Positions 1-64,000 of a stretch of DNA of 64,000 bases are shown here, piece after piece. The translations under genes were made by a program, and so were the position numbers. The stretch is taken from NCBI RefSeq assembly GCF_900177345.1, contig NZ_FWZT01000024.1:1-64000 (forward strand). The letters are read 5' to 3'. Each line of letters starts with the position of its first letter. Position 1 is the stretch's first letter. The stretch is from Pseudobacteriovorax antillogorgiicola (GTDB lineage Bacteria > Bdellovibrionota_B > Oligoflexia > Oligoflexales > Oligoflexaceae). The notes beneath the pieces are model-generated. The model was not told the origin of the DNA. It saw nothing but the letters and a program-made list of their open reading frames with translations, and did no database searches.

Positions 1-247
1 TTTTGACAAACTCAAGTCAAGCTTTGAAGCCATGATCTGCTTAGCGCTTTGCGAGATCAGCTTTAGGAGAATCGATTCGTCAGACAGAGCCTAGTCTAGC
101 TGGATGAAGACGAGCGACACTGGATAGTATTTATCAAGGCATATCAGATGCTTGTATTGGAAACGTCAACAGACCCCGGAGCTACTCTCAATATTTCTAA
201 AGACTAAACCGATTCTAGGGAACCGTAAACCAAGTGAGAACTCCACG

Positions 248-1195
248 ATGCTCAAACTCATCTTGTCTGTGTTTCTAGCCACGAGTTTAACGTCCTCTTT
301 ATTCGGTGCTACACGATCCGAGCTGAAGCAGTACAAGGTCGACTGGAAGCCCCTACAAAAATATCCAAGAATGTATGACGAATATCATCAGATTTATCAG
401 GCTTCCAAAGATAGGCAGAGTATCGATGAGATGGCTAGGGCTTTAAACTTAGTGGAGCGAGTGCTTGAAAAGGAAGAGCAGTGGCTTGATGGCTATTGGC
501 TTGTTGGTAGCATCGCATTTCAACTTGGGTCTAGCTACACCCATGAGAAGGATTTGCCCGTTGCCCGTGAAATTTTCGTGAAAGGCCGTCATGCCACCGA
601 GCAGTGCCTTAAAAGAGATCCAAGTCACGTTCTTTGCAAACTATTTCTTGGGTCATCTCTCGGAAAAATCGGCACTATCGATGGTATTTTTGCATCCCTA
701 AAAAAGGCTCGGAAGATTCAAGACCTCTGGACCGATGTCGCCGAATCGGACGTGGACTATCGCTTTATGGAAAGCGTCACCATGCAGGGCTCCGTCAACT
801 ATGCCCTGGGCATCTTCTACCGACTGATTCCCGATATGCTCATCCTGGACTGGCTGTTCGACGTACGCGGTGATATCGACAAGAGTATTCGCTACCATCG
901 TCAGTCCATTGCCTACGACGGACCCAATGCTTGTAATGTTCTAATGTTATCAGTTTCACTCCTCTGTAAGGCGGATGGAGACTTCAAAAATTCAGAAGGG
1001 CGGGAGGGGCTTAAGCTTTTGTCGCAGGTGGAGTCCATAAAAACTGAGCATGCTACGCTCAGGGTTTGTGTAAAGGACGCCGGAAAGCTTAAAGCAAAGC
1101 CAAGTTTATCTTGTGGTTACGATACTTCGAAGCAACAAGATACCAGCCAGGACGCTTTCGAAAAGAGCCAGGATTCAGAACCAGTAGCCCATTAG
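248..1195 (+). CDS. Exported TPR-like helical repeat protein
   Basis: A 315-residue protein with an N-terminal Sec-type signal (hydrophobic stretch from about residue 3, ending near FGA). I chose ATG 248 because the in-frame ATG 96 bases upstream adds 32 residues with no signal-like character and no ribosome binding site. The body is alpha-helical with TPR-like hairpins; the stretch around residues 180-220 (ALGIFYRL, then GDIDKSIRYHRQSI) resembles the RMD/TatT-type TPR fold found in regulators of microtubule dynamics and TRAP-associated proteins. Paired cysteines in the mature part suggest periplasmic location. It stands alone; the next gene is 228 bases away. The exact function is not recognised. 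Confidence 0.7.
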   Translation: MLKLILSVFLATSLTSSLFGATRSELKQYKVDWKPLQKYPRMYDEYHQIYQASKDRQSIDEMARALNLVERVLEKEEQWLDGYWLVGSIAFQLGSSYTHEKDLPVAREIFVKGRHATEQCLKRDPSHVLCKLFLGSSLGKIGTIDGIFASLKKARKIQDLWTDVAESDVDYRFMESVTMQGSVNYALGIFYRLIPDMLILDWLFDVRGDIDKSIRYHRQSIAYDGPNACNVLMLSVSLLCKADGDFKNSEGREGLKLLSQVESIKTEHATLRVCVKDAGKLKAKPSLSCGYDTSKQQDTSQDAFEKSQDSEPVAH

Positions 1196-1351
1196 GTCAT
1201 AGCTTCACCATGAGAGCCTAAGCGTAAGTCTGAAATGACTAACCCTTAGACATTGAGAAAGAAGCCTCAGGCTAGTTCAGGGAAAATCCAAGCAAATTCC
1301 TCAGGTTAAAAATATTCTTATACTAATGATTTCAGGTAGTTAAAAGATATT

Positions 1352-1370
1352 GAAAATAATTCTCATAATT
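1352..1370 (+). promoter_or_regulatory. Fur-box-like site upstream of bfd
   Basis: By eye this 19-base stretch matches the classical Fur box (GATAATGATAATCATTATC) at 13 of 19 positions and sits in an AT-rich region 54 bases before the bfd start. Bfd genes are commonly iron-repressed, so Fur control is a reasonable inference. The promoter itself was not resolved. Confidence 0.5.
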
Positions 1371-1423
1371 ACTATTATAGATACCGATAGGGGTGAAGTA
1401 AGCCCTGACTGAGGAGTTTTTCA

Positions 1424-1609
1424 ATGTATATCTGCTTGTGCCATGGTGTGACCGATTCCAAGATTCGCTCCCTATTAGAGGCCGGAGCATCGATCAAAGA
1501 TATCCAAAAAAATTGCCACGCCGGCACCGATTGTGGTGCATGTATCAATTCGATTCAAAAACTCAAGAAATCGAAGAACCCACTCGATAACGGCTGTCCT
1601 GAATGCTAA
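1424..1609 (+). CDS. bfd: Bacterioferritin-associated ferredoxin (BFD-like [2Fe-2S] protein)
   Basis: A 61-residue protein matching the Bfd family in length and ligand pattern: C4 and C6 near the N terminus, then C37 and C40 in the DCGAC motif, closely matching the C4/C6/C38/C41 set of E. coli Bfd. Bfd binds bacterioferritin and delivers electrons that release stored iron as Fe(II). It is cytoplasmic. The gene has its own AT-rich upstream region with a Fur-like box and is followed by a hairpin. An extra CPEC pair at the extreme C terminus is not part of the usual cluster and may be incidental. No bacterioferritin gene lies within the window. Confidence 0.88.
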   Translation: MYICLCHGVTDSKIRSLLEAGASIKDIQKNCHAGTDCGACINSIQKLKKSKNPLDNGCPEC

Positions 1610-1610
1610 A

Positions 1611-1638
1611 AAGCAGCAGTTCTTGCGACCTGCTGCTT
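1611..1638. terminator. Bidirectional terminator between bfd and the nuclease gene
   Basis: Perfect 9-bp inverted repeat AAGCAGCAG/CTGCTGCTT with a 10-base loop. Read on the minus strand it runs into five T residues, so it serves the nuclease gene ending at 1697 best. On the plus strand it directly follows the bfd stop codon but has only a weak T-tract. Confidence 0.65.
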
Positions 1639-1696
1639 GTATAAGTTGTTATCGTGACAATGTTTTTTGCCCAGGGAAACTCCCTGGACTCAAAAC

Positions 1697-4279
1697 CTAA
1701 TCAAACGTAAAACGTGAAATTACCGGATCATGGTCAGCAACCTGCCCCATGAAATCTGTATTGATATGCAAGGCGTCAACTTCAGGTTGTCGCCTTAGAA
1801 GTGCTGGACTCACCAAGATAAAGTCGAGAGGCTGAGAGTTGCCACCGTAGTTGTAAGTGTAGACATCGTTGGGCTGAATAATCGGCTCACCGTTGGCTTT
1901 CTTGACGTTAGCTAGGTTCTTCAGAGCCCCGCCACCTTCAAGAACCTGCATCGCACGCGACTCATTAAAATCGTTAAAGTCACCTGTGACAATGACATTA
2001 GCATTTTTATCGCTACGCAGGATCAGCTCTACGAAATCGTTTACCACATCTGCGATCTTCGATCGACGATCAGAAGAACCCAAAACTGGCGGCTGGTCTG
2101 CAGACCAGAGTGAGGTGTCGCCACCCTTAGAGTTAAAGTGGTTACCAATCACGAAAATCCGCTCGCCTTTAAATGTGAATTCAGCTACCAGCGGTCGTCT
2201 AGTACCTTCAAGTTCCTCGTGATTCAAGCGACCTGGGTTCTGTAACAACGAACCATCAGCTGCGAGATAGCTATTAGAGATCGGTCCTGGCTCTCCTTTT
2301 GGATTAAAGCCAACCCGAAGGCTGTTGTAAATCATCGCCACGCGAATGTTTCCGCCTGGCTCACCACCCTCCTGGTTCTTTACTGGATCAACGTTAACAA
2401 ACTTGTATTCAGCAGGATTGGGACAATCACGGATATTGGTAATAAGATCCATAAGCGTCTTTTCCGCAACCGTATCGTCAGTACCAGGCTTGTAGAGATT
2501 GCTATTGGTATAACCAAATGCACCATCATCATCCTGAATCTCAACAAGGTTGATAATATCAGGACAGTGCAAATTATAGGCAATCGTACGGCCGAGACGA
2601 TCAAAACGGAAGGCATCCTTACCAGCTGTTAGGTTTTCTACATTGAATGTTGCTACTGTGAGCTTGTCCTCTTCAGGAGCTAATTTTGATTGAGGCTTTT
2701 GCTCTGGAGTTGGTGGCGTTGAGTCTTGAGTTCCTTCGAATTGTCCAGTAACGAAGAAAGTATACTCACCACCCCCGAATAGATTCTTCTCGTAACCAAA
2801 AACCCCTTCAAGATCATGCTTCATCATGTCGCCAACTTCAAAAACTTTTGAGGAGGTAACTTTCGGAGCAAGGTGATGATCAACGATACGGATGATCTCG
2901 GGGTTGTAATCAAACTCAAGGTTATCAATCATCAAACCACCGACTGGTGTTTTTTGCTCTTCGTTAGCCGTCCCTTCAGCAACAACGAATACAGAGATAT
3001 AGCCCTTGGGTCGGCCCTCTTCACTAACGTCTTTTTTGCCACCAGCAAAGCCAACCACCCGCGGAGACTTCACTACGATCTTCATGCCTTCCAAACTTTC
3101 CCAGAAATCGATACCGTCTTCCAAATTTAGGGCTGGTTTGCGGTTAATGTTTCCAAAGTAAGTCGAAATACGCTTGTTGGGGATATTCACTAGTGAATCA
3201 CCGCCAAGAACCACTGGCTCAATTGTGTAAGGAGTTGGTGTCGGAATCACATCGACAGACTGAACCTTGCGAATGCCCGTTCGAGAGAGACCTTCGTTCA
3301 TAGCGAGCTCTTCGTAAACCGTGCCTTTAACCCTGATCAGGCTACCAACTTCTACGTCAGCTAGAGATCCATAGCCGAGATCCAGATAGATACCCTCAGA
3401 ACTTCGCGGGTCGTCGTCGGGAGTCACTGATTGGATATAAGCTTCCTTGCGGCCTTTATGAAAGCCGTCTTTTACAGTTCCAAGGACAGTAACAACCCCT
3501 TCGACAGTAACGATATGGCCAAGAAGTTCAGACATGTGGCTGATACCCTGCACCTTCGAAATAGGTGTAATGCCCGAAATTTCAGACTTCTCGTCGATAA
3601 TCACCCTTGAACGGATGGTATCGAAAGGCTTCATCACTTGGATCTTAGCGAGATAGTTGGTCAGAGCTTGCTCTAGATTAGCAGTCTTAGTCTCTTCTCT
3701 AAACGAGCGACTCATGCCATGAGCAAACCAGTAGCCAGGGAATGTTCGATAGTTGGTTGCGTCAATCGCAACCCGGTAGTAGCGACTGTCTTGGATCTCG
3801 TCACCATTCTCGGTGGACAAGTAGATGAAGCGATCAGGAAAGCCACCGACCATTCGAAAACTGTAGTGCATTCCCGCAACATGAAGTTCATGGCGTTGCA
3901 TCTCCAACGTTCGACTGACAATGAAGTCCTTAATGGCAGAACCCTTCATCGTCCCTAGCTTGTATTCTTTCCAACGAGGCTTTGAAGCATCCATCAAGCT
4001 CAGAACTCGTCGGGTAGTGAGTTCTGGTTCCATACCTGGTTCGATCAGCGTATAGGCCTGATCCAAGAGGTTGCTACTGGGAACAAAGGCAAAATCCAGG
4101 TCGTATTCTTTTTGAAGGGCAGTGGCGAACAGATTACCTACACTACTGGACTGCTCGTAACGACCTTCTGAACTCACCAACAACTCGTTGTTGGTGTTCA
4201 CGCCAGGATCTTCAACGCACGCACTCAAACTGCAAATAGCACCAAGAGCGATGATGACTTGTGAGAACTTAGAAACCAT
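1697..4279 (-). CDS. ExeM-type extracellular endonuclease/exonuclease/phosphatase-family lipoprotein
   Basis: An 860-residue lipoprotein (lipobox LSAC, Cys21). I start at ATG 4279, preceded by a purine-rich AAAGGAAA, rather than the ATG seven codons upstream. Residues about 200-500 include an OB-fold-like segment (GHIVTVEGVV) typical of ExeM/NucH-type nucleases. The C-terminal 320 residues are an endonuclease/exonuclease/phosphatase domain with the expected signatures: NVENL near 545, LVEIQ, GDFND near 766 and a terminal DHDPV near 848, which carry the metal-binding and catalytic Asp, Glu, Asn and His. It probably degrades extracellular DNA, for nutrient use or biofilm remodelling. It lies 33 bases after the anchor J lipoprotein gene on the same strand, so the two are probably co-transcribed. 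Confidence 0.85.
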   Translation of the reverse strand: MVSKFSQVIIALGAICSLSACVEDPGVNTNNELLVSSEGRYEQSSSVGNLFATALQKEYDLDFAFVPSSNLLDQAYTLIEPGMEPELTTRRVLSLMDASKPRWKEYKLGTMKGSAIKDFIVSRTLEMQRHELHVAGMHYSFRMVGGFPDRFIYLSTENGDEIQDSRYYRVAIDATNYRTFPGYWFAHGMSRSFREETKTANLEQALTNYLAKIQVMKPFDTIRSRVIIDEKSEISGITPISKVQGISHMSELLGHIVTVEGVVTVLGTVKDGFHKGRKEAYIQSVTPDDDPRSSEGIYLDLGYGSLADVEVGSLIRVKGTVYEELAMNEGLSRTGIRKVQSVDVIPTPTPYTIEPVVLGGDSLVNIPNKRISTYFGNINRKPALNLEDGIDFWESLEGMKIVVKSPRVVGFAGGKKDVSEEGRPKGYISVFVVAEGTANEEQKTPVGGLMIDNLEFDYNPEIIRIVDHHLAPKVTSSKVFEVGDMMKHDLEGVFGYEKNLFGGGEYTFFVTGQFEGTQDSTPPTPEQKPQSKLAPEEDKLTVATFNVENLTAGKDAFRFDRLGRTIAYNLHCPDIINLVEIQDDDGAFGYTNSNLYKPGTDDTVAEKTLMDLITNIRDCPNPAEYKFVNVDPVKNQEGGEPGGNIRVAMIYNSLRVGFNPKGEPGPISNSYLAADGSLLQNPGRLNHEELEGTRRPLVAEFTFKGERIFVIGNHFNSKGGDTSLWSADQPPVLGSSDRRSKIADVVNDFVELILRSDKNANVIVTGDFNDFNESRAMQVLEGGGALKNLANVKKANGEPIIQPNDVYTYNYGGNSQPLDFILVSPALLRRQPEVDALHINTDFMGQVADHDPVISRFTFD

Positions 4280-4312
4280 AACTTGTTTCCTTTCCATCAT
4301 GATTTGTCGCGC

Positions 4313-5845
4313 CTACTCTGATACCAAAATCTCGGCCACAGCCCAGCTGATGGATGCTTTCGATGTTCCTTCGTATTCGAAGCCAATCACAATGGTATCG
4401 CCAATAAATTTTTTCAAAGGAATCTTTCCAGACACAACGAACTTATCCACTTCGGGGGAATTTCCTCTTATGTTAAGCAGCTCCCAAGTTACGGCAGGAT
4501 CTTCTGGGTCACCCTTGTAATTGTTGGAGACCTTAACTTTTAGATTGCTTAGTGGATTGTTATTCAAAAACTTGATTCTATCCACAATCTGTAAATAAGG
4601 GTCCTTCGCATTGCTTAAATCAATCACTGGGCTAATAAGCCAATCATGATTGTCACCAGAGTTATCGTTAAACCCAGACATGCTCAAGCCGACTGGTCGA
4701 TTGCCATCATTTTTGTCCTTGTAGGCACGCCAAACATATTTACCTTTAAGACTAATCTCTTTGAAGCCTAGGTCAGCAACCGAGCCTTCGAGGGCCTTGT
4801 AGTAAATCTCACCTGCTCCTGGTGTGAGGCGCTTGACAAACGTTTTGTTCGGTGCAGGAGTTTCACCATTCCCGTTATCACCACCCTTTGAGCCATCAGC
4901 TAACTTCAATGGAATCGGAGTAAAATCCCCCTTGCCCACACCTTTCACACGCAGCCACTCGATCTCCCAAGTCGGTTGGTGAGATTGCGGTGCAACGTAG
5001 TGGAACGCGATCGCGATTTTCTTGCCAATGTAGCTATCAAGGGAAATCTCTTCTGAGTTCTTCCACTGCCAGTTTTGGCCGCCTGCTTCTGGTTTTTCTT
5101 CTACCGGGATCACATCCCAATCAGCAGCTGTGGGGTCACCACCTGTAAAATTGGTGGAAATCTTCAGCTCTAGGCCGTCCCACGTAGAAAGGAAGCCCAC
5201 AGCTTGACGGAATGTCATCGCAGGATCAATGATACCAGTTAGATCTAGGACTGGTGAAATGAGCCATGCTTCCACATCAGTTTTCTGGCCAAAGGCCGTA
5301 ACTTTTGCGTAACCACCAGCGTCACCCTTCCACTCAACACTGCTTTTTACAGTCACGTTGCTGAAGCCACCTAAGCTCTGACCGTTAAACTCTTCGGCAA
5401 AAAGGTCCCGAAAGAAAGCCAGATTTAGGGATTGAAGGACTTCGCCACGGAAGAAGTCAATAAGGTCGCGAAAACTATCGTTGTCCTTATCTTGAAACCC
5501 TGCGTTTTGATTCGAGAGGGCATTCACCCGCACTGAAAGCATCGCTGCGGCTGCATCACTCTCAAGATCATCCTTCAAGCGATAAAGTGCTACTTTGATC
5601 CAATGAAGGTGATCTTCTACCATCTGCTTTTCCTGTTCTCTCACACTAGAGAGTAGGTAGCCTTGGTTGATATCTTGCTCATATATACCCACACGGCGAA
5701 TACCTTCCTGAACAAGTGCGAGCTTCTCTGGATCTTGGCTCACATTCGACTGATTATCATCATCGGACGATGAGCAGGACACACTGCTCAAAAGTCCTGC
5801 TGTTATAAACAAACTTACTGTTAGTCGCTTAATTAGGGTGTTCAT
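4313..5845 (-). CDS. Lipoprotein with two choice-of-anchor J domains
   Basis: A 510-residue lipoprotein with lipobox at Cys24 and a Ser/Asp-rich linker. After a helical region (about 40-140) there are two related beta-sandwich modules. The first, near 160-300, contains AWLISPVLDLTG; the second, near 360-505, contains DWLISPVIDLSN. Both continue into a 'kv(s)nnf/y.GDP..a.W' strand pattern characteristic of choice-of-anchor J (MAM-like, carbohydrate-binding-fold) domains. Such domains bind surface ligands. Co-orientation with the ExeM-like nuclease suggests a cell-surface assembly that captures and degrades polymer. No catalytic residues are seen. Confidence 0.75.
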   Translation of the reverse strand: MNTLIKRLTVSLFITAGLLSSVSCSSSDDDNQSNVSQDPEKLALVQEGIRRVGIYEQDINQGYLLSSVREQEKQMVEDHLHWIKVALYRLKDDLESDAAAAMLSVRVNALSNQNAGFQDKDNDSFRDLIDFFRGEVLQSLNLAFFRDLFAEEFNGQSLGGFSNVTVKSSVEWKGDAGGYAKVTAFGQKTDVEAWLISPVLDLTGIIDPAMTFRQAVGFLSTWDGLELKISTNFTGGDPTAADWDVIPVEEKPEAGGQNWQWKNSEEISLDSYIGKKIAIAFHYVAPQSHQPTWEIEWLRVKGVGKGDFTPIPLKLADGSKGGDNGNGETPAPNKTFVKRLTPGAGEIYYKALEGSVADLGFKEISLKGKYVWRAYKDKNDGNRPVGLSMSGFNDNSGDNHDWLISPVIDLSNAKDPYLQIVDRIKFLNNNPLSNLKVKVSNNYKGDPEDPAVTWELLNIRGNSPEVDKFVVSGKIPLKKFIGDTIVIGFEYEGTSKASISWAVAEILVSE

Positions 5846-5892
5846 AGTCTAAGCCCTTATGTGGTCCCTAAAAGTTATCAATGGCGATACAC

Positions 5893-5925
5893 AAAAAAAA
5901 TGCTGCTAAATAAAATAGCAGCATT
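5893..5925 (-). terminator. Rho-independent terminator of the outer-membrane barrel gene
   Basis: On the minus strand a perfect 10-bp stem AATGCTGCTA/TAGCAGCATT with a 7-base loop is followed by eight T residues. It lies just after the stop of the 5932-7332 gene, so the downstream lipoprotein-nuclease pair should have its own promoter in 5846-5892 or depend on read-through. Confidence 0.85.
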
Positions 5926-5931
5926 GTTGTC

Positions 5932-7332
5932 TTAATCTAATGAGTAAATCAATTCGACAGTAAAGCGCGAAAGCTTCTTGTTCCGTTCGACAAGATTGTC
6001 ATCTTCTCGCAGATCTGACTTGTTTCCAAAAACCTTGTTTTGGGCCACAAGATACTCGTACTCTGGTACGATCGTGTAATCGCCACGCTTAATTTTAAAG
6101 CCAGCACCAAACATTTTAAGGCCGCCATGACCCTCGGTACGGTCTGCAGAACGAAGGCGGTGAACCGACTCTTCTTCCCAGAACACAAAGTGTTCGCCAA
6201 GGGTCTTATAAGATACGTATGGAGTTAGACCACCAAAAACATCATAGGATGCCTTGATGCCGTATGCGTAGTCATCTTTACCTAGCCAATCTTGAGGTTC
6301 TAGGTTGTCGTCAACGTAGATACCCCGGTCGTTCAGAGGTGGGTTCCAGTTGCGGAACCAACTGGCATCGTATGGAATGTCATAGGCATTGTCACCAGCT
6401 TTCGAGTATCCAGCTTCTAAATCTAGAGCAAATCGACCAAATTTTTGGCCAACTTGGATGTTACCAGCAGCTTCAAGGAGAGCACCTGTCTCTTTGGCTT
6501 CTTCATGGGCTACGTACTTGACAATAACGGTGGTATCGTCTGTGACGAAGTCAACGCCGACCTTAAATCCGGTGTCATTCTTGGCACTCCAGCTGTCCGC
6601 TGTAGCTTGAGCATCGAGTTGGAAATTTTCGTCGTTCGGATAGTAGTACCGCGCAGATCCGTATCCAAAAGTGAGAGTCAATGATTTGAGCGGTTGATAC
6701 TTCACATCAAGACCAGGAAGAGTCTTGACGCGAATACCTTCAAAATCAGAATCATCGTCTGCGGTTGGGTCGGACGCAGGAATCTGATCAAAAAGATCTT
6801 CGAAGTAGTAGATGCGAGTCACGTCGTTCGTGTAGAACTCGTTACCGACTTCGCCGTTGAAGTTGAATGGGTAATAAGTGATCGCCCATTCGTCGTTCGG
6901 CTTATAGCTAATGAATGAATAATCAGAATCGGTATCCGGGCCGAAGGACATCCCACCGCCATCATTAAGACGCCAGTCTGCATCGAGCTGAATCTCGAAA
7001 TCATAAAGCTGGTGATTCATGATCAATTCTAGCTTGGATGTCTTATTTTCTTCGGGGTTTTTCTTGGGGTCAGTATTAAAACGGAGGCGAAAGAAGGAGT
7101 CGTCGGATGGGTGGTACTTAAACGCTGCTTGAACTTCAGTATCTTCTCCCAATTCGGTGCCTTCTGAGGAGCTATGAACCCTTTGTTTGTATTTCACAAA
7201 CTCAAGATAGGCTTTGGACTCTGGTTTCTTGTCAAAGCCAACACTACTTTCCACTGGAACAGTGGCAAATGCTGGGGCACCCAATACCAGGGCGCTAAGG
7301 GTCATGACGGAAGACTTGCTCGCTAACTTCAT
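5932..7332 (-). CDS. Outer-membrane beta-barrel protein (porin-like)
   Basis: A 466-residue protein with a clear Sec signal peptide (cleavage near AFA at about residue 23). The mature part is a run of alternating amphipathic strands rich in aromatic residues, with Asp-rich loops such as DPTADDDSDFEG, as in porins and alginate-export-like barrels. The C terminus (FTVELIYSLD) is strand-like but lacks the classical terminal Phe. Acidic loops may bind cations, though the substrate cannot be told from sequence. It is a single-gene transcript, bounded by a strong terminator and a long AT-rich upstream region. It may supply the nucleotides or phosphate released by the neighbouring nuclease; that link is inference. 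Confidence 0.7.
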   Translation of the reverse strand: MKLASKSSVMTLSALVLGAPAFATVPVESSVGFDKKPESKAYLEFVKYKQRVHSSSEGTELGEDTEVQAAFKYHPSDDSFFRLRFNTDPKKNPEENKTSKLELIMNHQLYDFEIQLDADWRLNDGGGMSFGPDTDSDYSFISYKPNDEWAITYYPFNFNGEVGNEFYTNDVTRIYYFEDLFDQIPASDPTADDDSDFEGIRVKTLPGLDVKYQPLKSLTLTFGYGSARYYYPNDENFQLDAQATADSWSAKNDTGFKVGVDFVTDDTTVIVKYVAHEEAKETGALLEAAGNIQVGQKFGRFALDLEAGYSKAGDNAYDIPYDASWFRNWNPPLNDRGIYVDDNLEPQDWLGKDDYAYGIKASYDVFGGLTPYVSYKTLGEHFVFWEEESVHRLRSADRTEGHGGLKMFGAGFKIKRGDYTIVPEYEYLVAQNKVFGNKSDLREDDNLVERNKKLSRFTVELIYSLD

Positions 7333-7778
7333 TGGACGTTCACCTTAACAATCGTTGATTGGAACTTTGGTCTTGGCAATAGGGAGATACCCCAGACCAA
7401 AGACCTTATGCGCCAAAAAGGTACGCAATAGGGTATTAGAGGTGTAGTATAATCTATATAAAAATTCAATATTCTTTATAAGATTTTTATATTTATTCAT
7501 TCAGTTTTTGGGAATTAGCTAAGAATTCCTTTTGCATAGATCCAACCAAAATGATAAGCTATTGTTTTTATTATAGAATAATTTAAGAAGTGACTAAACT
7601 CGTCACCTAATTCAAACTGGCTAAGATGCTCGGCAAGAAATGCCTGTGGAATCAGCGGCTCGTGATAACACCCATGCACAGACATTCCCGTAACACTTAT
7701 TGTTTCCCAAGCGCAGAAAACATTTCCAATAAAGCGTAAACCTTATATATAGGTTTGGACTTAACATAAGGAGATATT
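7333..7778. other. Divergent AT-rich intergenic region with two inverted repeats
   Basis: This 446-base region separates the minus-strand barrel gene from the plus-strand subtilase gene and must hold both promoters. A perfect 9-bp inverted repeat (CTTTGGTCT at 7365-7373, AGACCAAAG at 7394-7402) lies in the presumed leader of the barrel gene. A second inverted repeat, AAACCT-7 bases-AGGTTT (7738-7756), lies just before the ribosome binding site of the subtilase gene. No convincing ORF or named regulatory motif was found. Confidence 0.5.
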
Positions 7779-10700
7779 GTGAAGGCGATAATAATATTTT
7801 TAAATTTCTTTTTAATGATTTCATGCTCACAGAAGTCTCCAGAACATCGTCGCCTTGACAAGCCCCATGACCAAACTTCGTTGATCACCCTTGTGAACAA
7901 TTGCCAGGGAAGCTGTGAGCAGAGTTTCGTAAGCAGCCACCAAGATCTTCCCGGAGGAATCTTATCCGTGGAGACTTTGATTCCAGAGACGAACGATGGT
8001 AGCAGCCTCTTACATGTTCGGTTGAAGGAGCCTTCCCGCCTGGAAGATTCCTTAGTGTGGCTCGAAAAGGAACAAGGCATTGCCTTTGCTGCACCTAACT
8101 ATATCTACGAGACACAGCGTGAAGACCAGGAGTTTCCCAGCAGCGGCAATCGCGATCACTTAAATGCTATTGATGGCTACAAAGCTCGGATCATAGAACC
8201 AGGGGACTCATCCGTATTAATAGCAGTGACCGATGATGGCTTCGACCTCGATCATGAGGATTTGCAAGACTCATTCTACATCAACCCTGGAGAAGATGGG
8301 TTTGACGCCAACGGTTATAGTAAGCGTAACAATGGCATTGATGACGATAATAATGGCTTGGTTGACGACTATCAAGGCTGGGATTTTACCGGTGCTGGTG
8401 ACAACGATCCACGGCCCACATCAAGCGATTATCATGGCACTCATATCGCAGGAATTATCGCTGCCCGTGTCGATCAAGACAATGCAGCGGAAGGACTCGC
8501 GCCAGGGCTACGAGTCTTGCCCATTCGCTTCTCAGGTGACGGTCAATGGAGTTCGGTACGCGTGGTTCGCTCTTATCAATACGCTGCCGATATGGGAGCC
8601 AAGATCATCAATACCAGTTACTCTATCGACCAATACGCCGATGATATTGTTTACCAAACCATTCTTGATTCCATGTACGATCGAGGCTTGTTGATTTTTA
8701 ATTCCGCTGGCAATCGAGGAATCCGAAATCCATCGCGACAGAAATTTGAGAAGCTTATCCTAGTTGGCAACACCTACGCGAAGTCCTCTCGTCAAGACGA
8801 GATAAACCCCAACTCTAACTATGGAGTGGGAATTGATATCTACGCACCAGGGGATGTTTATTCCACCCTACCCGGCAATCGCTACGGCACCCGTACTGGC
8901 ACCAGTATGGCAACTCCCATTGCAGCCTCAGTTGCAGGGATGATCTGGTCCCAAAACCCGACCTGGACCCGTGAGCAAGTCGTTGCTCAGCTTTTCGGCA
9001 CTACCGACTCCCTTGCAGAAAAAAATGTCAATAAGGCTCTCTACACAGGCCACGGCAGAGTCAATGCTAGACGAGCCCTTGAAGGTGACGTTTCGTTACC
9101 CGAAGTTGAGCTGGTTTCAAACTTGATCCCTGAATCTAGCGGAGACATTCTAGTTCGTGTAAAAGGCTTGATCGACCCTCGATTTATCAATAACCATTTC
9201 ATCGTTGTGGTTAATGAGAATGGTGATCGGATTGATATAGATTGGCAGAACGAGTATGCTGTTGGCTCTAATATTCTTCGGCTTAAAATTCGCAGCCCAA
9301 AACTTGGTCGCTATCGATTCATTCTATCAAAAGCGATAGAAAACCCCCTAGGAACACGAATATCGGAAAGCACACAACGATTTGAATTTCAGCTTGTCAG
9401 CGATCGTGAAGCTCTACCAGTTATCAATCGTTTCGAGCTAGAGTCATTAGCGGTTCCCCTTGGTCGATCGCTCGGTATAGAAGTTGATATGGTTCCCAGA
9501 GGCGCACCACTAGCTAAGTTAGGCCTAAAAGTTCGCCAGATAGCCAGCGATCAGGTTTTGAACTTGGAAGGCTACCTCGCTCTGAACCAAGAGATTCAGC
9601 GAGTCAACATTCAGACATTTTACCCTAGCCTTGACGCTGGATCATACGAAATCCAGTCAGCCTACCTGGAAGACGATTACGGCCAGGCCTTTACCATCCC
9701 CAACGAGGTTTTTGCCCTCTCGAATCGGTTTTCAATCTTGGGGGAGGGAGAGTATGACTTAGTTCAATCACCAGTTTCCCAGATCATCCTACCCGAGGTT
9801 GCCCAGGGGGGGACCATACTTCCTTTGACACTCAACCTCGATCCAAATACCAAAATACAGTCTGCGTTTGCTGAGTTACGTGGTGTAGAAACTCTCAATG
9901 CCATCAGAAGTGAGGAATACCAATTTTTAAACGGGAACACCCTACAGATCAATATTACACTTGGCGAGATCACTGTGCGAGAGGATTACTATATCTCAAA
10001 AATCATATTAACTCTCGACAATGGTGAGACCAAGGCTCTGTTAGGACGCCCTGGCAAGGCATTCTTCAACGATTCGAAACTCAGAAACCAGCTCATCTAC
10101 ATCGTTGATGACTTAGAATCCGACATTGCCAGGCCTGTGATCGATGATATTCAAATCATTGGTCAAGATCTGAGCAGTCGTGATGTCGAAGTCTTGGTTC
10201 ACGCGCGAGACGACCAAGATGATATCACCGATGTTCAAGTGGTGCTAAGCAACAGCTTCTTGCTTGTCAATTCTACGTCTTTTGAAGAAGTGGCACCTGG
10301 AAAATATAGTGTAACAATAGAAATGCCTGAATGGTCTCAAGACGGATACTACCAAGTTTTTAAAGCCTCTGTAACAGATGGTTCAGGCAACGCTCGGATT
10401 CTTTCCCGTGGCCCCGAAGAGTCAAACTTTTTCCAAGACACTGATATCCCAGTCGAGAGCATCTCATTACTTGGCGCTAGCAGTCAGGATTACAAGAGTC
10501 CCGAAGTTGTGGGGTTGATCTTAAGCTCGAAAAACCCTGATATGATAACCGCAGATATATTCATTCGAGATCAATCTCCCATCAATTGGGTGGATCTCGC
10601 TTTAGTAGATAGTTTCAATCGTCGAGTTTATGTGGCCCCAAGCTCATTTTCGCAGACGGGGCGCCGGATTTCACTAGTGATTCCTGTGGATGATAGTTCT

Positions 10701-10793
10701 TTGCTAATTCGGCCTGAAACACTTGTAATCAGCGATCAGGCTGGAAATACCACTGCTCTTGGTCGGTGGGAGTTGCTTGATATTCTTAGGTAA
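7779..10793 (+). CDS. Subtilisin-family (S8) serine protease lipoprotein
   Basis: A 1004-residue lipoprotein (lipobox LMISC, Cys16) starting at GTG 7779, 5 bases after a good AAGGAG. The catalytic triad is visible: Asp152 in VTDDG, His219 in YHGTHIAG and Ser376 in GTSMATP, with oxyanion-hole Asn312 in SAGN. An Asn/Asp-rich insert (residues 165-200) looks like a calcium-binding loop. The N-terminal 40-110 region resembles an inhibitor I9-like propeptide. Residues about 440-1004 form repeated Ig-like beta-sandwich modules with DDxxD patterns. It is likely a surface or secreted protease for nutrient or prey protein degradation. It is transcribed alone. Confidence 0.88.
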   Translation: MKAIIIFLNFFLMISCSQKSPEHRRLDKPHDQTSLITLVNNCQGSCEQSFVSSHQDLPGGILSVETLIPETNDGSSLLHVRLKEPSRLEDSLVWLEKEQGIAFAAPNYIYETQREDQEFPSSGNRDHLNAIDGYKARIIEPGDSSVLIAVTDDGFDLDHEDLQDSFYINPGEDGFDANGYSKRNNGIDDDNNGLVDDYQGWDFTGAGDNDPRPTSSDYHGTHIAGIIAARVDQDNAAEGLAPGLRVLPIRFSGDGQWSSVRVVRSYQYAADMGAKIINTSYSIDQYADDIVYQTILDSMYDRGLLIFNSAGNRGIRNPSRQKFEKLILVGNTYAKSSRQDEINPNSNYGVGIDIYAPGDVYSTLPGNRYGTRTGTSMATPIAASVAGMIWSQNPTWTREQVVAQLFGTTDSLAEKNVNKALYTGHGRVNARRALEGDVSLPEVELVSNLIPESSGDILVRVKGLIDPRFINNHFIVVVNENGDRIDIDWQNEYAVGSNILRLKIRSPKLGRYRFILSKAIENPLGTRISESTQRFEFQLVSDREALPVINRFELESLAVPLGRSLGIEVDMVPRGAPLAKLGLKVRQIASDQVLNLEGYLALNQEIQRVNIQTFYPSLDAGSYEIQSAYLEDDYGQAFTIPNEVFALSNRFSILGEGEYDLVQSPVSQIILPEVAQGGTILPLTLNLDPNTKIQSAFAELRGVETLNAIRSEEYQFLNGNTLQINITLGEITVREDYYISKIILTLDNGETKALLGRPGKAFFNDSKLRNQLIYIVDDLESDIARPVIDDIQIIGQDLSSRDVEVLVHARDDQDDITDVQVVLSNSFLLVNSTSFEEVAPGKYSVTIEMPEWSQDGYYQVFKASVTDGSGNARILSRGPEESNFFQDTDIPVESISLLGASSQDYKSPEVVGLILSSKNPDMITADIFIRDQSPINWVDLALVDSFNRRVYVAPSSFSQTGRRISLVIPVDDSSLLIRPETLVISDQAGNTTALGRWELLDILR

Positions 10794-11214
10794 TAATCTC
10801 TTACTCAGAAAAAGATTTCATCTTCCAGCACATTTTACAGCTGCTTACCCAACTAAGCTTCTGAGCAGATGAGTTTCCCTGCTGAGGGTCTACTATTTGA
10901 AGCACCCTGTGCGCTCAAGCATACTAATGAATCGATTTTCATAGCCTTTCTATCAAAAAGTGAGCTCCAATTCAAAACCGGGCCTCATGCTGTCAAACAA
11001 ATGTACAATTGCCACTAGACTCATCTATGACTCAACCCAAAAATCTCAGATGTCGCAACGTTTTCTATCAAGATTACCTTTAGTATGCCCTCAACTATCC
11101 AAATTCACCCAAATAGTGAGTCTCTAACAAGATTTTTTTTCAGAGTCTTATTTGCATAGATCAGGCACGAACTTTGAATGAACACGGATGACTGTGACTG
11201 TTGAGGTGTTCCTA
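10794..11214 (+). other. Intergenic region, no gene seen
   Basis: A 421-base region between the subtilase and DUF1592 genes. No ORF with a ribosome binding site, no strong hairpin and no RNA-gene signature was found. The last 100 bases are AT-rich and presumably carry the promoter of the following three-gene operon. Confidence 0.4.
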
Positions 11215-12825
11215 ATGTTGTTAAAGCTGAATTTGTTCTTTTTTCTTTTTCTACTACAAAGCTGCCTTCTAGAGCCATCGCCAGAAGATGTCACTATTGT
11301 TCCAGCCGAGCCTTTATCGATATCTAGAAATATGACAAATGATGAGCTTAAGAATTTCTTTTCCGATCAATTCGATACAAACACGGAGTTCATTTTTTCA
11401 AGAGCCCCGCGAGAGAATAGTCTTGAAGGATCAAAAAATCTGCAATCTCCGGATAGTATGACAGATGGAAGAGCTCGTTTTTTACATCAAAATTCTCTTT
11501 TGCTAGCAAATGAGATTGTAAAAAACAATCCAAGCTATGAAGAAGAGTTTACTTCATGCCTTGACGCTTCCACTTGCCTTACTGATGAAGCCAGTTTAAT
11601 TCAGCGACTTGCATTTACATTTTATCGAAGGAAAATAGATGAATTCGAGAAGCGTACTATAGAAAGCCTTATTTCAAATTCTCAAGGTTTAGTGCCTAAT
11701 GATTTGTTAAAGGTTATACTAGGGTTCTTTATTCAATCTCCTCAATTTCATCTGTTGACTCACACAAATGACCAAGATTCTCAAGACCATTTACGTGAAT
11801 ACATAACTAACGTATCTCTATTTCTTTGGAAGTCTCCACCTAGCGTCGACCTTCTAAAACGATCTGAATCGATCAAAAGCTCTTCCCAACTGAATGAATT
11901 TCTGAGCCAAATGATCGACGACCCTAAAACAATTAGGGGCATACGCTCTTTTTATAGTGAGTGGCTTGGTTTAGCTCCATTAGATAGTATGGTAAAAAAC
12001 AAAGATGTTTTCCAAGTTTTGTCGCCAGAAGTATTCTTGGATGCAAAAGAAGAAGTTCTTCTGACCCTAGAGATGATGTGGAGAGAGGGTCTAGATATTA
12101 GAAAACTTCTTTATAATGACCACACTTACATTAATGATCGACTTGGCAAGATCTACGGCATTGAGATAGTTGGTAACGAATTTAGAAGAGTTGAAATAAC
12201 CAACTTGCCTAACAGAACCGGGCTGCTAACTTCTGTTGCCTTTTCTTCTCTGCTTAGTAAGTCAATCTACTCGTCACCTACTTCGAGGGGGATGTATGTT
12301 ATAAAAAAATTGTTCTGTGAAGATGTTCCTCCACCACCACCGGGCCTTGGTGCATTTCTACCAGATACTATTGATCAGCCAGTTAGCCGGAAAGAGAAAA
12401 TGTATAGTCATGCGTCATCGGAGAGTTGCTCTGGCTGTCATATCCTGATGGATCCAATTGGACTTGGTTTAGAGAATTTTAATGCGATTGGTGAATTTCG
12501 ATCTGACTACACTAGGTTCAACCACATACTTCCTCTTGGCAACCGTCCAATAGACATAAGTTCACAACTGAGGAGCAATGGTGAGATAGTAGAATTTAGT
12601 ACCGTTACTGAGTTATCGCAAATCATAAGCGATGATGAACGGTTTACTCAATGCTTGTCTCAGCGACTCGCATCCTATGCATACTCTAAAATGTCCCACA
12701 ATATGTCTATAGAAATCATCGACTACCTAAATCAGTATTTGATCGCAAAAAAAGGCGATATGAAACAGCTGTTTTTAGAAATCGCAAAGATAGGGTCACC
12801 AAAGTTGGTTGGAGAAGATTTATGA
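11215..12825 (+). CDS. DUF1592/DUF1588 (Planctomycete PSD-type) lipoprotein
   Basis: A 536-residue lipoprotein starting at ATG 11215, 6 bases after GAGGTG; the upstream in-frame ATG (11188) lacks a ribosome binding site and would lengthen the signal peptide. The lipobox is LLQSC (Cys17). Domain order follows the PSD family: DUF1595-like residues about 100-190, DUF1592 about 195-320, DUF1588 with NRTGLLTS and PPPPPGLG about 325-430 including a CSGCH cytochrome-like motif, then DUF1585 to the end. It is the first gene of an operon with a DUF1552 and a cytochrome-like gene. The biochemical role is unknown; the families co-occur in Planctomycetes and deltaproteobacteria and are thought to act in the periplasm. 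Confidence 0.85.
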   Translation: MLLKLNLFFFLFLLQSCLLEPSPEDVTIVPAEPLSISRNMTNDELKNFFSDQFDTNTEFIFSRAPRENSLEGSKNLQSPDSMTDGRARFLHQNSLLLANEIVKNNPSYEEEFTSCLDASTCLTDEASLIQRLAFTFYRRKIDEFEKRTIESLISNSQGLVPNDLLKVILGFFIQSPQFHLLTHTNDQDSQDHLREYITNVSLFLWKSPPSVDLLKRSESIKSSSQLNEFLSQMIDDPKTIRGIRSFYSEWLGLAPLDSMVKNKDVFQVLSPEVFLDAKEEVLLTLEMMWREGLDIRKLLYNDHTYINDRLGKIYGIEIVGNEFRRVEITNLPNRTGLLTSVAFSSLLSKSIYSSPTSRGMYVIKKLFCEDVPPPPPGLGAFLPDTIDQPVSRKEKMYSHASSESCSGCHILMDPIGLGLENFNAIGEFRSDYTRFNHILPLGNRPIDISSQLRSNGEIVEFSTVTELSQIISDDERFTQCLSQRLASYAYSKMSHNMSIEIIDYLNQYLIAKKGDMKQLFLEIAKIGSPKLVGEDL

Positions 12826-14072
12826 TAACACGACGCAAAGCGATCAAATTTGTAGGCAAAGGTTTTATCAGTCTCCCACTTCTTAGTACATTTGCAAGAC
12901 TGAGCAAGGCGCAAGATACGAGTCAAAATAATTTTAACTTCATAACCTTTAGCTTCCCTAATGGTTGCATAGATACAGCTTGGAACTACGAAGCCGCACT
13001 TTCGCCTTTAGCAAATGTACAAGACAAGATTGTTGTTTATAATAGAATTCAGAATGAAGTTGGTGAACGACAAGGAGGCGATGGTCATCAGCAAGGAGGC
13101 GTAAATCTATTTACCGGAAAAAAGCTAGCAAATGACAACCAGTCAAGCGGCTATTCTTTAGATCAATTCATTGCATCTAAAGCATTTCCAGATTCCCCTA
13201 TTTCGTCCCTTGTCCAGGGCGTCTACAGGGGCTGGGCTGGTGGATCATTCAGACCAACTTCTTGGAGCCGACGCAGTTGGTTAGCGAATGGCTATCCTGT
13301 GACCCCGTTCATTAACCCGTTGGACTCATTTAATAGTATCTTTGGCATCCCAGAAGATCAATCCGACCTTTTCTTAAAGACTCGAACAAGTATCCTCGAT
13401 GCGTTACTTGAGCAATATAAAAGTCTTACAGGAGAGGCTTCAAAACTGGGTTCAGAATCAAAGCTATACCTATCAAGGCTAGCAGATCAAGTAAGAACGG
13501 TGGAACGAGAGATTCAAGTTTTTTCTCAGCAAAAGATTATTGACGCTAAAACCAATTTATCACCTCCAGAGCCGGCTTCCTTGGTGAATGGAATGCTTGA
13601 GTATGATCAGTTCGATACGGTCTTTAAGCAGCAAATAGACTTAATCACTTTGGCATTCCAAAATAACATTTGCCACTGTGCTAGCCTTATGTTTGGCTCT
13701 TCAGGTGAAGAGTTTAAGCACCCTGGGATGAAGATCACTGATCATATGTCGTCTCACTTTTCAAATCGGGACGAGTACACCGACTACTTAGCTTACAGGA
13801 GGTATCACATGACGAATCTTAGGTACCTTATTGAGCAACTTAACACGAGTACAGATAGCGAAGGAGCACCCCTTCTTAACAAGACAATTATCATGGTGGG
13901 CAGTGAGTTTGGAGATGGTCGGAGCCACACTTTCTCATCTCAGCCACATCTAATTGCAACGGGAGATAAAAGGTTTCCTATTGGTACCACAATCGAAGAA
14001 AAACTTAAGTCTCACGACCTATACGAAGGTACGATTGCAAAGCTAGGCATTGATATCAAGGGGTTTCTATGA
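12822..14072 (+). CDS. DUF1552 family exported protein
   Basis: A 416-residue protein whose ATG overlaps the upstream stop (ATGA), implying translational coupling. The N terminus has a twin-arginine-like motif (MITRRKAIKFVGKG) followed by a hydrophobic stretch, so Tat export is likely. The body matches DUF1552: GGDGHQQGG near 85, a conserved central helical part, NNICHCASLMFG near 285 and a C-terminal GSEFGDGRSHTFSSQPHL stretch, reminiscent of the related sulfatase-like DUF1501 proteins. The family has no firm biochemical function. It is encoded with DUF1592 and cytochrome partners, the usual context for the family. Confidence 0.85.
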   Translation: MITRRKAIKFVGKGFISLPLLSTFARLSKAQDTSQNNFNFITFSFPNGCIDTAWNYEAALSPLANVQDKIVVYNRIQNEVGERQGGDGHQQGGVNLFTGKKLANDNQSSGYSLDQFIASKAFPDSPISSLVQGVYRGWAGGSFRPTSWSRRSWLANGYPVTPFINPLDSFNSIFGIPEDQSDLFLKTRTSILDALLEQYKSLTGEASKLGSESKLYLSRLADQVRTVEREIQVFSQQKIIDAKTNLSPPEPASLVNGMLEYDQFDTVFKQQIDLITLAFQNNICHCASLMFGSSGEEFKHPGMKITDHMSSHFSNRDEYTDYLAYRRYHMTNLRYLIEQLNTSTDSEGAPLLNKTIIMVGSEFGDGRSHTFSSQPHLIATGDKRFPIGTTIEEKLKSHDLYEGTIAKLGIDIKGFL

Positions 14073-14500
14073 TCTATTTTACAAATAAAAGTAGATTACT
14101 GGTAGTTTGTATTGGAATCTTACTTCTTGCCATCCAAGCCTGCAAGATAACTCAATACGAGCATAAACGGCTCGATAACGATTTCACAGCGGGAAAAGAA
14201 AAACCTATTGAATGCGAACAGCTTCAACTTGCCTATACAGAGCATGTCGAACCATTGGTAGAAAGTAAGTGTATCAAGTGCCACGAAGCCAATGGTGGTG
14301 CTGGTAACGTATTTGCTCTCGCAGAAGGTGAGACTCAAAAAAACATCAACACCCTGACTTCACTCTTCGCAGGCAACTACATTGAGGTAATCAACAAGAC
14401 CACAGGAAAAACTAGCCACGTAGGTGGCGCATTGTTAGGTAGAAAAGAAGCCGCCACTATGGAGCATTTTCTAAGTTCTTACCAAGCCTGCAACGATTGA
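14069..14500 (+). CDS. Cytochrome c-like lipoprotein
   Basis: A 143-residue protein with a lipoprotein signal (AIQAC, Cys25) and one haem c motif, CIKCH (Cys68, Cys71, His72), in a PSCyt1-like context (HVEPLVESKCIKCH). Its ATG overlaps the stop codon of the DUF1552 gene. A plausible axial methionine is in AATMEHFL near the end. It may transfer electrons to or from the DUF1592/DUF1552 partners in the periplasm, although this has not been demonstrated for the family. Confidence 0.75.
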   Translation: MIYFTNKSRLLVVCIGILLLAIQACKITQYEHKRLDNDFTAGKEKPIECEQLQLAYTEHVEPLVESKCIKCHEANGGAGNVFALAEGETQKNINTLTSLFAGNYIEVINKTTGKTSHVGGALLGRKEAATMEHFLSSYQACND

Positions 14501-14566
14501 AACCTTGGAAATCGGTAGTAAGATCGCCTTTTTGACTACAATATCAAGAAACTCACCCTTGTGGCA

Positions 14567-14593
14567 CTTGACTTTAGGCACTTAGCCCCTAAG
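14567..14593 (+). promoter_or_regulatory. Possible heat-shock (sigma-32-like) promoter for lon
   Basis: CTTGACT (14567-14573), 12 bases, then CCCCTAAG (14586-14593) resembles the sigma-32 consensus CTTGAAA-N11-16-CCCCATNT, and lies 55 bases before lon, a classical heat-shock gene. The match is partial. Confidence 0.35.
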
Positions 14594-14648
14594 TTCCTAG
14601 GGTAGTCGTACGGCTGGATATCCCGGTCCGAAGAAGGAGGTTCTGCAG

Positions 14649-17033
14649 ATGTCAGATCGCGAATACCCGATATTGGTCACACGTGACCTAATCATTTTTC
14701 CAAGCAATTCTATGCCCCTAACAGTTGCATCGCGACGCAATCGTAAGGCGATCGATGCTGCAATCGAGTCAGATGGGCTTATTTTAGTTGTCCCAGTTGC
14801 TACCCACGCCAAAACAGGTGAGGCAACTCCAGATGACCTTCATCGTTTTGGCACAGTTTGCAAGGTAGACCGTTCAAAATCAGACAGCCAGAATTACCAA
14901 GTAATCTTGAATGGCCTATACCGCGCCGAGATCGAAAGAATTAGTTATACTCCAGATGACAAGGATATCATCCTGGGGAGCTACTTCGCAGTCGACTCTC
15001 ATATGGATATCGATAGTGAAACCCTCGACAAATTGCTTTCTAGTGGCAAAGGCATTGCCATCGAAATCCTCAAACTATCTCAGGGCAATGGTGCACAGAA
15101 GCTCTCTGATATTGTGCGAGGGCTTGACGACCCAGAAGTTTTCATATATTTGTGTGCCTCCAACCTCGATTTAGGCATCGAAGAGAAGCTGGAGCTGCTA
15201 AAGACGATATCGATCAAGTATCGCCTGCTTAAGATTATTGACATCCTACACATGCGCAAGAACTCTCTGCAAGTTCAAGTAGAGATCAATCACAAACTCA
15301 GCAATCAGATGGATAAGAAGCAGCGTGAGGTGATTCTCCGTGAGCAGCTCCAGACGATTCGTGAGGAGTTAGGGGATATGGATGAAAGCGGCTCTCAGCT
15401 TGACTACATCCCTCGGATTGAAAGCTCAGCAATGCCTGATAGTGTCAAGAAAATCGCTATCGATGAAGCCCATAGATTAGAGGCCACACCATCAGCCTCT
15501 CCTGAAGCGCCAAATATCCGAAACTACCTTGACTTACTCCTCGATCTTCCATGGGGCAATCCAGAGCACGAAGACATCGATATCACCGATGCACGAGACA
15601 CTCTGGATGCCGACCATCACGGCCTCACAAAAGTAAAAAATCGGATCATCCAACATCTCGCCGTTACGCAGCTCAATAAGGGGCAACAGGGAGTCATCCT
15701 TCTTTTGGTTGGCCCTCCTGGGGTAGGAAAGACAAGCCTAGGCCGTAGTATCGCCAAGGCCATGAACCGAGAGTTTGTGCGAATTAGTCTTGGTGGCGTG
15801 CGAGATGAAGCCGAGATTCGTGGTCACCGCCGGACGTATCTTGGTTCGATGCCTGGCCGTATCATTCAAGGTATAAAACGAGCTCAGGTCAATAATCCGG
15901 TTTTTCTTTTGGATGAGATCGATAAGCTTAGTCAAGGTTGGGGTGGTGACCCTTCGGGGGCGTTGCTTGAGGTTCTTGACCCTGAACAAAACAACAGCTT
16001 CGAAGATCATTACATGGATGTTCCCTATGACTTATCCCATGTTATGTTTATCGCGACAGCCAACTCCCTAGAAGGTATACCTGGTCCTCTCCGAGACAGA
16101 ATGGAAATCATTCAAGTCTCAGGCTATACCACAGCTGAAAAATTCCATATTGCGAAAAACCATTTGTGGCAGTCAGAAATTAAGCGCCACGGCCTGATTG
16201 ATCAAGATGTAGCCATTGAAGACAGCGCCTTAGAGTCTATCGTTCACCGCTATACTCGCGAGTCTGGTGTCCGTGATCTGAAACGCAAGCTAGCATCGGT
16301 TTGCCGCCATCTCTCGGAAGATGTGCTAACTCAGGATCGATCAGGAACCCGAACGGTTGTCGAGTCTGAGTTGGAAGATATTCTAGGCCCAGAGCCTTTC
16401 AACCCTGAAAGTGCACAAGAAAAGCTACCAGCTGGAGTCGTAACAGGTCTCGCTTGGACACCGATGGGGGGTGAGATCCTGTTCATCGAGAGTAAACTGA
16501 TGCCAGGCAAGGGAAAGCTTACCATAACAGGCCAGCTAGGGGACGTGATGAAAGAGTCCCTGCACATCGCCATGAGTCACGTACGCTCCCATATGCATAA
16601 GATCAACCGCGACTTCGACTACGAACGATACGATATCCACGTCCACGTTCCTGCGGGAGCAATTCCTAAAGACGGGCCTTCGGCAGGGATTACAATGGTG
16701 ACCTCGCTCATCTCCCTTCTCTCCCATCGCCTCGTGTCACCAAAACTGGCTATGAGCGGTGAGCTGACACTTCGGGGTGCAGTGATGCCCGTAGGCGGGA
16801 TTAAGGAAAAAGTAATCGCTGCACACAGAGCTGGTATCGATACAATTATTCTTTCGAGTAAAAATCAAAAAGATCTCCGGGAAGTTCCTGAGGAGGTTAA
16901 GAAGGATGTCAAGTTCCACTTTGCTGATACTATCGAGGATGTTATTTCGAAAGCGCTTTCTTTGGAGCTAGAGTTGAACGAAGTGTTCACCACACACGAC
17001 TATGACCATCATCGCCCTCAGATTCTAAGCTGA
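14649..17033 (+). CDS. lon: ATP-dependent protease Lon (LonA type)
   Basis: A 794-residue protein, the usual LonA length, with AAGGAGG 10 bases upstream. Order: N-terminal LON substrate-binding domain (about 5-200), coiled coil with the conserved KKQREVILREQL stretch (about 225-245), AAA+ module with Walker A GPPGVGKTS (Lys361) and Walker B VFLLDEIDKL, then the S16 protease domain with Ser678 in KDGPSAG and Lys721 in GGIKEK. The 43-residue Ser-Lys spacing equals that of E. coli (679/722). It degrades misfolded and regulatory proteins in the cytoplasm. It is monocistronic, with a strong terminator and a possible heat-shock promoter. A second Lon elsewhere in the genome cannot be excluded. Confidence 0.97.
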   Translation: MSDREYPILVTRDLIIFPSNSMPLTVASRRNRKAIDAAIESDGLILVVPVATHAKTGEATPDDLHRFGTVCKVDRSKSDSQNYQVILNGLYRAEIERISYTPDDKDIILGSYFAVDSHMDIDSETLDKLLSSGKGIAIEILKLSQGNGAQKLSDIVRGLDDPEVFIYLCASNLDLGIEEKLELLKTISIKYRLLKIIDILHMRKNSLQVQVEINHKLSNQMDKKQREVILREQLQTIREELGDMDESGSQLDYIPRIESSAMPDSVKKIAIDEAHRLEATPSASPEAPNIRNYLDLLLDLPWGNPEHEDIDITDARDTLDADHHGLTKVKNRIIQHLAVTQLNKGQQGVILLLVGPPGVGKTSLGRSIAKAMNREFVRISLGGVRDEAEIRGHRRTYLGSMPGRIIQGIKRAQVNNPVFLLDEIDKLSQGWGGDPSGALLEVLDPEQNNSFEDHYMDVPYDLSHVMFIATANSLEGIPGPLRDRMEIIQVSGYTTAEKFHIAKNHLWQSEIKRHGLIDQDVAIEDSALESIVHRYTRESGVRDLKRKLASVCRHLSEDVLTQDRSGTRTVVESELEDILGPEPFNPESAQEKLPAGVVTGLAWTPMGGEILFIESKLMPGKGKLTITGQLGDVMKESLHIAMSHVRSHMHKINRDFDYERYDIHVHVPAGAIPKDGPSAGITMVTSLISLLSHRLVSPKLAMSGELTLRGAVMPVGGIKEKVIAAHRAGIDTIILSSKNQKDLREVPEEVKKDVKFHFADTIEDVISKALSLELELNEVFTTHDYDHHRPQILS

Positions 17034-17050
17034 CGCCTACTAGGGTCAGT

Positions 17051-17078
17051 GATAGCCTAGGCTTCAGTCTAGGCTATC
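17051..17078 (+). terminator. Rho-independent terminator of lon
   Basis: Perfect 10-bp stem GATAGCCTAG/CTAGGCTATC with an 8-base loop, followed by TTTTG. Its 3' arm contains the stop codon of the convergent gene (17069), so the two 3' ends overlap. Confidence 0.85.
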
Positions 17079-19273
17079 TTTTGTAAATCTTTGCGACAAT
17101 CCATCAAACGCTGACGCCATTGATGCTTTTCTATAACCTGCCAATAGATAGAAGGAACTGCCTGAACTACATGTGCCGGAATTGTGAGAATCCGACTTTC
17201 TTCAACAACCTCTAGCCGTCTCTGCCGCTGACCAGTTGCCACCCAGTCTTCACAGCAAAAATCCCCCTGACTTAAGCTCTCACCGATCTCTGGCATATAG
17301 ATCTTTCCACTTTCTAGAATAACTAAGCAGGGGCCGTGAGCACTGATCTGCTTATCGAAGCTAACATCGGGCTTCACTCTTAACATGCCCAACTCCTGAA
17401 TCGTATCAGAGTAGTGGATTGAAGGTGCAATTTGTGAAAAAACTTCTGTTTTCGATAAAATTCGACCTTTTTGATACAGATCCTTAAGATATGGCTTAAG
17501 GTCTAAGCGCGAGATGAATTCCCTATAGATATCCTTTGGAATCTGAGAGGTTTGAACGTAGCTGATAGCCCTATAAGTATAATTTTCAGCGATATCCACT
17601 AATGGTGCATCACCAATTATAGATCCAGCCAGTAGCTGTTGACTAGTAAGGTGATCTGCAGTGATACGCTCTACAACCCCAGATACAATAAGATTGATAA
17701 AGGGGGGGGCATCACGCTCTCGGAAAAGAATACTCCCCGCTACCTTTGTTTCCACAGGGCACTGTAAGAAGCTTCGAAACTCTTCGAGAGGAACCATAGG
17801 AAAGTACTGCCTGAGAAAATTTTCAATCCTCTTAGTAGGGTATTTACTCTGGCTGGGAACAAGTATATCAACACTTCCAAAGGGAGCCGAAGAGCCAATT
17901 TCTTTCTCATCTTTACTCAGCGCCTCTGCTTTATGGGCTAAAATTACCCGTTTCGATCGATCATACTTAAAATCAACCGCATTGCCATGAATCATACCGC
18001 CGCCAATATCAATCTTTTTAACATCTGCTGGCTCTAGGTATTCTTGTTTAATCTTACCCAATAAACTTGGATCAATCACCTTCTTATGAACCATGGTATC
18101 CATGACATCGTAAGATGAAATATCGGCAAGGTGAAAGTAGGTTCGATGACCTCCTTCCCAGAGTAGACGAAATTTAAAAATTGTCGTTTCAATAGGGTGC
18201 GGAGAATAGCTTGGTTTGACTTCCAAGCCATCAACACGATTCCAGTCATCCATTTCCAAATCGTGTGGCTGAAAAAAATTTGACAGTTGTTCCATAGAAA
18301 TACCTAACAGAGCGCACATCTTCTTGTAGACTGAGGCACGGACCCACGGGGTTGCGAAGAACTTTAAACGACGATGGCAGTGAAATAAAGAGGTAAGGCC
18401 TGCACAATGGTCGTCATGACCATGAGTTTGAAAAACTCCCTTTACTGAGGCCATGCTGATCCCGAGATTCTGCAAGATAAAATCAATATTAGGACCAGCG
18501 TCAACTAAATAGTAATGACCATCGAAATTTAAAACACTGCCCATACTCCCTCGCTCAACATCCCAACCATCGCCTTCACCTGAGTGAATCACTGAGAAGT
18601 ATTGATCTCTCAAAAATAGAGGGTTTTGCGCAAGGGGGGATTTATACTCTTCATCGGGTTGCAAGTTCAAATCAACCTGAATCGACTCCTTTTGATACTT
18701 AAATTCGTAGTGGTTCAATCCTAGCCTCTTGACTTGCACCCCGTGATGCAAGTCGCTAACACCCTGGTCCAAGTAGCAAAGTTCCAAAAACTCTTCTGGA
18801 TGACAGATTTGACCGAATGCAAAGTGGATTTTTATCTTCATCATTTCACTTGCCAAGCCCTTGTCGAGGCCTGTTGCAGTCAACTCATCAAGAGATGTCA
18901 AACCGTAGTTACCACGATAGATGTATTCAAGCTGATCTCTTACCTGCTGTCTGGTGCCTATAAGCAGAGGCTTTTGGCCAGTGTTGTTGATATGGCCAGG
19001 AATCAAAAAGCCTTGTCGATAAAACATCTGTAGAATTGGAAACTCAGCTAGGTTGCACAAGTCACCCTTTTGAATTGAAAGATCACTCAACAGAATGGCA
19101 TTGGGGCCTGATTCAAATGCCAGCCCGTGACTCTCCATTTGCTTGATGAGGCCACGCTTTAACATAAACTTGACTGAATCAGAAGGGCAACCACATAGGA
19201 TGCGAAGGTTGGCATCTTTAACCTCTAGCCAATACAAGCCTGGTGCAAGTTTTATTTTTTCAAAATATGCCAT
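17069..19273 (-). CDS. Metallo-beta-lactamase-fold protein with C-terminal cNMP-binding-like domains
   Basis: A 734-residue protein. I start at ATG 19273, which has AAGAAGG 5 bases upstream; an in-frame ATG at 19384 would add 37 residues and has no such site. A poorly conserved N-terminal part (1-240) is followed by a metallo-beta-lactamase domain with THGHDDHCAG (His284, His286, Asp288, His289) and further candidate ligands (FHLADIS). Residues about 510 to the end show cyclic-nucleotide-binding-like beta-roll features (GSILFRERDAPPFINLIVSG; GPCLVILESGKIYMPEIGESLSQGDF). The fold suggests a hydrolase of the RNase Z/phosphodiesterase group whose activity responds to a nucleotide. Substrate is unknown. 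Confidence 0.7.
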   Translation of the reverse strand: MAYFEKIKLAPGLYWLEVKDANLRILCGCPSDSVKFMLKRGLIKQMESHGLAFESGPNAILLSDLSIQKGDLCNLAEFPILQMFYRQGFLIPGHINNTGQKPLLIGTRQQVRDQLEYIYRGNYGLTSLDELTATGLDKGLASEMMKIKIHFAFGQICHPEEFLELCYLDQGVSDLHHGVQVKRLGLNHYEFKYQKESIQVDLNLQPDEEYKSPLAQNPLFLRDQYFSVIHSGEGDGWDVERGSMGSVLNFDGHYYLVDAGPNIDFILQNLGISMASVKGVFQTHGHDDHCAGLTSLFHCHRRLKFFATPWVRASVYKKMCALLGISMEQLSNFFQPHDLEMDDWNRVDGLEVKPSYSPHPIETTIFKFRLLWEGGHRTYFHLADISSYDVMDTMVHKKVIDPSLLGKIKQEYLEPADVKKIDIGGGMIHGNAVDFKYDRSKRVILAHKAEALSKDEKEIGSSAPFGSVDILVPSQSKYPTKRIENFLRQYFPMVPLEEFRSFLQCPVETKVAGSILFRERDAPPFINLIVSGVVERITADHLTSQQLLAGSIIGDAPLVDIAENYTYRAISYVQTSQIPKDIYREFISRLDLKPYLKDLYQKGRILSKTEVFSQIAPSIHYSDTIQELGMLRVKPDVSFDKQISAHGPCLVILESGKIYMPEIGESLSQGDFCCEDWVATGQRQRRLEVVEESRILTIPAHVVQAVPSIYWQVIEKHQWRQRLMDCRKDLQKIA

Positions 19274-19519
19274 GCAGCCTTCTTTCAGTGAGTCACAGAG
19301 GGCATCGGCTAGAAGTCGGCAGAATCTTAGCGCGAATATGCCTAGTAACTCTAGCCACTGGATCGGCCAAACTACAAGTTTCACCCATCACAGAACCCGC
19401 CCCTGATTGCCCATATCTAATTGAATTCTCTGACCTGAAGGAGATCAACTTTAACGCTACAGGACCGATACGAAGTTTGGATTAGGAAACCCTATTAAAT
19501 AGGTCCATAGCCACAAGAT

Positions 19520-20878
19520 ATGATGCAGAAATTACTCGCTAAATTTGAGCCTATCCTGACCTGGTTCTTCCGACCTTCCCCTTACCTGAACGACTCAGAT
19601 CATCAAGTAGCCCAACTGTCATCTGGATTCATTTTTGTGTCATTGGTTCTTGTTTTCCTGACTAACATCTTGAATCATATGACCGCCGGAACAGATGCCA
19701 GTACCAACGCTCATCTTCTAGGCTGGCTATGGTTAGCTGGTATTTCAGTCATTTACCTCCTCAGTCGCACTACTCGGTATCGGCTAGCTGCCCATGCCTA
19801 CGTAATTGCTAGCACCGTTCTCCTGATAAGTGTTCCATTGCGGAATCCAGGAATCTTCCACACATTTGTAACTGTCTCGTTCTTCTATATTCTATCAATC
19901 TACATCGTTACGGTTTTTAATCGCCCGACGAACATCCTATGGGTCCTAGGCATTGCTGTTGCATGCTATTACTTATGCGAACTCGCAGAGATGCCAACCC
20001 TCACCACGATCAATGCGATAGCTACCTTGCTGATGATTTCAAGCCTTACAACTCTCTTGAATCACCTTAGGAAACGAAACTTTGACAAGCGTTTGAACAT
20101 GGAGTCACAGGTCACCGAGCAAAGGCTCAATATTGAATATCTGAAAAAAACTGAAGCCAGCAATAAGCTGATGCTACTTGGTGAGATATCAAGCGGCATT
20201 GCTCATGAGATCAAGAACCCACTAACTGCAATCGCAGGCAAAGCGTTGGTACTAAAGACCCGAGCATCCAACGGTAAACTCACCCATGATGAGTGTATTC
20301 GCCACACCGAACAAATCCTTAAAACTGTTGAGTTGGTTAGTAAAATCATTACCAACGTGCAACGTATGGCACATAGCGGTGACCAGAGTCAGAGAGAGGT
20401 GAAGCCACTTCAAAGTATGATACAAACCGCTGTTGAAATGACTCGTGAAAAGCTAAGGCGATATCAAGTAAACCTAGAGGAACCCAAAATCGACCCTAGT
20501 ATTCGCCTCAACTGTGACGAGGTCCAGATAACACAGGTTATGATCAACCTTATCTCTAATGCGATTGATGCTGTCGCCGCACTTGATAAAAAGTGGATCA
20601 GAATTGAAGCTCATCGAGAAGATCCTGGAGATCATATATTCGTCCGCTTTATTGACAGTGGCCAAGGAATTCCCCGAGACATCCAGCGGAAGATCATGAC
20701 ACCATTCTATACAACGAAGAGTCAAGGGGAAGGCACTGGTATGGGCTTAAGCTTCTGTCGCAGAATCATAGAACAGCACGATGGGGAATTTGGTATCGAC
20801 ACTTCGTTTCCCAATACATGTTTCTATTTTCGACTTGCCATCACCGATGTCAAAGCAGTTGAAAGGCAGGCGAGTTAA
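19520..20878 (+). CDS. Membrane sensor histidine kinase
   Basis: A 452-residue kinase with about six transmembrane segments in residues 30-190 and no large periplasmic domain, then a short coiled linker. HisKA has phospho-acceptor His229 in GIAHEIKNPL, followed by HATPase_c with N-box NLISNAIDA, G1 DSGQGIP, and G2 GTGMGLSF. All key residues are present, so it should be active. No receiver domain is attached and no response regulator is adjacent. ATG 19520 is followed at once by a second ATG (19523) and either may be used; the ribosome binding site is weak. It lies 86 bases upstream of another kinase-like gene on the same strand. Confidence 0.88.
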   Translation: MMQKLLAKFEPILTWFFRPSPYLNDSDHQVAQLSSGFIFVSLVLVFLTNILNHMTAGTDASTNAHLLGWLWLAGISVIYLLSRTTRYRLAAHAYVIASTVLLISVPLRNPGIFHTFVTVSFFYILSIYIVTVFNRPTNILWVLGIAVACYYLCELAEMPTLTTINAIATLLMISSLTTLLNHLRKRNFDKRLNMESQVTEQRLNIEYLKKTEASNKLMLLGEISSGIAHEIKNPLTAIAGKALVLKTRASNGKLTHDECIRHTEQILKTVELVSKIITNVQRMAHSGDQSQREVKPLQSMIQTAVEMTREKLRRYQVNLEEPKIDPSIRLNCDEVQITQVMINLISNAIDAVAALDKKWIRIEAHREDPGDHIFVRFIDSGQGIPRDIQRKIMTPFYTTKSQGEGTGMGLSFCRRIIEQHDGEFGIDTSFPNTCFYFRLAITDVKAVERQAS

Positions 20879-20964
20879 AAAGTGTTCTCATAGTGAAGCC
20901 ACTACATCGAAATATGATGATTATGAGCTACATAGCAAACTTAGTTCAAGAAATGGAACTTTGA

Positions 20965-23598
20965 ATGATCATACGTGGAAACCAGATAAAAAGTTTTAGC
21001 CTTCTCTGGATTTTCTATTCCATGTTTATTGTGGCCTACGGCCACACGGAAAGTTTCAACAAGATAAGAATAGAGAAGTTCCCCCAGGATTATGACAGTT
21101 ATAGCTATGAAGAGCGTCTAGCTTGGATCTTATCCAATACCAATAAGCTCACTGTATGGGAACGAGAGTACTTTCAGAAAAGAGAATCTATAGATCGAGC
21201 AATTACCCTCAATGACTTCAATAAAGCTGCTAAAAATTGTTCCAGCTTTCGCCCTTTCCCGGATGACTTTTACGCACGAATCTCATGCGTTGATGCCTTT
21301 GAGGGCAAAAAGGATAATAAGCAGTTGGTTGCTGAAATGGAGCTTATCCTGGAAGATGCTCTTGACTATGGAAGTGACAACGACATTATCACTACCTATG
21401 CAGGCCTCGGGTGGTTTCAGTCCCTCATTGGCGACACGGGAGAAGCACTGGACAGCTATCAGAAAGCCTTATCCTATGCTGGGAGTAAACTGTCAAGTAA
21501 AAGCATCCTTATTAAATATAACATTGCCACGATCTATATTATTCATGGGGATGAAGCCCTTATCCAAAAGGGAATTAACCTGCTACAGGAGGTTATAGAA
21601 TATTCAAAGAAACGGAGTCGAGAGCTAATCATTAGCAGCGGTGAAAAGGAGGAGCTGAGAAGAGACATTGCGATGGCATCTCATAACATTGGTGTTGCCT
21701 ATGCCTTACATCTTAATGAATATGAAGAAGCCATACCCCTCTTTCAAAGAGCTATGCAAGAAGAAGGTTGGCAGTTCGAATCAGCAAGCTTCGGCGCCCT
21801 TTCAGCTGCCTATATTGGAAACGTTTCGTTAGCAAAAGAACTTCTGGACCATGCGAACAAGGCAAAAAGTAAACACACTGTTCGCAAGAAGTACTTCGCT
21901 TGCTACCATGCACTCACGGTCAGAAAGTGGCAGCCAGATCGTTCGCTAACAGACTGCTTACACCTTGACCCTGAGACGTCACTTGAGGTACTTATCGATG
22001 TTAACAAAAGACTTTTAGAGTATCGAGATACTGAGATTGAAGTGGCAGCCCTTAGAAATTTCGTTACTATGTATCTTGATCGCATTGAACCCGAATATCG
22101 CAATAGAATCGGCAGATCAGCATCTCGTCTAGAACTTCGCCGTCTAGAGTATGAAAATCGTCTCAAAGATGAGAAGATTGAATTTGCCGATAAAGTCAAA
22201 AAGCTACTTTATGCTGTCCTTATCATTTCCCTGCTACTGCTGATATTTTTGATCATCACCTTAAAGGCTTATAGAGTCATAAAACAGCAATCCAAACGAT
22301 TGAGGGTTCAGTCCGCAAACTTTGAAAAGGTTCTAAGTCATATCGATGAGGGCATAGTTAGAATCGGTAAGCGCTTAACCCTACTTCCAGCTCATTCCCA
22401 AGCTGCAGAGAAGATTCTCGGTAGCGATCCTCAAAATCTCTCCATTCCCTCATTACTCAATCACCTCGGCTTTAGTTCAGATACAGTGAATAGCATATTC
22501 GAAGCTCTTAAATCTTCATTGGGTGAAGATGAACTATCATGGGAGTTGAATAAGCATCACTTCCCACCCGAAACAATAATATCCCAGAATAGCTATATTC
22601 TCTTCTGGGACCCAGTGATAGTGTATGGCAAAACTGAGGAAATCATCATTTCTATCCGTGATGCTAGCAACCTTGTTAACCTTAAGGCCCAGCTAGTGGA
22701 AAAGGATAAAGTGATTGCTGTGCTGAATTCAGGCCGTGACGGCATCGAATACATCTCATCACTTGATGGCAAGATCAAGGACATCCGCTCCAGCTTACCT
22801 CGCGACACCAAGTTATCATTGACGACCATTCATACGTTGAAAGGAGAGGCTCGCCATCTTCACCTTGAAGGCGTTCAAAATATCTTTCATGATCTTGAGC
22901 GATCTATCATTGAAAATAGTAGTCACTCATCTAAATTACTTGAACAACTTGATCAAGAGCTGAAGTCTCTAAAAGCAGTATTGAGCAGACTTTCTAGCTA
23001 CGAATCCAGCTACGGCAACTCCCAACTTCTAAAGATTATAGGGCCAATTCTTAAAGACAGCTGGAACCGTCTTCAGGCAGAAGGCTTACATTTGATTTCA
23101 AGAATTGAGCTTCACTGGCAACCCCTTAGCACCAAGGAATTGAATTGTCTGAAGACAATTTTGATACACGGAATAAATAACGGTATTGACCATGGATACC
23201 TTCTAAAACTTGACCAACTACCAGCTAAAACTCGTAACGCAATTATTGAGATCCAGTTCATAGCAAAAGATACGACTAGATCTCTGGTAATAAAAGATCA
23301 CGGATCGGGACTCGACTGGCAAGCCATTCACAATATTTGTGCTAAACGGAACATGGATCCCCAGAATATCAATCTCGTTGAGCTGCTATTTAAAGATCAA
23401 GTTTCAACAGTGCCCAGCGATCAAGGTAGCAAATCATCTGGCCATGGCATAGGGACAACCGCGATATATAATGCGGCTCTAGATCTCGGTGCGAGCCTTC
23501 ATTTTGAAGAGGGGCTCGACCGAGGAACAATTCTGAAAGTTTCATGGCAGCAAGGTACTACGGAAATGGACAGTAAAAATTACCTTATGAGTGGCTAA
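20965..23598 (+). CDS. TPR-sensor membrane kinase with HPt and CheA-like ATPase domains
   Basis: An 877-residue protein: signal peptide, TPR-like helical repeats (about 45-300), a transmembrane helix near 414-436, a PAS-like segment, an HPt-like four-helix module with His623 in TIHTLKGEARH, and a C-terminal HATPase with N-box HGINNGIDHG (735-744), G1 DHGSG (778-782) and G2 GHGIG (826-830). The HTLKG motif and the H-x(3)-N-N box resemble CheA P1 and P4 rather than a classical HisKA. The CheA regulatory P5 (CheW-like) domain is missing. The same ending occurs in the 55304-58144 protein, so they form a paralogous type. A likely role is phosphorelay input in response to a periplasmic signal. Partner is unknown. 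Confidence 0.78.
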   Translation: MIIRGNQIKSFSLLWIFYSMFIVAYGHTESFNKIRIEKFPQDYDSYSYEERLAWILSNTNKLTVWEREYFQKRESIDRAITLNDFNKAAKNCSSFRPFPDDFYARISCVDAFEGKKDNKQLVAEMELILEDALDYGSDNDIITTYAGLGWFQSLIGDTGEALDSYQKALSYAGSKLSSKSILIKYNIATIYIIHGDEALIQKGINLLQEVIEYSKKRSRELIISSGEKEELRRDIAMASHNIGVAYALHLNEYEEAIPLFQRAMQEEGWQFESASFGALSAAYIGNVSLAKELLDHANKAKSKHTVRKKYFACYHALTVRKWQPDRSLTDCLHLDPETSLEVLIDVNKRLLEYRDTEIEVAALRNFVTMYLDRIEPEYRNRIGRSASRLELRRLEYENRLKDEKIEFADKVKKLLYAVLIISLLLLIFLIITLKAYRVIKQQSKRLRVQSANFEKVLSHIDEGIVRIGKRLTLLPAHSQAAEKILGSDPQNLSIPSLLNHLGFSSDTVNSIFEALKSSLGEDELSWELNKHHFPPETIISQNSYILFWDPVIVYGKTEEIIISIRDASNLVNLKAQLVEKDKVIAVLNSGRDGIEYISSLDGKIKDIRSSLPRDTKLSLTTIHTLKGEARHLHLEGVQNIFHDLERSIIENSSHSSKLLEQLDQELKSLKAVLSRLSSYESSYGNSQLLKIIGPILKDSWNRLQAEGLHLISRIELHWQPLSTKELNCLKTILIHGINNGIDHGYLLKLDQLPAKTRNAIIEIQFIAKDTTRSLVIKDHGSGLDWQAIHNICAKRNMDPQNINLVELLFKDQVSTVPSDQGSKSSGHGIGTTAIYNAALDLGASLHFEEGLDRGTILKVSWQQGTTEMDSKNYLMSG

Positions 23599-23621
23599 GC
23601 CTATGACTTGAGCCGGAACAG

Positions 23622-23651
23622 AAAAGAGCGCTTACATTGAAGCGCTCTTTT
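23622..23651. terminator. Bidirectional terminator
   Basis: Perfect 12-bp inverted repeat AAAAGAGCGCTT/AAGCGCTCTTTT with a 6-base loop, lying between convergent genes. Each strand ends in a T-run built into the stem. Confidence 0.85.
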
Positions 23652-23675
23652 AAATCTTGATTTTCCACAGTAAAA

Positions 23676-25430
23676 CTAGCTTTGAAAATGCTCTTCAATC
23701 TGTTCCTTGAAAAGAGCCAAGACTTTCTTTCGCTTGACTTTCATCGAGGGAGTCAAAAGCCCATTGTCTGTAGTCCACTCGTCAAGGGTGAATAGACAAT
23801 CCGAAGGCCTTTCATATTTCTTAGCTTTTTTGATCATGCCGAGGATATCTTTTGTCAACTCTTGCTTTGTGGAAGCATTATGAATCGCTTCCTCTGCCGT
23901 CATATTGAGCTCTTTCTCTCCAAGCCACTTGACTAGTTCCTCCTGATTGATCTGAGCAAGAAGCACATTATGAGATCGACCTTCACCGTAAAGAACCGAG
24001 TTATCAATCAAGGCATGCATAGAGATTTCCTCTTCAACTGGCCCCGGTACCACATATTTACCATTTTCCATCTTATACTGCTCTTTGATCCGCCCCGTAA
24101 TGTGAAGATAACCATCTTCTAGGCGACCAATATCTCCAGTGTGAAACTTGCCATCAACTAAGACCTTATTCGTCTCTTCATCAAGTTTGTAGTAGCCGAG
24201 CATGACCCCTGGGCCAGAGACAACAATCTCCCCCTCGTTTTTCTCGCAACCTTCAACATGCTCTAAGGTAAGTTCTATATGTGGGAATGTTCGCCCTACT
24301 GAGCCTATGCGGTTGTATTTCTGGTTATTGACCGAAATCAAAGGAGCTGTTTCAGTGAGACCATAGCCCTCATAAATAGGCAAGCCAAGTGCGTGGAAAA
24401 ATTCATTGGTCGGCTTTCGTAAAGCCGCCGCACCACTGATGCAATAGCGGAGTTCACCACCCAAGTTACCCTTGATTTTCTTAAATATGAGCACACTTGC
24501 GAGACTGTAGATTAAGCGATCAATCACACTAATAGACTCGTTAAGCCGGCGGTGACCGATCTCAATAGCTTTGGCGAAAAGCTTCTGGATGATCTTTGGT
24601 TTGGCAGCGATTTTGCCAGCAATACCGTCGTGGACCTTGTGAAAAATCCGCGGCACACCGACAAGAAGGGTTGGCTTCACTTCTTGGATGTTAGCCTGAA
24701 TGGTTGTAAAGTCTTCCACGAAAGCACTGGCAAAGCCAAACCTAAAGTGGGAATGAAGTTCACAGGTTTGGCCATAGATGTGAGCCCAAGGCAAGATCAC
24801 CAAAGATCGGTCCGTGGGGCGAATATCAAGAGTCGCTTGGATGGAATCACACTGCACAATGATGTTCTCATGGCAAAGCATCACACCTTTGGGGTGACCT
24901 GTAGTGCCAGATGTGTAGATTAAGCCAGCTAGATCCCGAGGGGCAATATCTACAGTTTCTGCCTTAGCCTTTGTCGTTCTAAGAATCTCGCGATAGCTTG
25001 CAACCTCATCGCTAGCCTTGGCTGGATCGATATAAATATACTCTTTGACGAAATCATAGTCTTGACGTGGAAGCTTTGCCAGGATCTCTTCGTTGTAAGC
25101 GACTACAACCTTGGGCTTTGCATCTTTTATGATGTAGTCCCACTCATCAGGGTGTTGGTTCTCGTACATGGGGACATAAACCACTCCTTGATGGAGTGCG
25201 CCATACACCGTCGCCGCCCATTCGGGACAATTGCGGGAGATTATAGCGATACGATCGCCCTTTTTTAGACCAAGAGATGAAAAGTGAGCATGAAGCTTCT
25301 CGACATCCATTCGAAAATCATCAAATGTTCGCCACTGATAAGAACCAGAGACCTTTGTCCCAAATAGTGGCCGGTTGCCAAACTCGCGGCAGGCATGTTG
25401 AAATTGATCGATCAGGTTTTTAAACTGCAT
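23676..25430 (-). CDS. Long-chain acyl-CoA synthetase (AMP-forming)
   Basis: A 584-residue member of the ANL superfamily. ATG 25430 gives a family-like start (MQFKNLIDQF); the longer frame would need a TTG at 25472. Signatures: P-loop YTSGTTGHPKG near 165-175, the EGYGLTETAP motif (A5), TGDIGRLEDGYLHITGR (A7/A8) and GKYVVPGPVEEE (A10-like region with hinge). The enzyme activates fatty acids to acyl-AMP and then acyl-CoA at the inner membrane, feeding beta-oxidation or lipid synthesis. It is long-chain (FadD15/ACSL-like) by the insert RLIYSLASVLIFKKIKGNLGG. No adjacent beta-oxidation gene. Confidence 0.92.
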   Translation of the reverse strand: MQFKNLIDQFQHACREFGNRPLFGTKVSGSYQWRTFDDFRMDVEKLHAHFSSLGLKKGDRIAIISRNCPEWAATVYGALHQGVVYVPMYENQHPDEWDYIIKDAKPKVVVAYNEEILAKLPRQDYDFVKEYIYIDPAKASDEVASYREILRTTKAKAETVDIAPRDLAGLIYTSGTTGHPKGVMLCHENIIVQCDSIQATLDIRPTDRSLVILPWAHIYGQTCELHSHFRFGFASAFVEDFTTIQANIQEVKPTLLVGVPRIFHKVHDGIAGKIAAKPKIIQKLFAKAIEIGHRRLNESISVIDRLIYSLASVLIFKKIKGNLGGELRYCISGAAALRKPTNEFFHALGLPIYEGYGLTETAPLISVNNQKYNRIGSVGRTFPHIELTLEHVEGCEKNEGEIVVSGPGVMLGYYKLDEETNKVLVDGKFHTGDIGRLEDGYLHITGRIKEQYKMENGKYVVPGPVEEEISMHALIDNSVLYGEGRSHNVLLAQINQEELVKWLGEKELNMTAEEAIHNASTKQELTKDILGMIKKAKKYERPSDCLFTLDEWTTDNGLLTPSMKVKRKKVLALFKEQIEEHFQS

Positions 25431-25739
25431 GACTTCACTAGGCTCCACGTTAAGGATCGCATCACGAATCAAGGTAGTCTCTGCCTAAGCATATTATAGC
25501 TGAGCTGTCCCTTAATGGTGCTTCAAAGTTAGGAATTTTGTGCCTACATGAGGGGGGTTGTCGGAGTCGTGACGCGAGCATATGGCTTTTGTCCCGTTGC
25601 TCACGGATCGTACTCCTTATGATAGTAACGCCAGACTCCCCTCAGATACTGGCATCGCCATTTGATCGGCCATGCTACAATCGCCCATAATCTTTGGCAA
25701 GTGTAGCCTGATGGATCTAGTTATTTTGTAAGCTGAACC
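25431..25739. other. Intergenic region, no gene seen
   Basis: A 309-base region between two minus-strand genes. It contains no ORF with a ribosome binding site and no strong terminator. It presumably carries the acyl-CoA synthetase promoter and the 3' end of the decarboxylase transcript. Confidence 0.35.
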
Positions 25740-26879
25740 TTAAGACCCTGGCTGAGCCCGAGACATATCAGACAAAAAGGCGTCGATATGCGCAAGACTG
25801 ATGTTCGGCATGCATATGAGATGTGCAATATCGCCTTGGCAGGCTAACTGCCACTTGCTTATGAGTTCGCTGCTGGGCTTCGGAAATACCACGGTAATAG
25901 CGTCTCTATTGCGCATCACATCAAGGCCCAGGGCTCTCAGACGAGCTTCAGCATAGGCGGCATGGCTAAGACACCGCTCCACACGCTCCTGAAGACCTGC
26001 CTTGCCCAGCGAAATGAGTTGGTACCAAAGAAACACTGGGGTAATACCATTACGGGAACCCGTAATCGTATGGTCGAAGCCATCGATGTAGGAAACATAC
26101 TGGGACTGGGTTTCCACATTATCGATCTTGCAAACCACCACGCCGCACGGCATGGGACAGCCAATAAACTTGTGCCCACTCACAGCGATGCTGTCGCAGC
26201 CATCGGCGAAATCAAAATGCGGCCGTTCCTTTAGAAAGGGGGCTATGGCACCACACAACGCAGCGTCACTATGGATGTAGATATCCTTGAGTCCCCGCTT
26301 TTCAAGGGTCGCACGAATCGCCTTGATATCATCCTTGGCCTCTCGCATCGTAGAACCGATGTTGGCAACCACAATCGCTGGTCTAGACGAGTCGACAACT
26401 TGTTCAAAATGAGCAAGGTCGATAATGTCATCTGCTCCGGTTTCAACCAGCACACTTTCCATTCCTAGGATATCGATGTTCTTGCGAATACTATAGTGGG
26501 CGGCATCTGTGTAGTAAACAAGGCCGTCTGGATATTTTTTTCGAGCCGTGTAGACTCCAAAGAGGTTCCCTTCAGTCCCTCCATTGGTCACATATCCCCA
26601 GTAGTTATCCTGAGGCGCCCGGAATAAGTCTGCAAAAAACTCGACGACCTCGACTTCAAGCTGATGAGAGTGAACTTTATAGGTTCCGGATTGAAATGGA
26701 TCGCCCACGTTGTTGAGGGGAATTTTCAGAAATCGATAGAGTTTTGAGTAATCAAAACCCTTGGTTACAGGGTATCCCATAGAGGCTTCGTTCTCTCGCT
26801 CTAGTGTGGCGTAGAGCTGATCTAGCCGGGACATCGCCTGGTCGTAAAGGCTCGATTGCTGTTTCAAAATACTATCCAT
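25740..26879 (-). CDS. hdc: Histidine decarboxylase (PLP-dependent)
   Basis: A 379-residue group II PLP decarboxylase, essentially the length of Gram-negative HDCs (about 378). Visible landmarks: GYPVTKGFDYSKLYRFL and NNVGDPF in the N-terminal substrate region, TNGGTEGNL phosphate-binding loop (98-106), His128 that would stack on PLP, Asp205 in HSDAA and Lys237 in SGHKFIG as Schiff-base lysine. It would convert histidine to histamine and CO2 in the cytoplasm. No transporter is adjacent, but an Lrp/AsnC regulator is divergently transcribed 101 bases away. Histamine production could serve acid resistance or siderophore synthesis; no siderophore genes are in the window. A related amino acid specificity is possible. 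Confidence 0.85.
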   Translation of the reverse strand: MDSILKQQSSLYDQAMSRLDQLYATLERENEASMGYPVTKGFDYSKLYRFLKIPLNNVGDPFQSGTYKVHSHQLEVEVVEFFADLFRAPQDNYWGYVTNGGTEGNLFGVYTARKKYPDGLVYYTDAAHYSIRKNIDILGMESVLVETGADDIIDLAHFEQVVDSSRPAIVVANIGSTMREAKDDIKAIRATLEKRGLKDIYIHSDAALCGAIAPFLKERPHFDFADGCDSIAVSGHKFIGCPMPCGVVVCKIDNVETQSQYVSYIDGFDHTITGSRNGITPVFLWYQLISLGKAGLQERVERCLSHAAYAEARLRALGLDVMRNRDAITVVFPKPSSELISKWQLACQGDIAHLICMPNISLAHIDAFLSDMSRAQPGS

Positions 26880-26914
26880 GACTCGCTCATCATTCAGTTT
26901 ATTAGACGTATCGG

Positions 26915-26958
26915 ATAATATTATGCTAACATTAGCGATGTAAATCGAATTATATTCG
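26915..26958. promoter_or_regulatory. Array of three small palindromes, probable Lrp/AsnC operator
   Basis: In the divergent hdc/lrp intergenic region three palindromes follow each other: ATAATATTAT (26915-26924), GCTAA-CA-TTAGC (26925-26936) and CGAAT-TAT-ATTCG (26946-26958). Their centres are about 11 and 21.5 bases apart, roughly one and two helical turns, as expected for an oligomeric feast/famine regulator. Confidence 0.5.
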
Positions 26959-26980
26959 GATTAGAGGGAAAAATACCCAG

Positions 26981-27445
26981 ATGGACCGCACCGATATTCA
27001 AATAATCAAAGCCTTGCAGAATAATGCACGTCTTTCCAATAAAGAGCTGGCTGGAATCGTAGGCTTAGCACCGTCCAGTTGCCTGGCAAGAGTTCGCAAT
27101 TTAATCGACCAGGGGGTTTTGAAAAACTTCTTGGCGGAAATAGATCCAGACGCCGTTGGTGTAGGAATTCAGGCGATGATTGCGATCACCTTAAACATTC
27201 ACTCAGGACACATCTTCTACCAACTGACTGCCTACTTCCAATCTCAGCCCGAGGTTCGTGCGTTTTATCACCTTTCCGGCGTCAATGATGTCCTGATCCA
27301 CGTGATGGTAAGAGATACGCACCATCTGCGAGACTTTGTCATGGACAAGATCACATCGAGGGACGAAGTCGCTCGATGTGATACCTCGATCATATATGAC
27401 GACTATCGCAGTTCTGAGATGCCTATTTATTGCAGCATCGAATAG
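26981..27445 (+). CDS. Lrp/AsnC-family transcriptional regulator
   Basis: A 154-residue protein with an N-terminal AsnC-type helix-turn-helix (LSNKELAGIVGLAPSSCLARVRNL, about 18-41) and a C-terminal RAM/ACT-like ligand domain with the conserved GVNDVLIHVMVRD stretch near 105-120. Family members form dimers to hexadecamers and sense amino acids. Its divergent position with hdc and the phased palindromes between them point to control of hdc and itself, with histidine or histamine as a plausible ligand; this is inference. Confidence 0.92.
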   Translation: MDRTDIQIIKALQNNARLSNKELAGIVGLAPSSCLARVRNLIDQGVLKNFLAEIDPDAVGVGIQAMIAITLNIHSGHIFYQLTAYFQSQPEVRAFYHLSGVNDVLIHVMVRDTHHLRDFVMDKITSRDEVARCDTSIIYDDYRSSEMPIYCSIE

Positions 27446-27607
27446 CTAAGGCCGCGCTTTTTAGCTGCGACCCCGTTTATCAGAACTGGATTAGAGAGCA
27501 CTGAAGCGAAATGACATCGAAGCACAATGAAATGATAGGCAGTTTTGAGGCCAGCCTTAGTGTAAGATATTAGGAAAGTGATATTTAAAACTTTCAGGGG
27601 AGCCACC

Positions 27608-28528
27608 ATGATTCGGGCTCAGCAGCTCTGTAAGACTTATAGACTCTGCGCTGCAGTTAAGGACCTGAGCTTCGAAGTTCGAACTGGCGAGGTGGTGGGC
27701 TTGATCGGACCCAATGGGGCTGGAAAATCTACAACCATGAAAATGATCACCGGCTCCATTTATCCTGACTCAGGTACGATCACGATCCTAGATCATGATT
27801 TCACACCTCAAAGCCGCGACCTAAAGCGGGAAATAGGCTACCTGCCTGAGAACTGCCCTCTTTATCAAGATCTCACTGTTTTCGAGAGCCTCAACTTTCT
27901 TGCTGATCTACGGGGTCTATCGCCCTCAAAGCGACGGGAACGATACGACCAGCTCGCCTTGCAGTTATCCCTTGAAGACGTGTGGTATCAACCGGTATTG
28001 AGCCTTTCGAAAGGTTTTCGCCAGCGACTGGGCTTGGCTCTAGCCCTCTTACCAGATCCGCAGCTACTCATCCTTGACGAACCCACAGATGGGCTCGATC
28101 CAAGGCAGACCCAAGAGGTCGTCAACCTTATAAAGCAACTTAGCCATAGTAAAACCATACTCATCTCCACACACGACTTAGGAAGATTGGCCAACTTTTG
28201 TCAAAGAGTGATCATGATCCATCGGGGTAGAAAAGTTGCGGATCAATCGATCGCAGAGCTGACTAGGGACTTAGGCTTGAAGAGTCGGTTCAAGCTCAGC
28301 TTTGAAAACCACCGGTGTGCAGAAAAAGCCATGGACACTCTTAGGAATCAGAATTTCCTTTCATTGGTATCTCATGAGACCGAAGTAACAGGATTGATCT
28401 CTGGCGCGCCCCCAGAACTGATCCGTCTATTGGGTCAACTATCTCCCCAACCTCTAGCCATGGAGATCCATCCCCCACATTTGGATGAGGTCTTTAATCT
28501 TCTGACTCAGGAGGGCTCGAAACCTTGA
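27608..28528 (+). CDS. ABC transporter ATP-binding protein (GldA-like)
   Basis: A 306-residue ATPase. ATG 27608 has AGGGGAG 5 bases upstream and begins directly at the domain (MIRAQQLCKTY). Walker A GPNGAGKST (Lys40), signature LSKGFRQRLG, Walker B LLILDEPTDGLDP and the switch His in STHDL are all present. The C-terminal extension (about 220-306) is typical of GldA/NosF-type ATPases. Stop and the permease start overlap (TGATG). With the permease and GldG-like protein it forms an exporter of the gliding-associated type (GldAFG), which in non-gliders has no known substrate. Confidence 0.9.
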   Translation: MIRAQQLCKTYRLCAAVKDLSFEVRTGEVVGLIGPNGAGKSTTMKMITGSIYPDSGTITILDHDFTPQSRDLKREIGYLPENCPLYQDLTVFESLNFLADLRGLSPSKRRERYDQLALQLSLEDVWYQPVLSLSKGFRQRLGLALALLPDPQLLILDEPTDGLDPRQTQEVVNLIKQLSHSKTILISTHDLGRLANFCQRVIMIHRGRKVADQSIAELTRDLGLKSRFKLSFENHRCAEKAMDTLRNQNFLSLVSHETEVTGLISGAPPELIRLLGQLSPQPLAMEIHPPHLDEVFNLLTQEGSKP

Positions 28529-29262
28529 TGCCCTTTTTAGCCATAACCAAGAAAGAGTTTCTGGACTTTGGCCGTTCACCTCTGGTGATGGTGATTCTTG
28601 TTAGTTTCCTGCTAATGATCAATAGTGCAACGTTTTTTTTAGGACGTATACTCGATCGCAACCAGGCGGATCTTGCCAGTTTCTTCCAATTCATGCCTTG
28701 GGTCCTCAGTTTTTTTACATCAGCCATAGGCATAAAATTCTGGGCAGAGGAGCGACAGAGAGGAACCATCCAGCTGCTCCTCACTTGGCCAGTGACACTG
28801 ATGGAACTTGTAATTGGAAAATTTTTAGCGTCGTGGTTCTTACTGCTTATTGGCCTAGGCTTCACGTGGCCCTTGATTGCAAGCATCGCCTATCTAGGTC
28901 AGCCTGATTACGGCACGATATTCTCTGGCTATCTAGCAGCTTGGCTATTGGCAGGGACCTTTTTAAGCCTCGCACAGCTAGCATCTACTTTCAGCGGAAG
29001 CCAGGTCCTAAGCTTCATCCTAAGTCTGTGCTTTCAGCTGGCTCTGCTGCTGCCAAGCTGGACAGGCTTCCTAGCCTGGCTAGGTGATTTCTTACCCGCA
29101 TCTCTGATCGTTTGGCTTCGAGAGTTTGGTATCCTTCATCGATTCCAAAACTTAACACAGGGTGTGCTCTACGGTCGCGATATCGGATTCTTTCTAAGTA
29201 TCACGCTACTCGGGCTTTCAGCGACGATTATCAGCCTCCGCCGGAACAGGGATCGCTTATGA
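28528..29262 (+). CDS. ABC-2 type permease (GldF-like)
   Basis: A 244-residue integral membrane protein with about six transmembrane segments, starting MPFLAITKKEFLDFGRSPLVM, the typical entry of NosY/GldF permeases (short cytoplasmic helix, then first membrane segment). It carries the EERQRGTIQLLLTWPV coupling stretch between helices 2 and 3. It overlaps the ATPase gene by one base and the GldG-like gene by four. ATG 28528 is preferred over the TTG at 28525. Confidence 0.87.
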   Translation: MPFLAITKKEFLDFGRSPLVMVILVSFLLMINSATFFLGRILDRNQADLASFFQFMPWVLSFFTSAIGIKFWAEERQRGTIQLLLTWPVTLMELVIGKFLASWFLLLIGLGFTWPLIASIAYLGQPDYGTIFSGYLAAWLLAGTFLSLAQLASTFSGSQVLSFILSLCFQLALLLPSWTGFLAWLGDFLPASLIVWLREFGILHRFQNLTQGVLYGRDIGFFLSITLLGLSATIISLRRNRDRL

Positions 29263-31073
29263 CCAAGCTCAGCCAGAAAGACTCTTTGATCCTGACTGCA
29301 ATAGCTTTTCTGACCCTTGTTTTTAGCCAGCTGACTGATTTCGCTATTGATCTTAGCTCTGATAGAAATTTCACGTTATCTGAAGCGAGCCTGCAAATCG
29401 CAGAAGACCTTGAAGATGAGCTTGAGATTCACTACTACCATTCATCGTCTTTGAGTCATATGCCCTATGCCATAGAAAGGTTTTCCCGCCGTGTGGCTGA
29501 GCTATTGAAGCAATATGAAACGAACAGTCAGGGGACGATACGCATCAAAATCATCGATCCGTTCCCAGGTTCCAACGAAGAACGATGGGCTCTACGCTAT
29601 GGAGTCAAACCCATTAAGATCAAAGGCAGCCAAGAGTACTTTAGCGGTCTTGTTTTCTTAAGCGGCCCCAAGGAGGCTGTGATACCTTTTTTGGACGCAC
29701 GCGAGTCATCGCAACTTGAATATCAGTTAAGCTCCCAAATCCTTAGTATGCAATATGCTAGCAAACCGTCTCTAGGTATTATATCGTCACTCCCGCTCCT
29801 ACCAACCCCCGAACAGGGCTTCTACAGTGAGAATACTCCAGGCCCCCGCTGGGTGATTGCCTCTCATTTAGAAAAGCGATTTACATTAAAACCATTGAGT
29901 TTGGATATCAATGCTATTCCTGAGTCAATCCAAACCCTGCTCATCGTACATCCTCTGAACATGCCGCGTAGCACCATCACCGCGATCCAAAACTATATGG
30001 CTGGCGGAGGGCGATTGGTGATGTTTTTAGATCCGCTAGCTCGCTTTGCTCCCCCCGATCAGCCGCAGGGCTTTACCCAATCTGACCTCAACGAGCTGCT
30101 CAAGCATTGGCATATCGAGCTTGTTGATCAAGAGGTCACTGGCGACTTGTCGCTCGCTCAGACGATAAACTATCAGGGTGCGAGCCTTTCCTACCCCTAC
30201 TTTCTGGTTTTGGATTCTGAACAGATGGACTCACAAACGCCAGTGACCCAGAGTCTTGACCAAGTGATGCTTTTCGAACCTGGGCACTTGGTATGGCGTC
30301 CACACCAAAAACTTAACATCAGACCATTATTGCAAACAAGTCATCAATCCGGAGTCATGCGGGCCATGCTTTCCCCTCTCTCTGATCCAGAGCGCCTCAG
30401 CCTGAGCTTTCAAGGAGACAATCAGAAGAGGTCTTTGGCCCTTTATGTTCAAGGAAACTTCCCTTTTAGTCCTGAGGTTTCAAACCAAACATCGGCTCTT
30501 GGGGCAGCTGTTATTATAGCCGATGTCGACCTACTCGCTGATCGTCACCTAATTCGAGACACAGTTATCAATGGTCAACGGATTTTGGTTCAGGAGAATG
30601 ATAATATCCCCTTCATTGAAAATGCGATCGACTTTGTCAGTGGCGATACCCGCCTTTTGGATGTCAGGATTCCTACTAGCAAGCCACGGACTTTGAGCAA
30701 ACTTACCGCCATTGAGAAGCAGCTTCATCAAGATTGGAGGAGAGACGATCGTAAGCTCGCTATAAAAAGGAGTAAACTTCTGGCACAAGTAAAGAAGCTT
30801 GAAGCGTCCCAAACCAATGGCGATCGCGTGACCGTTGATGTGGGTCAGAGGCAGGAGATTCAAAATCTGAGGCAGGAAATAGAAGCTCTAGAACTTGAGC
30901 GTCGACAGCTACGAATCAGGCAACAAGGGTTTATCGATGTCATCAAAGCAAGATTGATAGCGATAAACGTCTTGGCGATGCCACTTTTTTTATGGTTCGC
31001 ATCCACCCTTTGGTTTAGCTATAAGCGAATTTATATCAATAGGAAGAAACCTCAACTCCATACTGCATCATAG
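29259..31073 (+). CDS. GldG-like auxiliary protein of ABC exporter
   Basis: A 604-residue protein beginning at ATG 29259, which overlaps the permease stop codon; the longer upstream frame lies within the permease gene. One N-terminal membrane helix, then a large periplasmic GldG/IFT52-like domain (HYYHSSSLSHMPYAIERFSRRVAELLKQYE; LLIVHPLNMPRSTITAIQNYMAGGGRLVMFLDP), a coiled-coil segment near 510-570 and a C-terminal membrane helix. This is the standard layout of 'ABC-type transport involved in gliding motility, auxiliary component'. It probably couples substrate handling to the GldAF exporter. Confidence 0.87.
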   Translation: MTKLSQKDSLILTAIAFLTLVFSQLTDFAIDLSSDRNFTLSEASLQIAEDLEDELEIHYYHSSSLSHMPYAIERFSRRVAELLKQYETNSQGTIRIKIIDPFPGSNEERWALRYGVKPIKIKGSQEYFSGLVFLSGPKEAVIPFLDARESSQLEYQLSSQILSMQYASKPSLGIISSLPLLPTPEQGFYSENTPGPRWVIASHLEKRFTLKPLSLDINAIPESIQTLLIVHPLNMPRSTITAIQNYMAGGGRLVMFLDPLARFAPPDQPQGFTQSDLNELLKHWHIELVDQEVTGDLSLAQTINYQGASLSYPYFLVLDSEQMDSQTPVTQSLDQVMLFEPGHLVWRPHQKLNIRPLLQTSHQSGVMRAMLSPLSDPERLSLSFQGDNQKRSLALYVQGNFPFSPEVSNQTSALGAAVIIADVDLLADRHLIRDTVINGQRILVQENDNIPFIENAIDFVSGDTRLLDVRIPTSKPRTLSKLTAIEKQLHQDWRRDDRKLAIKRSKLLAQVKKLEASQTNGDRVTVDVGQRQEIQNLRQEIEALELERRQLRIRQQGFIDVIKARLIAINVLAMPLFLWFASTLWFSYKRIYINRKKPQLHTAS

Positions 31074-31089
31074 TGGGGGAGGAAAGCCC

Positions 31090-31614
31090 ATGCAATTTAT
31101 AAAAAGCCTTTTATTGATCGTTCTCTCAATCCTCGGGTATCTTTACCTACAGAGCCAGCTGTCCAAACCGAAATCCTATACCTACTTTCCTTTGGTCACA
31201 GAAAAAGAGTTTCTTGAAATCGATTCAATCACTTTTGAGTCTCAGACCGAAAAAATTTTTCTGAAGAAAACTGATCAGACCTGGCAAGTTCAAGAGCCAG
31301 AGACGGGACCCGCTGATGCTGCTAAGGTTTTGCAGGCTCTTGATCTATTAATGGCTGTAAAAATGATCCGTATCGTTAGTGATCAAGCTAGTGCTTGGCC
31401 TGATTATGGTTTAGACAAAAATCACAGTATCACCCTCAGGCGAGGTGATCAGATGCTCAGAAAAGTTATTTTGGGAGACATCCCAAAGCAAGGAGGTCAT
31501 TATATTGGCTTTGAGGGTATCGGGGATGGAGACCTGATATTCCTCATTGATCAAAGTCTAGTGGTAAAGATGAGTCCTTCGGCCTGGCTCCTTAGTGCGA
31601 AGCCTTCGAACTAA
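31090..31614 (+). CDS. DUF4340-type membrane-anchored protein, short form
   Basis: A 174-residue protein with GGGGGAGG upstream. One N-terminal membrane anchor is followed by a DUF4340 repeat: ITFESQTEKIFLKKTDQTWQV, then 'AAKVLQALDLLMAVKMIRIVSD', 'YGLDKNHSITLRRGD' and 'GDGDLIFLID'. DUF4340 proteins usually carry two or more repeats and accompany GldG-like proteins; this copy has about one, so it is short for the family. It sits 16 bases after the GldG-like gene and closes that operon. Confidence 0.75.
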   Translation: MQFIKSLLLIVLSILGYLYLQSQLSKPKSYTYFPLVTEKEFLEIDSITFESQTEKIFLKKTDQTWQVQEPETGPADAAKVLQALDLLMAVKMIRIVSDQASAWPDYGLDKNHSITLRRGDQMLRKVILGDIPKQGGHYIGFEGIGDGDLIFLIDQSLVVKMSPSAWLLSAKPSN

Positions 31615-31813
31615 GAGAAAGCCCGATGATAATTCAAATTGAGCCTCGTTTCGTCCATGATAATCATAAATTATAGCAAAGTATGATTTCTTGTTGCTTA
31701 AAAAGCATACTCTATTGAGACTTGTCAAAATCCAATCCAAAACTGTCTAAACACTTCCACATTTATCAAACATCATTTCAAGAAAAATTCATCATTGCGA
31801 TAGTTTAGTCTAC

Positions 31814-31827
31814 TCACATAAATGTGA
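31814..31827. promoter_or_regulatory. Perfect 14-bp palindrome upstream of an unknown gene
   Basis: TCACATAAATGTGA lies 61 bases before the start at 31888, in the otherwise AT-rich promoter region. It looks like a dimeric regulator site, but no specific family could be assigned; it is not the CRP consensus, whose half-sites are arranged the other way round. Confidence 0.4.
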
Positions 31828-31887
31828 TTATCTGGAACCAATCTTGCTGCTCCTAAAAATCAATAACGAAAATCTAGCGGTGAAGCG

Positions 31888-33069
31888 ATGGGAGTTCGCA
31901 GTCATTGGACTCAAAAAAAAGTTCTTTCCGAAAAATTACGGATCAAAGATAAGTTAGACCTGATTCAGGCCAACGATGGTGATCAGGCCAGGCTGAGTCA
32001 TATTCTCACGAGAATAGCCGAACTCGATCAGAACCTCGACCCTGAATCCATGCTCTCGCGCTTCATCTATGTGGTTAGCGCTCTCTATCATCACGCCCGA
32101 ATGGGTGGGCTACGACCGAAGCAAGTCAGTAACTTGGAAGAAATCGGCCACGGTCTTCTAAGAATTAATCGTGTCAAGCCACGCAGCTCCCTTTTGAGTC
32201 ATTTGTACTCAGATTTGTTTTCAGCTATGAGTCAAGTTCACCTTATAGAAGGCAAGATGCTGGACGCTTGCTGGGAAAAGGCTCTTGCTTCTCGCTTTGA
32301 CTATGAAACCTCGCGGGATAACCCGTACCATCTTCTAGGAATGGGCCTGAAGAGCTTTCGCAATGGCAATGGTCACCTAGCAGAACAATACCTTACAACT
32401 GCTCAAAACCATCTTACTGGCCGAGCATGGGAGTTATGCTTTATCAATAGAATCAAAGTATACCGTCTCACAAATCAAATTTCTAAGATTGAGCAATGTA
32501 AGCTGATTTTGAATGGCAAGTCTGTATCCACTGAGTTAAAAACCGAACTCATGTGGGAAGATTGTCTCCTGCGCCTTGCCCAAGACGGTGATCCCAGATC
32601 CATGCTGGCATTAGTAAAACGCAATGCCAGCCATCATCAGGAATCCTATCTGCTTGAAACTCAACTTTGGCTTAGGGCGGTTCCCTCCATGAACTGGATT
32701 GAATCCCTACCTAAAATCGCATCTTGGCAGAAGAATCGAAATTTTTGCCTTAAGCCGTATCAAGCTCTCGTTAAGTTTATAAGCTGCTTAGAGTTTCTCT
32801 ACGACAAAAATATACCACTAGATCAAAGGCTAAACCATGCTCGGGGAGCCATTGCCATTATTCGGGACTTTAGGCAACTCGACAAAGAGCTGCTCGCCTG
32901 GTTAGGGCTTTCTCGATGGCTTGTGCGTGTTAGGGCTTATGATGTTGCCGCCTTCACCTTTGAGGAATACCGAACAATCAGCTTAAAACTCAGCCGCGGT
33001 ACTTGCCAAGACGCTTTAGGAGTTGGGGAAAGCTTGGTCGAACTTGATTGGATGGCACGAATACTTTAG
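31888..33069 (+). CDS. Uncharacterised helical (TPR/SEL1-like) protein
   Basis: A 393-residue protein without a signal peptide or membrane helix. It is rich in Leu, Ala and charged residues in amphipathic helices, with hairpins such as 'GKMLDACWEKALAS' and 'GNGHLAEQYLTTAQNHL' that resemble TPR units. I recognise no catalytic motif. The ribosome binding site is GGTGAAG just before ATG. The next gene's ribosome binding site overlaps this stop codon (8-base gap), so the two are almost certainly co-transcribed. Confidence 0.6.
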   Translation: MGVRSHWTQKKVLSEKLRIKDKLDLIQANDGDQARLSHILTRIAELDQNLDPESMLSRFIYVVSALYHHARMGGLRPKQVSNLEEIGHGLLRINRVKPRSSLLSHLYSDLFSAMSQVHLIEGKMLDACWEKALASRFDYETSRDNPYHLLGMGLKSFRNGNGHLAEQYLTTAQNHLTGRAWELCFINRIKVYRLTNQISKIEQCKLILNGKSVSTELKTELMWEDCLLRLAQDGDPRSMLALVKRNASHHQESYLLETQLWLRAVPSMNWIESLPKIASWQKNRNFCLKPYQALVKFISCLEFLYDKNIPLDQRLNHARGAIAIIRDFRQLDKELLAWLGLSRWLVRVRAYDVAAFTFEEYRTISLKLSRGTCQDALGVGESLVELDWMARIL

Positions 33070-33077
33070 GAACTACT

Positions 33078-34016
33078 ATGAATTTAACAATTAGAATGTT
33101 GGTATCTATATTTTTCGTTTCAGCTTGCCAGGGCAGCCCCCAATTGTCTGATGAACATGGTCCTACGGCCTCAACTTTAGAGCAAAAAGGCACCACCAGA
33201 CCATCAGAAGACGATATTCCGCTTCCAGGTTACCAACTAGCCTGTAATATTCTATCTGAACCAACAGATCTCGCTGAGTTAGCCTGTAAAGTAGCAAACC
33301 AAAGCAACCAGCTTTATGATGAGTTTAGCAATGGCAGTGAGATGACCTGGACCATTTCACAGAGCGGGTTCGCAGTTCATACACGAACAACACCAAGTGA
33401 CCCCTATCACGTGAGATTCAAATCGTCTCTGTTGACGAGCCTAGAATTCACTGATGACCTAAGCAGACTCCAAGTTGGCGTCATAATTGAAAACGATGGA
33501 ATCCTCATTGAAGCGAAGCAATGGCCTCGGGATGACGGTCATGGGCTTTCGCCAACATTTTCTGGGTGGCTGAGCAATAGCTTGATAGATACAAATGATC
33601 AGAACCGCCTCACGCCACTCAACAGCATTGGTACCCAGCAAAGCATTCCATTGTATACTTGCCGAGCATTTTCAGCCGCTGTCGGCATCCATTTACCTGG
33701 AACCCTATCTATCGAGTCACCACCATGGACATGCACCGTCAGGACTCTAGAGGGAGACTTGGCTTTGAGCAGCGGTTTCGATGTCTTACTCAACCCATCA
33801 CAACCGGGGGAACTCTACCATTGGGAGCCCTCTAATTTGGCTGTGAAGCTAACCCCGATCCATGTTCAAGGACTCAATAGGATTGACCTTTGCCGTTACC
33901 AAAACAATGGTATCTTCACCATTGGTTTGATTGATCCAGGTGCTAGGATTTGTAGTGGCCGTGTGGGTTCCAGCACAGAACTTAGTACCATTTATGAGGT
34001 TCTAGACCAACCCTAG
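33078..34016 (+). CDS. Lipoprotein of unknown function
   Basis: A 312-residue lipoprotein with lipobox FVSAC (Cys17). ATG 33078, with AGGA 7 bases upstream, starts right at the signal peptide; the longer frame begins inside the upstream gene. The mature protein is beta-rich with paired Cys (YQLACNIL, ELACKVAN; LYTCRAF, PWTCTVR), suggesting disulphides. Its opening composition resembles the RCC1-repeat lipoprotein at 46446 (same ACxL ... W-T/S-I pattern in their N-terminal domains), but this is a weak impression. Confidence 0.55.
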   Translation: MNLTIRMLVSIFFVSACQGSPQLSDEHGPTASTLEQKGTTRPSEDDIPLPGYQLACNILSEPTDLAELACKVANQSNQLYDEFSNGSEMTWTISQSGFAVHTRTTPSDPYHVRFKSSLLTSLEFTDDLSRLQVGVIIENDGILIEAKQWPRDDGHGLSPTFSGWLSNSLIDTNDQNRLTPLNSIGTQQSIPLYTCRAFSAAVGIHLPGTLSIESPPWTCTVRTLEGDLALSSGFDVLLNPSQPGELYHWEPSNLAVKLTPIHVQGLNRIDLCRYQNNGIFTIGLIDPGARICSGRVGSSTELSTIYEVLDQP

Positions 34017-34326
34017 AGCGGGTGACTAAGAGCTTCTTTATTTAAAACCACAGCGGACATACCACTGCCTAAAATGCCGAATTTACGTTGTTAATTCGGA
34101 AAACTTTTCAGAACATCCGCTGGCTCGCTCCCACCCTGCGATAGATTACATCACAAATATATATAATCATTGAATTATCATAAGATCCAAGACGCTCTAC
34201 ATTCCTGCTTTAGAGTTGCGCGATTCTATCTTTCCTCCTTGTTTTAGAGCCTTAGGGGTGTGGTACAAAGTTCGCTAGGTATGAGTGCAATTTCGAATTC
34301 AACTGGATATATTAGGAGATCAAACT
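34017..34326 (+). other. Intergenic region with nested inverted repeats
   Basis: A 310-base region. It holds an outer stem CAGCGGA (34051-34057)/TCCGCTG (34116-34122) enclosing an inner stem CCGAATT (34077-34083)/AATTCGG (34093-34099). Together they could fold into a 72-base two-stem RNA, perhaps a processed 3' end. The downstream AT-rich part probably carries the promoter of the next lipoprotein gene. No ORF seen. Confidence 0.4.
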
Positions 34327-34929
34327 ATGAAGTACAGACATCTGATTCTCGTGTCATGTGTCGCCACCCAACTTGCTGCCTGCGGTGGCTCTGAGGATTC
34401 TAAAAACAGCGGTAATCGGCAAGACATAAGTCATTCAAGAGCTACAGAGACTGTTTCTAGGCCGACCATCCCGAATCAGGACGAAGTTCATGTACCTGGA
34501 ATCGAAAATAAGGATGCTCTTGAGGCTAAGGGAACAGAAGCACAGAATCAGCCATCAGCGCAAGCAAGCAGCGACCTGGAAAGCCAGAGTGTCTCGCCTC
34601 AAGAGACACAAAGGCAAACAGCTACACCCGGTTCCCAAGGGGAGTATTACTGTGACAACCACCGTGCTGTTGACATCACGTGTAAGGTTCCGTCACTTGC
34701 AAATACGGTTATTGTAAGAAACTATTCAGTCGGTATGATCAAACTCGAAGGCGATCAAAAGATCAACCAGCTCTACATTCTTAATTACTCTGGAGGTATC
34801 GTCGATGCTAGGGAACCTGGTGCAGTAAATGTTGAAGCATTTGCTTATAGCACCGGTGATATCATGGTTGATGCAGACAACCTGGAATTTGTCGAGTATT
34901 CAACTGGTAAAGTGATGAATGCTCCCTAG
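34327..34929 (+). CDS. Small lipoprotein with short YSxG repeats
   Basis: A 200-residue lipoprotein (lipobox QLAAC, Cys19) with AGGAGA upstream of ATG 34327. Residues about 20-115 are a low-complexity, Gln/Ser/Glu-rich linker. The C-terminal 80 residues contain four short units NYSVGMI, NYSGGIV, AYSTGDI and EYSTGKV at about 17-22 residue spacing, which suggests a small beta-solenoid or beta-sheet stack. No function recognised. It is flanked by intergenic regions and seems monocistronic. Confidence 0.55.
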   Translation: MKYRHLILVSCVATQLAACGGSEDSKNSGNRQDISHSRATETVSRPTIPNQDEVHVPGIENKDALEAKGTEAQNQPSAQASSDLESQSVSPQETQRQTATPGSQGEYYCDNHRAVDITCKVPSLANTVIVRNYSVGMIKLEGDQKINQLYILNYSGGIVDAREPGAVNVEAFAYSTGDIMVDADNLEFVEYSTGKVMNAP

Positions 34930-35068
34930 GGCAAAGTAGAGAGCAAGTATTAAGGGGAGCCAAACCTATGAGACAAGGCTTGGTTAAAAAATGCGAAGTG
35001 ATAGTACAATTCGCAGTGACGAGTATTTGTTAAGCATAACGAAGTATCATAGTTTTTGCTCCCTTTAA

Positions 35069-35100
35069 TAGATGCTAAACCCCAGACTTTTGAGCATCTA
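35069..35100 (-). terminator. Possible terminator hairpin for the cyclase-like gene
   Basis: Inverted repeat TAGATGCT/AGCATCTA with a 16-base loop, 12 bases past the stop of the minus-strand gene. T-tract is poor on both strands, so assignment is weak. Confidence 0.35.
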
Positions 35101-35111
35101 CACAATCGTTC

Positions 35112-36446
35112 TTAGGCTGTTTCTCGAAAATCGCGAAGTCCATCTGAATCGAGATAAAAGATATCGCCCCACTTCAAAAACAGCGTCTGATTCGTTGCCG
35201 ATAGGCCATCCCAAAAATCTCTATCAATAAAGATAAAGGAATGGCTTTCGGGGGTCGAGTTGTGGATCAATTTTATATCTTCGATTCGATAGGTCAGCTC
35301 AGCAGAGCGAGCAATAGGAAGGCCTGTTACCACATATTTCTTCTGGGCATCGCCCTTAAAGTCGCCTTCCACTTCACCACAGCAAATTCCCATACTGCAT
35401 TCAAATTGATGATCCCCTATTTTATCTAGGAAGTCATGGAATGCTTCCTGAAACTTTAAAGCCAAGAACAAAGTATTTTCCTCTCTTGATAGGAGTTGGT
35501 TTTCTTTATGAAATGGGAAATCAACACAGCATGTGAAGCTATTATAGTTTGAGCCGACCTCAAACGCAGAGCATGTTAGCTTGGTGGTATAACCCTGGAG
35601 TATCAATTCTCGGCACTTAGCAAGGAAGGCTTCAAATTCTTTTCCCCAGTAATGATTATCTTCTAAAACTCCCCCAATCTGGACCGTGATCGAGCAACAA
35701 CGACCACGACCTACGGGAAGAGTTTCTTCGAGCAACTCCCCTGCCTCAATCTCTTGGGCTTGGTGGTAGAAGGCCATCTTTCTTAGCTGTGAAATAGTGT
35801 GCTCTCGATTCTTTTTTGAAGTGGAAAATATATAGAAACGATTGACTCGCCTATTAGCTAAGGTCCAACTAAAAAATAAGCCCATAAAAAATCCTACGTT
35901 AAACTGCTGGGCAATTCTCATGAGGTAGTCAGTACTGTAGTCCGCCAACATGAAAGCCGCGGTGACAGTTAAAAGGACGTTTCTTGCGATAGTTGTCACG
36001 AAGTGGGGGTGAAGGCTAACGCAACTTCCCATAAAAAGAGCCATTTGTATGGGAGCATTTAGCAAAACCATCTCTTTATCACGGAGGTAGATGATGGAAA
36101 AGTATACGGTAACAAGGCAGCAGTAGAATACTGCTATATCAAGATATAGGATTGAAAGATATTTATACCAATAGGATTTGTCAGCAAAATGCGAAAACAC
36201 ATAGGGTAGGGATAAGGTAAAAAGCACAGCTGGAATGTTAAAAACCAGAGCGAGAGAGCCCAGAAACCTATAATTGTAGTAGGTAGTCAATGCAAAAAAG
36301 AAAACTACAAGAAAGTGCTCTTTAGAGTACTTGCTTTGCTCTTGGATGATGAAGTCAACATACTCTTTTCCATAGGTTTTCAGATGCTGTTTCGTAAGAT
36401 GAGAGTCATGAGCCCTCGTTAACTGAGATTCAGTGATTTCTACCAT
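35112..36446 (-). CDS. Membrane protein with degenerate class III cyclase-like domain
   Basis: A 444-residue protein. ATG 36446 has AGGGG 9 bases upstream; the longer frame would use TTG. About six transmembrane segments fill residues 45-215. Residues 250-430 resemble an adenylate/guanylate cyclase domain: the second half has ECSMGICCGEVEGDFKGDAQKKYVVTGLPIARSAEL in place of the usual 'r.GI..G.v..G..G...r..y...G..vn.AarL'. The first-half metal Asp motif (FxDI) is replaced by ITVQIGG, so metal binding and cyclase activity are doubtful. It may be a regulatory or ligand-binding descendant. The sequence split is seen directly; lack of activity is inference. Confidence 0.6.
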   Translation of the reverse strand: MVEITESQLTRAHDSHLTKQHLKTYGKEYVDFIIQEQSKYSKEHFLVVFFFALTTYYNYRFLGSLALVFNIPAVLFTLSLPYVFSHFADKSYWYKYLSILYLDIAVFYCCLVTVYFSIIYLRDKEMVLLNAPIQMALFMGSCVSLHPHFVTTIARNVLLTVTAAFMLADYSTDYLMRIAQQFNVGFFMGLFFSWTLANRRVNRFYIFSTSKKNREHTISQLRKMAFYHQAQEIEAGELLEETLPVGRGRCCSITVQIGGVLEDNHYWGKEFEAFLAKCRELILQGYTTKLTCSAFEVGSNYNSFTCCVDFPFHKENQLLSREENTLFLALKFQEAFHDFLDKIGDHQFECSMGICCGEVEGDFKGDAQKKYVVTGLPIARSAELTYRIEDIKLIHNSTPESHSFIFIDRDFWDGLSATNQTLFLKWGDIFYLDSDGLRDFRETA

Positions 36447-36942
36447 TGCTATGATCCCCTGATAATATGAAACGTGCTTCGACGAAAGACTCCCGTCAAA
36501 CAAGAGTTTCTAACACATCGCGATGAACAAGCGGAATGCCTATGAAACCGGAGGTTCACGACCACCAAGCACACGTAAGTTTTCGGTAACAAGTGAATTT
36601 TCTAAAGGGAGTCTCAGGAATCTTAGAAGCTAAATACCCAGCTTTGGAATGATCTATTTTCTATACGTGCAAATTAAAACTTTCCATCGTGATAAAATGA
36701 CGTTTTGAAACTGAACTTACTTGATAACAAGAATTAATTGAATCTGACCTACGACTGACAGATAGCCATAGTCATTGCTTATTTGTAAATCAAAAATTTT
36801 TCTCTAAAGCAAAAAACTACGATTCCCACTTTGAGTTGAAAAATGAACGCTTACTTTAAGATTCGATTTTTTATTTCTTATTTTTATGGCGATGTTCTTC
36901 CTGTCCTTGGCGTAGCAAACCAGGGCCGTAATGGAGGAACCT
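36447..36942. other. Divergent intergenic region, no gene seen
   Basis: A 496-base region between the minus-strand cyclase-like gene and a plus-strand gene. A short open frame near 36843 has no ribosome binding site and overlaps the real start at 36943. AT-rich stretches from 36640 presumably contain promoters. No operator or RNA gene recognised. Confidence 0.35.
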
Positions 36943-37692
36943 ATGATAAAAGTCAAAAAAGCCAACTCAAACGAGAAACTGGAACTTCTTGCGACCTTCA
37001 ATCAGGCCATGGGTTCGAATATTCCAGATGCCTACGCACTCCAGTCTGACGTTTGGATATTCGTCGATCATGACGAGATTGTAGCCGGCTTTTCGATCAA
37101 TACTTCCTCTTTGCGCGCCTTCTCTTTCTTGCCAGCAGCGCAGCAGATAGAACTGCGAGGGAAATATCAAGCTGACAAGAAAGCAGTAGAATCAAATCTT
37201 ACCTGGATTAAGAAAGAAAAGCGTGGCAGTGCGTTTTCTGTGTTCTTTTGGTTCTTCCTACTTGCCAAAGTTTTTCTTACCTTCAGGCCTTATTATATCA
37301 TCGCATGGAATCCTGAAAATAAGCGTTTGAGTAAGCGTTACCAAAGACTGGTTCGCGAGCCGATCTACCTTGGGCCCAACGCATCTGCCGAAAGCACAGA
37401 AAAAATTGCCGTTGGAGTTTCGAGCAGCATGCGCTGCCTGCTATCACCATTCCTTTACTGGCAGAATATTTTTGCGTTTCTCGGCGGGCGTAAGGCAATA
37501 CTTCAACTTCGTTTACTGAAGCTCCAGGAATCAAGTTACTCCATAAGCAACCATGGCATCCGCAACCCGCTTAAAACCAGCTATATTAGCTCCTTTAACG
37601 TAGTTCACCTTTTTGGAGTTTTGCTCGCTGCTGCCGTAAGTCACACAGTTATCGTGGATATTTTTCATAACTCCCTGAAGCTTACTCTCTAG
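36943..37692 (+). CDS. GNAT-like protein of unknown function, overlapping gdhA
   Basis: A 249-residue ORF starting at ATG 36943 behind GGAGG. Residues 1-60 (IFVDHDEIVAGFSI) look like the strand 2-4 part of a GNAT N-acyltransferase; a hydrophobic stretch (FSVFFWFFLLAKVFLTFRPYYII) and the motif WNPENKRLSKRYQRLV follow. The last 54 residues lie antisense to the 3' end of gdhA over 162 bases and have no family character. The natural C terminus may have been replaced after a frameshift or deletion. Codon 'quality' up to about 37520 is gene-like. Function is unknown. Confidence 0.5.
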   Translation: MIKVKKANSNEKLELLATFNQAMGSNIPDAYALQSDVWIFVDHDEIVAGFSINTSSLRAFSFLPAAQQIELRGKYQADKKAVESNLTWIKKEKRGSAFSVFFWFFLLAKVFLTFRPYYIIAWNPENKRLSKRYQRLVREPIYLGPNASAESTEKIAVGVSSSMRCLLSPFLYWQNIFAFLGGRKAILQLRLLKLQESSYSISNHGIRNPLKTSYISSFNVVHLFGVLLAAAVSHTVIVDIFHNSLKLTL

Positions 37693-38883
37693 CTCATCTC
37701 TAGACCAAGAGAGCCTCATACTATTCTGGGTCATCTCCATAGCCGAAACCGCCACGCCACCAGCGTTGGCTGCCTTTCCAGGAGCATACAAAACCTCCGC
37801 ATTCTGAAACACCTTCACGGCAGATCTTTCAACAGGCATATTTGCACCTTCACCAAGACCCTGAAGTCCATTTTTTACTAGGGTTTTGGCATCCTCTTCG
37901 CTTATCTCGTTTTGAGTTGCTGATGGAAAGGCAAGATCGCAGGGAACAGCCCAAGGCCCTTTGCCAGCTATGTACTCGACACCAAACTCCTCTGCAAACT
38001 CTCTAATCCGTCCACGACGCTCCATCTTGAGCTTGATAACCCAAGCCAGCTTTTCATCATCAATACCGTTCTCATCATAGATAAAACCATCGGAATCAGA
38101 AAGCGTCACAACTTTAGCGCCCTTGCTTATGAGCTTCTCAGCGGTATAAATCGCTACGTTGCCAGAGCCGGATACAACACAAGTTTTCCCTTCAAGCCCA
38201 TCGGATACATGGTTAAGCATGTTCTCCACAAAGAATACGCAGCCATAGCCTGTAGCCTCTTTACGAACATGACTTCCACCAAAATCGATAGACTTGCCTG
38301 TAATTGCTCCGGTGTGGGTATTGGCCAATCTCTTATACTGACCGTAAAGGTAGCCAATTTCACGGGACCCAACACCAATGTCTCCTGCGGGGACATCCAC
38401 ATCAGGACCGATGTGGCGGTGCAGTTCCATCATAAAAGCTTGACAAAAGCGCATCACCTCACGATCTGACTTACCTTTCGGGTTAAAGTTAGCACCTCCC
38501 TTAGCTCCACCCACAGGCAGGGAAGTCAGGCTATTCTTGAAAATCTGCTCAAACCCCAGAAATTTTAGGATACTGAGATTCACCGAGGGATGAAACCGGA
38601 GACCTCCTTTATACGGCCCAATGGCTTGATTAAACTGAACTCGATAACCTCGATTCGCGCGAACATGTCCCTTATCATCTACCCAGCAAACTCTGAAGAT
38701 CACGATACGATCTGGCTCAGTCATTCGCTCAAGAATACCTTCTTGCTGATACGCTTCATGGTCTGCAACGAACGGCATCACATCCCTGGCAACCTCTTCA
38801 ACCGCCTGATGGAACTCTGATTCCCCTGGGTTTCGCTTTTCTAAGCCACTCATGAATCTTTCAATACTATCGACCGAGTTCAT
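37531..38883 (-). CDS. gdhA: NADP-specific glutamate dehydrogenase
   Basis: A 450-residue protein of normal length for hexameric class I GDH (about 447), with GGAGGG before ATG. Landmarks: RGYRVQFNQAIGPYKGGLRFHPSVN, LPVGGAKGGANFNPKGKSD with the catalytic Lys region, PAGDIGVGSREIGYL, and the nucleotide-binding loop SGSGNVAIYTAEKL. It catalyses reversible reductive amination of 2-oxoglutarate to glutamate, the ammonium-assimilating direction with NADPH. It ends 'ADAMVAYGV', the usual C terminus. The 3' end overlaps the convergent GNAT-like ORF. It is monocistronic. Confidence 0.96.
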   Translation of the reverse strand: MNSVDSIERFMSGLEKRNPGESEFHQAVEEVARDVMPFVADHEAYQQEGILERMTEPDRIVIFRVCWVDDKGHVRANRGYRVQFNQAIGPYKGGLRFHPSVNLSILKFLGFEQIFKNSLTSLPVGGAKGGANFNPKGKSDREVMRFCQAFMMELHRHIGPDVDVPAGDIGVGSREIGYLYGQYKRLANTHTGAITGKSIDFGGSHVRKEATGYGCVFFVENMLNHVSDGLEGKTCVVSGSGNVAIYTAEKLISKGAKVVTLSDSDGFIYDENGIDDEKLAWVIKLKMERRGRIREFAEEFGVEYIAGKGPWAVPCDLAFPSATQNEISEEDAKTLVKNGLQGLGEGANMPVERSAVKVFQNAEVLYAPGKAANAGGVAVSAMEMTQNSMRLSWSRDELESKLQGVMKNIHDNCVTYGSSEQNSKKVNYVKGANIAGFKRVADAMVAYGVT

Positions 38884-38966
38884 CTAAGTCCCTCCAGATT
38901 GTTAAAGCCACAGTATGACGGGAACCAAGTGATAGCGAAACGAGCAAATTCTTGCGGACAACAAAG

Positions 38967-38992
38967 AGGGGCTCTCATTATGAGAACCCCCT
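38967..38992 (-). terminator. Terminator hairpin after the small membrane protein gene
   Basis: Inverted repeat AGGGG-C-TCTCAT/ATGAGA-A-CCCCCT. On the minus strand it is followed by CTTTGTTG, a moderate T-tract. It separates the 39030 gene from gdhA. Confidence 0.6.
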
Positions 38993-39029
38993 ACTTTCAT
39001 TTCTTAACAATGTAAGTACCGTCTTCCTC

Positions 39030-39494
39030 TTAGCGTCGCCCATTAGGAAATCTGGCATAAGCCATCGCCGGCTTTTGGGCTGGTGCGGGGAATAGGTCGA
39101 TTTTGAGATCAGGAAGCGGGTAGTGATCCATAAGGTTGCTAGCAGTGTAGTAGACAAGAGCAGGAACTGCGGTAGGAAACATAGCACCCACCGAGTAGCT
39201 GACAAACAGTGCTGACTGGGTCGCCACACCTTCAATCATGCAAGGAGCTGTACTCAATCCTACGAAGCTTCCAAATAGGATGAGTGGCGCAATAACTGCT
39301 AGATTCAAGTAGGTGGTCCAACTCATTCTCATAGCAGCTAAACAGAAGAGGTTGATCGCACAAACGGTGCAAAAAGCAGCCATGAGTACACCTTCCCTCT
39401 GCCAGGTGAAGTACATCAAAGCCGGAATCGCCAGAGCCAGGCCAACAGCAGTTTTTGTCATGGTCTCACGCCACGAGCTATTCATCGCAATCAT
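39030..39494 (-). CDS. Small membrane protein of unknown function
   Basis: A 154-residue protein with about four transmembrane segments (residues 15-115) and a short soluble tail rich in Pro and Ala. AGGGGA stands 5 bases before ATG 39494; a second ATG follows three codons later. Three Cys residues cluster in segment 2 (FCTVCAINLFC), and a further one sits in the next segment. I do not recognise the family. A hairpin separates it from gdhA. Confidence 0.6.
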   Translation of the reverse strand: MIAMNSSWRETMTKTAVGLALAIPALMYFTWQREGVLMAAFCTVCAINLFCLAAMRMSWTTYLNLAVIAPLILFGSFVGLSTAPCMIEGVATQSALFVSYSVGAMFPTAVPALVYYTASNLMDHYPLPDLKIDLFPAPAQKPAMAYARFPNGRR

Positions 39495-39823
39495 ATTTTT
39501 CCCCTATGTGCTTATTTGGTCTTGCTTTATTTTGAAGCAAAAAGCTTGCGCTCGTAAATGAATGAACTTACCTAGCCTTCATGGATTTCTTGCAGAAGAC
39601 TCATACGGCGTCCAACCTCACATGCTCTTTTGTTCGGACGTACTCGTTGAAACCTTTGCCTTTTCTTGCGACAAGGTGGGAAAAGCCTAGAAAGTTTAAA
39701 TATTTTTACTTAAGAAATAATTTACTTTAATTTGACTCTCTTGGCTCTGGCCTTTGGCTTAAGATTAGAGTTCGCTAGCATCTGGCGTTAAGTGAATGAG
39801 ATATTTTAAAATAGGTTGTCATT
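39495..39823. other. Intergenic region between divergent genes, no gene seen
   Basis: A 329-base region. It is AT-rich around 39690-39740. I see no ORF with a ribosome binding site, no RNA-gene motif and no clear operator. It should hold the promoters of both flanking genes. Confidence 0.35.
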
Positions 39824-40390
39824 TTGGTAAAGTCGATTCAGAAGCAATTAGGTAGCCTCCTCCTCAAAATGACGGGCTGGACGGTGGAGGGCTCCTACCC
39901 GGACCGTCAATCCATCATTATTGTAGCTCCTCATACGTCAAATTGGGATTTTATCTATTTTCTATTTCTGTGCATGAAGTGGGAGAAGCTCGGCTCAGTG
40001 ATGTGGATCGGCAAACACACTTTGTTTCGCGGCCCATTCAAGTCCATCTTAACCGCTATGGGCGGCAAGCCGGTGAATCGCAAGAAAAATAATAACATCA
40101 TTCGCATTGTTACAAATCACCTAAAAGACGATCCCTCCATGTGTTTCGCCTTGGCTCCAGAAGGTACGCGAAGCTACACAAATCACTGGAAAAAAGGCTT
40201 TTACCGAATGGCCCAGCGAAGTGGTCTGCCCATTGCCTTCGCCTTTATCGATTTCAAGGATCGACGGATCGGGATCGGCCCCTCTCTCGATGTGACGGGT
40301 GACCAAGAGCAAGATTGGGACGTGATCCGAAATTTTTACCGCAAGGAGTGGGCCGCTTACCCAGACCAATTCAGCGATATGCGCTATTGA
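39824..40390 (+). CDS. 1-acyl-glycerol-3-phosphate acyltransferase-type protein (PlsC family)
   Basis: A 188-residue protein with the PlsC motifs: His37-x4-Asp42 in APHTSNWD, the glycerol-phosphate-binding GGKPVNRKK and APEGTRSYTNHWKKGFY. It is shorter than PlsC (about 240) and belongs to the small subgroup without a long N-terminal membrane region. The start is TTG 39824; an internal ATG at residue 16 would remove conserved residues of the N-terminal helix but cannot be excluded. Likely transfers an acyl chain to lysophosphatidic acid or a related alcohol at the inner membrane. No lipid gene is adjacent. Confidence 0.82.
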   Translation: MVKSIQKQLGSLLLKMTGWTVEGSYPDRQSIIIVAPHTSNWDFIYFLFLCMKWEKLGSVMWIGKHTLFRGPFKSILTAMGGKPVNRKKNNNIIRIVTNHLKDDPSMCFALAPEGTRSYTNHWKKGFYRMAQRSGLPIAFAFIDFKDRRIGIGPSLDVTGDQEQDWDVIRNFYRKEWAAYPDQFSDMRY

Positions 40391-40552
40391 TACAAATATT
40401 TGAATACTACTTGGCTGATAAGCACACCTCTTATCGAGGCGCTTTCACCTTACAAATCGCCAAACGCTGATCAACTCACGGCATGTAGCAGCCTCGAACA
40501 ACCTCATCTCGATTTTCTTATTTTCTTCCAAAAGACCATTAAGTTTTCGGCG

Positions 40553-40592
40553 AAGTAACCGATAGGTTACTTAAGTAACCAGTCAGTTACAA
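40553..40592 (+). promoter_or_regulatory. Tandem TetR-type operators before the nitroreductase operon
   Basis: Two 20-base palindromic units stand back to back: AAGTAACC-GATA-GGTTACTT (40553-40572, perfect 8-bp arms) and AAGTAACC-AGTC-AGTTACAA (40573-40592, GTAAC/GTTAC core). The same half-site GTAAC occurs in four copies, at 20-base spacing, directly upstream of the ribosome binding site (AGGAGG) of the 40607 gene. Typical binding site of TetR regulators; the TetR encoded at 42298 is the natural candidate. Confidence 0.75.
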
Positions 40593-40606
40593 AAAAAGGA
40601 GGAATT

Positions 40607-41164
40607 ATGTATAAATATCTGTTATTATTAACTCTATTAAGTACTCACAGCCGGGCTTCAGAGATCAATATCGTTAGTGGTTTAAGCCAGCCTTTGGTCG
40701 TAAACGGTGGTAATCTGGAGATAAATTACCTAACCGAGAATCTAATCTTCGAGTACTCACATGGTTGGTCACTCGATTTTGCGGCGCACGGGGGTTTAGC
40801 GCAAACGGAAGCAGAAAATGATCAAAATCTAGAGCTTTTTCTCCCCTACTCTACAGGTGGTGGAATTGGCTATCGCCTCAGCAAACAGTTCAACGCACGG
40901 CTTGAATACAAAGAGCATTACTATGAAGTTAATAGAAAAAATAGTGATGAGAGTTTTCAATACATCACAAGATCTTTAGGGATAGGCCTCTATTGGGAAT
41001 GGCAACCCTGGCAAAACATGCTTCTTATTGTTCCGAGCCTTCGGTATTGGCCGAACCTAAATAGCAGCCTTGCAGGTGACAAGTTTGAACTTGCAGACGG
41101 TGAGATACATAAAGCACATGATCAGGGCCTATTCGCCAATGTATCCATAGGATGCAAATTTTAA
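40607..41164 (+). CDS. Small outer-membrane beta-barrel protein
   Basis: A 185-residue protein with a short signal peptide (cleavage after SRA at about 17) and an eight-strand-sized beta-barrel pattern: alternating hydrophobic and polar strands and a terminal Phe (IGCKF), the outer-membrane insertion signature. AGGAGGA lies 3 bases before ATG. It is the first gene of an operon with the Acg-like nitroreductase and the TetR regulator. A transport or stress role is inferred from context only. Confidence 0.7.
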   Translation: MYKYLLLLTLLSTHSRASEINIVSGLSQPLVVNGGNLEINYLTENLIFEYSHGWSLDFAAHGGLAQTEAENDQNLELFLPYSTGGGIGYRLSKQFNARLEYKEHYYEVNRKNSDESFQYITRSLGIGLYWEWQPWQNMLLIVPSLRYWPNLNSSLAGDKFELADGEIHKAHDQGLFANVSIGCKF

Positions 41165-41174
41165 GGAGTTTCCC

Positions 41175-42293
41175 ATGAATCGTCGCCAATTCTTTACATC
41201 TAGTTTCGCTGCTCCCATGTTGATGTCTGTTTCTGCAACATCGGCCTGTGCCTCCACTCAAAGTAGGGGACTAGAAGTCCACAAAAATCTGCTTGAGCAA
41301 ATTTTAAGCTTGGCAATGACATCGACAAACCCACACAACACTCAAGCTTGGATATTTCATAAAGTGGGAGTAAACAAAGTTACGATCGCCCTAGATTCAT
41401 CACGGTTTCTACCACATACCGACCCTATCCAACGCCAGATAATGATCGGTTTTGGCTGCATGCTGAAGACTTTAGAATACGCTGCTAACTGCTACGGATA
41501 CAAAGCCAACTTTGAAGAACTAGACGTTGACGATTTTCGCACTGGAAAACCCATCGTCGGGCTAACTTTAGAACCCTCAGAGCAAGCACCGCCAGAACTT
41601 ATGATGGCTCTTCTTTCACGGCGAACCATACGAACCCATTACAAACTTGAGGCCATTCCAGAAAATATTAAACGCAAAATCTCTAGCCTAAACCCTAGCA
41701 ATAGCGCTATGGAAATTAGCTGGCTACCAACGAAGGATAATGGGATTTTACGCAAGGAGTGTTTTCGTGCTATGGAAATAGAAACCAATCTGAAGAAGAA
41801 ACATGGTGAATCCCTCAAATGGTTTCGATTTACCATGAGTGAGATAGAAAAACATCGGGACGGAATTTCACTCTATACGAGTATGTCAGAATTAAAAGCT
41901 TGGTTCGCCGGTCTTTTTATCATTAGTCGAGATAACTGGTATGAGCAAGACACGATCAAAAGCAGTCTTGATCACTTCAGAGATCAGCTCGAACAAACCC
42001 CACAATTTGTGAGTATCTCAACCCCTAACCAGAACTTCCGCGATTGGATTAAAGCAGGAAAACTCTACCAAGACTTTCAGCTTGAAGCGCAAAAACATGG
42101 TCTATATCTTCATCCATTGAGCCAAATTCTTCAGGAATACGACGAAATGCAAGGTCTTCAGAGAGCTTTTAACAAGAGATTAGCAGTCAAACAAGGCCAT
42201 AAAATACAGATGCTTCTAAGGGTTGGAAAACCAATTCATATGGATGGCAGACACTCACCCCGCCGCGATGTTAAGGAACTGCTACGTGGTTAA
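41175..42293 (+). CDS. Acg-like nitroreductase-family protein, exported
   Basis: A 372-residue protein of the Acg (Rv2032) type: TNPHNTQAW near 55, then a long Acg-like C-terminal half including LLSRRTIRTHY. It resembles FMN-binding nitroreductases with a large lid. A twin-arginine motif (MNRRQFF) and hydrophobic stretch suggest Tat export, with a possible lipobox TSAC. Spacing to the first gene is 10 bases and AAGGAG precedes ATG. Acg proteins sequester FMN or act in redox stress; that is known of the family. The TetR gene follows at once. Confidence 0.72.
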   Translation: MNRRQFFTSSFAAPMLMSVSATSACASTQSRGLEVHKNLLEQILSLAMTSTNPHNTQAWIFHKVGVNKVTIALDSSRFLPHTDPIQRQIMIGFGCMLKTLEYAANCYGYKANFEELDVDDFRTGKPIVGLTLEPSEQAPPELMMALLSRRTIRTHYKLEAIPENIKRKISSLNPSNSAMEISWLPTKDNGILRKECFRAMEIETNLKKKHGESLKWFRFTMSEIEKHRDGISLYTSMSELKAWFAGLFIISRDNWYEQDTIKSSLDHFRDQLEQTPQFVSISTPNQNFRDWIKAGKLYQDFQLEAQKHGLYLHPLSQILQEYDEMQGLQRAFNKRLAVKQGHKIQMLLRVGKPIHMDGRHSPRRDVKELLRG

Positions 42294-42297
42294 CGAT

Positions 42298-42897
42298 ATG
42301 ACCAAAGAGCGCAATAAGGAAAAGACAAAGCAGGCCTTAATCACTACAACTCTTGAGATCTTGGCTGAGGACGGTTTTGCAAACTTAGGTGTCAATGAGA
42401 TTGCAAGGCGATCAGGGGTTAACAAAGCTCTTATTTATCGCTACTTTAAAAGTTATAAAGGCCTCCTTGAAGCCGTTGCTAAAAGTGGCGACTTATTCCC
42501 TAGCTCTCATGAGATCTTAGACGGGATTGATCTCAATGAAAGTTCGGCTGCAATTGCCTCACAAATTTTTAGGAACTACATTACGGGGATAAGAAATAGG
42601 CCTATCGCTCAAAAAATCATGGCTTGGGAACTGAATCAGAATAACAAGATTACTGAGATACTAGCGGACGCACGAGAGGCAGTAAGCCAAGATATATTCC
42701 ATTTTCTCGCCCCAAAACTCCCTGAACTAAAGGAACCTGAGAAAATTCATTACACGACAGCTATCGTTGGCTCAGGCTTGCTTCATTTATGTCTAAGATC
42801 AATATCAGCAAGTCACTGGGATGGCGTTCACTTAAGGGACGAGAAGGAGTGGCAGCGGTTGTTTGCAGCAGTTGAACAGATATTTCAGATTCTTTAA
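42298..42897 (+). CDS. TetR/AcrR-family repressor
   Basis: A 199-residue protein with an N-terminal TetR DNA-binding domain: LITTTLEILAEDGFANLGVNEIARRSGVNKALIYRYFKSYKGLLEAV (about 15-62), the helix-turn-helix being IARRSGVNKALIYRYF. The ligand domain is not assignable. I start at ATG 42298; in-frame upstream starts (42223, 42268) lie inside the nitroreductase gene. It lies 4 bases after the nitroreductase stop. It probably binds the GTAAC palindromes upstream of this operon and autoregulates. Confidence 0.87.
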   Translation: MTKERNKEKTKQALITTTLEILAEDGFANLGVNEIARRSGVNKALIYRYFKSYKGLLEAVAKSGDLFPSSHEILDGIDLNESSAAIASQIFRNYITGIRNRPIAQKIMAWELNQNNKITEILADAREAVSQDIFHFLAPKLPELKEPEKIHYTTAIVGSGLLHLCLRSISASHWDGVHLRDEKEWQRLFAAVEQIFQIL

Positions 42898-43126
42898 AAC
42901 AGCTACTCCCAATGGTATCGACTGTAATCACCACACTGATAGGACGCCATACTTATCATATGAGAGACTCCAGCTTTTACAGTTATGACATAATTTCAAT
43001 ACTTTACATTGCAATCCCAGCCTCACGAACATAGCCTTATCCCCCGGGCCAATGGTTTTCCAGCAATTGCCTTGCTCTGCCTGAAAGGACCGTCTATAAG
43101 GATGGGTCACAAGGGAGGGAAAGATT

Positions 43127-43890
43127 TTGAAATTCACAGACTTAGATAGGCACATGCGCATCTATGAAACGGCTCACGATCATTGTGCGTTGCCAGGAAT
43201 TTACTTGGTAGCTCGGATTGACGGCCGCTGCTTCTCACGTCTGACGAAGGAAATTCATGACTTCAAAGCACCTTATGACGAACGGTTTCGGGATTACATG
43301 ATCGAAACCATCGAGCATCTGATGCAGTGTGGATTTCGTGTTATCTTCGCCTACTCCCAGAGCGATGAAATTAACTTGCTGATGCACCCCCAGGAATCTT
43401 CGTTTTCGAGGAAGCTTCGAAAGTATAATTCGGTCCTTGCTGCCGAAGCCAGCGCTCGGTTCAGCCTAAGTTTTGGTCACCTGGCAACATTTGACTGCCG
43501 TATCAGTCAACTGCCTCAGGTTGATGATGTCATTCGTTACTTTCGCTGGCGGCAGGACGATGCTCATCGAAATGCCTTGAATGGCCATTGCTACTGGTTT
43601 CATCGTAAGCAAGGGCTTTCCGATCAGGAAGCGCATCAGAAGCTGATGGGTGTGAGCAACAGCGAGAAAAACGAATTTCTTTTCACTGAGGCCGGCATAA
43701 ACTTCAACGAGATACCCACTTGGGAACGCCGTGGTTTTAGTCTCTACTGGCAAGATCAAGTCCGGCTTGGTACCAACCCCAAAACCGGCGAATCTCAAGA
43801 ATCGAAGCGCCAGGTATTGAAGGTCGACCTTGAGCTGCCGATGAAGCATGGCTTTGAATTGATGGTCAGAAACATTCTTGAGGCTCAGTT

Positions 43891-43894
<4 letters not shown>
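43127..43894 (+). CDS. tRNA(His) guanylyltransferase-like protein (Thg1-like, TLP)
   Basis: A 255-residue protein of the Thg1/TLP family. Catalytic carboxylates are visible: Asp32 in RIDGRCF and Asp80-Glu81 in YSQSDEIN, matching Asp29, Asp76 and Glu77 of human THG1; these bind the two metals. Further motifs: DCRISQLPQVDDVIRYFRWRQDDAHRNALN, conserved in the family. Eukaryotic Thg1 adds G-1 to tRNA(His); bacterial TLPs repair 5'-truncated tRNAs by template-directed 3'-5' polymerisation. The start is TTG 43127, 8 bases after GGGAGGG. First gene of a three-gene operon with 4-base overlaps. Confidence 0.92.
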
Positions 43895-46325
<2,431 letters not shown>

Positions 46326-46326
46326 C

Positions 46327-46347
46327 GTCAGTACTGACTTGTTTTTT
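46327..46347 (+). terminator. Possible terminator after the tgt fusion
   Basis: GTCA-GTAC-TGAC hairpin (46327-46338) followed by TTGTTTTTT. The stem is short, so this is tentative; the T-run is good. Confidence 0.4.
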
Positions 46348-46445
46348 AAATCCTGACAATCAAGAATGATAAAATTTTTTAGTTATCGCCACGGTCTCAC
46401 TGGTCGACTCTGAACTTAGACGGCCACTGAATGGTGAGGCTCTTC

Positions 46446-48023
46446 ATGAAAAAACTAAAACAGCTCGTCACGGTATCATGCGGAATCCTCCTTTGCAGCT
46501 CGATAACTTCGAGCTGCTCAAACGGGCTGGAAGAGCAAAGTCTACACCCCACCACACCTTTTCGCTCGGATCAGAATTTTGACAACGATCTCGCCCTCAA
46601 CGGCCAAGATGGTGCCATTACATGCCGTGTCGAGACGCCTCGCAGGATGACTTACCCTCAGCTAAACATGTTCTGTGCTTTGCTTAGAGAGGATGGAGAT
46701 GTTCGAGCAAACCACGACGACGAAATCTGGGATTGGCACTTGGAGGTCCTAAATCCCGAACTCATGGTGTCATCTCAGCCATTGATTAGCCAAGCACCTT
46801 GGCAAGTGCGATTTACCATCTCCGGAGCCGATCAACAGACCTTGCAAACTCAGGCATGGCAGAGCGAGGTGACCCTCAACATTGAACACATCGAAGTGAG
46901 TGAGCTCGATCGTCGCTTCACCAGTACGGCCGATTCCATGAAGGCTCCCGGTACTATCAAGTCTTTCGCCCTAGGAGCCAATCATAGCTGCGCTCTTACG
47001 TATGGGGAGCAGCTCTACTGCTGGGGTGCAAACCAATTTGGTCAGCTGGGCCTTTTCGGCCTCGACAGGGCTAGTTTTCCGACTCTTGTCGCAAGTCGCC
47101 GAGGGATTCGCGAACTTGTAGCTGGGACCCAAAACACCTGTGCCCTGTTTTACGACGGATCTGCCGATTGCTGGGGTGCTAACCATACGGGTCAACTAGC
47201 ATCCGACGAACCTGGTATTTTTTGGCAGGCGAGAACCCTGGATCTGCCATTCCCGGTAAAAATGTTAGCCCTCGGTCAATCCCATACATGCGCACTCGAC
47301 GATAACCATCGCGCATTTTGCTGGGGCTACAACGCCGACGGCGCTCTCGGTGTTGGCGACATCTCCGATGACATTGTAGAATTTCCCCTTGAAGTGGAGT
47401 ACGAATTCGAAATACTTATCGCGGGAGAGACTCACACCTGCGGGATTGCAACGGACGGCACCTACTGCTGGGGTGAAAACAAACGCGGTCAACTGGGGCT
47501 TGACCATCTCAGTACAATCGCAACTCCAACCCTGACCGCAGCGACGACTCCATTACTTCATGTCGACACTCATGATGTTAACTGCGGATTAGACCGATTT
47601 GGTCACGCCTACTGCTGGGGAGTCAACGATGGAGGCCTACTCGGCACGGAAGAGAGCCTTCATAGCGTCCCACGTCCATCTCAAGTTCATAGCCCGGTCA
47701 CATTTCGGCATCTAGCAGCAGGCAGAAGACATATATGCGGGATAGCGAAAAACGAAGGGATTTATTGTTGGGGTCAAAACACATTTCGACAACTCGGTCA
47801 TGGGAACCAAGGAACCTTAGAAAGACGCCCACAGTATGTAAAAGGTCAAGATAAGGCAGTACCCTTCACAAAGATAGCTGCGGGAAACGACTTTTCTTGT
47901 GCAATGAATAAAGATCACTCTTTATTTTGTTGGGGGGATAATAGCTTCGGTCAACTAGGACAGGGATATGATGGTGCTCCTGAAGCAAACCTCGTTCAGA
48001 TTCATCTTCCTACTCATGAGTGA
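46446..48023 (+). CDS. RCC1-repeat (beta-propeller) lipoprotein
   Basis: A 525-residue lipoprotein (signal ends TSSC, Cys24) with GGTGAGG 6 bases before ATG 46446. Residues about 30-170 are an N-terminal domain; the rest holds seven RCC1 repeats, each with the 'aG..h.CAL...G...CWG.N..GQLG' consensus, consistent with a seven-bladed propeller. Repeats have paired Cys (as in HTCAL...FCWG), which could form disulphides, unusual in the RCC1 family. Such secreted propellers are often adhesins or binding scaffolds. No catalytic residues. Confidence 0.83.
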   Translation: MKKLKQLVTVSCGILLCSSITSSCSNGLEEQSLHPTTPFRSDQNFDNDLALNGQDGAITCRVETPRRMTYPQLNMFCALLREDGDVRANHDDEIWDWHLEVLNPELMVSSQPLISQAPWQVRFTISGADQQTLQTQAWQSEVTLNIEHIEVSELDRRFTSTADSMKAPGTIKSFALGANHSCALTYGEQLYCWGANQFGQLGLFGLDRASFPTLVASRRGIRELVAGTQNTCALFYDGSADCWGANHTGQLASDEPGIFWQARTLDLPFPVKMLALGQSHTCALDDNHRAFCWGYNADGALGVGDISDDIVEFPLEVEYEFEILIAGETHTCGIATDGTYCWGENKRGQLGLDHLSTIATPTLTAATTPLLHVDTHDVNCGLDRFGHAYCWGVNDGGLLGTEESLHSVPRPSQVHSPVTFRHLAAGRRHICGIAKNEGIYCWGQNTFRQLGHGNQGTLERRPQYVKGQDKAVPFTKIAAGNDFSCAMNKDHSLFCWGDNSFGQLGQGYDGAPEANLVQIHLPTHE

Positions 48024-48275
48024 ATCTTGAGTCCTTCGAAAAAGCTAGATGTATAGAGAAATATATCCATGATAGATTTTATCCAAATACTCCCTTCAAA
48101 GCTTCTAAGATGTTGTTAAGGTTAGTCTAGTCGGGCTATTGCACTGCTAGTTGTATTTCCATCATCCTGTTTTTGCAACGGTTTTCCTCACTTTGTATTT
48201 TTTTCATAAACCTTCTTCAGCTTAAGCCGACTCCATATCTATGAGCTTGTGGAACTCAGAAACCATCGAGAGTGA

Positions 48276-50237
48276 GTGTTGAAAAAGCATATGATAGAGA
48301 AACTTCAAGAGGTGATAGCTGGGGAACAGGGGCGTTCGAGTCTGCCCCTAGTTGCTATCCTATCGCTCTCCGGGCTAGTTGGAATCTACTTATCACAACA
48401 AAGCTCTAAGCAGCAACAGGCTCTTCAGAAGGCCCGAATGGAGATTTCAAACCAAAACTTAGACGACGAACTTCGTAATGCCCTAGCATCATTTAAATCT
48501 CTTATGTCCAATAGAAAGATTGCTACCGACCAGTATGAACCAACTCTATTTGCAGAAGACTATTTCGCATCGAAATGGTCACTTCAGAAAAACACATTGG
48601 CAAAGACAAGCGGAATTACAAGCTCGAACAGCGGTTCCAAGGTAACTATTGAAACACTCAAAGCCTTGACAAGTGCTAGCTCCGAGGATCTATCTGAGAT
48701 CTATGAGGGTAGTAAAAGCGTAGCGGAAACCGCTAAAGAAACTGTTGACATCGAGATCATAAAAGTCGTCTTTGATGACAGCAATCCCTATCTCGCAAAA
48801 GGAATACTTGTGAGGGCATCAACTGCAGGTGCAGAAGGCGAGAAATCAGCCAAAGCTCTCGTGCCTCTTACCGTTCCCGAACCCAGCGATATCAAGCTCT
48901 GGGTCAAAGCCCCGGGCTCATCGACATTTCAACAAGTCTATGGTTCCGAAAACTCACCCTTGCCTGCTGGTGATTATGAACTCATGATAACAGCCGATGG
49001 AGTTGCGCTGGACGCTGAAATTTCGATCAACAACGGGACGCCAATTGTTATTGGTAGTGACGTAAAACACGACGCCCATAACATTCGCGCCGATGATGCT
49101 TCAATTGGCGTCATCAAACTGAAAGCAGGTGGCAACGGTGAGCTTATTTATGAATTTGATCACAAAACATGTTCTGCGACCCCTACGACCGCCTCTGGAT
49201 CGAACAAGTATAACATCGATGTAACTGTCTACGACCCTTCTCTCAATATTCATAAGCCCAAAATTGGGCTAGTCAACCTTTTTGTCGAGAATAAAGCAGC
49301 TTCGAGCAAGAAGATGAGTTTTGCGGAACTCACTGCTCTTTGCCCAGGAAAATGTGCAAGCACAACCTACACTCCAACCGCTGGAGTTGTACAAGGAGGT
49401 ATCAGCCTTTCAGCCAACAATTACCTAGCTAGCAAGGCAGATATTGAAAAGATTGTCGGTCACTCAATTTCTGAATCTGGTATGATTAGTACAGATTATT
49501 ATCAGCTTGCTCACCGAGAGTACTTCCCAACCTATAGCTATACCGCATTCCACAACCAAACCCAGAAATATGGGATTTTTGATGCGAAAGTCTGTGCGTC
49601 TAACTCTCGGGGCTTAGCAAAATCTTTAGCTGACCATAACTATGATGTCCAAAAAGCCTATGACAAGATCGTCAATACTGGTAACTATTATAAAACGATT
49701 CAAAGAATTTACTATCAGGAACCGTCATGTAAACCCAGGCTACTATTCAATAGGAATAGCTGTGGATGTTTCGCTGAAAATACTGAAATTCTACTAGGTG
49801 ATCAAAAGTCTCTACTTAGAATTCAGGACATCCAGCAGGGTGATCTAGTCTGGAACCCCAAAACTAAAGCAGCGGCGAAGGTAGCGAGGGTCATCGTCGG
49901 TCCTGAAAAATTCCCTCTGATACGAATAACACTGAGCAATCAGCAAGCGCTGAGAATCACTGGCAAACACCCCTTCCCTACGCCATCTGGGATCAAAGCT
50001 GCCTTTCAACTGATGGCGGGGGAGACTGTGCTATCAAATAACGGAAACCCACTAAGAATCCTTGAAGTTCAGCAAGAATCAAGTAGCCAAGAAACGATCG
50101 TTTGGAATTTGCTTTTAGAAGGAGAGCGCTTGCAAGACCACTATCTCGTTGCCAATGGAGTGGTTACAGGAGACTACTTTATACAGCAAAAGCTGGAATC
50201 CTCTCCAGGAAATAGAATCGTCGATCGTCGTAGGTGA
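48276..50237 (+). CDS. Pilin-like protein with C-terminal Hint domain
   Basis: A 653-residue protein. N-terminal MLKKHM...GEQG-RSSLPLVAILSLSGLVGIYL resembles a type IV prepilin leader (cleavage after Gly19), as in the 51062 gene, but without the usual hydrophobic +1 and Glu+5. A long, Cys-poor middle region follows. From 497 to about 635 it is a Hint (Hedgehog/intein) domain: Cys498 in GCFAENTEILL, 'DIQQGDLVW', Thr562-x-x-His565 in ITGKHPF and HYLVANGVV near 622-630 close to the end. Cys498 and the TxxH pair suggest autoprocessing, perhaps cleavage or thioester attachment. Start GTG 48276 (GAGAG upstream) is uncertain. Confidence 0.7.
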   Translation: MLKKHMIEKLQEVIAGEQGRSSLPLVAILSLSGLVGIYLSQQSSKQQQALQKARMEISNQNLDDELRNALASFKSLMSNRKIATDQYEPTLFAEDYFASKWSLQKNTLAKTSGITSSNSGSKVTIETLKALTSASSEDLSEIYEGSKSVAETAKETVDIEIIKVVFDDSNPYLAKGILVRASTAGAEGEKSAKALVPLTVPEPSDIKLWVKAPGSSTFQQVYGSENSPLPAGDYELMITADGVALDAEISINNGTPIVIGSDVKHDAHNIRADDASIGVIKLKAGGNGELIYEFDHKTCSATPTTASGSNKYNIDVTVYDPSLNIHKPKIGLVNLFVENKAASSKKMSFAELTALCPGKCASTTYTPTAGVVQGGISLSANNYLASKADIEKIVGHSISESGMISTDYYQLAHREYFPTYSYTAFHNQTQKYGIFDAKVCASNSRGLAKSLADHNYDVQKAYDKIVNTGNYYKTIQRIYYQEPSCKPRLLFNRNSCGCFAENTEILLGDQKSLLRIQDIQQGDLVWNPKTKAAAKVARVIVGPEKFPLIRITLSNQQALRITGKHPFPTPSGIKAAFQLMAGETVLSNNGNPLRILEVQQESSSQETIVWNLLLEGERLQDHYLVANGVVTGDYFIQQKLESSPGNRIVDRRR

Positions 50238-50244
50238 GGCATTA

Positions 50245-51069
50245 ATGAAGTATATCACCATAATCGCAGCTGCTATATTAGCAGCCATCATATTCAAAAG
50301 CCGAAGTAACGATCGAAGTCCTCTTGCGACTAAGGACCCACAAAAAAATCTGCCAATATCAAACACTCGTGATATCAATCCTGCCGAGGAAGAGCGCGAA
50401 GCTAAAGCATTAGAAGTTCAAAGACAGCATTTTTCAGCACGCCGAAAATTAAGGCTAGCATCTAGTTCCCTAGAAACAAATGGCGACTCCATTTCTATAA
50501 AACTGTCTATCGATTCTGAAAAACGATGGTGTAAAAAGGGAGACCTTGATCTTATCGCTTCCCTTGAGGAAACCTCTCACAAAAAAGACTTCCTTGTGAC
50601 CATTCAGAATCTCTCTACCAAGGATGTCATTTACAAGCAGCGAAGTAACTATAAGTCACTCAAAGCAGGAATAACAAGTACAATCGCTATTAAAGCTCCC
50701 CAGAAAACACTCCACCTGGGGCTGTTTATCTGTCATGACCCAGCGATGACTTCAAGCTGTATCGGCAAAAAAATTTCTCCTCATGGTCGAGTCCTAGAAA
50801 ATTTGACTTTCAATAAGCCTGTTAAAGATATTGTTGTTTTCTTTCAATATTTTAATCTAAAGGGTACCGCATTAACAAGTATCCCTTCAAACCGATTCGG
50901 AGAAAGATACTATAAAGATGTTTCTCGCATGCTAGATCAAGACATTTCGAAATCACAATTAAAAACTATACGCTCGATGAATGAAACTTTGAAATCTGAG
51001 CCCGTTGTGATTAACAACAACACTATCAAAGTTATTTTGCCCTATAACGATGAGAAGTGTAATGTCTAG
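50245..51069 (+). CDS. Membrane-anchored protein of unknown function in pilin-like cluster
   Basis: A 274-residue protein with one N-terminal membrane helix (MKYITIIAAAILAAIIF), a charged linker and a beta-rich C-terminal region (residues 90-270) with a few Cys (RWCKKG, FICHDP, SSCIGK). ATG 50245 has GGTGAGG upstream and lies 7 bases past the Hint protein stop. I do not recognise a family. Together with the flanking pilin-like genes it appears to make one operon. Confidence 0.6.
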   Translation: MKYITIIAAAILAAIIFKSRSNDRSPLATKDPQKNLPISNTRDINPAEEEREAKALEVQRQHFSARRKLRLASSSLETNGDSISIKLSIDSEKRWCKKGDLDLIASLEETSHKKDFLVTIQNLSTKDVIYKQRSNYKSLKAGITSTIAIKAPQKTLHLGLFICHDPAMTSSCIGKKISPHGRVLENLTFNKPVKDIVVFFQYFNLKGTALTSIPSNRFGERYYKDVSRMLDQDISKSQLKTIRSMNETLKSEPVVINNNTIKVILPYNDEKCNV

Positions 51070-51751
51070 TGTTTCAAGAAATGGATTCAAAGGAGAAAGG
51101 GGATTCTCACTTCTCAATCTCCTAGTGGCTGGGTCTATAGGCCTCCTGTGCGTTGTCTTAGTTTCTCGCTCTATGGTTCATGATCTATACTTTTCTAAAC
51201 TTGTGGGCTCAAAGCTTTCTTCTGGGAACGTCTATCAAAATTTAGGCTACGATCTATTATCAAAGGTTCACAATGAACTTGATGATGTTGGAAATTGTAT
51301 CAACTTAAACAAAGTCATTAAGAACAACACTTTAGGGGGTAAATCCCAATATACGATCCTGAACCCAAGTAAACTTAAGGTCAGCTCGCCGCCGACATTT
51401 ATTAATGAGGCATTGAGCCGCTGCTCACAAAGTCGCCTACCCTCTGATATTACAGATGCAAACCAGAACAACATGTATTTTTGCATCCATATTGAGTCAA
51501 CCCCATCTCATGCCAGCGACTCCTCCCTCGTGAATTCGGAAATGGCATTTGCTGAAGTTTCTATGGAGCTGGTGGATTTGAATACCTTCGACGGTCTTTC
51601 CTGCACAGAGTATAAGGTGAGGCGAGATGATACTAAGGATCGAAGTGCAGGAATTGCTTTAGCAATGACTCTATACTGGACGGTTTCTGGATCTGGAGTG
51701 AAAAACTTCAATCGCCGCAATGTGTCTCTCCTAGCGAACCCAAATCCTTAG
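51062..51751 (+). CDS. Type IV prepilin-like protein
   Basis: A 229-residue protein with a prepilin-type leader: MSSVSRNGFKGERG then FSLLNLLVAGSIGLLC. Cleavage would be after Gly14, leaving N-terminal Phe15. The conserved Glu at mature position 5 is replaced by Asn19, as in some minor pilins or pseudopilins. The C-terminal part contains several Cys. The ATG at 51062 overlaps the end of the upstream gene by eight bases (start at 51050 also possible). Likely part of a pilus-like or type II secretion-like surface assembly. Confidence 0.68.
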   Translation: MSSVSRNGFKGERGFSLLNLLVAGSIGLLCVVLVSRSMVHDLYFSKLVGSKLSSGNVYQNLGYDLLSKVHNELDDVGNCINLNKVIKNNTLGGKSQYTILNPSKLKVSSPPTFINEALSRCSQSRLPSDITDANQNNMYFCIHIESTPSHASDSSLVNSEMAFAEVSMELVDLNTFDGLSCTEYKVRRDDTKDRSAGIALAMTLYWTVSGSGVKNFNRRNVSLLANPNP

Positions 51752-51923
51752 TAGCAAACTGTTGCACCGTGCTGCAGAGATGGATAGTACCCAATTTACT
51801 GGAATAGGAGTCCAGTGAAGATTCTTTCTTTCGAGTCAGGCACCTCCGGAACGACAATTTCCCTAAAGTTCCACAAGCATTGAACCGAAAATCTGGCGAT
51901 AATGAAAAGGAGGGACCGATCGT

Positions 51924-52334
51924 ATGAACCCAAGGCTGTCGATGCTAAGTATCTGGCTTCTCTCAGTGGCTGCTTGTAGCAGTAAAAATACGACTACCAC
52001 ATCGCCTCGCGCAAGTAGTGAAACCACCGAAGATAGATCTGAAAATTCTGATAGCTCGAACAACACTGACCAAGAGACAGATGATCAATCGCAAACAGAT
52101 ACCTCTAACGAGGAGGTTCGATTGATCACAGAAAGCCAAGCTCGATCGATCATGGAAGCTTCTTGTATCGCTGCGGGCTGCCACGCTGATGTCGATGAAA
52201 TCTTTGACTCCAATACGATCGTAACGCAAATTGAAAGCGAACTCATGCCTCCTCCTGACCAAGGCAGGTATACCTTAAGTGACGAAAAGCGAGCTGAACT
52301 GCTACTATTTTTTAGCAATCGAAATGGCGGCTAA
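51924..52334 (+). CDS. Small lipoprotein with CX4CH haem-like motif
   Basis: A 136-residue lipoprotein (VAAC, Cys18) with AGGAGGG upstream. A long Ser/Thr/Asp/Gln-rich linker (20-65) is followed by a small domain with CIAAGCH (Cys81, Cys86, His87), which is a CX4CH pattern, longer than the CXXCH haem motif. Similar motifs occur in Planctomycete-type and deltaproteobacterial c-type cytochrome-like proteins. A candidate distal Met is in ELMPPPDQG. It stands alone and may carry haem or a metal. Confidence 0.6.
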   Translation: MNPRLSMLSIWLLSVAACSSKNTTTTSPRASSETTEDRSENSDSSNNTDQETDDQSQTDTSNEEVRLITESQARSIMEASCIAAGCHADVDEIFDSNTIVTQIESELMPPPDQGRYTLSDEKRAELLLFFSNRNGG

Positions 52335-52585
52335 AAGGTCGCCCAACTCGTAATCGCCTAGAAATAGGTACTAAAGAATCGAATCCTAGGGTGGTGTTCC
52401 TCACAAATGTTACCATGAGCCCTCTGGCGATTTTTACCTGTCGAAAGAATTGACAATATATCACCGATGACAGTCCTTTTTCGGCTCCTTCCAGTACTTT
52501 CTTCCAATAAACAGAAGTTTAGAACGGTTTCTATTTTGCAGTGGTGGGACGGGTTATATATCAACACCGCGTAAAGGATCTGTTT

Positions 52586-53317
52586 ATGAAATCATCTCCC
52601 ATGAAACTTGCACTTGCTACTTCTTTGTTACTTGCATTTGGAACTGTTGCCTGTACTGATGATGAGAAGAAAGTTGAAGAAGTTGTCGCCGCCGAGACTC
52701 CAGAAGAACATAAGTTTGAAGTCGACGAAGAAAGCGGAAAAGTCGAATTCAAAGCTGAAATTGTTTACTTCGGTTTTGATGAGTATACACTGACTCCTCA
52801 GGGCATCGAAAGACTCACTGCATTAGCTAATTACATGAAAGATAATCAGAAGCTTAAGATTAAGGTTGAAGGGCATTGCGATAGCCGTGGCTCTACCGAG
52901 TACAACCTCGCGCTAGGACAGCGACGAGCAGAATCCGTAAGGAAATTCTTGCTTGGTGCTGGAGTGGAAGAAAGTCGCCTCCTCGCTGTGAGCTTTGGTG
53001 AAGAACGACCAGCCAACAGTGCCGCTGACGAGAAGGCTTTTGCGGAAAACCGTCGCGCAGAATTTACTTTTGAGAATCACCAGTCTATTCAGAAACAAGC
53101 AGATAAAAAAGAAGTAAAGTCTGAAAAAAAAGCAATCGCTAGCAAGAAAGACGATGCTAAGGCAGAAAAGGCAAAAGCTGTAGCAAAGGCAGAACCTGAA
53201 GCTCCTGCTAAAAAGGAGGAGAAAGCTCCTGTTAAGGAAGTGAAGAAAAAGGTCGCTAAAAAAGCTCCTGAAGCTAAAGCTGAAAGCCCGATCGAAACTG
53301 TTTCAGACGCCAAGTAA
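52586..53317 (+). CDS. Pal-like OmpA-domain lipoprotein with Lys/Ala-rich tail
   Basis: A 243-residue lipoprotein with lipobox TVAC (Cys23). ATG 52586 has AAAGGA 7 bases upstream. The OmpA/Pal domain (about 55-162) carries the peptidoglycan-binding signature: FGFDEYTLT, KVEGHCDSRGSTEYNLALGQRRAESV and NRRAEFTF. The remaining 75 residues are a low-complexity Lys/Ala/Glu/Pro-rich tail, absent from Pal of E. coli. It should tether outer membrane to peptidoglycan; the tail may contact wall or nucleic acid. No tol genes adjoin. Terminator follows. Confidence 0.85.
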   Translation: MKSSPMKLALATSLLLAFGTVACTDDEKKVEEVVAAETPEEHKFEVDEESGKVEFKAEIVYFGFDEYTLTPQGIERLTALANYMKDNQKLKIKVEGHCDSRGSTEYNLALGQRRAESVRKFLLGAGVEESRLLAVSFGEERPANSAADEKAFAENRRAEFTFENHQSIQKQADKKEVKSEKKAIASKKDDAKAEKAKAVAKAEPEAPAKKEEKAPVKEVKKKVAKKAPEAKAESPIETVSDAK

Positions 53318-53327
53318 ATTGACAAAG

Positions 53328-53348
53328 CGAGCGCCCTCAAGGCGCTCG
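53328..53348 (+). terminator. Terminator after the Pal-like gene
   Basis: CGAGCGCC/GGCGCTCG stem with a 5-base loop (CTCAA), followed by ATCTTTCC. A GC-rich stem and a moderate T-tract, 11 bases after the stop codon. Confidence 0.7.
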
Positions 53349-53439
53349 ATCTTTCCGACACCCTGCCCCTTATTATTGAAACAATTCAGTTTCTAGCCTA
53401 CACATAGAACTCCCAAAAATAACAACAGACGGAGTAACT

Positions 53440-55173
53440 ATGATGAAATTACCCATACTAATATGGCTAGCGCTAAGCTCCTTTAGCTTGCAAGCAAATT
53501 CAAGTCAATGGTCGAACTTCACAGACACCTTCTTAGAAGAGCTTTGGTTGCAATACCCAGTTTGGGCCACGCAAGTTGGCTATCACAAGTACGATGAGCA
53601 GCTCCCGGCACCAAACTCCAAGAACCTAGAGAATGAACTGGTTTGGCTTAGAAGCAATCAGAGCAAGTTGGAGAATGTTAATCCCAAGGACCTGGGCCCT
53701 CACCAACGATCCGACTTCCTTCTCATTAAAAACTTTATCGACAAGCAAATATGGTATGCAGAGGTTTTTAAAGAGCATCTCTGGAACCCCGCAACTTATA
53801 ACGTAGGTGGCGCCTTCGCTGGTATTTTGGAAAGCTCCACTCTCCAAAATAGCCAGAAAGCTGCGAGAATTTCGAAAAGACTTAGCTTGGTTCCAGCCTA
53901 TTATGAGGCAGCGCAGAACATACTACAGACACCGACCCGTGAACATCTCGATCTAGCCATTCAACAAAGCCAAGGCCTTCTGGGTCTATTCCAGCGGCAG
54001 CTAAAAAATGCGTGTAGTCACTGGCTCAATAAATCTAACGATGTAAAGCTCTGCCTAGCACGCCATCAGTTGGCTCTTAATGCGGTTAAGAATTATGGGA
54101 GCTTCCTTGATGAACTTAAAAATCGAACAAAAAAATTCCGCTCTTTTCGCATTGGCTCAGACCTTTACCAAAGCAAGTATCAGCTTGAAATACAAGGCAA
54201 CTTGAGCGCTCACGAGGTTTATCAAAAGGCTTTGAAGCGAAAAGAAGAACTCCATAGCGAGATGGTTCCCCGAGCCAGTAAGTTATGGAACAAATACTTT
54301 CCTGATAAAACTCCACCTAAGGATGAACGGATTCTCATCAAGAGCGTCTTGGAGAAACTATCCGACCGACATGTAAAGCCAAAAGACTTTATCGCCTCAA
54401 TAAAAAGACAAATTCCTGAACTAGAGCAATTTGTTAAGCAGAGCCAAGTCGTTGAGCTCGACCCTACAAAACCACTTAAAGTTAGAGAAACTCCACCATA
54501 CATGCGAGGCTTTGCAGGAGCTTCGATCAATGCTCCGGGGCCCTATGATAGTAAACGTGAGACCTACTACAATGTCACTCCTCTCGATCATATGACACCA
54601 ACGGAAGCTGAAAGTTATTTAAGAGAGTATAACCACTATATGATGCAGATTCTCAATATTCATGAGGCAATTCCGGGCCACTACACGCAACTCATTTATG
54701 CGAATAAAGCTCCAAGCCTGATCAAAAAGATCTTGGGTAACGGCACGATGATCGAAGGCTGGGCCGTTTACTCTGAAAAGATGATGCTGGAAGAAGGTTA
54801 CGGACAAGACCGCGATGAGTTGCTCCTAACATATGGCAAATGGCATCTACGGGTGGTATGTAATGCCATTCTTGACTACTCGGTCCATAACCTGAACATG
54901 TCTGAAGAGCAAGGTCTGAAACTGCTCATGGACGATGCATTTCAGCAAAGAGCAGAGGCCGAGGGTAAATGGCGACGGGCAACCTTATCCCAGGTGCAGC
55001 TCAGCAGCTACTTTGCTGGCTTTACTGAGATTTTTGCGCTGCGCGAGCAACTTAAAAAGCAAAAGGGTGAAAAATTCGATTTGCGTCAGTTCCACGATGA
55101 GTTTCTGAGCTTCGGAAGCGCTCCGGTTAAGGTTATCCGGCAACTGATGATCAGAGATAAGCAGGAGACTTAG
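53440..55173 (+). CDS. DUF885 family exported protein
   Basis: A 577-residue protein with a Sec signal peptide (MMKLPILIWLALSSFSLQANS). The body matches DUF885, including HEAIPGHYTQ (His408-Glu409-x4-His414) and GWAVYSEKMMLEE about 35 residues later, the presumed metal-dependent hydrolase centre, and RAEAEGKWRRA in the C-terminal half. The family is predicted to be an M-type metalloprotein with peptidase-like character. GGAG precedes the tandem ATG ATG. It is monocistronic. The mature length is usual for the family. Confidence 0.83.
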   Translation: MMKLPILIWLALSSFSLQANSSQWSNFTDTFLEELWLQYPVWATQVGYHKYDEQLPAPNSKNLENELVWLRSNQSKLENVNPKDLGPHQRSDFLLIKNFIDKQIWYAEVFKEHLWNPATYNVGGAFAGILESSTLQNSQKAARISKRLSLVPAYYEAAQNILQTPTREHLDLAIQQSQGLLGLFQRQLKNACSHWLNKSNDVKLCLARHQLALNAVKNYGSFLDELKNRTKKFRSFRIGSDLYQSKYQLEIQGNLSAHEVYQKALKRKEELHSEMVPRASKLWNKYFPDKTPPKDERILIKSVLEKLSDRHVKPKDFIASIKRQIPELEQFVKQSQVVELDPTKPLKVRETPPYMRGFAGASINAPGPYDSKRETYYNVTPLDHMTPTEAESYLREYNHYMMQILNIHEAIPGHYTQLIYANKAPSLIKKILGNGTMIEGWAVYSEKMMLEEGYGQDRDELLLTYGKWHLRVVCNAILDYSVHNLNMSEEQGLKLLMDDAFQQRAEAEGKWRRATLSQVQLSSYFAGFTEIFALREQLKKQKGEKFDLRQFHDEFLSFGSAPVKVIRQLMIRDKQET

Positions 55174-55182
55174 CCAGCTCCT

Positions 55183-55205
55183 AGCCCTCCTACAACAGGG
55201 GGGCT
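55183..55205 (+). terminator. Possible terminator after the DUF885 gene
   Basis: AGCCCTCC/GGGGGGCT imperfect stem with a 7-base loop; a T-run (TTTTT) comes only about 15 bases later. Tentative. Confidence 0.35.
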
Positions 55206-55303
55206 GGAAGCCTCGCTAGCTTTTTAAAGCATACCCCTCAAGTATCCGATTACTCATGGGTGATGCGTAAAGGCGAATTCTATTAAACGGCAGGCTTTTA
55301 GCT

Positions 55304-58144
55304 TTGAAATTTCGACTCCTAAAACCAACCATCTGCTTTACAGCCTTGCTTCACATGGCAATCTCCGCAACTTTAAATGCCAACACGATGCATGTCGATC
55401 CCCGTGCCTTAGAAGAGGGAATCAAAACCAGTGAGGTATTTTACTATCATGCTGATAAAGAGATGACATGGAGGAAGGTTAAGCAATCAGAGTATCTGGC
55501 ACTTCCTAATCCGGAGGAGAAGCGACGGTTCTTCTTCGATCACTACGACAAGCTGCTCAGAGAGTCCTCAACCCCTGACATCGTTGAGGTTAGAAAATTA
55601 GATGAATATTTTCAAATACTTAGTAGGCCAAGAGCCACATTTGGCCTAATCAACCGGCCTGTCTGGTATCGATTATCTATTGAAAACTCCCAACGCTATC
55701 AACAGGACTTGGAAGTCGTTTTTTCGGGCTATTTGTTCGACGTAGAGCTTTTCGCTTTCGACGAGAGCACCCTTGTACACAAAGCCAGGAAGAGTATCCA
55801 TGAGCCTAAAATATTAAAGAAGCTACCAGCTGGGAAAAGCAACCTGGATATTAATTTCCCTATTTCAATGCCCCCTAATTCGAAGCTCACTCTTTACCTC
55901 CGTGCCTACTCCGCCGTGGTCCCGCACGACCTCAACATTAGGCTTCTCAGCCAGGAAACGTGGCTCCTGAAAGAATCTCCTATCCATCGATTTCATTGGA
56001 TTTTTGTGGGTTCAATCCTGATGCTTATCCTGCATAATTTTGTGTTCTTTATTATGTCGAGAAACGTGACAAACCTATACTATGTCTTCTGGATTGGCTC
56101 AACTTTAGCACTGGTTTCTGTGGTGAACGGTCTTCACCTTGATCTGATCGTAGAAGATGCTTGTGTCTACTGGCCCTATCTGATTTCATTACCCTTGGCG
56201 ATTACTGGGATCTCTATTGTAGCGTTCTTGAGACACTTCCTTCAACTCAGTGATTATCCCAAGCTCGATCGTGTCGCCAAGGCTGCCCTTATTTACGGCT
56301 ACATAGTCTTCATTCCTTATCTGGTTGTCGATCCAAAAACATTTATCCATATCGGCTTTGCAGGGATATTTATAGTCACTCCAATTATACTTGGTCTTGT
56401 GTTCGTTTTGGCTATTCAACACAAACATCATCGCGCTTGGCTTTTTTTGATGGCATTCATTCCTTACATTGTTGGAAGTTGCCTTCGAACCTTGATGATT
56501 CAAGGCATAGTACCAGAAATCCCCATGCTGCGGAATATTATGGAAGTGGGTTCGTTTACCGAAGCATTTCTTCTATCATTTGCACTAGGGGATAAGCTTA
56601 GAACCTTGAACATCGAGCTATCTCGCTACATTAATGAAGTTGAAGACATTGTTGCAGAAAAGACGCAGGACATCGCATCCATCATGGCCAACATAAAGCA
56701 AGGCATATTTACTGTTAAATCAGATTTTAAGATTGATGAGGTCTATTCGCAGCACTTAGAAGATATTGTTGGAGCATCTCAAATTGGTAACAAAGACCCT
56801 CTTGAGCTTATCTTCAAGAAGAGCAACCTCTCCCCTGATGCAAGATCTCGTCTGCATAGCGCCATGAAAGAGGCTTTTGGAGAGGAAATATTTAACTTCG
56901 AAATCAATGTCAGCCAATTCCCAAAAGAGATCATCTTTCAAGGCAAATATCTGGCCTTAGATTGGCAGGCTATTTCAAATCGAGAGGGCCAAACCTTTAA
57001 GATCCTCGTAACCGTTCGCGATATCACTCAGCTCCGAAGACTAGAAGAGCAGAGTCACAGGCACGAGCGTGAAATGTCAATCCTTCTTGAAATTTTACAG
57101 GTGGAACGAAGAGACTTCCCTCTTTTCCTAAGTGGAGCTAAAACTCATTTACAAACTATCAGAAACCTTTTGAAGAGCTCTGATACTTCGACGTCTAATT
57201 TGATACGCGACATATTTATTCACTATCATACGCTCAAGGGAATCGCTAGATCCTTTGAACTAAGTTACATTGTTGATGCAGTACATACGGCTGAATCCAG
57301 GTGCTCCAGACACTCAAGAATCGAATCAGATATCGAGCAGAAAAGATTTCTCAACGACTTAGAAAATGTTGAAGCGGTGGTCTTGGAGTACGAAAATGCG
57401 GTAAAGGAAAAGCTACAGTTCTCTGACCGGTCACAGGCCATTGACAATGATTTAGCAAGCGAACTATTGACTCAAATCGAACATCTACCTAGGGAGTTTC
57501 AAGGCAGGTTTAGCGAAGCTCGCCAGAAACTACTCGATGCTGTCTATATTGCGTTCGATCAGCTCTATGATGAAGTGAGTCGATTCGCGACTACGGCAGC
57601 CGAGGAGCTTAAAAAGCCATCACCAAAGATCAATATGCCATCAGAATCAATTTTGCTCAAGCATCACTGCTTTCAGGAAATAAAGAATATTCTCGTCCAC
57701 CTTGTCAACAATTCCTTGGCCCATGGGTTCTCACTTAGCCCAGAACCCGAATCACAGCTTCAAGATGACATTATTTCAATACAGATCGAACGCTTAAGTA
57801 ATAGCGTCAAGCTCGTTTACCAAGATAATGGCAAAGGCATCAATCGACAGTTCATCCAGCTCAAGGCGCAGCAGCAGGGCTTGTTGGAGGAAGGAACCTT
57901 TCCTAGCGACCAAGACCTTTTAGAAGTACTGTTCAAACCGGGATTTTCTTCTGCGGATAGCTTGAGCCATCTCGCTGGTCGAGGGATTGGTATGTCAGCA
58001 ATGAAGGATATAGCTGAGAAAATTGGAGCTACACTGAATATTCACACGACCAGCAGCACCAATCAGGCCATCTATTTTGCTATCCATATCAGACTAGCGA
58101 GGGATCACTACATCGATCGCGCTTCTCGGCAAATATCAGCTTGA
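55304..58144 (+). CDS. 7TMR-DISM-type sensor kinase with HPt and CheA-like ATPase domains
   Basis: A 946-residue protein starting at TTG (55304). Signal peptide, 7TMR-DISM extracellular domain (about 30-220, NRPVWYRLSI; VVFSGYLFDVELFAF), seven transmembrane helices (about 220-440), a PAS-like segment, then an HPt-like module with His642 in HYHTLKGIARSF, and a C-terminal HATPase: N-box LVNNSLAHG (800-808), G1 DNGKG (841-845), G2 GRGIG (892-896). The arrangement after the membrane part equals that of the 20965 gene. It lacks HisKA, receiver and CheW-like domains. It converges with the 58153 kinase, 8 bases between stops. Confidence 0.83.
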   Translation: MKFRLLKPTICFTALLHMAISATLNANTMHVDPRALEEGIKTSEVFYYHADKEMTWRKVKQSEYLALPNPEEKRRFFFDHYDKLLRESSTPDIVEVRKLDEYFQILSRPRATFGLINRPVWYRLSIENSQRYQQDLEVVFSGYLFDVELFAFDESTLVHKARKSIHEPKILKKLPAGKSNLDINFPISMPPNSKLTLYLRAYSAVVPHDLNIRLLSQETWLLKESPIHRFHWIFVGSILMLILHNFVFFIMSRNVTNLYYVFWIGSTLALVSVVNGLHLDLIVEDACVYWPYLISLPLAITGISIVAFLRHFLQLSDYPKLDRVAKAALIYGYIVFIPYLVVDPKTFIHIGFAGIFIVTPIILGLVFVLAIQHKHHRAWLFLMAFIPYIVGSCLRTLMIQGIVPEIPMLRNIMEVGSFTEAFLLSFALGDKLRTLNIELSRYINEVEDIVAEKTQDIASIMANIKQGIFTVKSDFKIDEVYSQHLEDIVGASQIGNKDPLELIFKKSNLSPDARSRLHSAMKEAFGEEIFNFEINVSQFPKEIIFQGKYLALDWQAISNREGQTFKILVTVRDITQLRRLEEQSHRHEREMSILLEILQVERRDFPLFLSGAKTHLQTIRNLLKSSDTSTSNLIRDIFIHYHTLKGIARSFELSYIVDAVHTAESRCSRHSRIESDIEQKRFLNDLENVEAVVLEYENAVKEKLQFSDRSQAIDNDLASELLTQIEHLPREFQGRFSEARQKLLDAVYIAFDQLYDEVSRFATTAAEELKKPSPKINMPSESILLKHHCFQEIKNILVHLVNNSLAHGFSLSPEPESQLQDDIISIQIERLSNSVKLVYQDNGKGINRQFIQLKAQQQGLLEEGTFPSDQDLLEVLFKPGFSSADSLSHLAGRGIGMSAMKDIAEKIGATLNIHTTSSTNQAIYFAIHIRLARDHYIDRASRQISA

Positions 58145-58152
58145 ATATAGCT

Positions 58153-60024
58153 CTAAACTGGTAGCTCAGCCTTTTGCAGATAGACGGTAATTTCGGTGCC
58201 AGAATCGTCACCGTACTGATCCTTGGGCCGGCTTTGGAAGTCATATCGACCAAGAAACGACTGGATCGAACGTAGTGCGATTTGGAGGCCAAAGCCTGTT
58301 CCTTTTTCGCCGTTAGTCCCTATGGTAGAACTAAGCTTTTGATTCTCATTGAGGTTCTGTAAAAGCTCTTCAGGGATTCCAATCCCCGTGTCTTTTATTG
58401 TTATTACTGCACGGGAGGCTGTTTCTTGCCAGCTAAGCTGTATGCTACTGCCTGGGTCGGTAAACTTGATTGCGTTGCTAACAAAGTTACCTAAGACCTC
58501 ATTGACGAGAGTCGACTCAACGGCCTTCACGCAGATGTTAGGTCCACCGGAGATATCCAGTTCAACACCTTTTTCCTTAGCACGCTCAGCAAAAAGAAAG
58601 CGGATTTCCTCAGCAACCTTTTGCAGAGAAACGCTCTCTAAATCTACTGTCTCGTTACGATCGAGGTGAAGCTCATAATCTTTTACACCACTGATAATGC
58701 TTTCAATGATACCAGCACCCTTCAGTATTTTTCCTAAGAGGAAGTTTTCCGGGTCCCGTCTTTGCGCAGCGAAAGCTGCTCCTGAAACAAGAGATAAAGC
58801 ATTGTTAATATCATGAGAGATAATTCTAAAAAGATGTCTTAGCTCTTCTGCAGTTTTTCTTCTAACCGATGCCTCGATCTCAGCGGCACGCCGCAAATGG
58901 TCAATCTCCTTAATGCGTGCCGCCAGGGCAAAAGCCATCATGATGAGTTGAGTGCAAAGCCCAATCATTATGAACAACTGGGTCCACTCGTTGAAGACAA
59001 TTCCACCTTGCAGGGTGACAAGATATAGGAAAGCGAACCCGAAAAAGCTAATTTGTGATACTAGGTAGTAGAATGCGGAACGAGACCCTTGATAGGTTCG
59101 CATTGCCGACAATAGGATAAGTAGAACCAACCCCAAAAGAAACAAGCCATCAAGGCTGGCACGAACAAAACTTTGCCAAGGTGATACGGCGTAGAGAAGC
59201 GGTGTTATAAGTAAAAGCCCACAATAACCGAGTAAGGCTTTCCCAAACCAAGAATTGTTACCTGTAGTCCCCGTTAACATATCATAGGCAAACAGAAAAG
59301 CGGTCAGGGGAAAAATAAACCTAAAATATGGCAGATAGTATAAGGTGTCCGGCCCTAGGAAGTGGAGCGTTCCAATGGGAAAGTTAACGATCATCAATGC
59401 TGAGAAGGTATTGGTAGAAACGTAAAAAACATAAAAAAGATAGAGGCGATCCCCAAGACTCAGCCATAGAAACATTTTATATAGAGTCAAGGCAAACAGG
59501 ATACCAAGCATCATCGCTATAAGTATAAGCGTACGTTGCTCCTTGTCCCTGAATGCATCCGACTTATCGGCAAGAAACCTCACTCCCATGGAGCTAAGGC
59601 TAGCTTGGCGGATGAGATACTCTCTAAAGCCTTCCTTGAGCTCAAATGCTGGGACACGGCTTTCCAGTACGTCGACTCGCTTAAAACCACCGTTCGGCTC
59701 TCGCACAAACACATCGAAGCGATCTAGGGCATTGTAGACACTGGCGACAGTCCAGGACTTGCTGTCTTGATTATCAACAGTCAATGAGACCCACACCCCG
59801 TGATCAAAATATTGGGGAGGAAGCCCTGGCTCCTGGAGCCCGACAAAGCGACCTTCATTTAAGGCGACTACGGCAGCATCTAATGAGAGAGACTTGGTTT
59901 CGATAAGATACCGAACCCCTTGCCCAATCTCGATGGAAGCCACACCAGATTCAGATATGACTACTTGTCCACGAGCTAATGTTGTCCAAACAGCTAATAA
60001 GCTGATGAAAAAGAACCTATGCAT
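58153..60024 (-). CDS. 7TMR-DISM sensor histidine kinase
   Basis: A 623-residue kinase. I start at ATG 60024 (MHRFFFISLLAVW), 14 codons inside the longest frame. It has a signal peptide, a 7TMR-DISM extracellular domain (residues about 25-175), seven transmembrane helices (about 180-375), then HisKA with His404 in ISHDINNALSL and a HATPase with N-box NFVSNAIKF, G1 DTGIGIP and G2 GTGFGLQI. 7TMR-DISM proteins are thought to sense carbohydrate-like or other ligands at the outside. No response regulator is adjacent. It reads away from the short ORF at 60267-60299, which lies 243 bases upstream on the same strand. Confidence 0.9.
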   Translation of the reverse strand: MHRFFFISLLAVWTTLARGQVVISESGVASIEIGQGVRYLIETKSLSLDAAVVALNEGRFVGLQEPGLPPQYFDHGVWVSLTVDNQDSKSWTVASVYNALDRFDVFVREPNGGFKRVDVLESRVPAFELKEGFREYLIRQASLSSMGVRFLADKSDAFRDKEQRTLILIAMMLGILFALTLYKMFLWLSLGDRLYLFYVFYVSTNTFSALMIVNFPIGTLHFLGPDTLYYLPYFRFIFPLTAFLFAYDMLTGTTGNNSWFGKALLGYCGLLLITPLLYAVSPWQSFVRASLDGLFLLGLVLLILLSAMRTYQGSRSAFYYLVSQISFFGFAFLYLVTLQGGIVFNEWTQLFIMIGLCTQLIMMAFALAARIKEIDHLRRAAEIEASVRRKTAEELRHLFRIISHDINNALSLVSGAAFAAQRRDPENFLLGKILKGAGIIESIISGVKDYELHLDRNETVDLESVSLQKVAEEIRFLFAERAKEKGVELDISGGPNICVKAVESTLVNEVLGNFVSNAIKFTDPGSSIQLSWQETASRAVITIKDTGIGIPEELLQNLNENQKLSSTIGTNGEKGTGFGLQIALRSIQSFLGRYDFQSRPKDQYGDDSGTEITVYLQKAELPV

Positions 60025-60237
60025 AATCGTCCGTAACTTGGCTGATCTTTGTGCCACAACGCACATTTGCGATTCGAAATGGAAGAATTATGCCAAAAAA
60101 ACGAAATCGCCAGATTCAGCCGGGGTGTGCAAAGCCTTTTTGAGCTTATCGATTATGATTATCGCAATCCGAGTTATTTCGCAAGGAGAGGTCAAGGTCG
60201 AAGTGTTTTTTTGAAGGTAACGTTTAGACGAAGGAGA

Positions 60238-60260
60238 TTGCGCGACCACAGGTCGCGCAA
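60238..60260 (-). terminator. Perfect GC-rich hairpin after the tiny ORF
   Basis: TTGCGCGACC/GGTCGCGCAA, a 10-bp perfect stem with a 3-base loop, 6 bases after the stop of the tiny ORF. The downstream T-tract is weak (TCTCCTTCG), so it may be a 3' stabiliser or a terminator. Confidence 0.5.
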
Positions 60261-60266
60261 CGTTAA

Positions 60267-60299
60267 TTAAAATGAGATGGTTGCAAACTTCTTTTTCAT
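60267..60299 (-). CDS. Tiny ORF, 10 residues, possible RiPP precursor or leader peptide
   Basis: The ORF encodes MKKKFATISF and ends in TAA. It is preceded by a full AGGAGG (60313-60308) at the standard 8-base spacing to ATG. Basic start, hydrophobic/Thr-Ser end and a stable hairpin directly after the stop give a compact gene-like unit. It lies divergent from and 450 bases before a YcaO plus haem-oxygenase-fold operon; Thr7 and Ser9 would be candidate YcaO targets. Microcin C's 7-residue MccA shows such short precursors exist. Alternatives: a leader peptide in the long upstream region of the 58153 kinase, or chance. Coding status is unproven. Confidence 0.4.
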   Translation of the reverse strand: MKKKFATISF

Positions 60300-60749
60300 A
60301 ATGGGAACCTCCTGAGTTATCTTGTACTAGACTCTTCGCGTTGCCTCGGGCACCACCTTAGAAACTTTTTCTAAAAAGTAGAAACCCTCTACAAACCCAG
60401 CTATTGCACCTCACCTATTCAGGGGACTTTCCAAGGAACCACAAGAACGTGCCTATGGTGTTCTTTCCAGCTACCTCACAAAGTTCTTTCGAGTGGTAAG
60501 AGTCTTTGGCTCCCCGAAGGCACATTTGTACTTTTTAATAAAAAACCCTGGCCAGCCTCAGAGTCATTCACAAGTATTTCCAATAATTTGGCCTGATACC
60601 AGAAAAACGATTCACGATTTACGGCGCAGACACGATAGCAGCAAATATGTTTCTGAACTGGCGTTGACAGCCATCTCGCTTCGGAAACTGACCGTCTCTA
60701 ATCCTTAAAAAAGACGGATGATATATCATTAACTGGTTCAGGAGGTCCG

Positions 60750-61424
60750 ATGAAGCAGCTCCTTTCAGTCAAGCGGGAAGTCGAATCTTTCTTGACTCAC
60801 ATGAAATCGAAGAACCCATTGTACCATGCGCTGTTTTACCAGCCAGTATCATTAGAAACCTTGTCCGTCTTTACCACTAATCTGCAACGTCTAGTAGAAC
60901 ACACGCCCGTTCATTTAAAGCTTGCTATCGAAACTAGCGCGTCTCAAAACCGTGAGCCACTCCAATCCTTCTTTAGGGATAAGTTTCTTGAGGAGCAGGG
61001 CCACGACCAATGGGCTGCCAATGATCTTAAGCGCCAACAGACACTCGGCAGCAAGGCTCGTAATATTCCCATCCTGCCAAGCATGCAGGAGCTGATCGAC
61101 TTCAATAGCGAAACGATCCTGAGTGACCCCGGCTGCTACTTGGCCTATATCTTCCTGGCTGAATATATGACCGTTCTGGGAACCCCGGATATGCTTAAAT
61201 CACTGCAAGAAAATTCAAAAATCCCTCCCGACGCACTCACAATCCTTGGCAATCATGCTGAGCTTGATCAGAACCATGTGTTGAACTGGGAAAGTGAAAT
61301 TGCAAATCTTGTTGATCTAAATCAATATGAGCCGCTTTTCTTAGACACAATCCGACGGGCGGCAAGCCGATACGAGCAGTTTTGCACAGATTGCTACGAG
61401 GTGAGCTATGACATTGCAGTTTAA
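60750..61424 (+). CDS. Haem-oxygenase-like-fold (PqqC/CADD-type) enzyme
   Basis: A 224-residue helical protein with GGAGG 5 bases before ATG. The KFLEEQGHDQW motif (about 77-87) and the HAELDQNHV motif (about 171-179) match the helix-borne Glu/His/Asp ligands of the iron-containing redox / haem-oxygenase-like dimetal oxidase superfamily (PqqC, CADD, TenA relatives). Such enzymes activate oxygen to cleave, hydroxylate or rearrange amino acid-like substrates. The gene overlaps the YcaO gene by 17 bases, so both probably act in one pathway. Confidence 0.78.
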   Translation: MKQLLSVKREVESFLTHMKSKNPLYHALFYQPVSLETLSVFTTNLQRLVEHTPVHLKLAIETSASQNREPLQSFFRDKFLEEQGHDQWAANDLKRQQTLGSKARNIPILPSMQELIDFNSETILSDPGCYLAYIFLAEYMTVLGTPDMLKSLQENSKIPPDALTILGNHAELDQNHVLNWESEIANLVDLNQYEPLFLDTIRRAASRYEQFCTDCYEVSYDIAV

Positions 61425-62442
61425 AAAGGTTTTGCATTCCCAGCTTGCAGAGTGGACACTTGAGCCGCCCTTCGTTGAAACGGCGACGGTGTGCAATCTC
61501 AAGATCTTTGGAGTTGGGATGATAGCGAGCCATCCCAAGTTTGGCCAGGCTATAGGTGCAGCAGCCTCATTGCTTGAAACCCCAAGCAATCGCGCCTGGT
61601 TTGAGCTTTGCGAAAGAGCGGCGATACTTGAAGGCCTAGCCAAGGGTCCTGATGGGATTTTCCCCATTCGAGACATAGACGGGCATCTTCGTGAGATGCG
61701 CAGAGGCCGACTTGTTTTTGGTGACGATACCTACAACCAACAGAGCTTGAGCTTAAAAAAATCGAAATCAAATGGAGTCGCACTTTATAGCAATTGGCCT
61801 GAAGCTTGTCTGAGGGCAAGTTTAGAGCTTATGGAGCGCCATCACATTTTAGAATCTTGGCGGGGCCAGACGCTCCCTAAAAGGTGTATCCCTTCCTCTC
61901 TTGGTTCGCTGCACCCACTGCACGAGATATACGATCCGCACTACTATCTTCTAGGGCAAGATCATCTCACGACCACAGGCTCAATCGTTTGTACGGTGAT
62001 GGTTTACTTCAAACCGAAGCCTTCATACAAATTTAAAGCCCCTTGTCTTTACGCCTTCGATTGCAGTGAATCCCTAGAACTTAGTTTTCAACATGCGGAA
62101 CAAGAGCTACTCCAAAGACTCATTTTCTTATGGGGTGAACCGTTACCAAAAGAAGCTCCTCTCGTTTCCCCGGATGCTCAATTTCATCAAGACTACTATC
62201 TGTATCCTGAAAACACCTCGATCCTGGATGCGTGGCTAGCTGGTGAGTTTCTTACGGTCAAGACTGAAACTAAACCTGATTCATTCAACATGATTTTTGC
62301 CGATCTATCCAGTACATCCACCCCTGAATACCATGTGGCAAAAGCCATTTGCCCCGAAACCCACGAGCTCTACTTCGGGCTTTCAGAAAATTTTCCCCAG
62401 ATCTACCGTAACAAGGCTCAGATGGTTCATCCCATCCCTTGA
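61408..62442 (+). CDS. YcaO-domain protein
   Basis: A 344-residue YcaO-fold ATPase. ATP-binding signatures: SNGVALYSNWPEACLRASLELMERHHIL (about 120-147), with the S-x-G-x-A and E..ER motifs, and LSFQHAEQELLQR near 225-237. The C terminus ends VHPIP, recalling the Pro-rich end of RiPP cyclodehydratases. YcaO enzymes phosphorylate the peptide backbone amide to make azolines, thioamides or amidines. It is shorter than standalone YcaO (about 400) and no E1-like or TfuA partner is nearby. GAGGTGAG precedes ATG 61408. Confidence 0.78.
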   Translation: MTLQFKKVLHSQLAEWTLEPPFVETATVCNLKIFGVGMIASHPKFGQAIGAAASLLETPSNRAWFELCERAAILEGLAKGPDGIFPIRDIDGHLREMRRGRLVFGDDTYNQQSLSLKKSKSNGVALYSNWPEACLRASLELMERHHILESWRGQTLPKRCIPSSLGSLHPLHEIYDPHYYLLGQDHLTTTGSIVCTVMVYFKPKPSYKFKAPCLYAFDCSESLELSFQHAEQELLQRLIFLWGEPLPKEAPLVSPDAQFHQDYYLYPENTSILDAWLAGEFLTVKTETKPDSFNMIFADLSSTSTPEYHVAKAICPETHELYFGLSENFPQIYRNKAQMVHPIP

Positions 62443-62483
62443 TATATGGTTGATATTATGATCTTTTCGTCTTAGCTCCGGCG

Positions 62484-62525
62484 AGGACCTTGACCTTTGC
62501 ATAAGGATTCAGGGTCCTTGCTTTT
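62484..62525 (+). terminator. Terminator after the YcaO gene
   Basis: AGGACC-T-TGA/TCA-G-GGTCCT stem (62484-62493 with 62509-62518) with a 15-base loop, followed by TTGCTTTTCTTC. A good candidate for the end of the operon. Confidence 0.7.
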
Positions 62526-62599
62526 CTTCGTTTGCGTCTGCCGAAGGCCACCGATAGCTTTAATAGTACTCGGAGGCAGATTCACCCAGGAGATAAGAT

Positions 62600-63508
62600 A
62601 TGAATTTTAAAATCGTCGCATCGATTTCTCTATACCTGTCCTTCACACCTACTGGCCACTCGTCAGAGTCGTCTCTCCTGGATCAGGACTTCCTACAAGA
62701 CAACGATAACATTGGCAATTTGGACAACCCAGATGCGGACATCGCGGCTAGAATCGTGGAGCAGGGAGCTGACTCAGTGACCCTGGAAGTCACCCTTAAT
62801 GCCCCCTCAGATTGGCATAAGGCTAAGACTATCGGCCAGGCCGCGTGGGAGCTAACAAGCCTTCATTACAGTGACGTGGTCCTCAGCTTGGAAGACTCTC
62901 CGAAGCCCCACATCAAAACAGTTAGGGCCAAGCAAGGGGATCTGAATGCTATCTTCCGCGCTCTTGAGCAAGCGGAACTCTCTGTCTATCAAAACCAGGA
63001 TCTCATCGCTCGATCAAATCTTAGCCCCACATGGAGATACTATCGCGTTTATGTGGACTCGCTCACAGCTTACGGGCCAGCTCGCATTCAGGAGATACAG
63101 TTTAAAGACGGCGGCTATTACCAAAGCAACCAGATGATTAACAACCGCACAGGAGTAGTCGCCGGCTACCGAGCGAAACTGAGCGCTTCGAATCACTCCA
63201 TGAAGGAGTTGGCTTGGCAAGCGTTCGATGGTGTGGAGTCTCGTGGTGGCTGGGCCGCTCAGCCGGAATCTTTCCAAAAGCAAGCGCCTCACAACCAGAT
63301 AAAACCAGTGTGGGTTCAAGTCGATTTTGGTGACGAGGGAGCAAATGTCAAAGGGATCGCCATCCGCTGTGCCTTTGATCAAGGCAGCAGCTGCGATGGC
63401 ATTCATGTAGAAACTTCGAATGATGGGAAAAACTGGACTCGCTTACCTGGAGCCCAGTTTGAAAACATAGACGCGACTGATCTCTACCTCGCTAGCTTTG
63501 GCAGCTAA
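62600..63508 (+). CDS. Secreted protein with discoidin-like (F5/8 type C) domain
   Basis: A 302-residue protein with a Sec-type N terminus and AGGAGA before ATG. Residues about 140-300 resemble an F5/8 type C/discoidin galactose-binding fold: YYRVYVDS, IQEIQFKDGG, 'AWQAFDG' and PVWVQVDFGDEGANVKGIAIRC, then a typical VETSNDGKNWTRLPG ending. Such domains bind carbohydrates or lipids. The N-terminal half is not recognised. The stop is one base from the stop of the convergent transporter gene. Confidence 0.68.
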   Translation: MNFKIVASISLYLSFTPTGHSSESSLLDQDFLQDNDNIGNLDNPDADIAARIVEQGADSVTLEVTLNAPSDWHKAKTIGQAAWELTSLHYSDVVLSLEDSPKPHIKTVRAKQGDLNAIFRALEQAELSVYQNQDLIARSNLSPTWRYYRVYVDSLTAYGPARIQEIQFKDGGYYQSNQMINNRTGVVAGYRAKLSASNHSMKELAWQAFDGVESRGGWAAQPESFQKQAPHNQIKPVWVQVDFGDEGANVKGIAIRCAFDQGSSCDGIHVETSNDGKNWTRLPGAQFENIDATDLYLASFGS

Positions 63509-63509
63509 A

Positions 63510-64000
63510 CTAAGCGTTTTCAATCGCTAAGGCTTCCCCTTTGATACCACCTTGGGGCTTACTTTTCGGCCCCTCGCTGTTGTACCACTTGGCGACAGCG
63601 ATAAACAGAACCGACGCCACAAACATAGTTCCCGCAAAGAACAGGTAGTAGTCTGCACCAGCCAGCTTACTCGTTCCATCTTCGTTCTGAATGAAAAAGT
63701 TCACAGCCATCACAAACAAGTTACCAAGTGCGACTGATACTAGGTAAAGAGACATAATAAAGGATTTCATGGATTTTGGAGCTTGAGCGTAAGAAAACTC
63801 CAAGCACGTGATTGAAACGAATACTTCAGCCAGGGTGATCACTAGATAGGCTAGAAGCTGCCAGGCTATGCTAGGGGTTTGGCCAGCGGTGATCCATGAT
63901 TCGATCAGAGCCGAGATCAAAAACGCAGCCACTGTCAAAAAGAAACCGATGCCCATGCGAGTCAAATAACCAAGTGGAATTATAGTCCGTAGAAAGGGAT
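63510..64000 (-). CDS. POT/PTR-family peptide transporter, partial
   Basis: The C-terminal part of a proton-dependent oligopeptide transporter, open to the window edge and continuing beyond 64000. The in-frame upstream residues include RTIIPLGYLTRMGIGF, so the apparent start at 63965 is internal. Visible helices and motif YLVITLAEVFVSITCLEFSYAQAPKSMKSFIMSLYLVSVALGNLF match POT family helices 10-12. It would import di- and tripeptides. About 160 residues are visible of a protein usually 450-500 long. Confidence 0.85.
   Translation of the reverse strand, partial: PFLRTIIPLGYLTRMGIGFFLTVAAFLISALIESWITAGQTPSIAWQLLAYLVITLAEVFVSITCLEFSYAQAPKSMKSFIMSLYLVSVALGNLFVMAVNFFIQNEDGTSKLAGADYYLFFAGTMFVASVLFIAVAKWYNSEGPKSKPQGGIKGEALAIENA

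Follow-up and report, generated by a model that had tools for sequence, protein, structure and literature searches.

Several described systems share single features with the locus reported here. In the thiovarsolins (VarA/VarY/VarT/VarO), deletion of varO abolishes a dehydrogenation (PMC6511847), and a 2026 review of haem-oxygenase-fold putative dimetal oxidases (HDOs) cites the thiovarsolin work for ribosomal peptide modification, as a single system (PMC13108848). In the bottromycin and streptamidine pathways, ring formation is carried out by stand-alone YcaO enzymes (PMC4603692, PMC8442711). YcaO cyclodehydratases turn Ser, Cys and Thr into azolines, and maturation of YcaO peptides usually depends on a leader, tens of residues long, to which a partner protein binds. 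Very small precursors are found elsewhere, e.g., the MccA peptide of microcin C7, the 7-residue product of a tiny gene, which has a C-terminal Asn and is adenylated by the ThiF-type MccB. Biarylitides are made from 5-residue precursors whose aromatic residues are crosslinked by a P450 (PMC8708641, PMC13417212), and selidamides are GNAT-acylated RiPPs in which Lys or ornithine is acylated (PMC9505594). To our knowledge, no stand-alone YcaO RiPP combines HDO/GNAT with a 10-residue precursor. In the open-licence literature searched, including a search that combined the peptide string with YcaO, we found no report of the mini-ORF peptide/YcaO family described below, and we infer with high confidence that it is a YcaO RiPP variant not previously reported in that literature, with an unknown product.

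The window, i.e., the whole 64,000-nt stretch of Pseudobacteriovorax antillogorgiicola DNA that was analysed, carries on its minus strand a 10-codon precursor ORF (60267..60299), which reads ATG AAA AAG AAG TTT GCA ACC ATC TCA TTT TAA from the ATG at 60299 to the TAA ending at 60267 and encodes MKKKFATISF. The ATG follows a ribosome-binding site, AGGAGG (60308..60313, minus strand), at a distance of 8 nt, and a perfect 10-bp hairpin without a U-run (60238..60260, minus strand) begins 6 nt past the stop, reading TTGCGCGACC-TGT-GGTCGCGCAA from 60260 to 60238. All three elements were assigned by sequence; the fold also supports the hairpin, and the ORF recurs once more in this genome and in 15 relatives. 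An earlier note, made from the sequence alone, had claimed an ORF, an AGGAGG and a perfect hairpin at 60313-60238, and this held exactly. A promoter/terminator scan of the region detected no sigma-70-like promoter and did not call the hairpin an intrinsic terminator; the hairpin probably stabilises the mRNA 3′ end or marks a processing site there, and is less likely to be a classical terminator. An Rfam scan of the region gave nothing meaningful, and PADLOC returned no defence match.

Divergent from the mini-ORF lies a gene pair encoding an HDO (60750..61424, plus strand; Pfam Haem_oxygenas_2 and structure model) and a stand-alone YcaO (61408..62442, plus strand; Pfam YcaO, invariant residues and nearest folds), the two genes overlapping by 17 nt. 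On the ORF's own strand, 200 nt downstream, is a gene for a 7TMR-DISM sensor histidine kinase (58153..60066, minus strand), a possible receptor or regulator identified by Pfam and by its kinship to the kinases that adjoin the mini-ORF in two Oligoflexus MAGs, G004 and G005 (full-length, 26-29% identity). The YcaO model has a pLDDT of 90, and the solved folds closest to it are ATP-bound archaeal YcaO (6pe3, 6cib), McbD and LynD, with MusD (7u58) also among the nearest structures. Among 12 sequences compared, E66, E69, S121, G123, E140, E143, R144, E233 and Q236 are invariant; the glutamates and the glutamine include what we take to be the ATP/Mg-binding set, the assignment of single residues resting on general knowledge. 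By these residues and the fold match the ATP-binding set is likely to be intact. The HDO model (pLDDT 95) has 3dde, chlamydial CADD, PolF and UndA as nearest folds, and its residues E82, H85, D92, E138, H169, D173 and H176 are invariant in 11 sequences, a carboxylate/His set compatible with a dimetal site, for which both metal binding and ligand assignment are inferred.

Two further genes of the window were recorded. The end of a gene for a POT-family (PTR2) peptide transporter (63510-64000, minus strand) lies near the HDO-YcaO pair, and uptake of a modified peptide by it is only a question. A 653-residue protein (48276-50237, plus strand) has a Hint/intein-like C-terminal part (CFAENTEILLGD..., HPF, C-terminal VAN).

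A BLAST search of the intergenic DNA against its own 7.28-Mb genome returned one other match, which spans the ORF alone. This second copy (contig C27, 90253-90285; ATGAAAAAGAAGTTCGCTACAATCTCATTCTAA) encodes an identical peptide and differs by four DNA changes, all four of them synonymous; random single changes in the ORF are synonymous in about 20% of cases, and four out of four would occur by chance with a probability of about 0.0015. The flanks of the two copies align at background level, without notable similarity. The C27 copy has a Shine-Dalgarno-like AAGGA, and the hairpin that follows it differs in sequence (AGAGCTGGC-CTC-GCCAGCTCT); this copy, too, is divergent from an HDO-YcaO pair, and an opposite-strand gene lies downstream. 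Between the window and C27 the HDO proteins are 41-42% and the YcaO proteins about 33-36% identical. The enzymes are thus deeply diverged and the peptide is identical, indicating that the peptide was held constant while its neighbours changed. A degenerate peptide pattern matches exactly twice in the 7.28 Mb, at these two loci, and not at all in the reversed control.

Elsewhere on C27, some 4 kb away from the second mini-ORF, a gene for a distant Haem_oxygenas_2 protein adjoins a desaturase-like gene (L003:4567-5277 and 5307-6290), and response-regulator and HTH genes separate this pair from the mini-ORF locus. On another contig of the same genome there is a TfuA gene (G000:C11:130090-130440), probably part of a separate thioamide-type locus.

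Together with relatives in other genomes, the mini-ORF is found at 17 loci across two groups of bacteria (the window, C27 and 15 others). Two loci are in Oligoflexus MAGs of the same family as the window's genome: in G005, MKKKFACITF is encoded directly upstream of HDO-YcaO, and in G004 the mini-ORF (MSRKKKFATVCF) lies beside a kinase-HDO pair and divergent from the kinase, with YcaO on another contig. Nine loci of a second group, assigned to another phylum, have the mini-ORF directly upstream of HDO-YcaO and encode MMKKFAQYCI, MRRKFALYSF, MKKKFAQISF, MKKKFAQHCL, MKKRFAQSCI, MRKKYAHASM, MKKYGFVTV, MKKKFAQLSF and MKKKYAKICT. The usual operon order in this group is GNAT, mini-ORF, HDO, YcaO, and genes for a response regulator and a histidine kinase converge on it from the opposite side; across loci, the GNATs are homologous to one another, as are the kinases and the regulators. 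At four loci without HDO, YcaO comes straight after the mini-ORF (MKKRYATISF, MKKRYALVTW, MKKKFALLSF, MKKRYATLSF), each with a Shine-Dalgarno site. HDO is accordingly present at 13 of the 17 loci and missing at four; a GNAT acyltransferase and a histidine kinase/response regulator are frequent, GNAT not being seen in the Oligoflexales loci. In most of 13 loci tested, the 60 nt past the stop form a more stable fold than shuffled sequences do (z -1.7 to -5.3), and the hairpins after different mini-ORFs are unrelated in sequence, only their position being kept. Plasmids and viral contigs contained no mini-ORF/YcaO loci of this type. The one scan of genome contigs used narrow HDO patterns and gave three loci, and the 17 loci are not a measure of the true spread.

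Some loci bear on the family without carrying the full arrangement. The Oligoflexus MAGs G006 (L030:8255-9259) and G004 (L031:7009-8031) each have a lone YcaO of the same family at a spot syntenic with the full G005 operon, adjoining propionate-metabolism-like genes; no mini-ORF or HDO was detected in G006, a fragmented assembly. At three of the four HDO-less loci (L086:2343-3033, L087:1-649, L088:2265-3033) a divergent gene with a similar N-terminus lies beside the GNAT gene. The one at L087 has a B12-binding domain, and this gene perhaps encodes a radical-SAM/cobalamin enzyme replacing HDO.

Control searches tied the mini-ORF to YcaO. Among the top HDO loci in a group of 369 genomes, it was found at all nine with an adjacent YcaO and at none of the 11 without. 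One fixed rule was met by 16 of the 17 peptide loci vs one of 17 HDO-only loci, with 0.05 matches per locus in shuffles, and the same rule counts a Shine-Dalgarno-like stretch in 16/17 loci. It misses G005, where the Shine-Dalgarno match is weak, and its sole control match, an ORF starting with TTG, lacks the motif. This comparison is not independent, because the rule was written after the peptides were known. An independent test was given by a blind scan of these 369 genomes, some 1.2 Gb of sequence, for the pattern M-K-K-[KR]-[FY]-A-x-x-[STC]-x-stop, in which neighbouring genes were ignored. It returned ten matches vs two in the reversed control; eight of the ten lie directly upstream of a mini-ORF-associated YcaO or its HDO, and four of these are at loci found no other way. 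The four new loci have YcaO without HDO, indicating that the constant partner is YcaO rather than HDO.

Several candidates were rejected. The two remaining matches of the blind scan, in G145 and G380 (second group), have neither a ribosome-binding site nor YcaO and were taken as chance, and class-wide matches to a loose pattern beyond four known loci were tails of longer frames or lacked a ribosome-binding site. The HDO relatives in G008 and G016, including the candidate MRNTTQCF (G016), were excluded for a distant HDO and no adjacent YcaO. At these loci (L015, L016) the distant HDO lies beside PilZ/GNAT-like and adenylate-cyclase-like proteins without YcaO, a different recurring neighbourhood.

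The mini-peptides are 9-12 residues long and follow the consensus [KR][KR][FY]A-x-x-[S/T/C]-phi-stop. Across the 17 loci, the N-terminal basic residues followed by F/Y and A are nearly constant and positions -4 and -3 are variable. Position -2 is Ser, Cys or Thr in 17/17 peptides, Ser being encoded by AGC and TCA codons alike. Swaps among the three require at least eight changes on the YcaO tree, two of them forced by well-supported branches; most inner branches of this tree are weakly supported. Free exchange among exactly Ser, Cys and Thr is hard to explain save by chemistry at this position, which we regard as the likely cause. Amino acids conserved over changing third positions, the check that the earlier note had proposed, were found, and its reading as a minimal precursor peptide is supported, with the ORF, ribosome-binding site and hairpin recurring beside YcaO or HDO-YcaO.

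These data show a conserved ORF with a ribosome-binding site in nearly all loci and a fixed YcaO partnership, and a hairpin in most loci tested. A YcaO-class RiPP calls for an encoded precursor, conserved at the peptide level, beside a modifying enzyme, and this is met by the 17 loci, the synonymous changes and the blind scan. The azol(in)e (TOMM/LAP) class calls for Cys, Ser or Thr at the proposed modified site, which is met in 17/17 peptides, the modification itself being inferred. We consider it very likely that the mini-ORF is a real translated gene, translation being inferred without a transcript, ribosome profile or mass spectrum. The mini-peptide is very probably a YcaO substrate, i.e., a whole RiPP precursor without a separate leader, which is again an inference since no modified product was seen. 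Modification at position -2 is inferred with somewhat less assurance, as likely.

In the proposed mechanism, the basic-aromatic-Ala N-terminus would serve as a built-in recognition tag. YcaO, with ATP, would activate the amide before the penultimate Ser, Cys or Thr and close an oxazoline or thiazoline between residues -3 and -2. Where present, HDO may oxidise the product, e.g., from azoline to azole or by desaturation, and GNAT may acylate an amine. The hairpin could stabilise the mRNA or terminate it in part, and so keep the short precursor mRNA above the enzyme mRNA; its conservation in place, not in sequence, is as expected for such an element. The product would most likely be a small molecule that is secreted or sensed, the linked histidine kinase/response regulator acting as regulator or receptor. 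That the peptide is a signal for the linked kinase is plausible and unproven, and we lean slightly against it; the kinase link may merely reflect the commonness of kinases. Similarly tentative, and less likely than not, is the bolder joint reading of an undescribed RiPP family whose leaderless 9-12-residue product is modified at the -2 Ser/Cys/Thr by YcaO, in many loci also oxidised by HDO and acylated by GNAT, and acts as a pheromone for the co-located kinase. A Pfam scan of the neighbours revealed no protease and neither an RRE nor an E1-like partner, although such a partner could be diverged or lie farther away; seven of the eight genomes tested lack TfuA, and in the eighth, G000, it is unlinked, on another contig. 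Substrate recognition is therefore unexplained.

Of the rival explanations, the one that survives best accepts that the peptide is made and modified and replaces the azoline at -2 by another YcaO reaction, i.e., formation of a thioamide or amidine, or cutting or capping of the C-terminus. Thioamide and amidine formation and peptide cleavage are all established YcaO activities, MusD is one of the nearest structures, and streptamidine was at first taken for an oxazoline (PMC8442711). A reaction of this kind is possible and in our view unlikely: the limitation of -2 to Ser/Cys/Thr in all 17 peptides would be needless for backbone thioamidation, and TfuA is missing from most of the genomes tested.

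A regulatory leader, in which translation of the ORF and the hairpin control a gene downstream, e.g., the kinase, by attenuation, would fit the strong ribosome-binding site, the hairpin and the same-strand kinase of the window. The downstream gene, however, is not constant: it is HDO in G005 and the nine second-group loci, YcaO at four loci, an opposite-strand gene in C27 and the kinase in the window, and in G004 the ORF is divergent from the kinase. Moreover, the amino acids are kept and the hairpin sequences are not, and neither an alternative structure nor a run of regulatory codons was seen. We therefore regard this explanation as very unlikely; the kinase leader peptide suggested by the earlier note failed, and its observation of a same-strand sensor kinase downstream held for the window, where the kinase is not a fixed target. 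Just as improbable is a mini-protein that is not a substrate and acts as a subunit, activator or antitoxin-like partner of HDO/YcaO. Constant proximity and a very short basic peptide speak for it, whereas free Ser/Cys/Thr exchange at one position, with all else excluded, is not expected of a binding partner, and YcaO is by family a peptide-modifying enzyme. A chance ORF, also considered in the earlier note, is all but excluded: short ORFs arise often and the degenerate pattern has a few random matches (2 in 369 genomes), but the identical second peptide with synonymous codons, the 17 loci and the blind scan argue against it.

If, as the preferred reading of a leaderless precursor holds, a lone YcaO uses a 10-residue peptide, the system would be a very small and clean model for substrate choice that can be assayed with synthetic peptides. 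Ten-codon genes escape gene finders, and the mini-ORF family and similar ones may therefore hide in many genomes. Taken together, HDO, GNAT and sensor kinase suggest that little-studied bacteria carry out peptide chemistry that is still unexplored, possibly for cell-cell signalling.

Compared with known systems, the mini-ORF loci resemble microcin C7 in the tiny gene, the use of the whole peptide as precursor and the hairpin past the ORF, but have no ThiF-family neighbour by Pfam scan and no C-terminal Asn in any of the 17 peptides; the likeness to MccA drawn in the earlier note held for size only. With biarylitides they share minimal precursor genes missed by automatic annotation, and differ in having YcaO and HDO and another motif. 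The GNAT family enzyme in a RiPP cluster recalls the selidamides, and the mini-ORF peptides are Lys-rich with a GNAT gene; the selidamides have other precursor types and other maturases, and acylation at the mini-ORF loci is only inferred. As in bottromycin and streptamidine, YcaO may act at the mini-ORF loci without a dedicated E1-like or TfuA partner, no E1-like protein having been seen by Pfam among the neighbours; those two pathways have larger precursors and employ radical SAM/methyltransferases, or a dehydrogenase and a peptidase. The thiovarsolins are the sole characterised precedent that we found for the joint action of a YcaO and a haem-oxygenase-like protein on a ribosomal peptide. 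In contrast to VarA, a repeating precursor on which YcaO and TfuA make a thioamide, the mini-ORF system has peptides of 9-12 residues, no linked TfuA, and Ser, Cys or Thr fixed at position -2.
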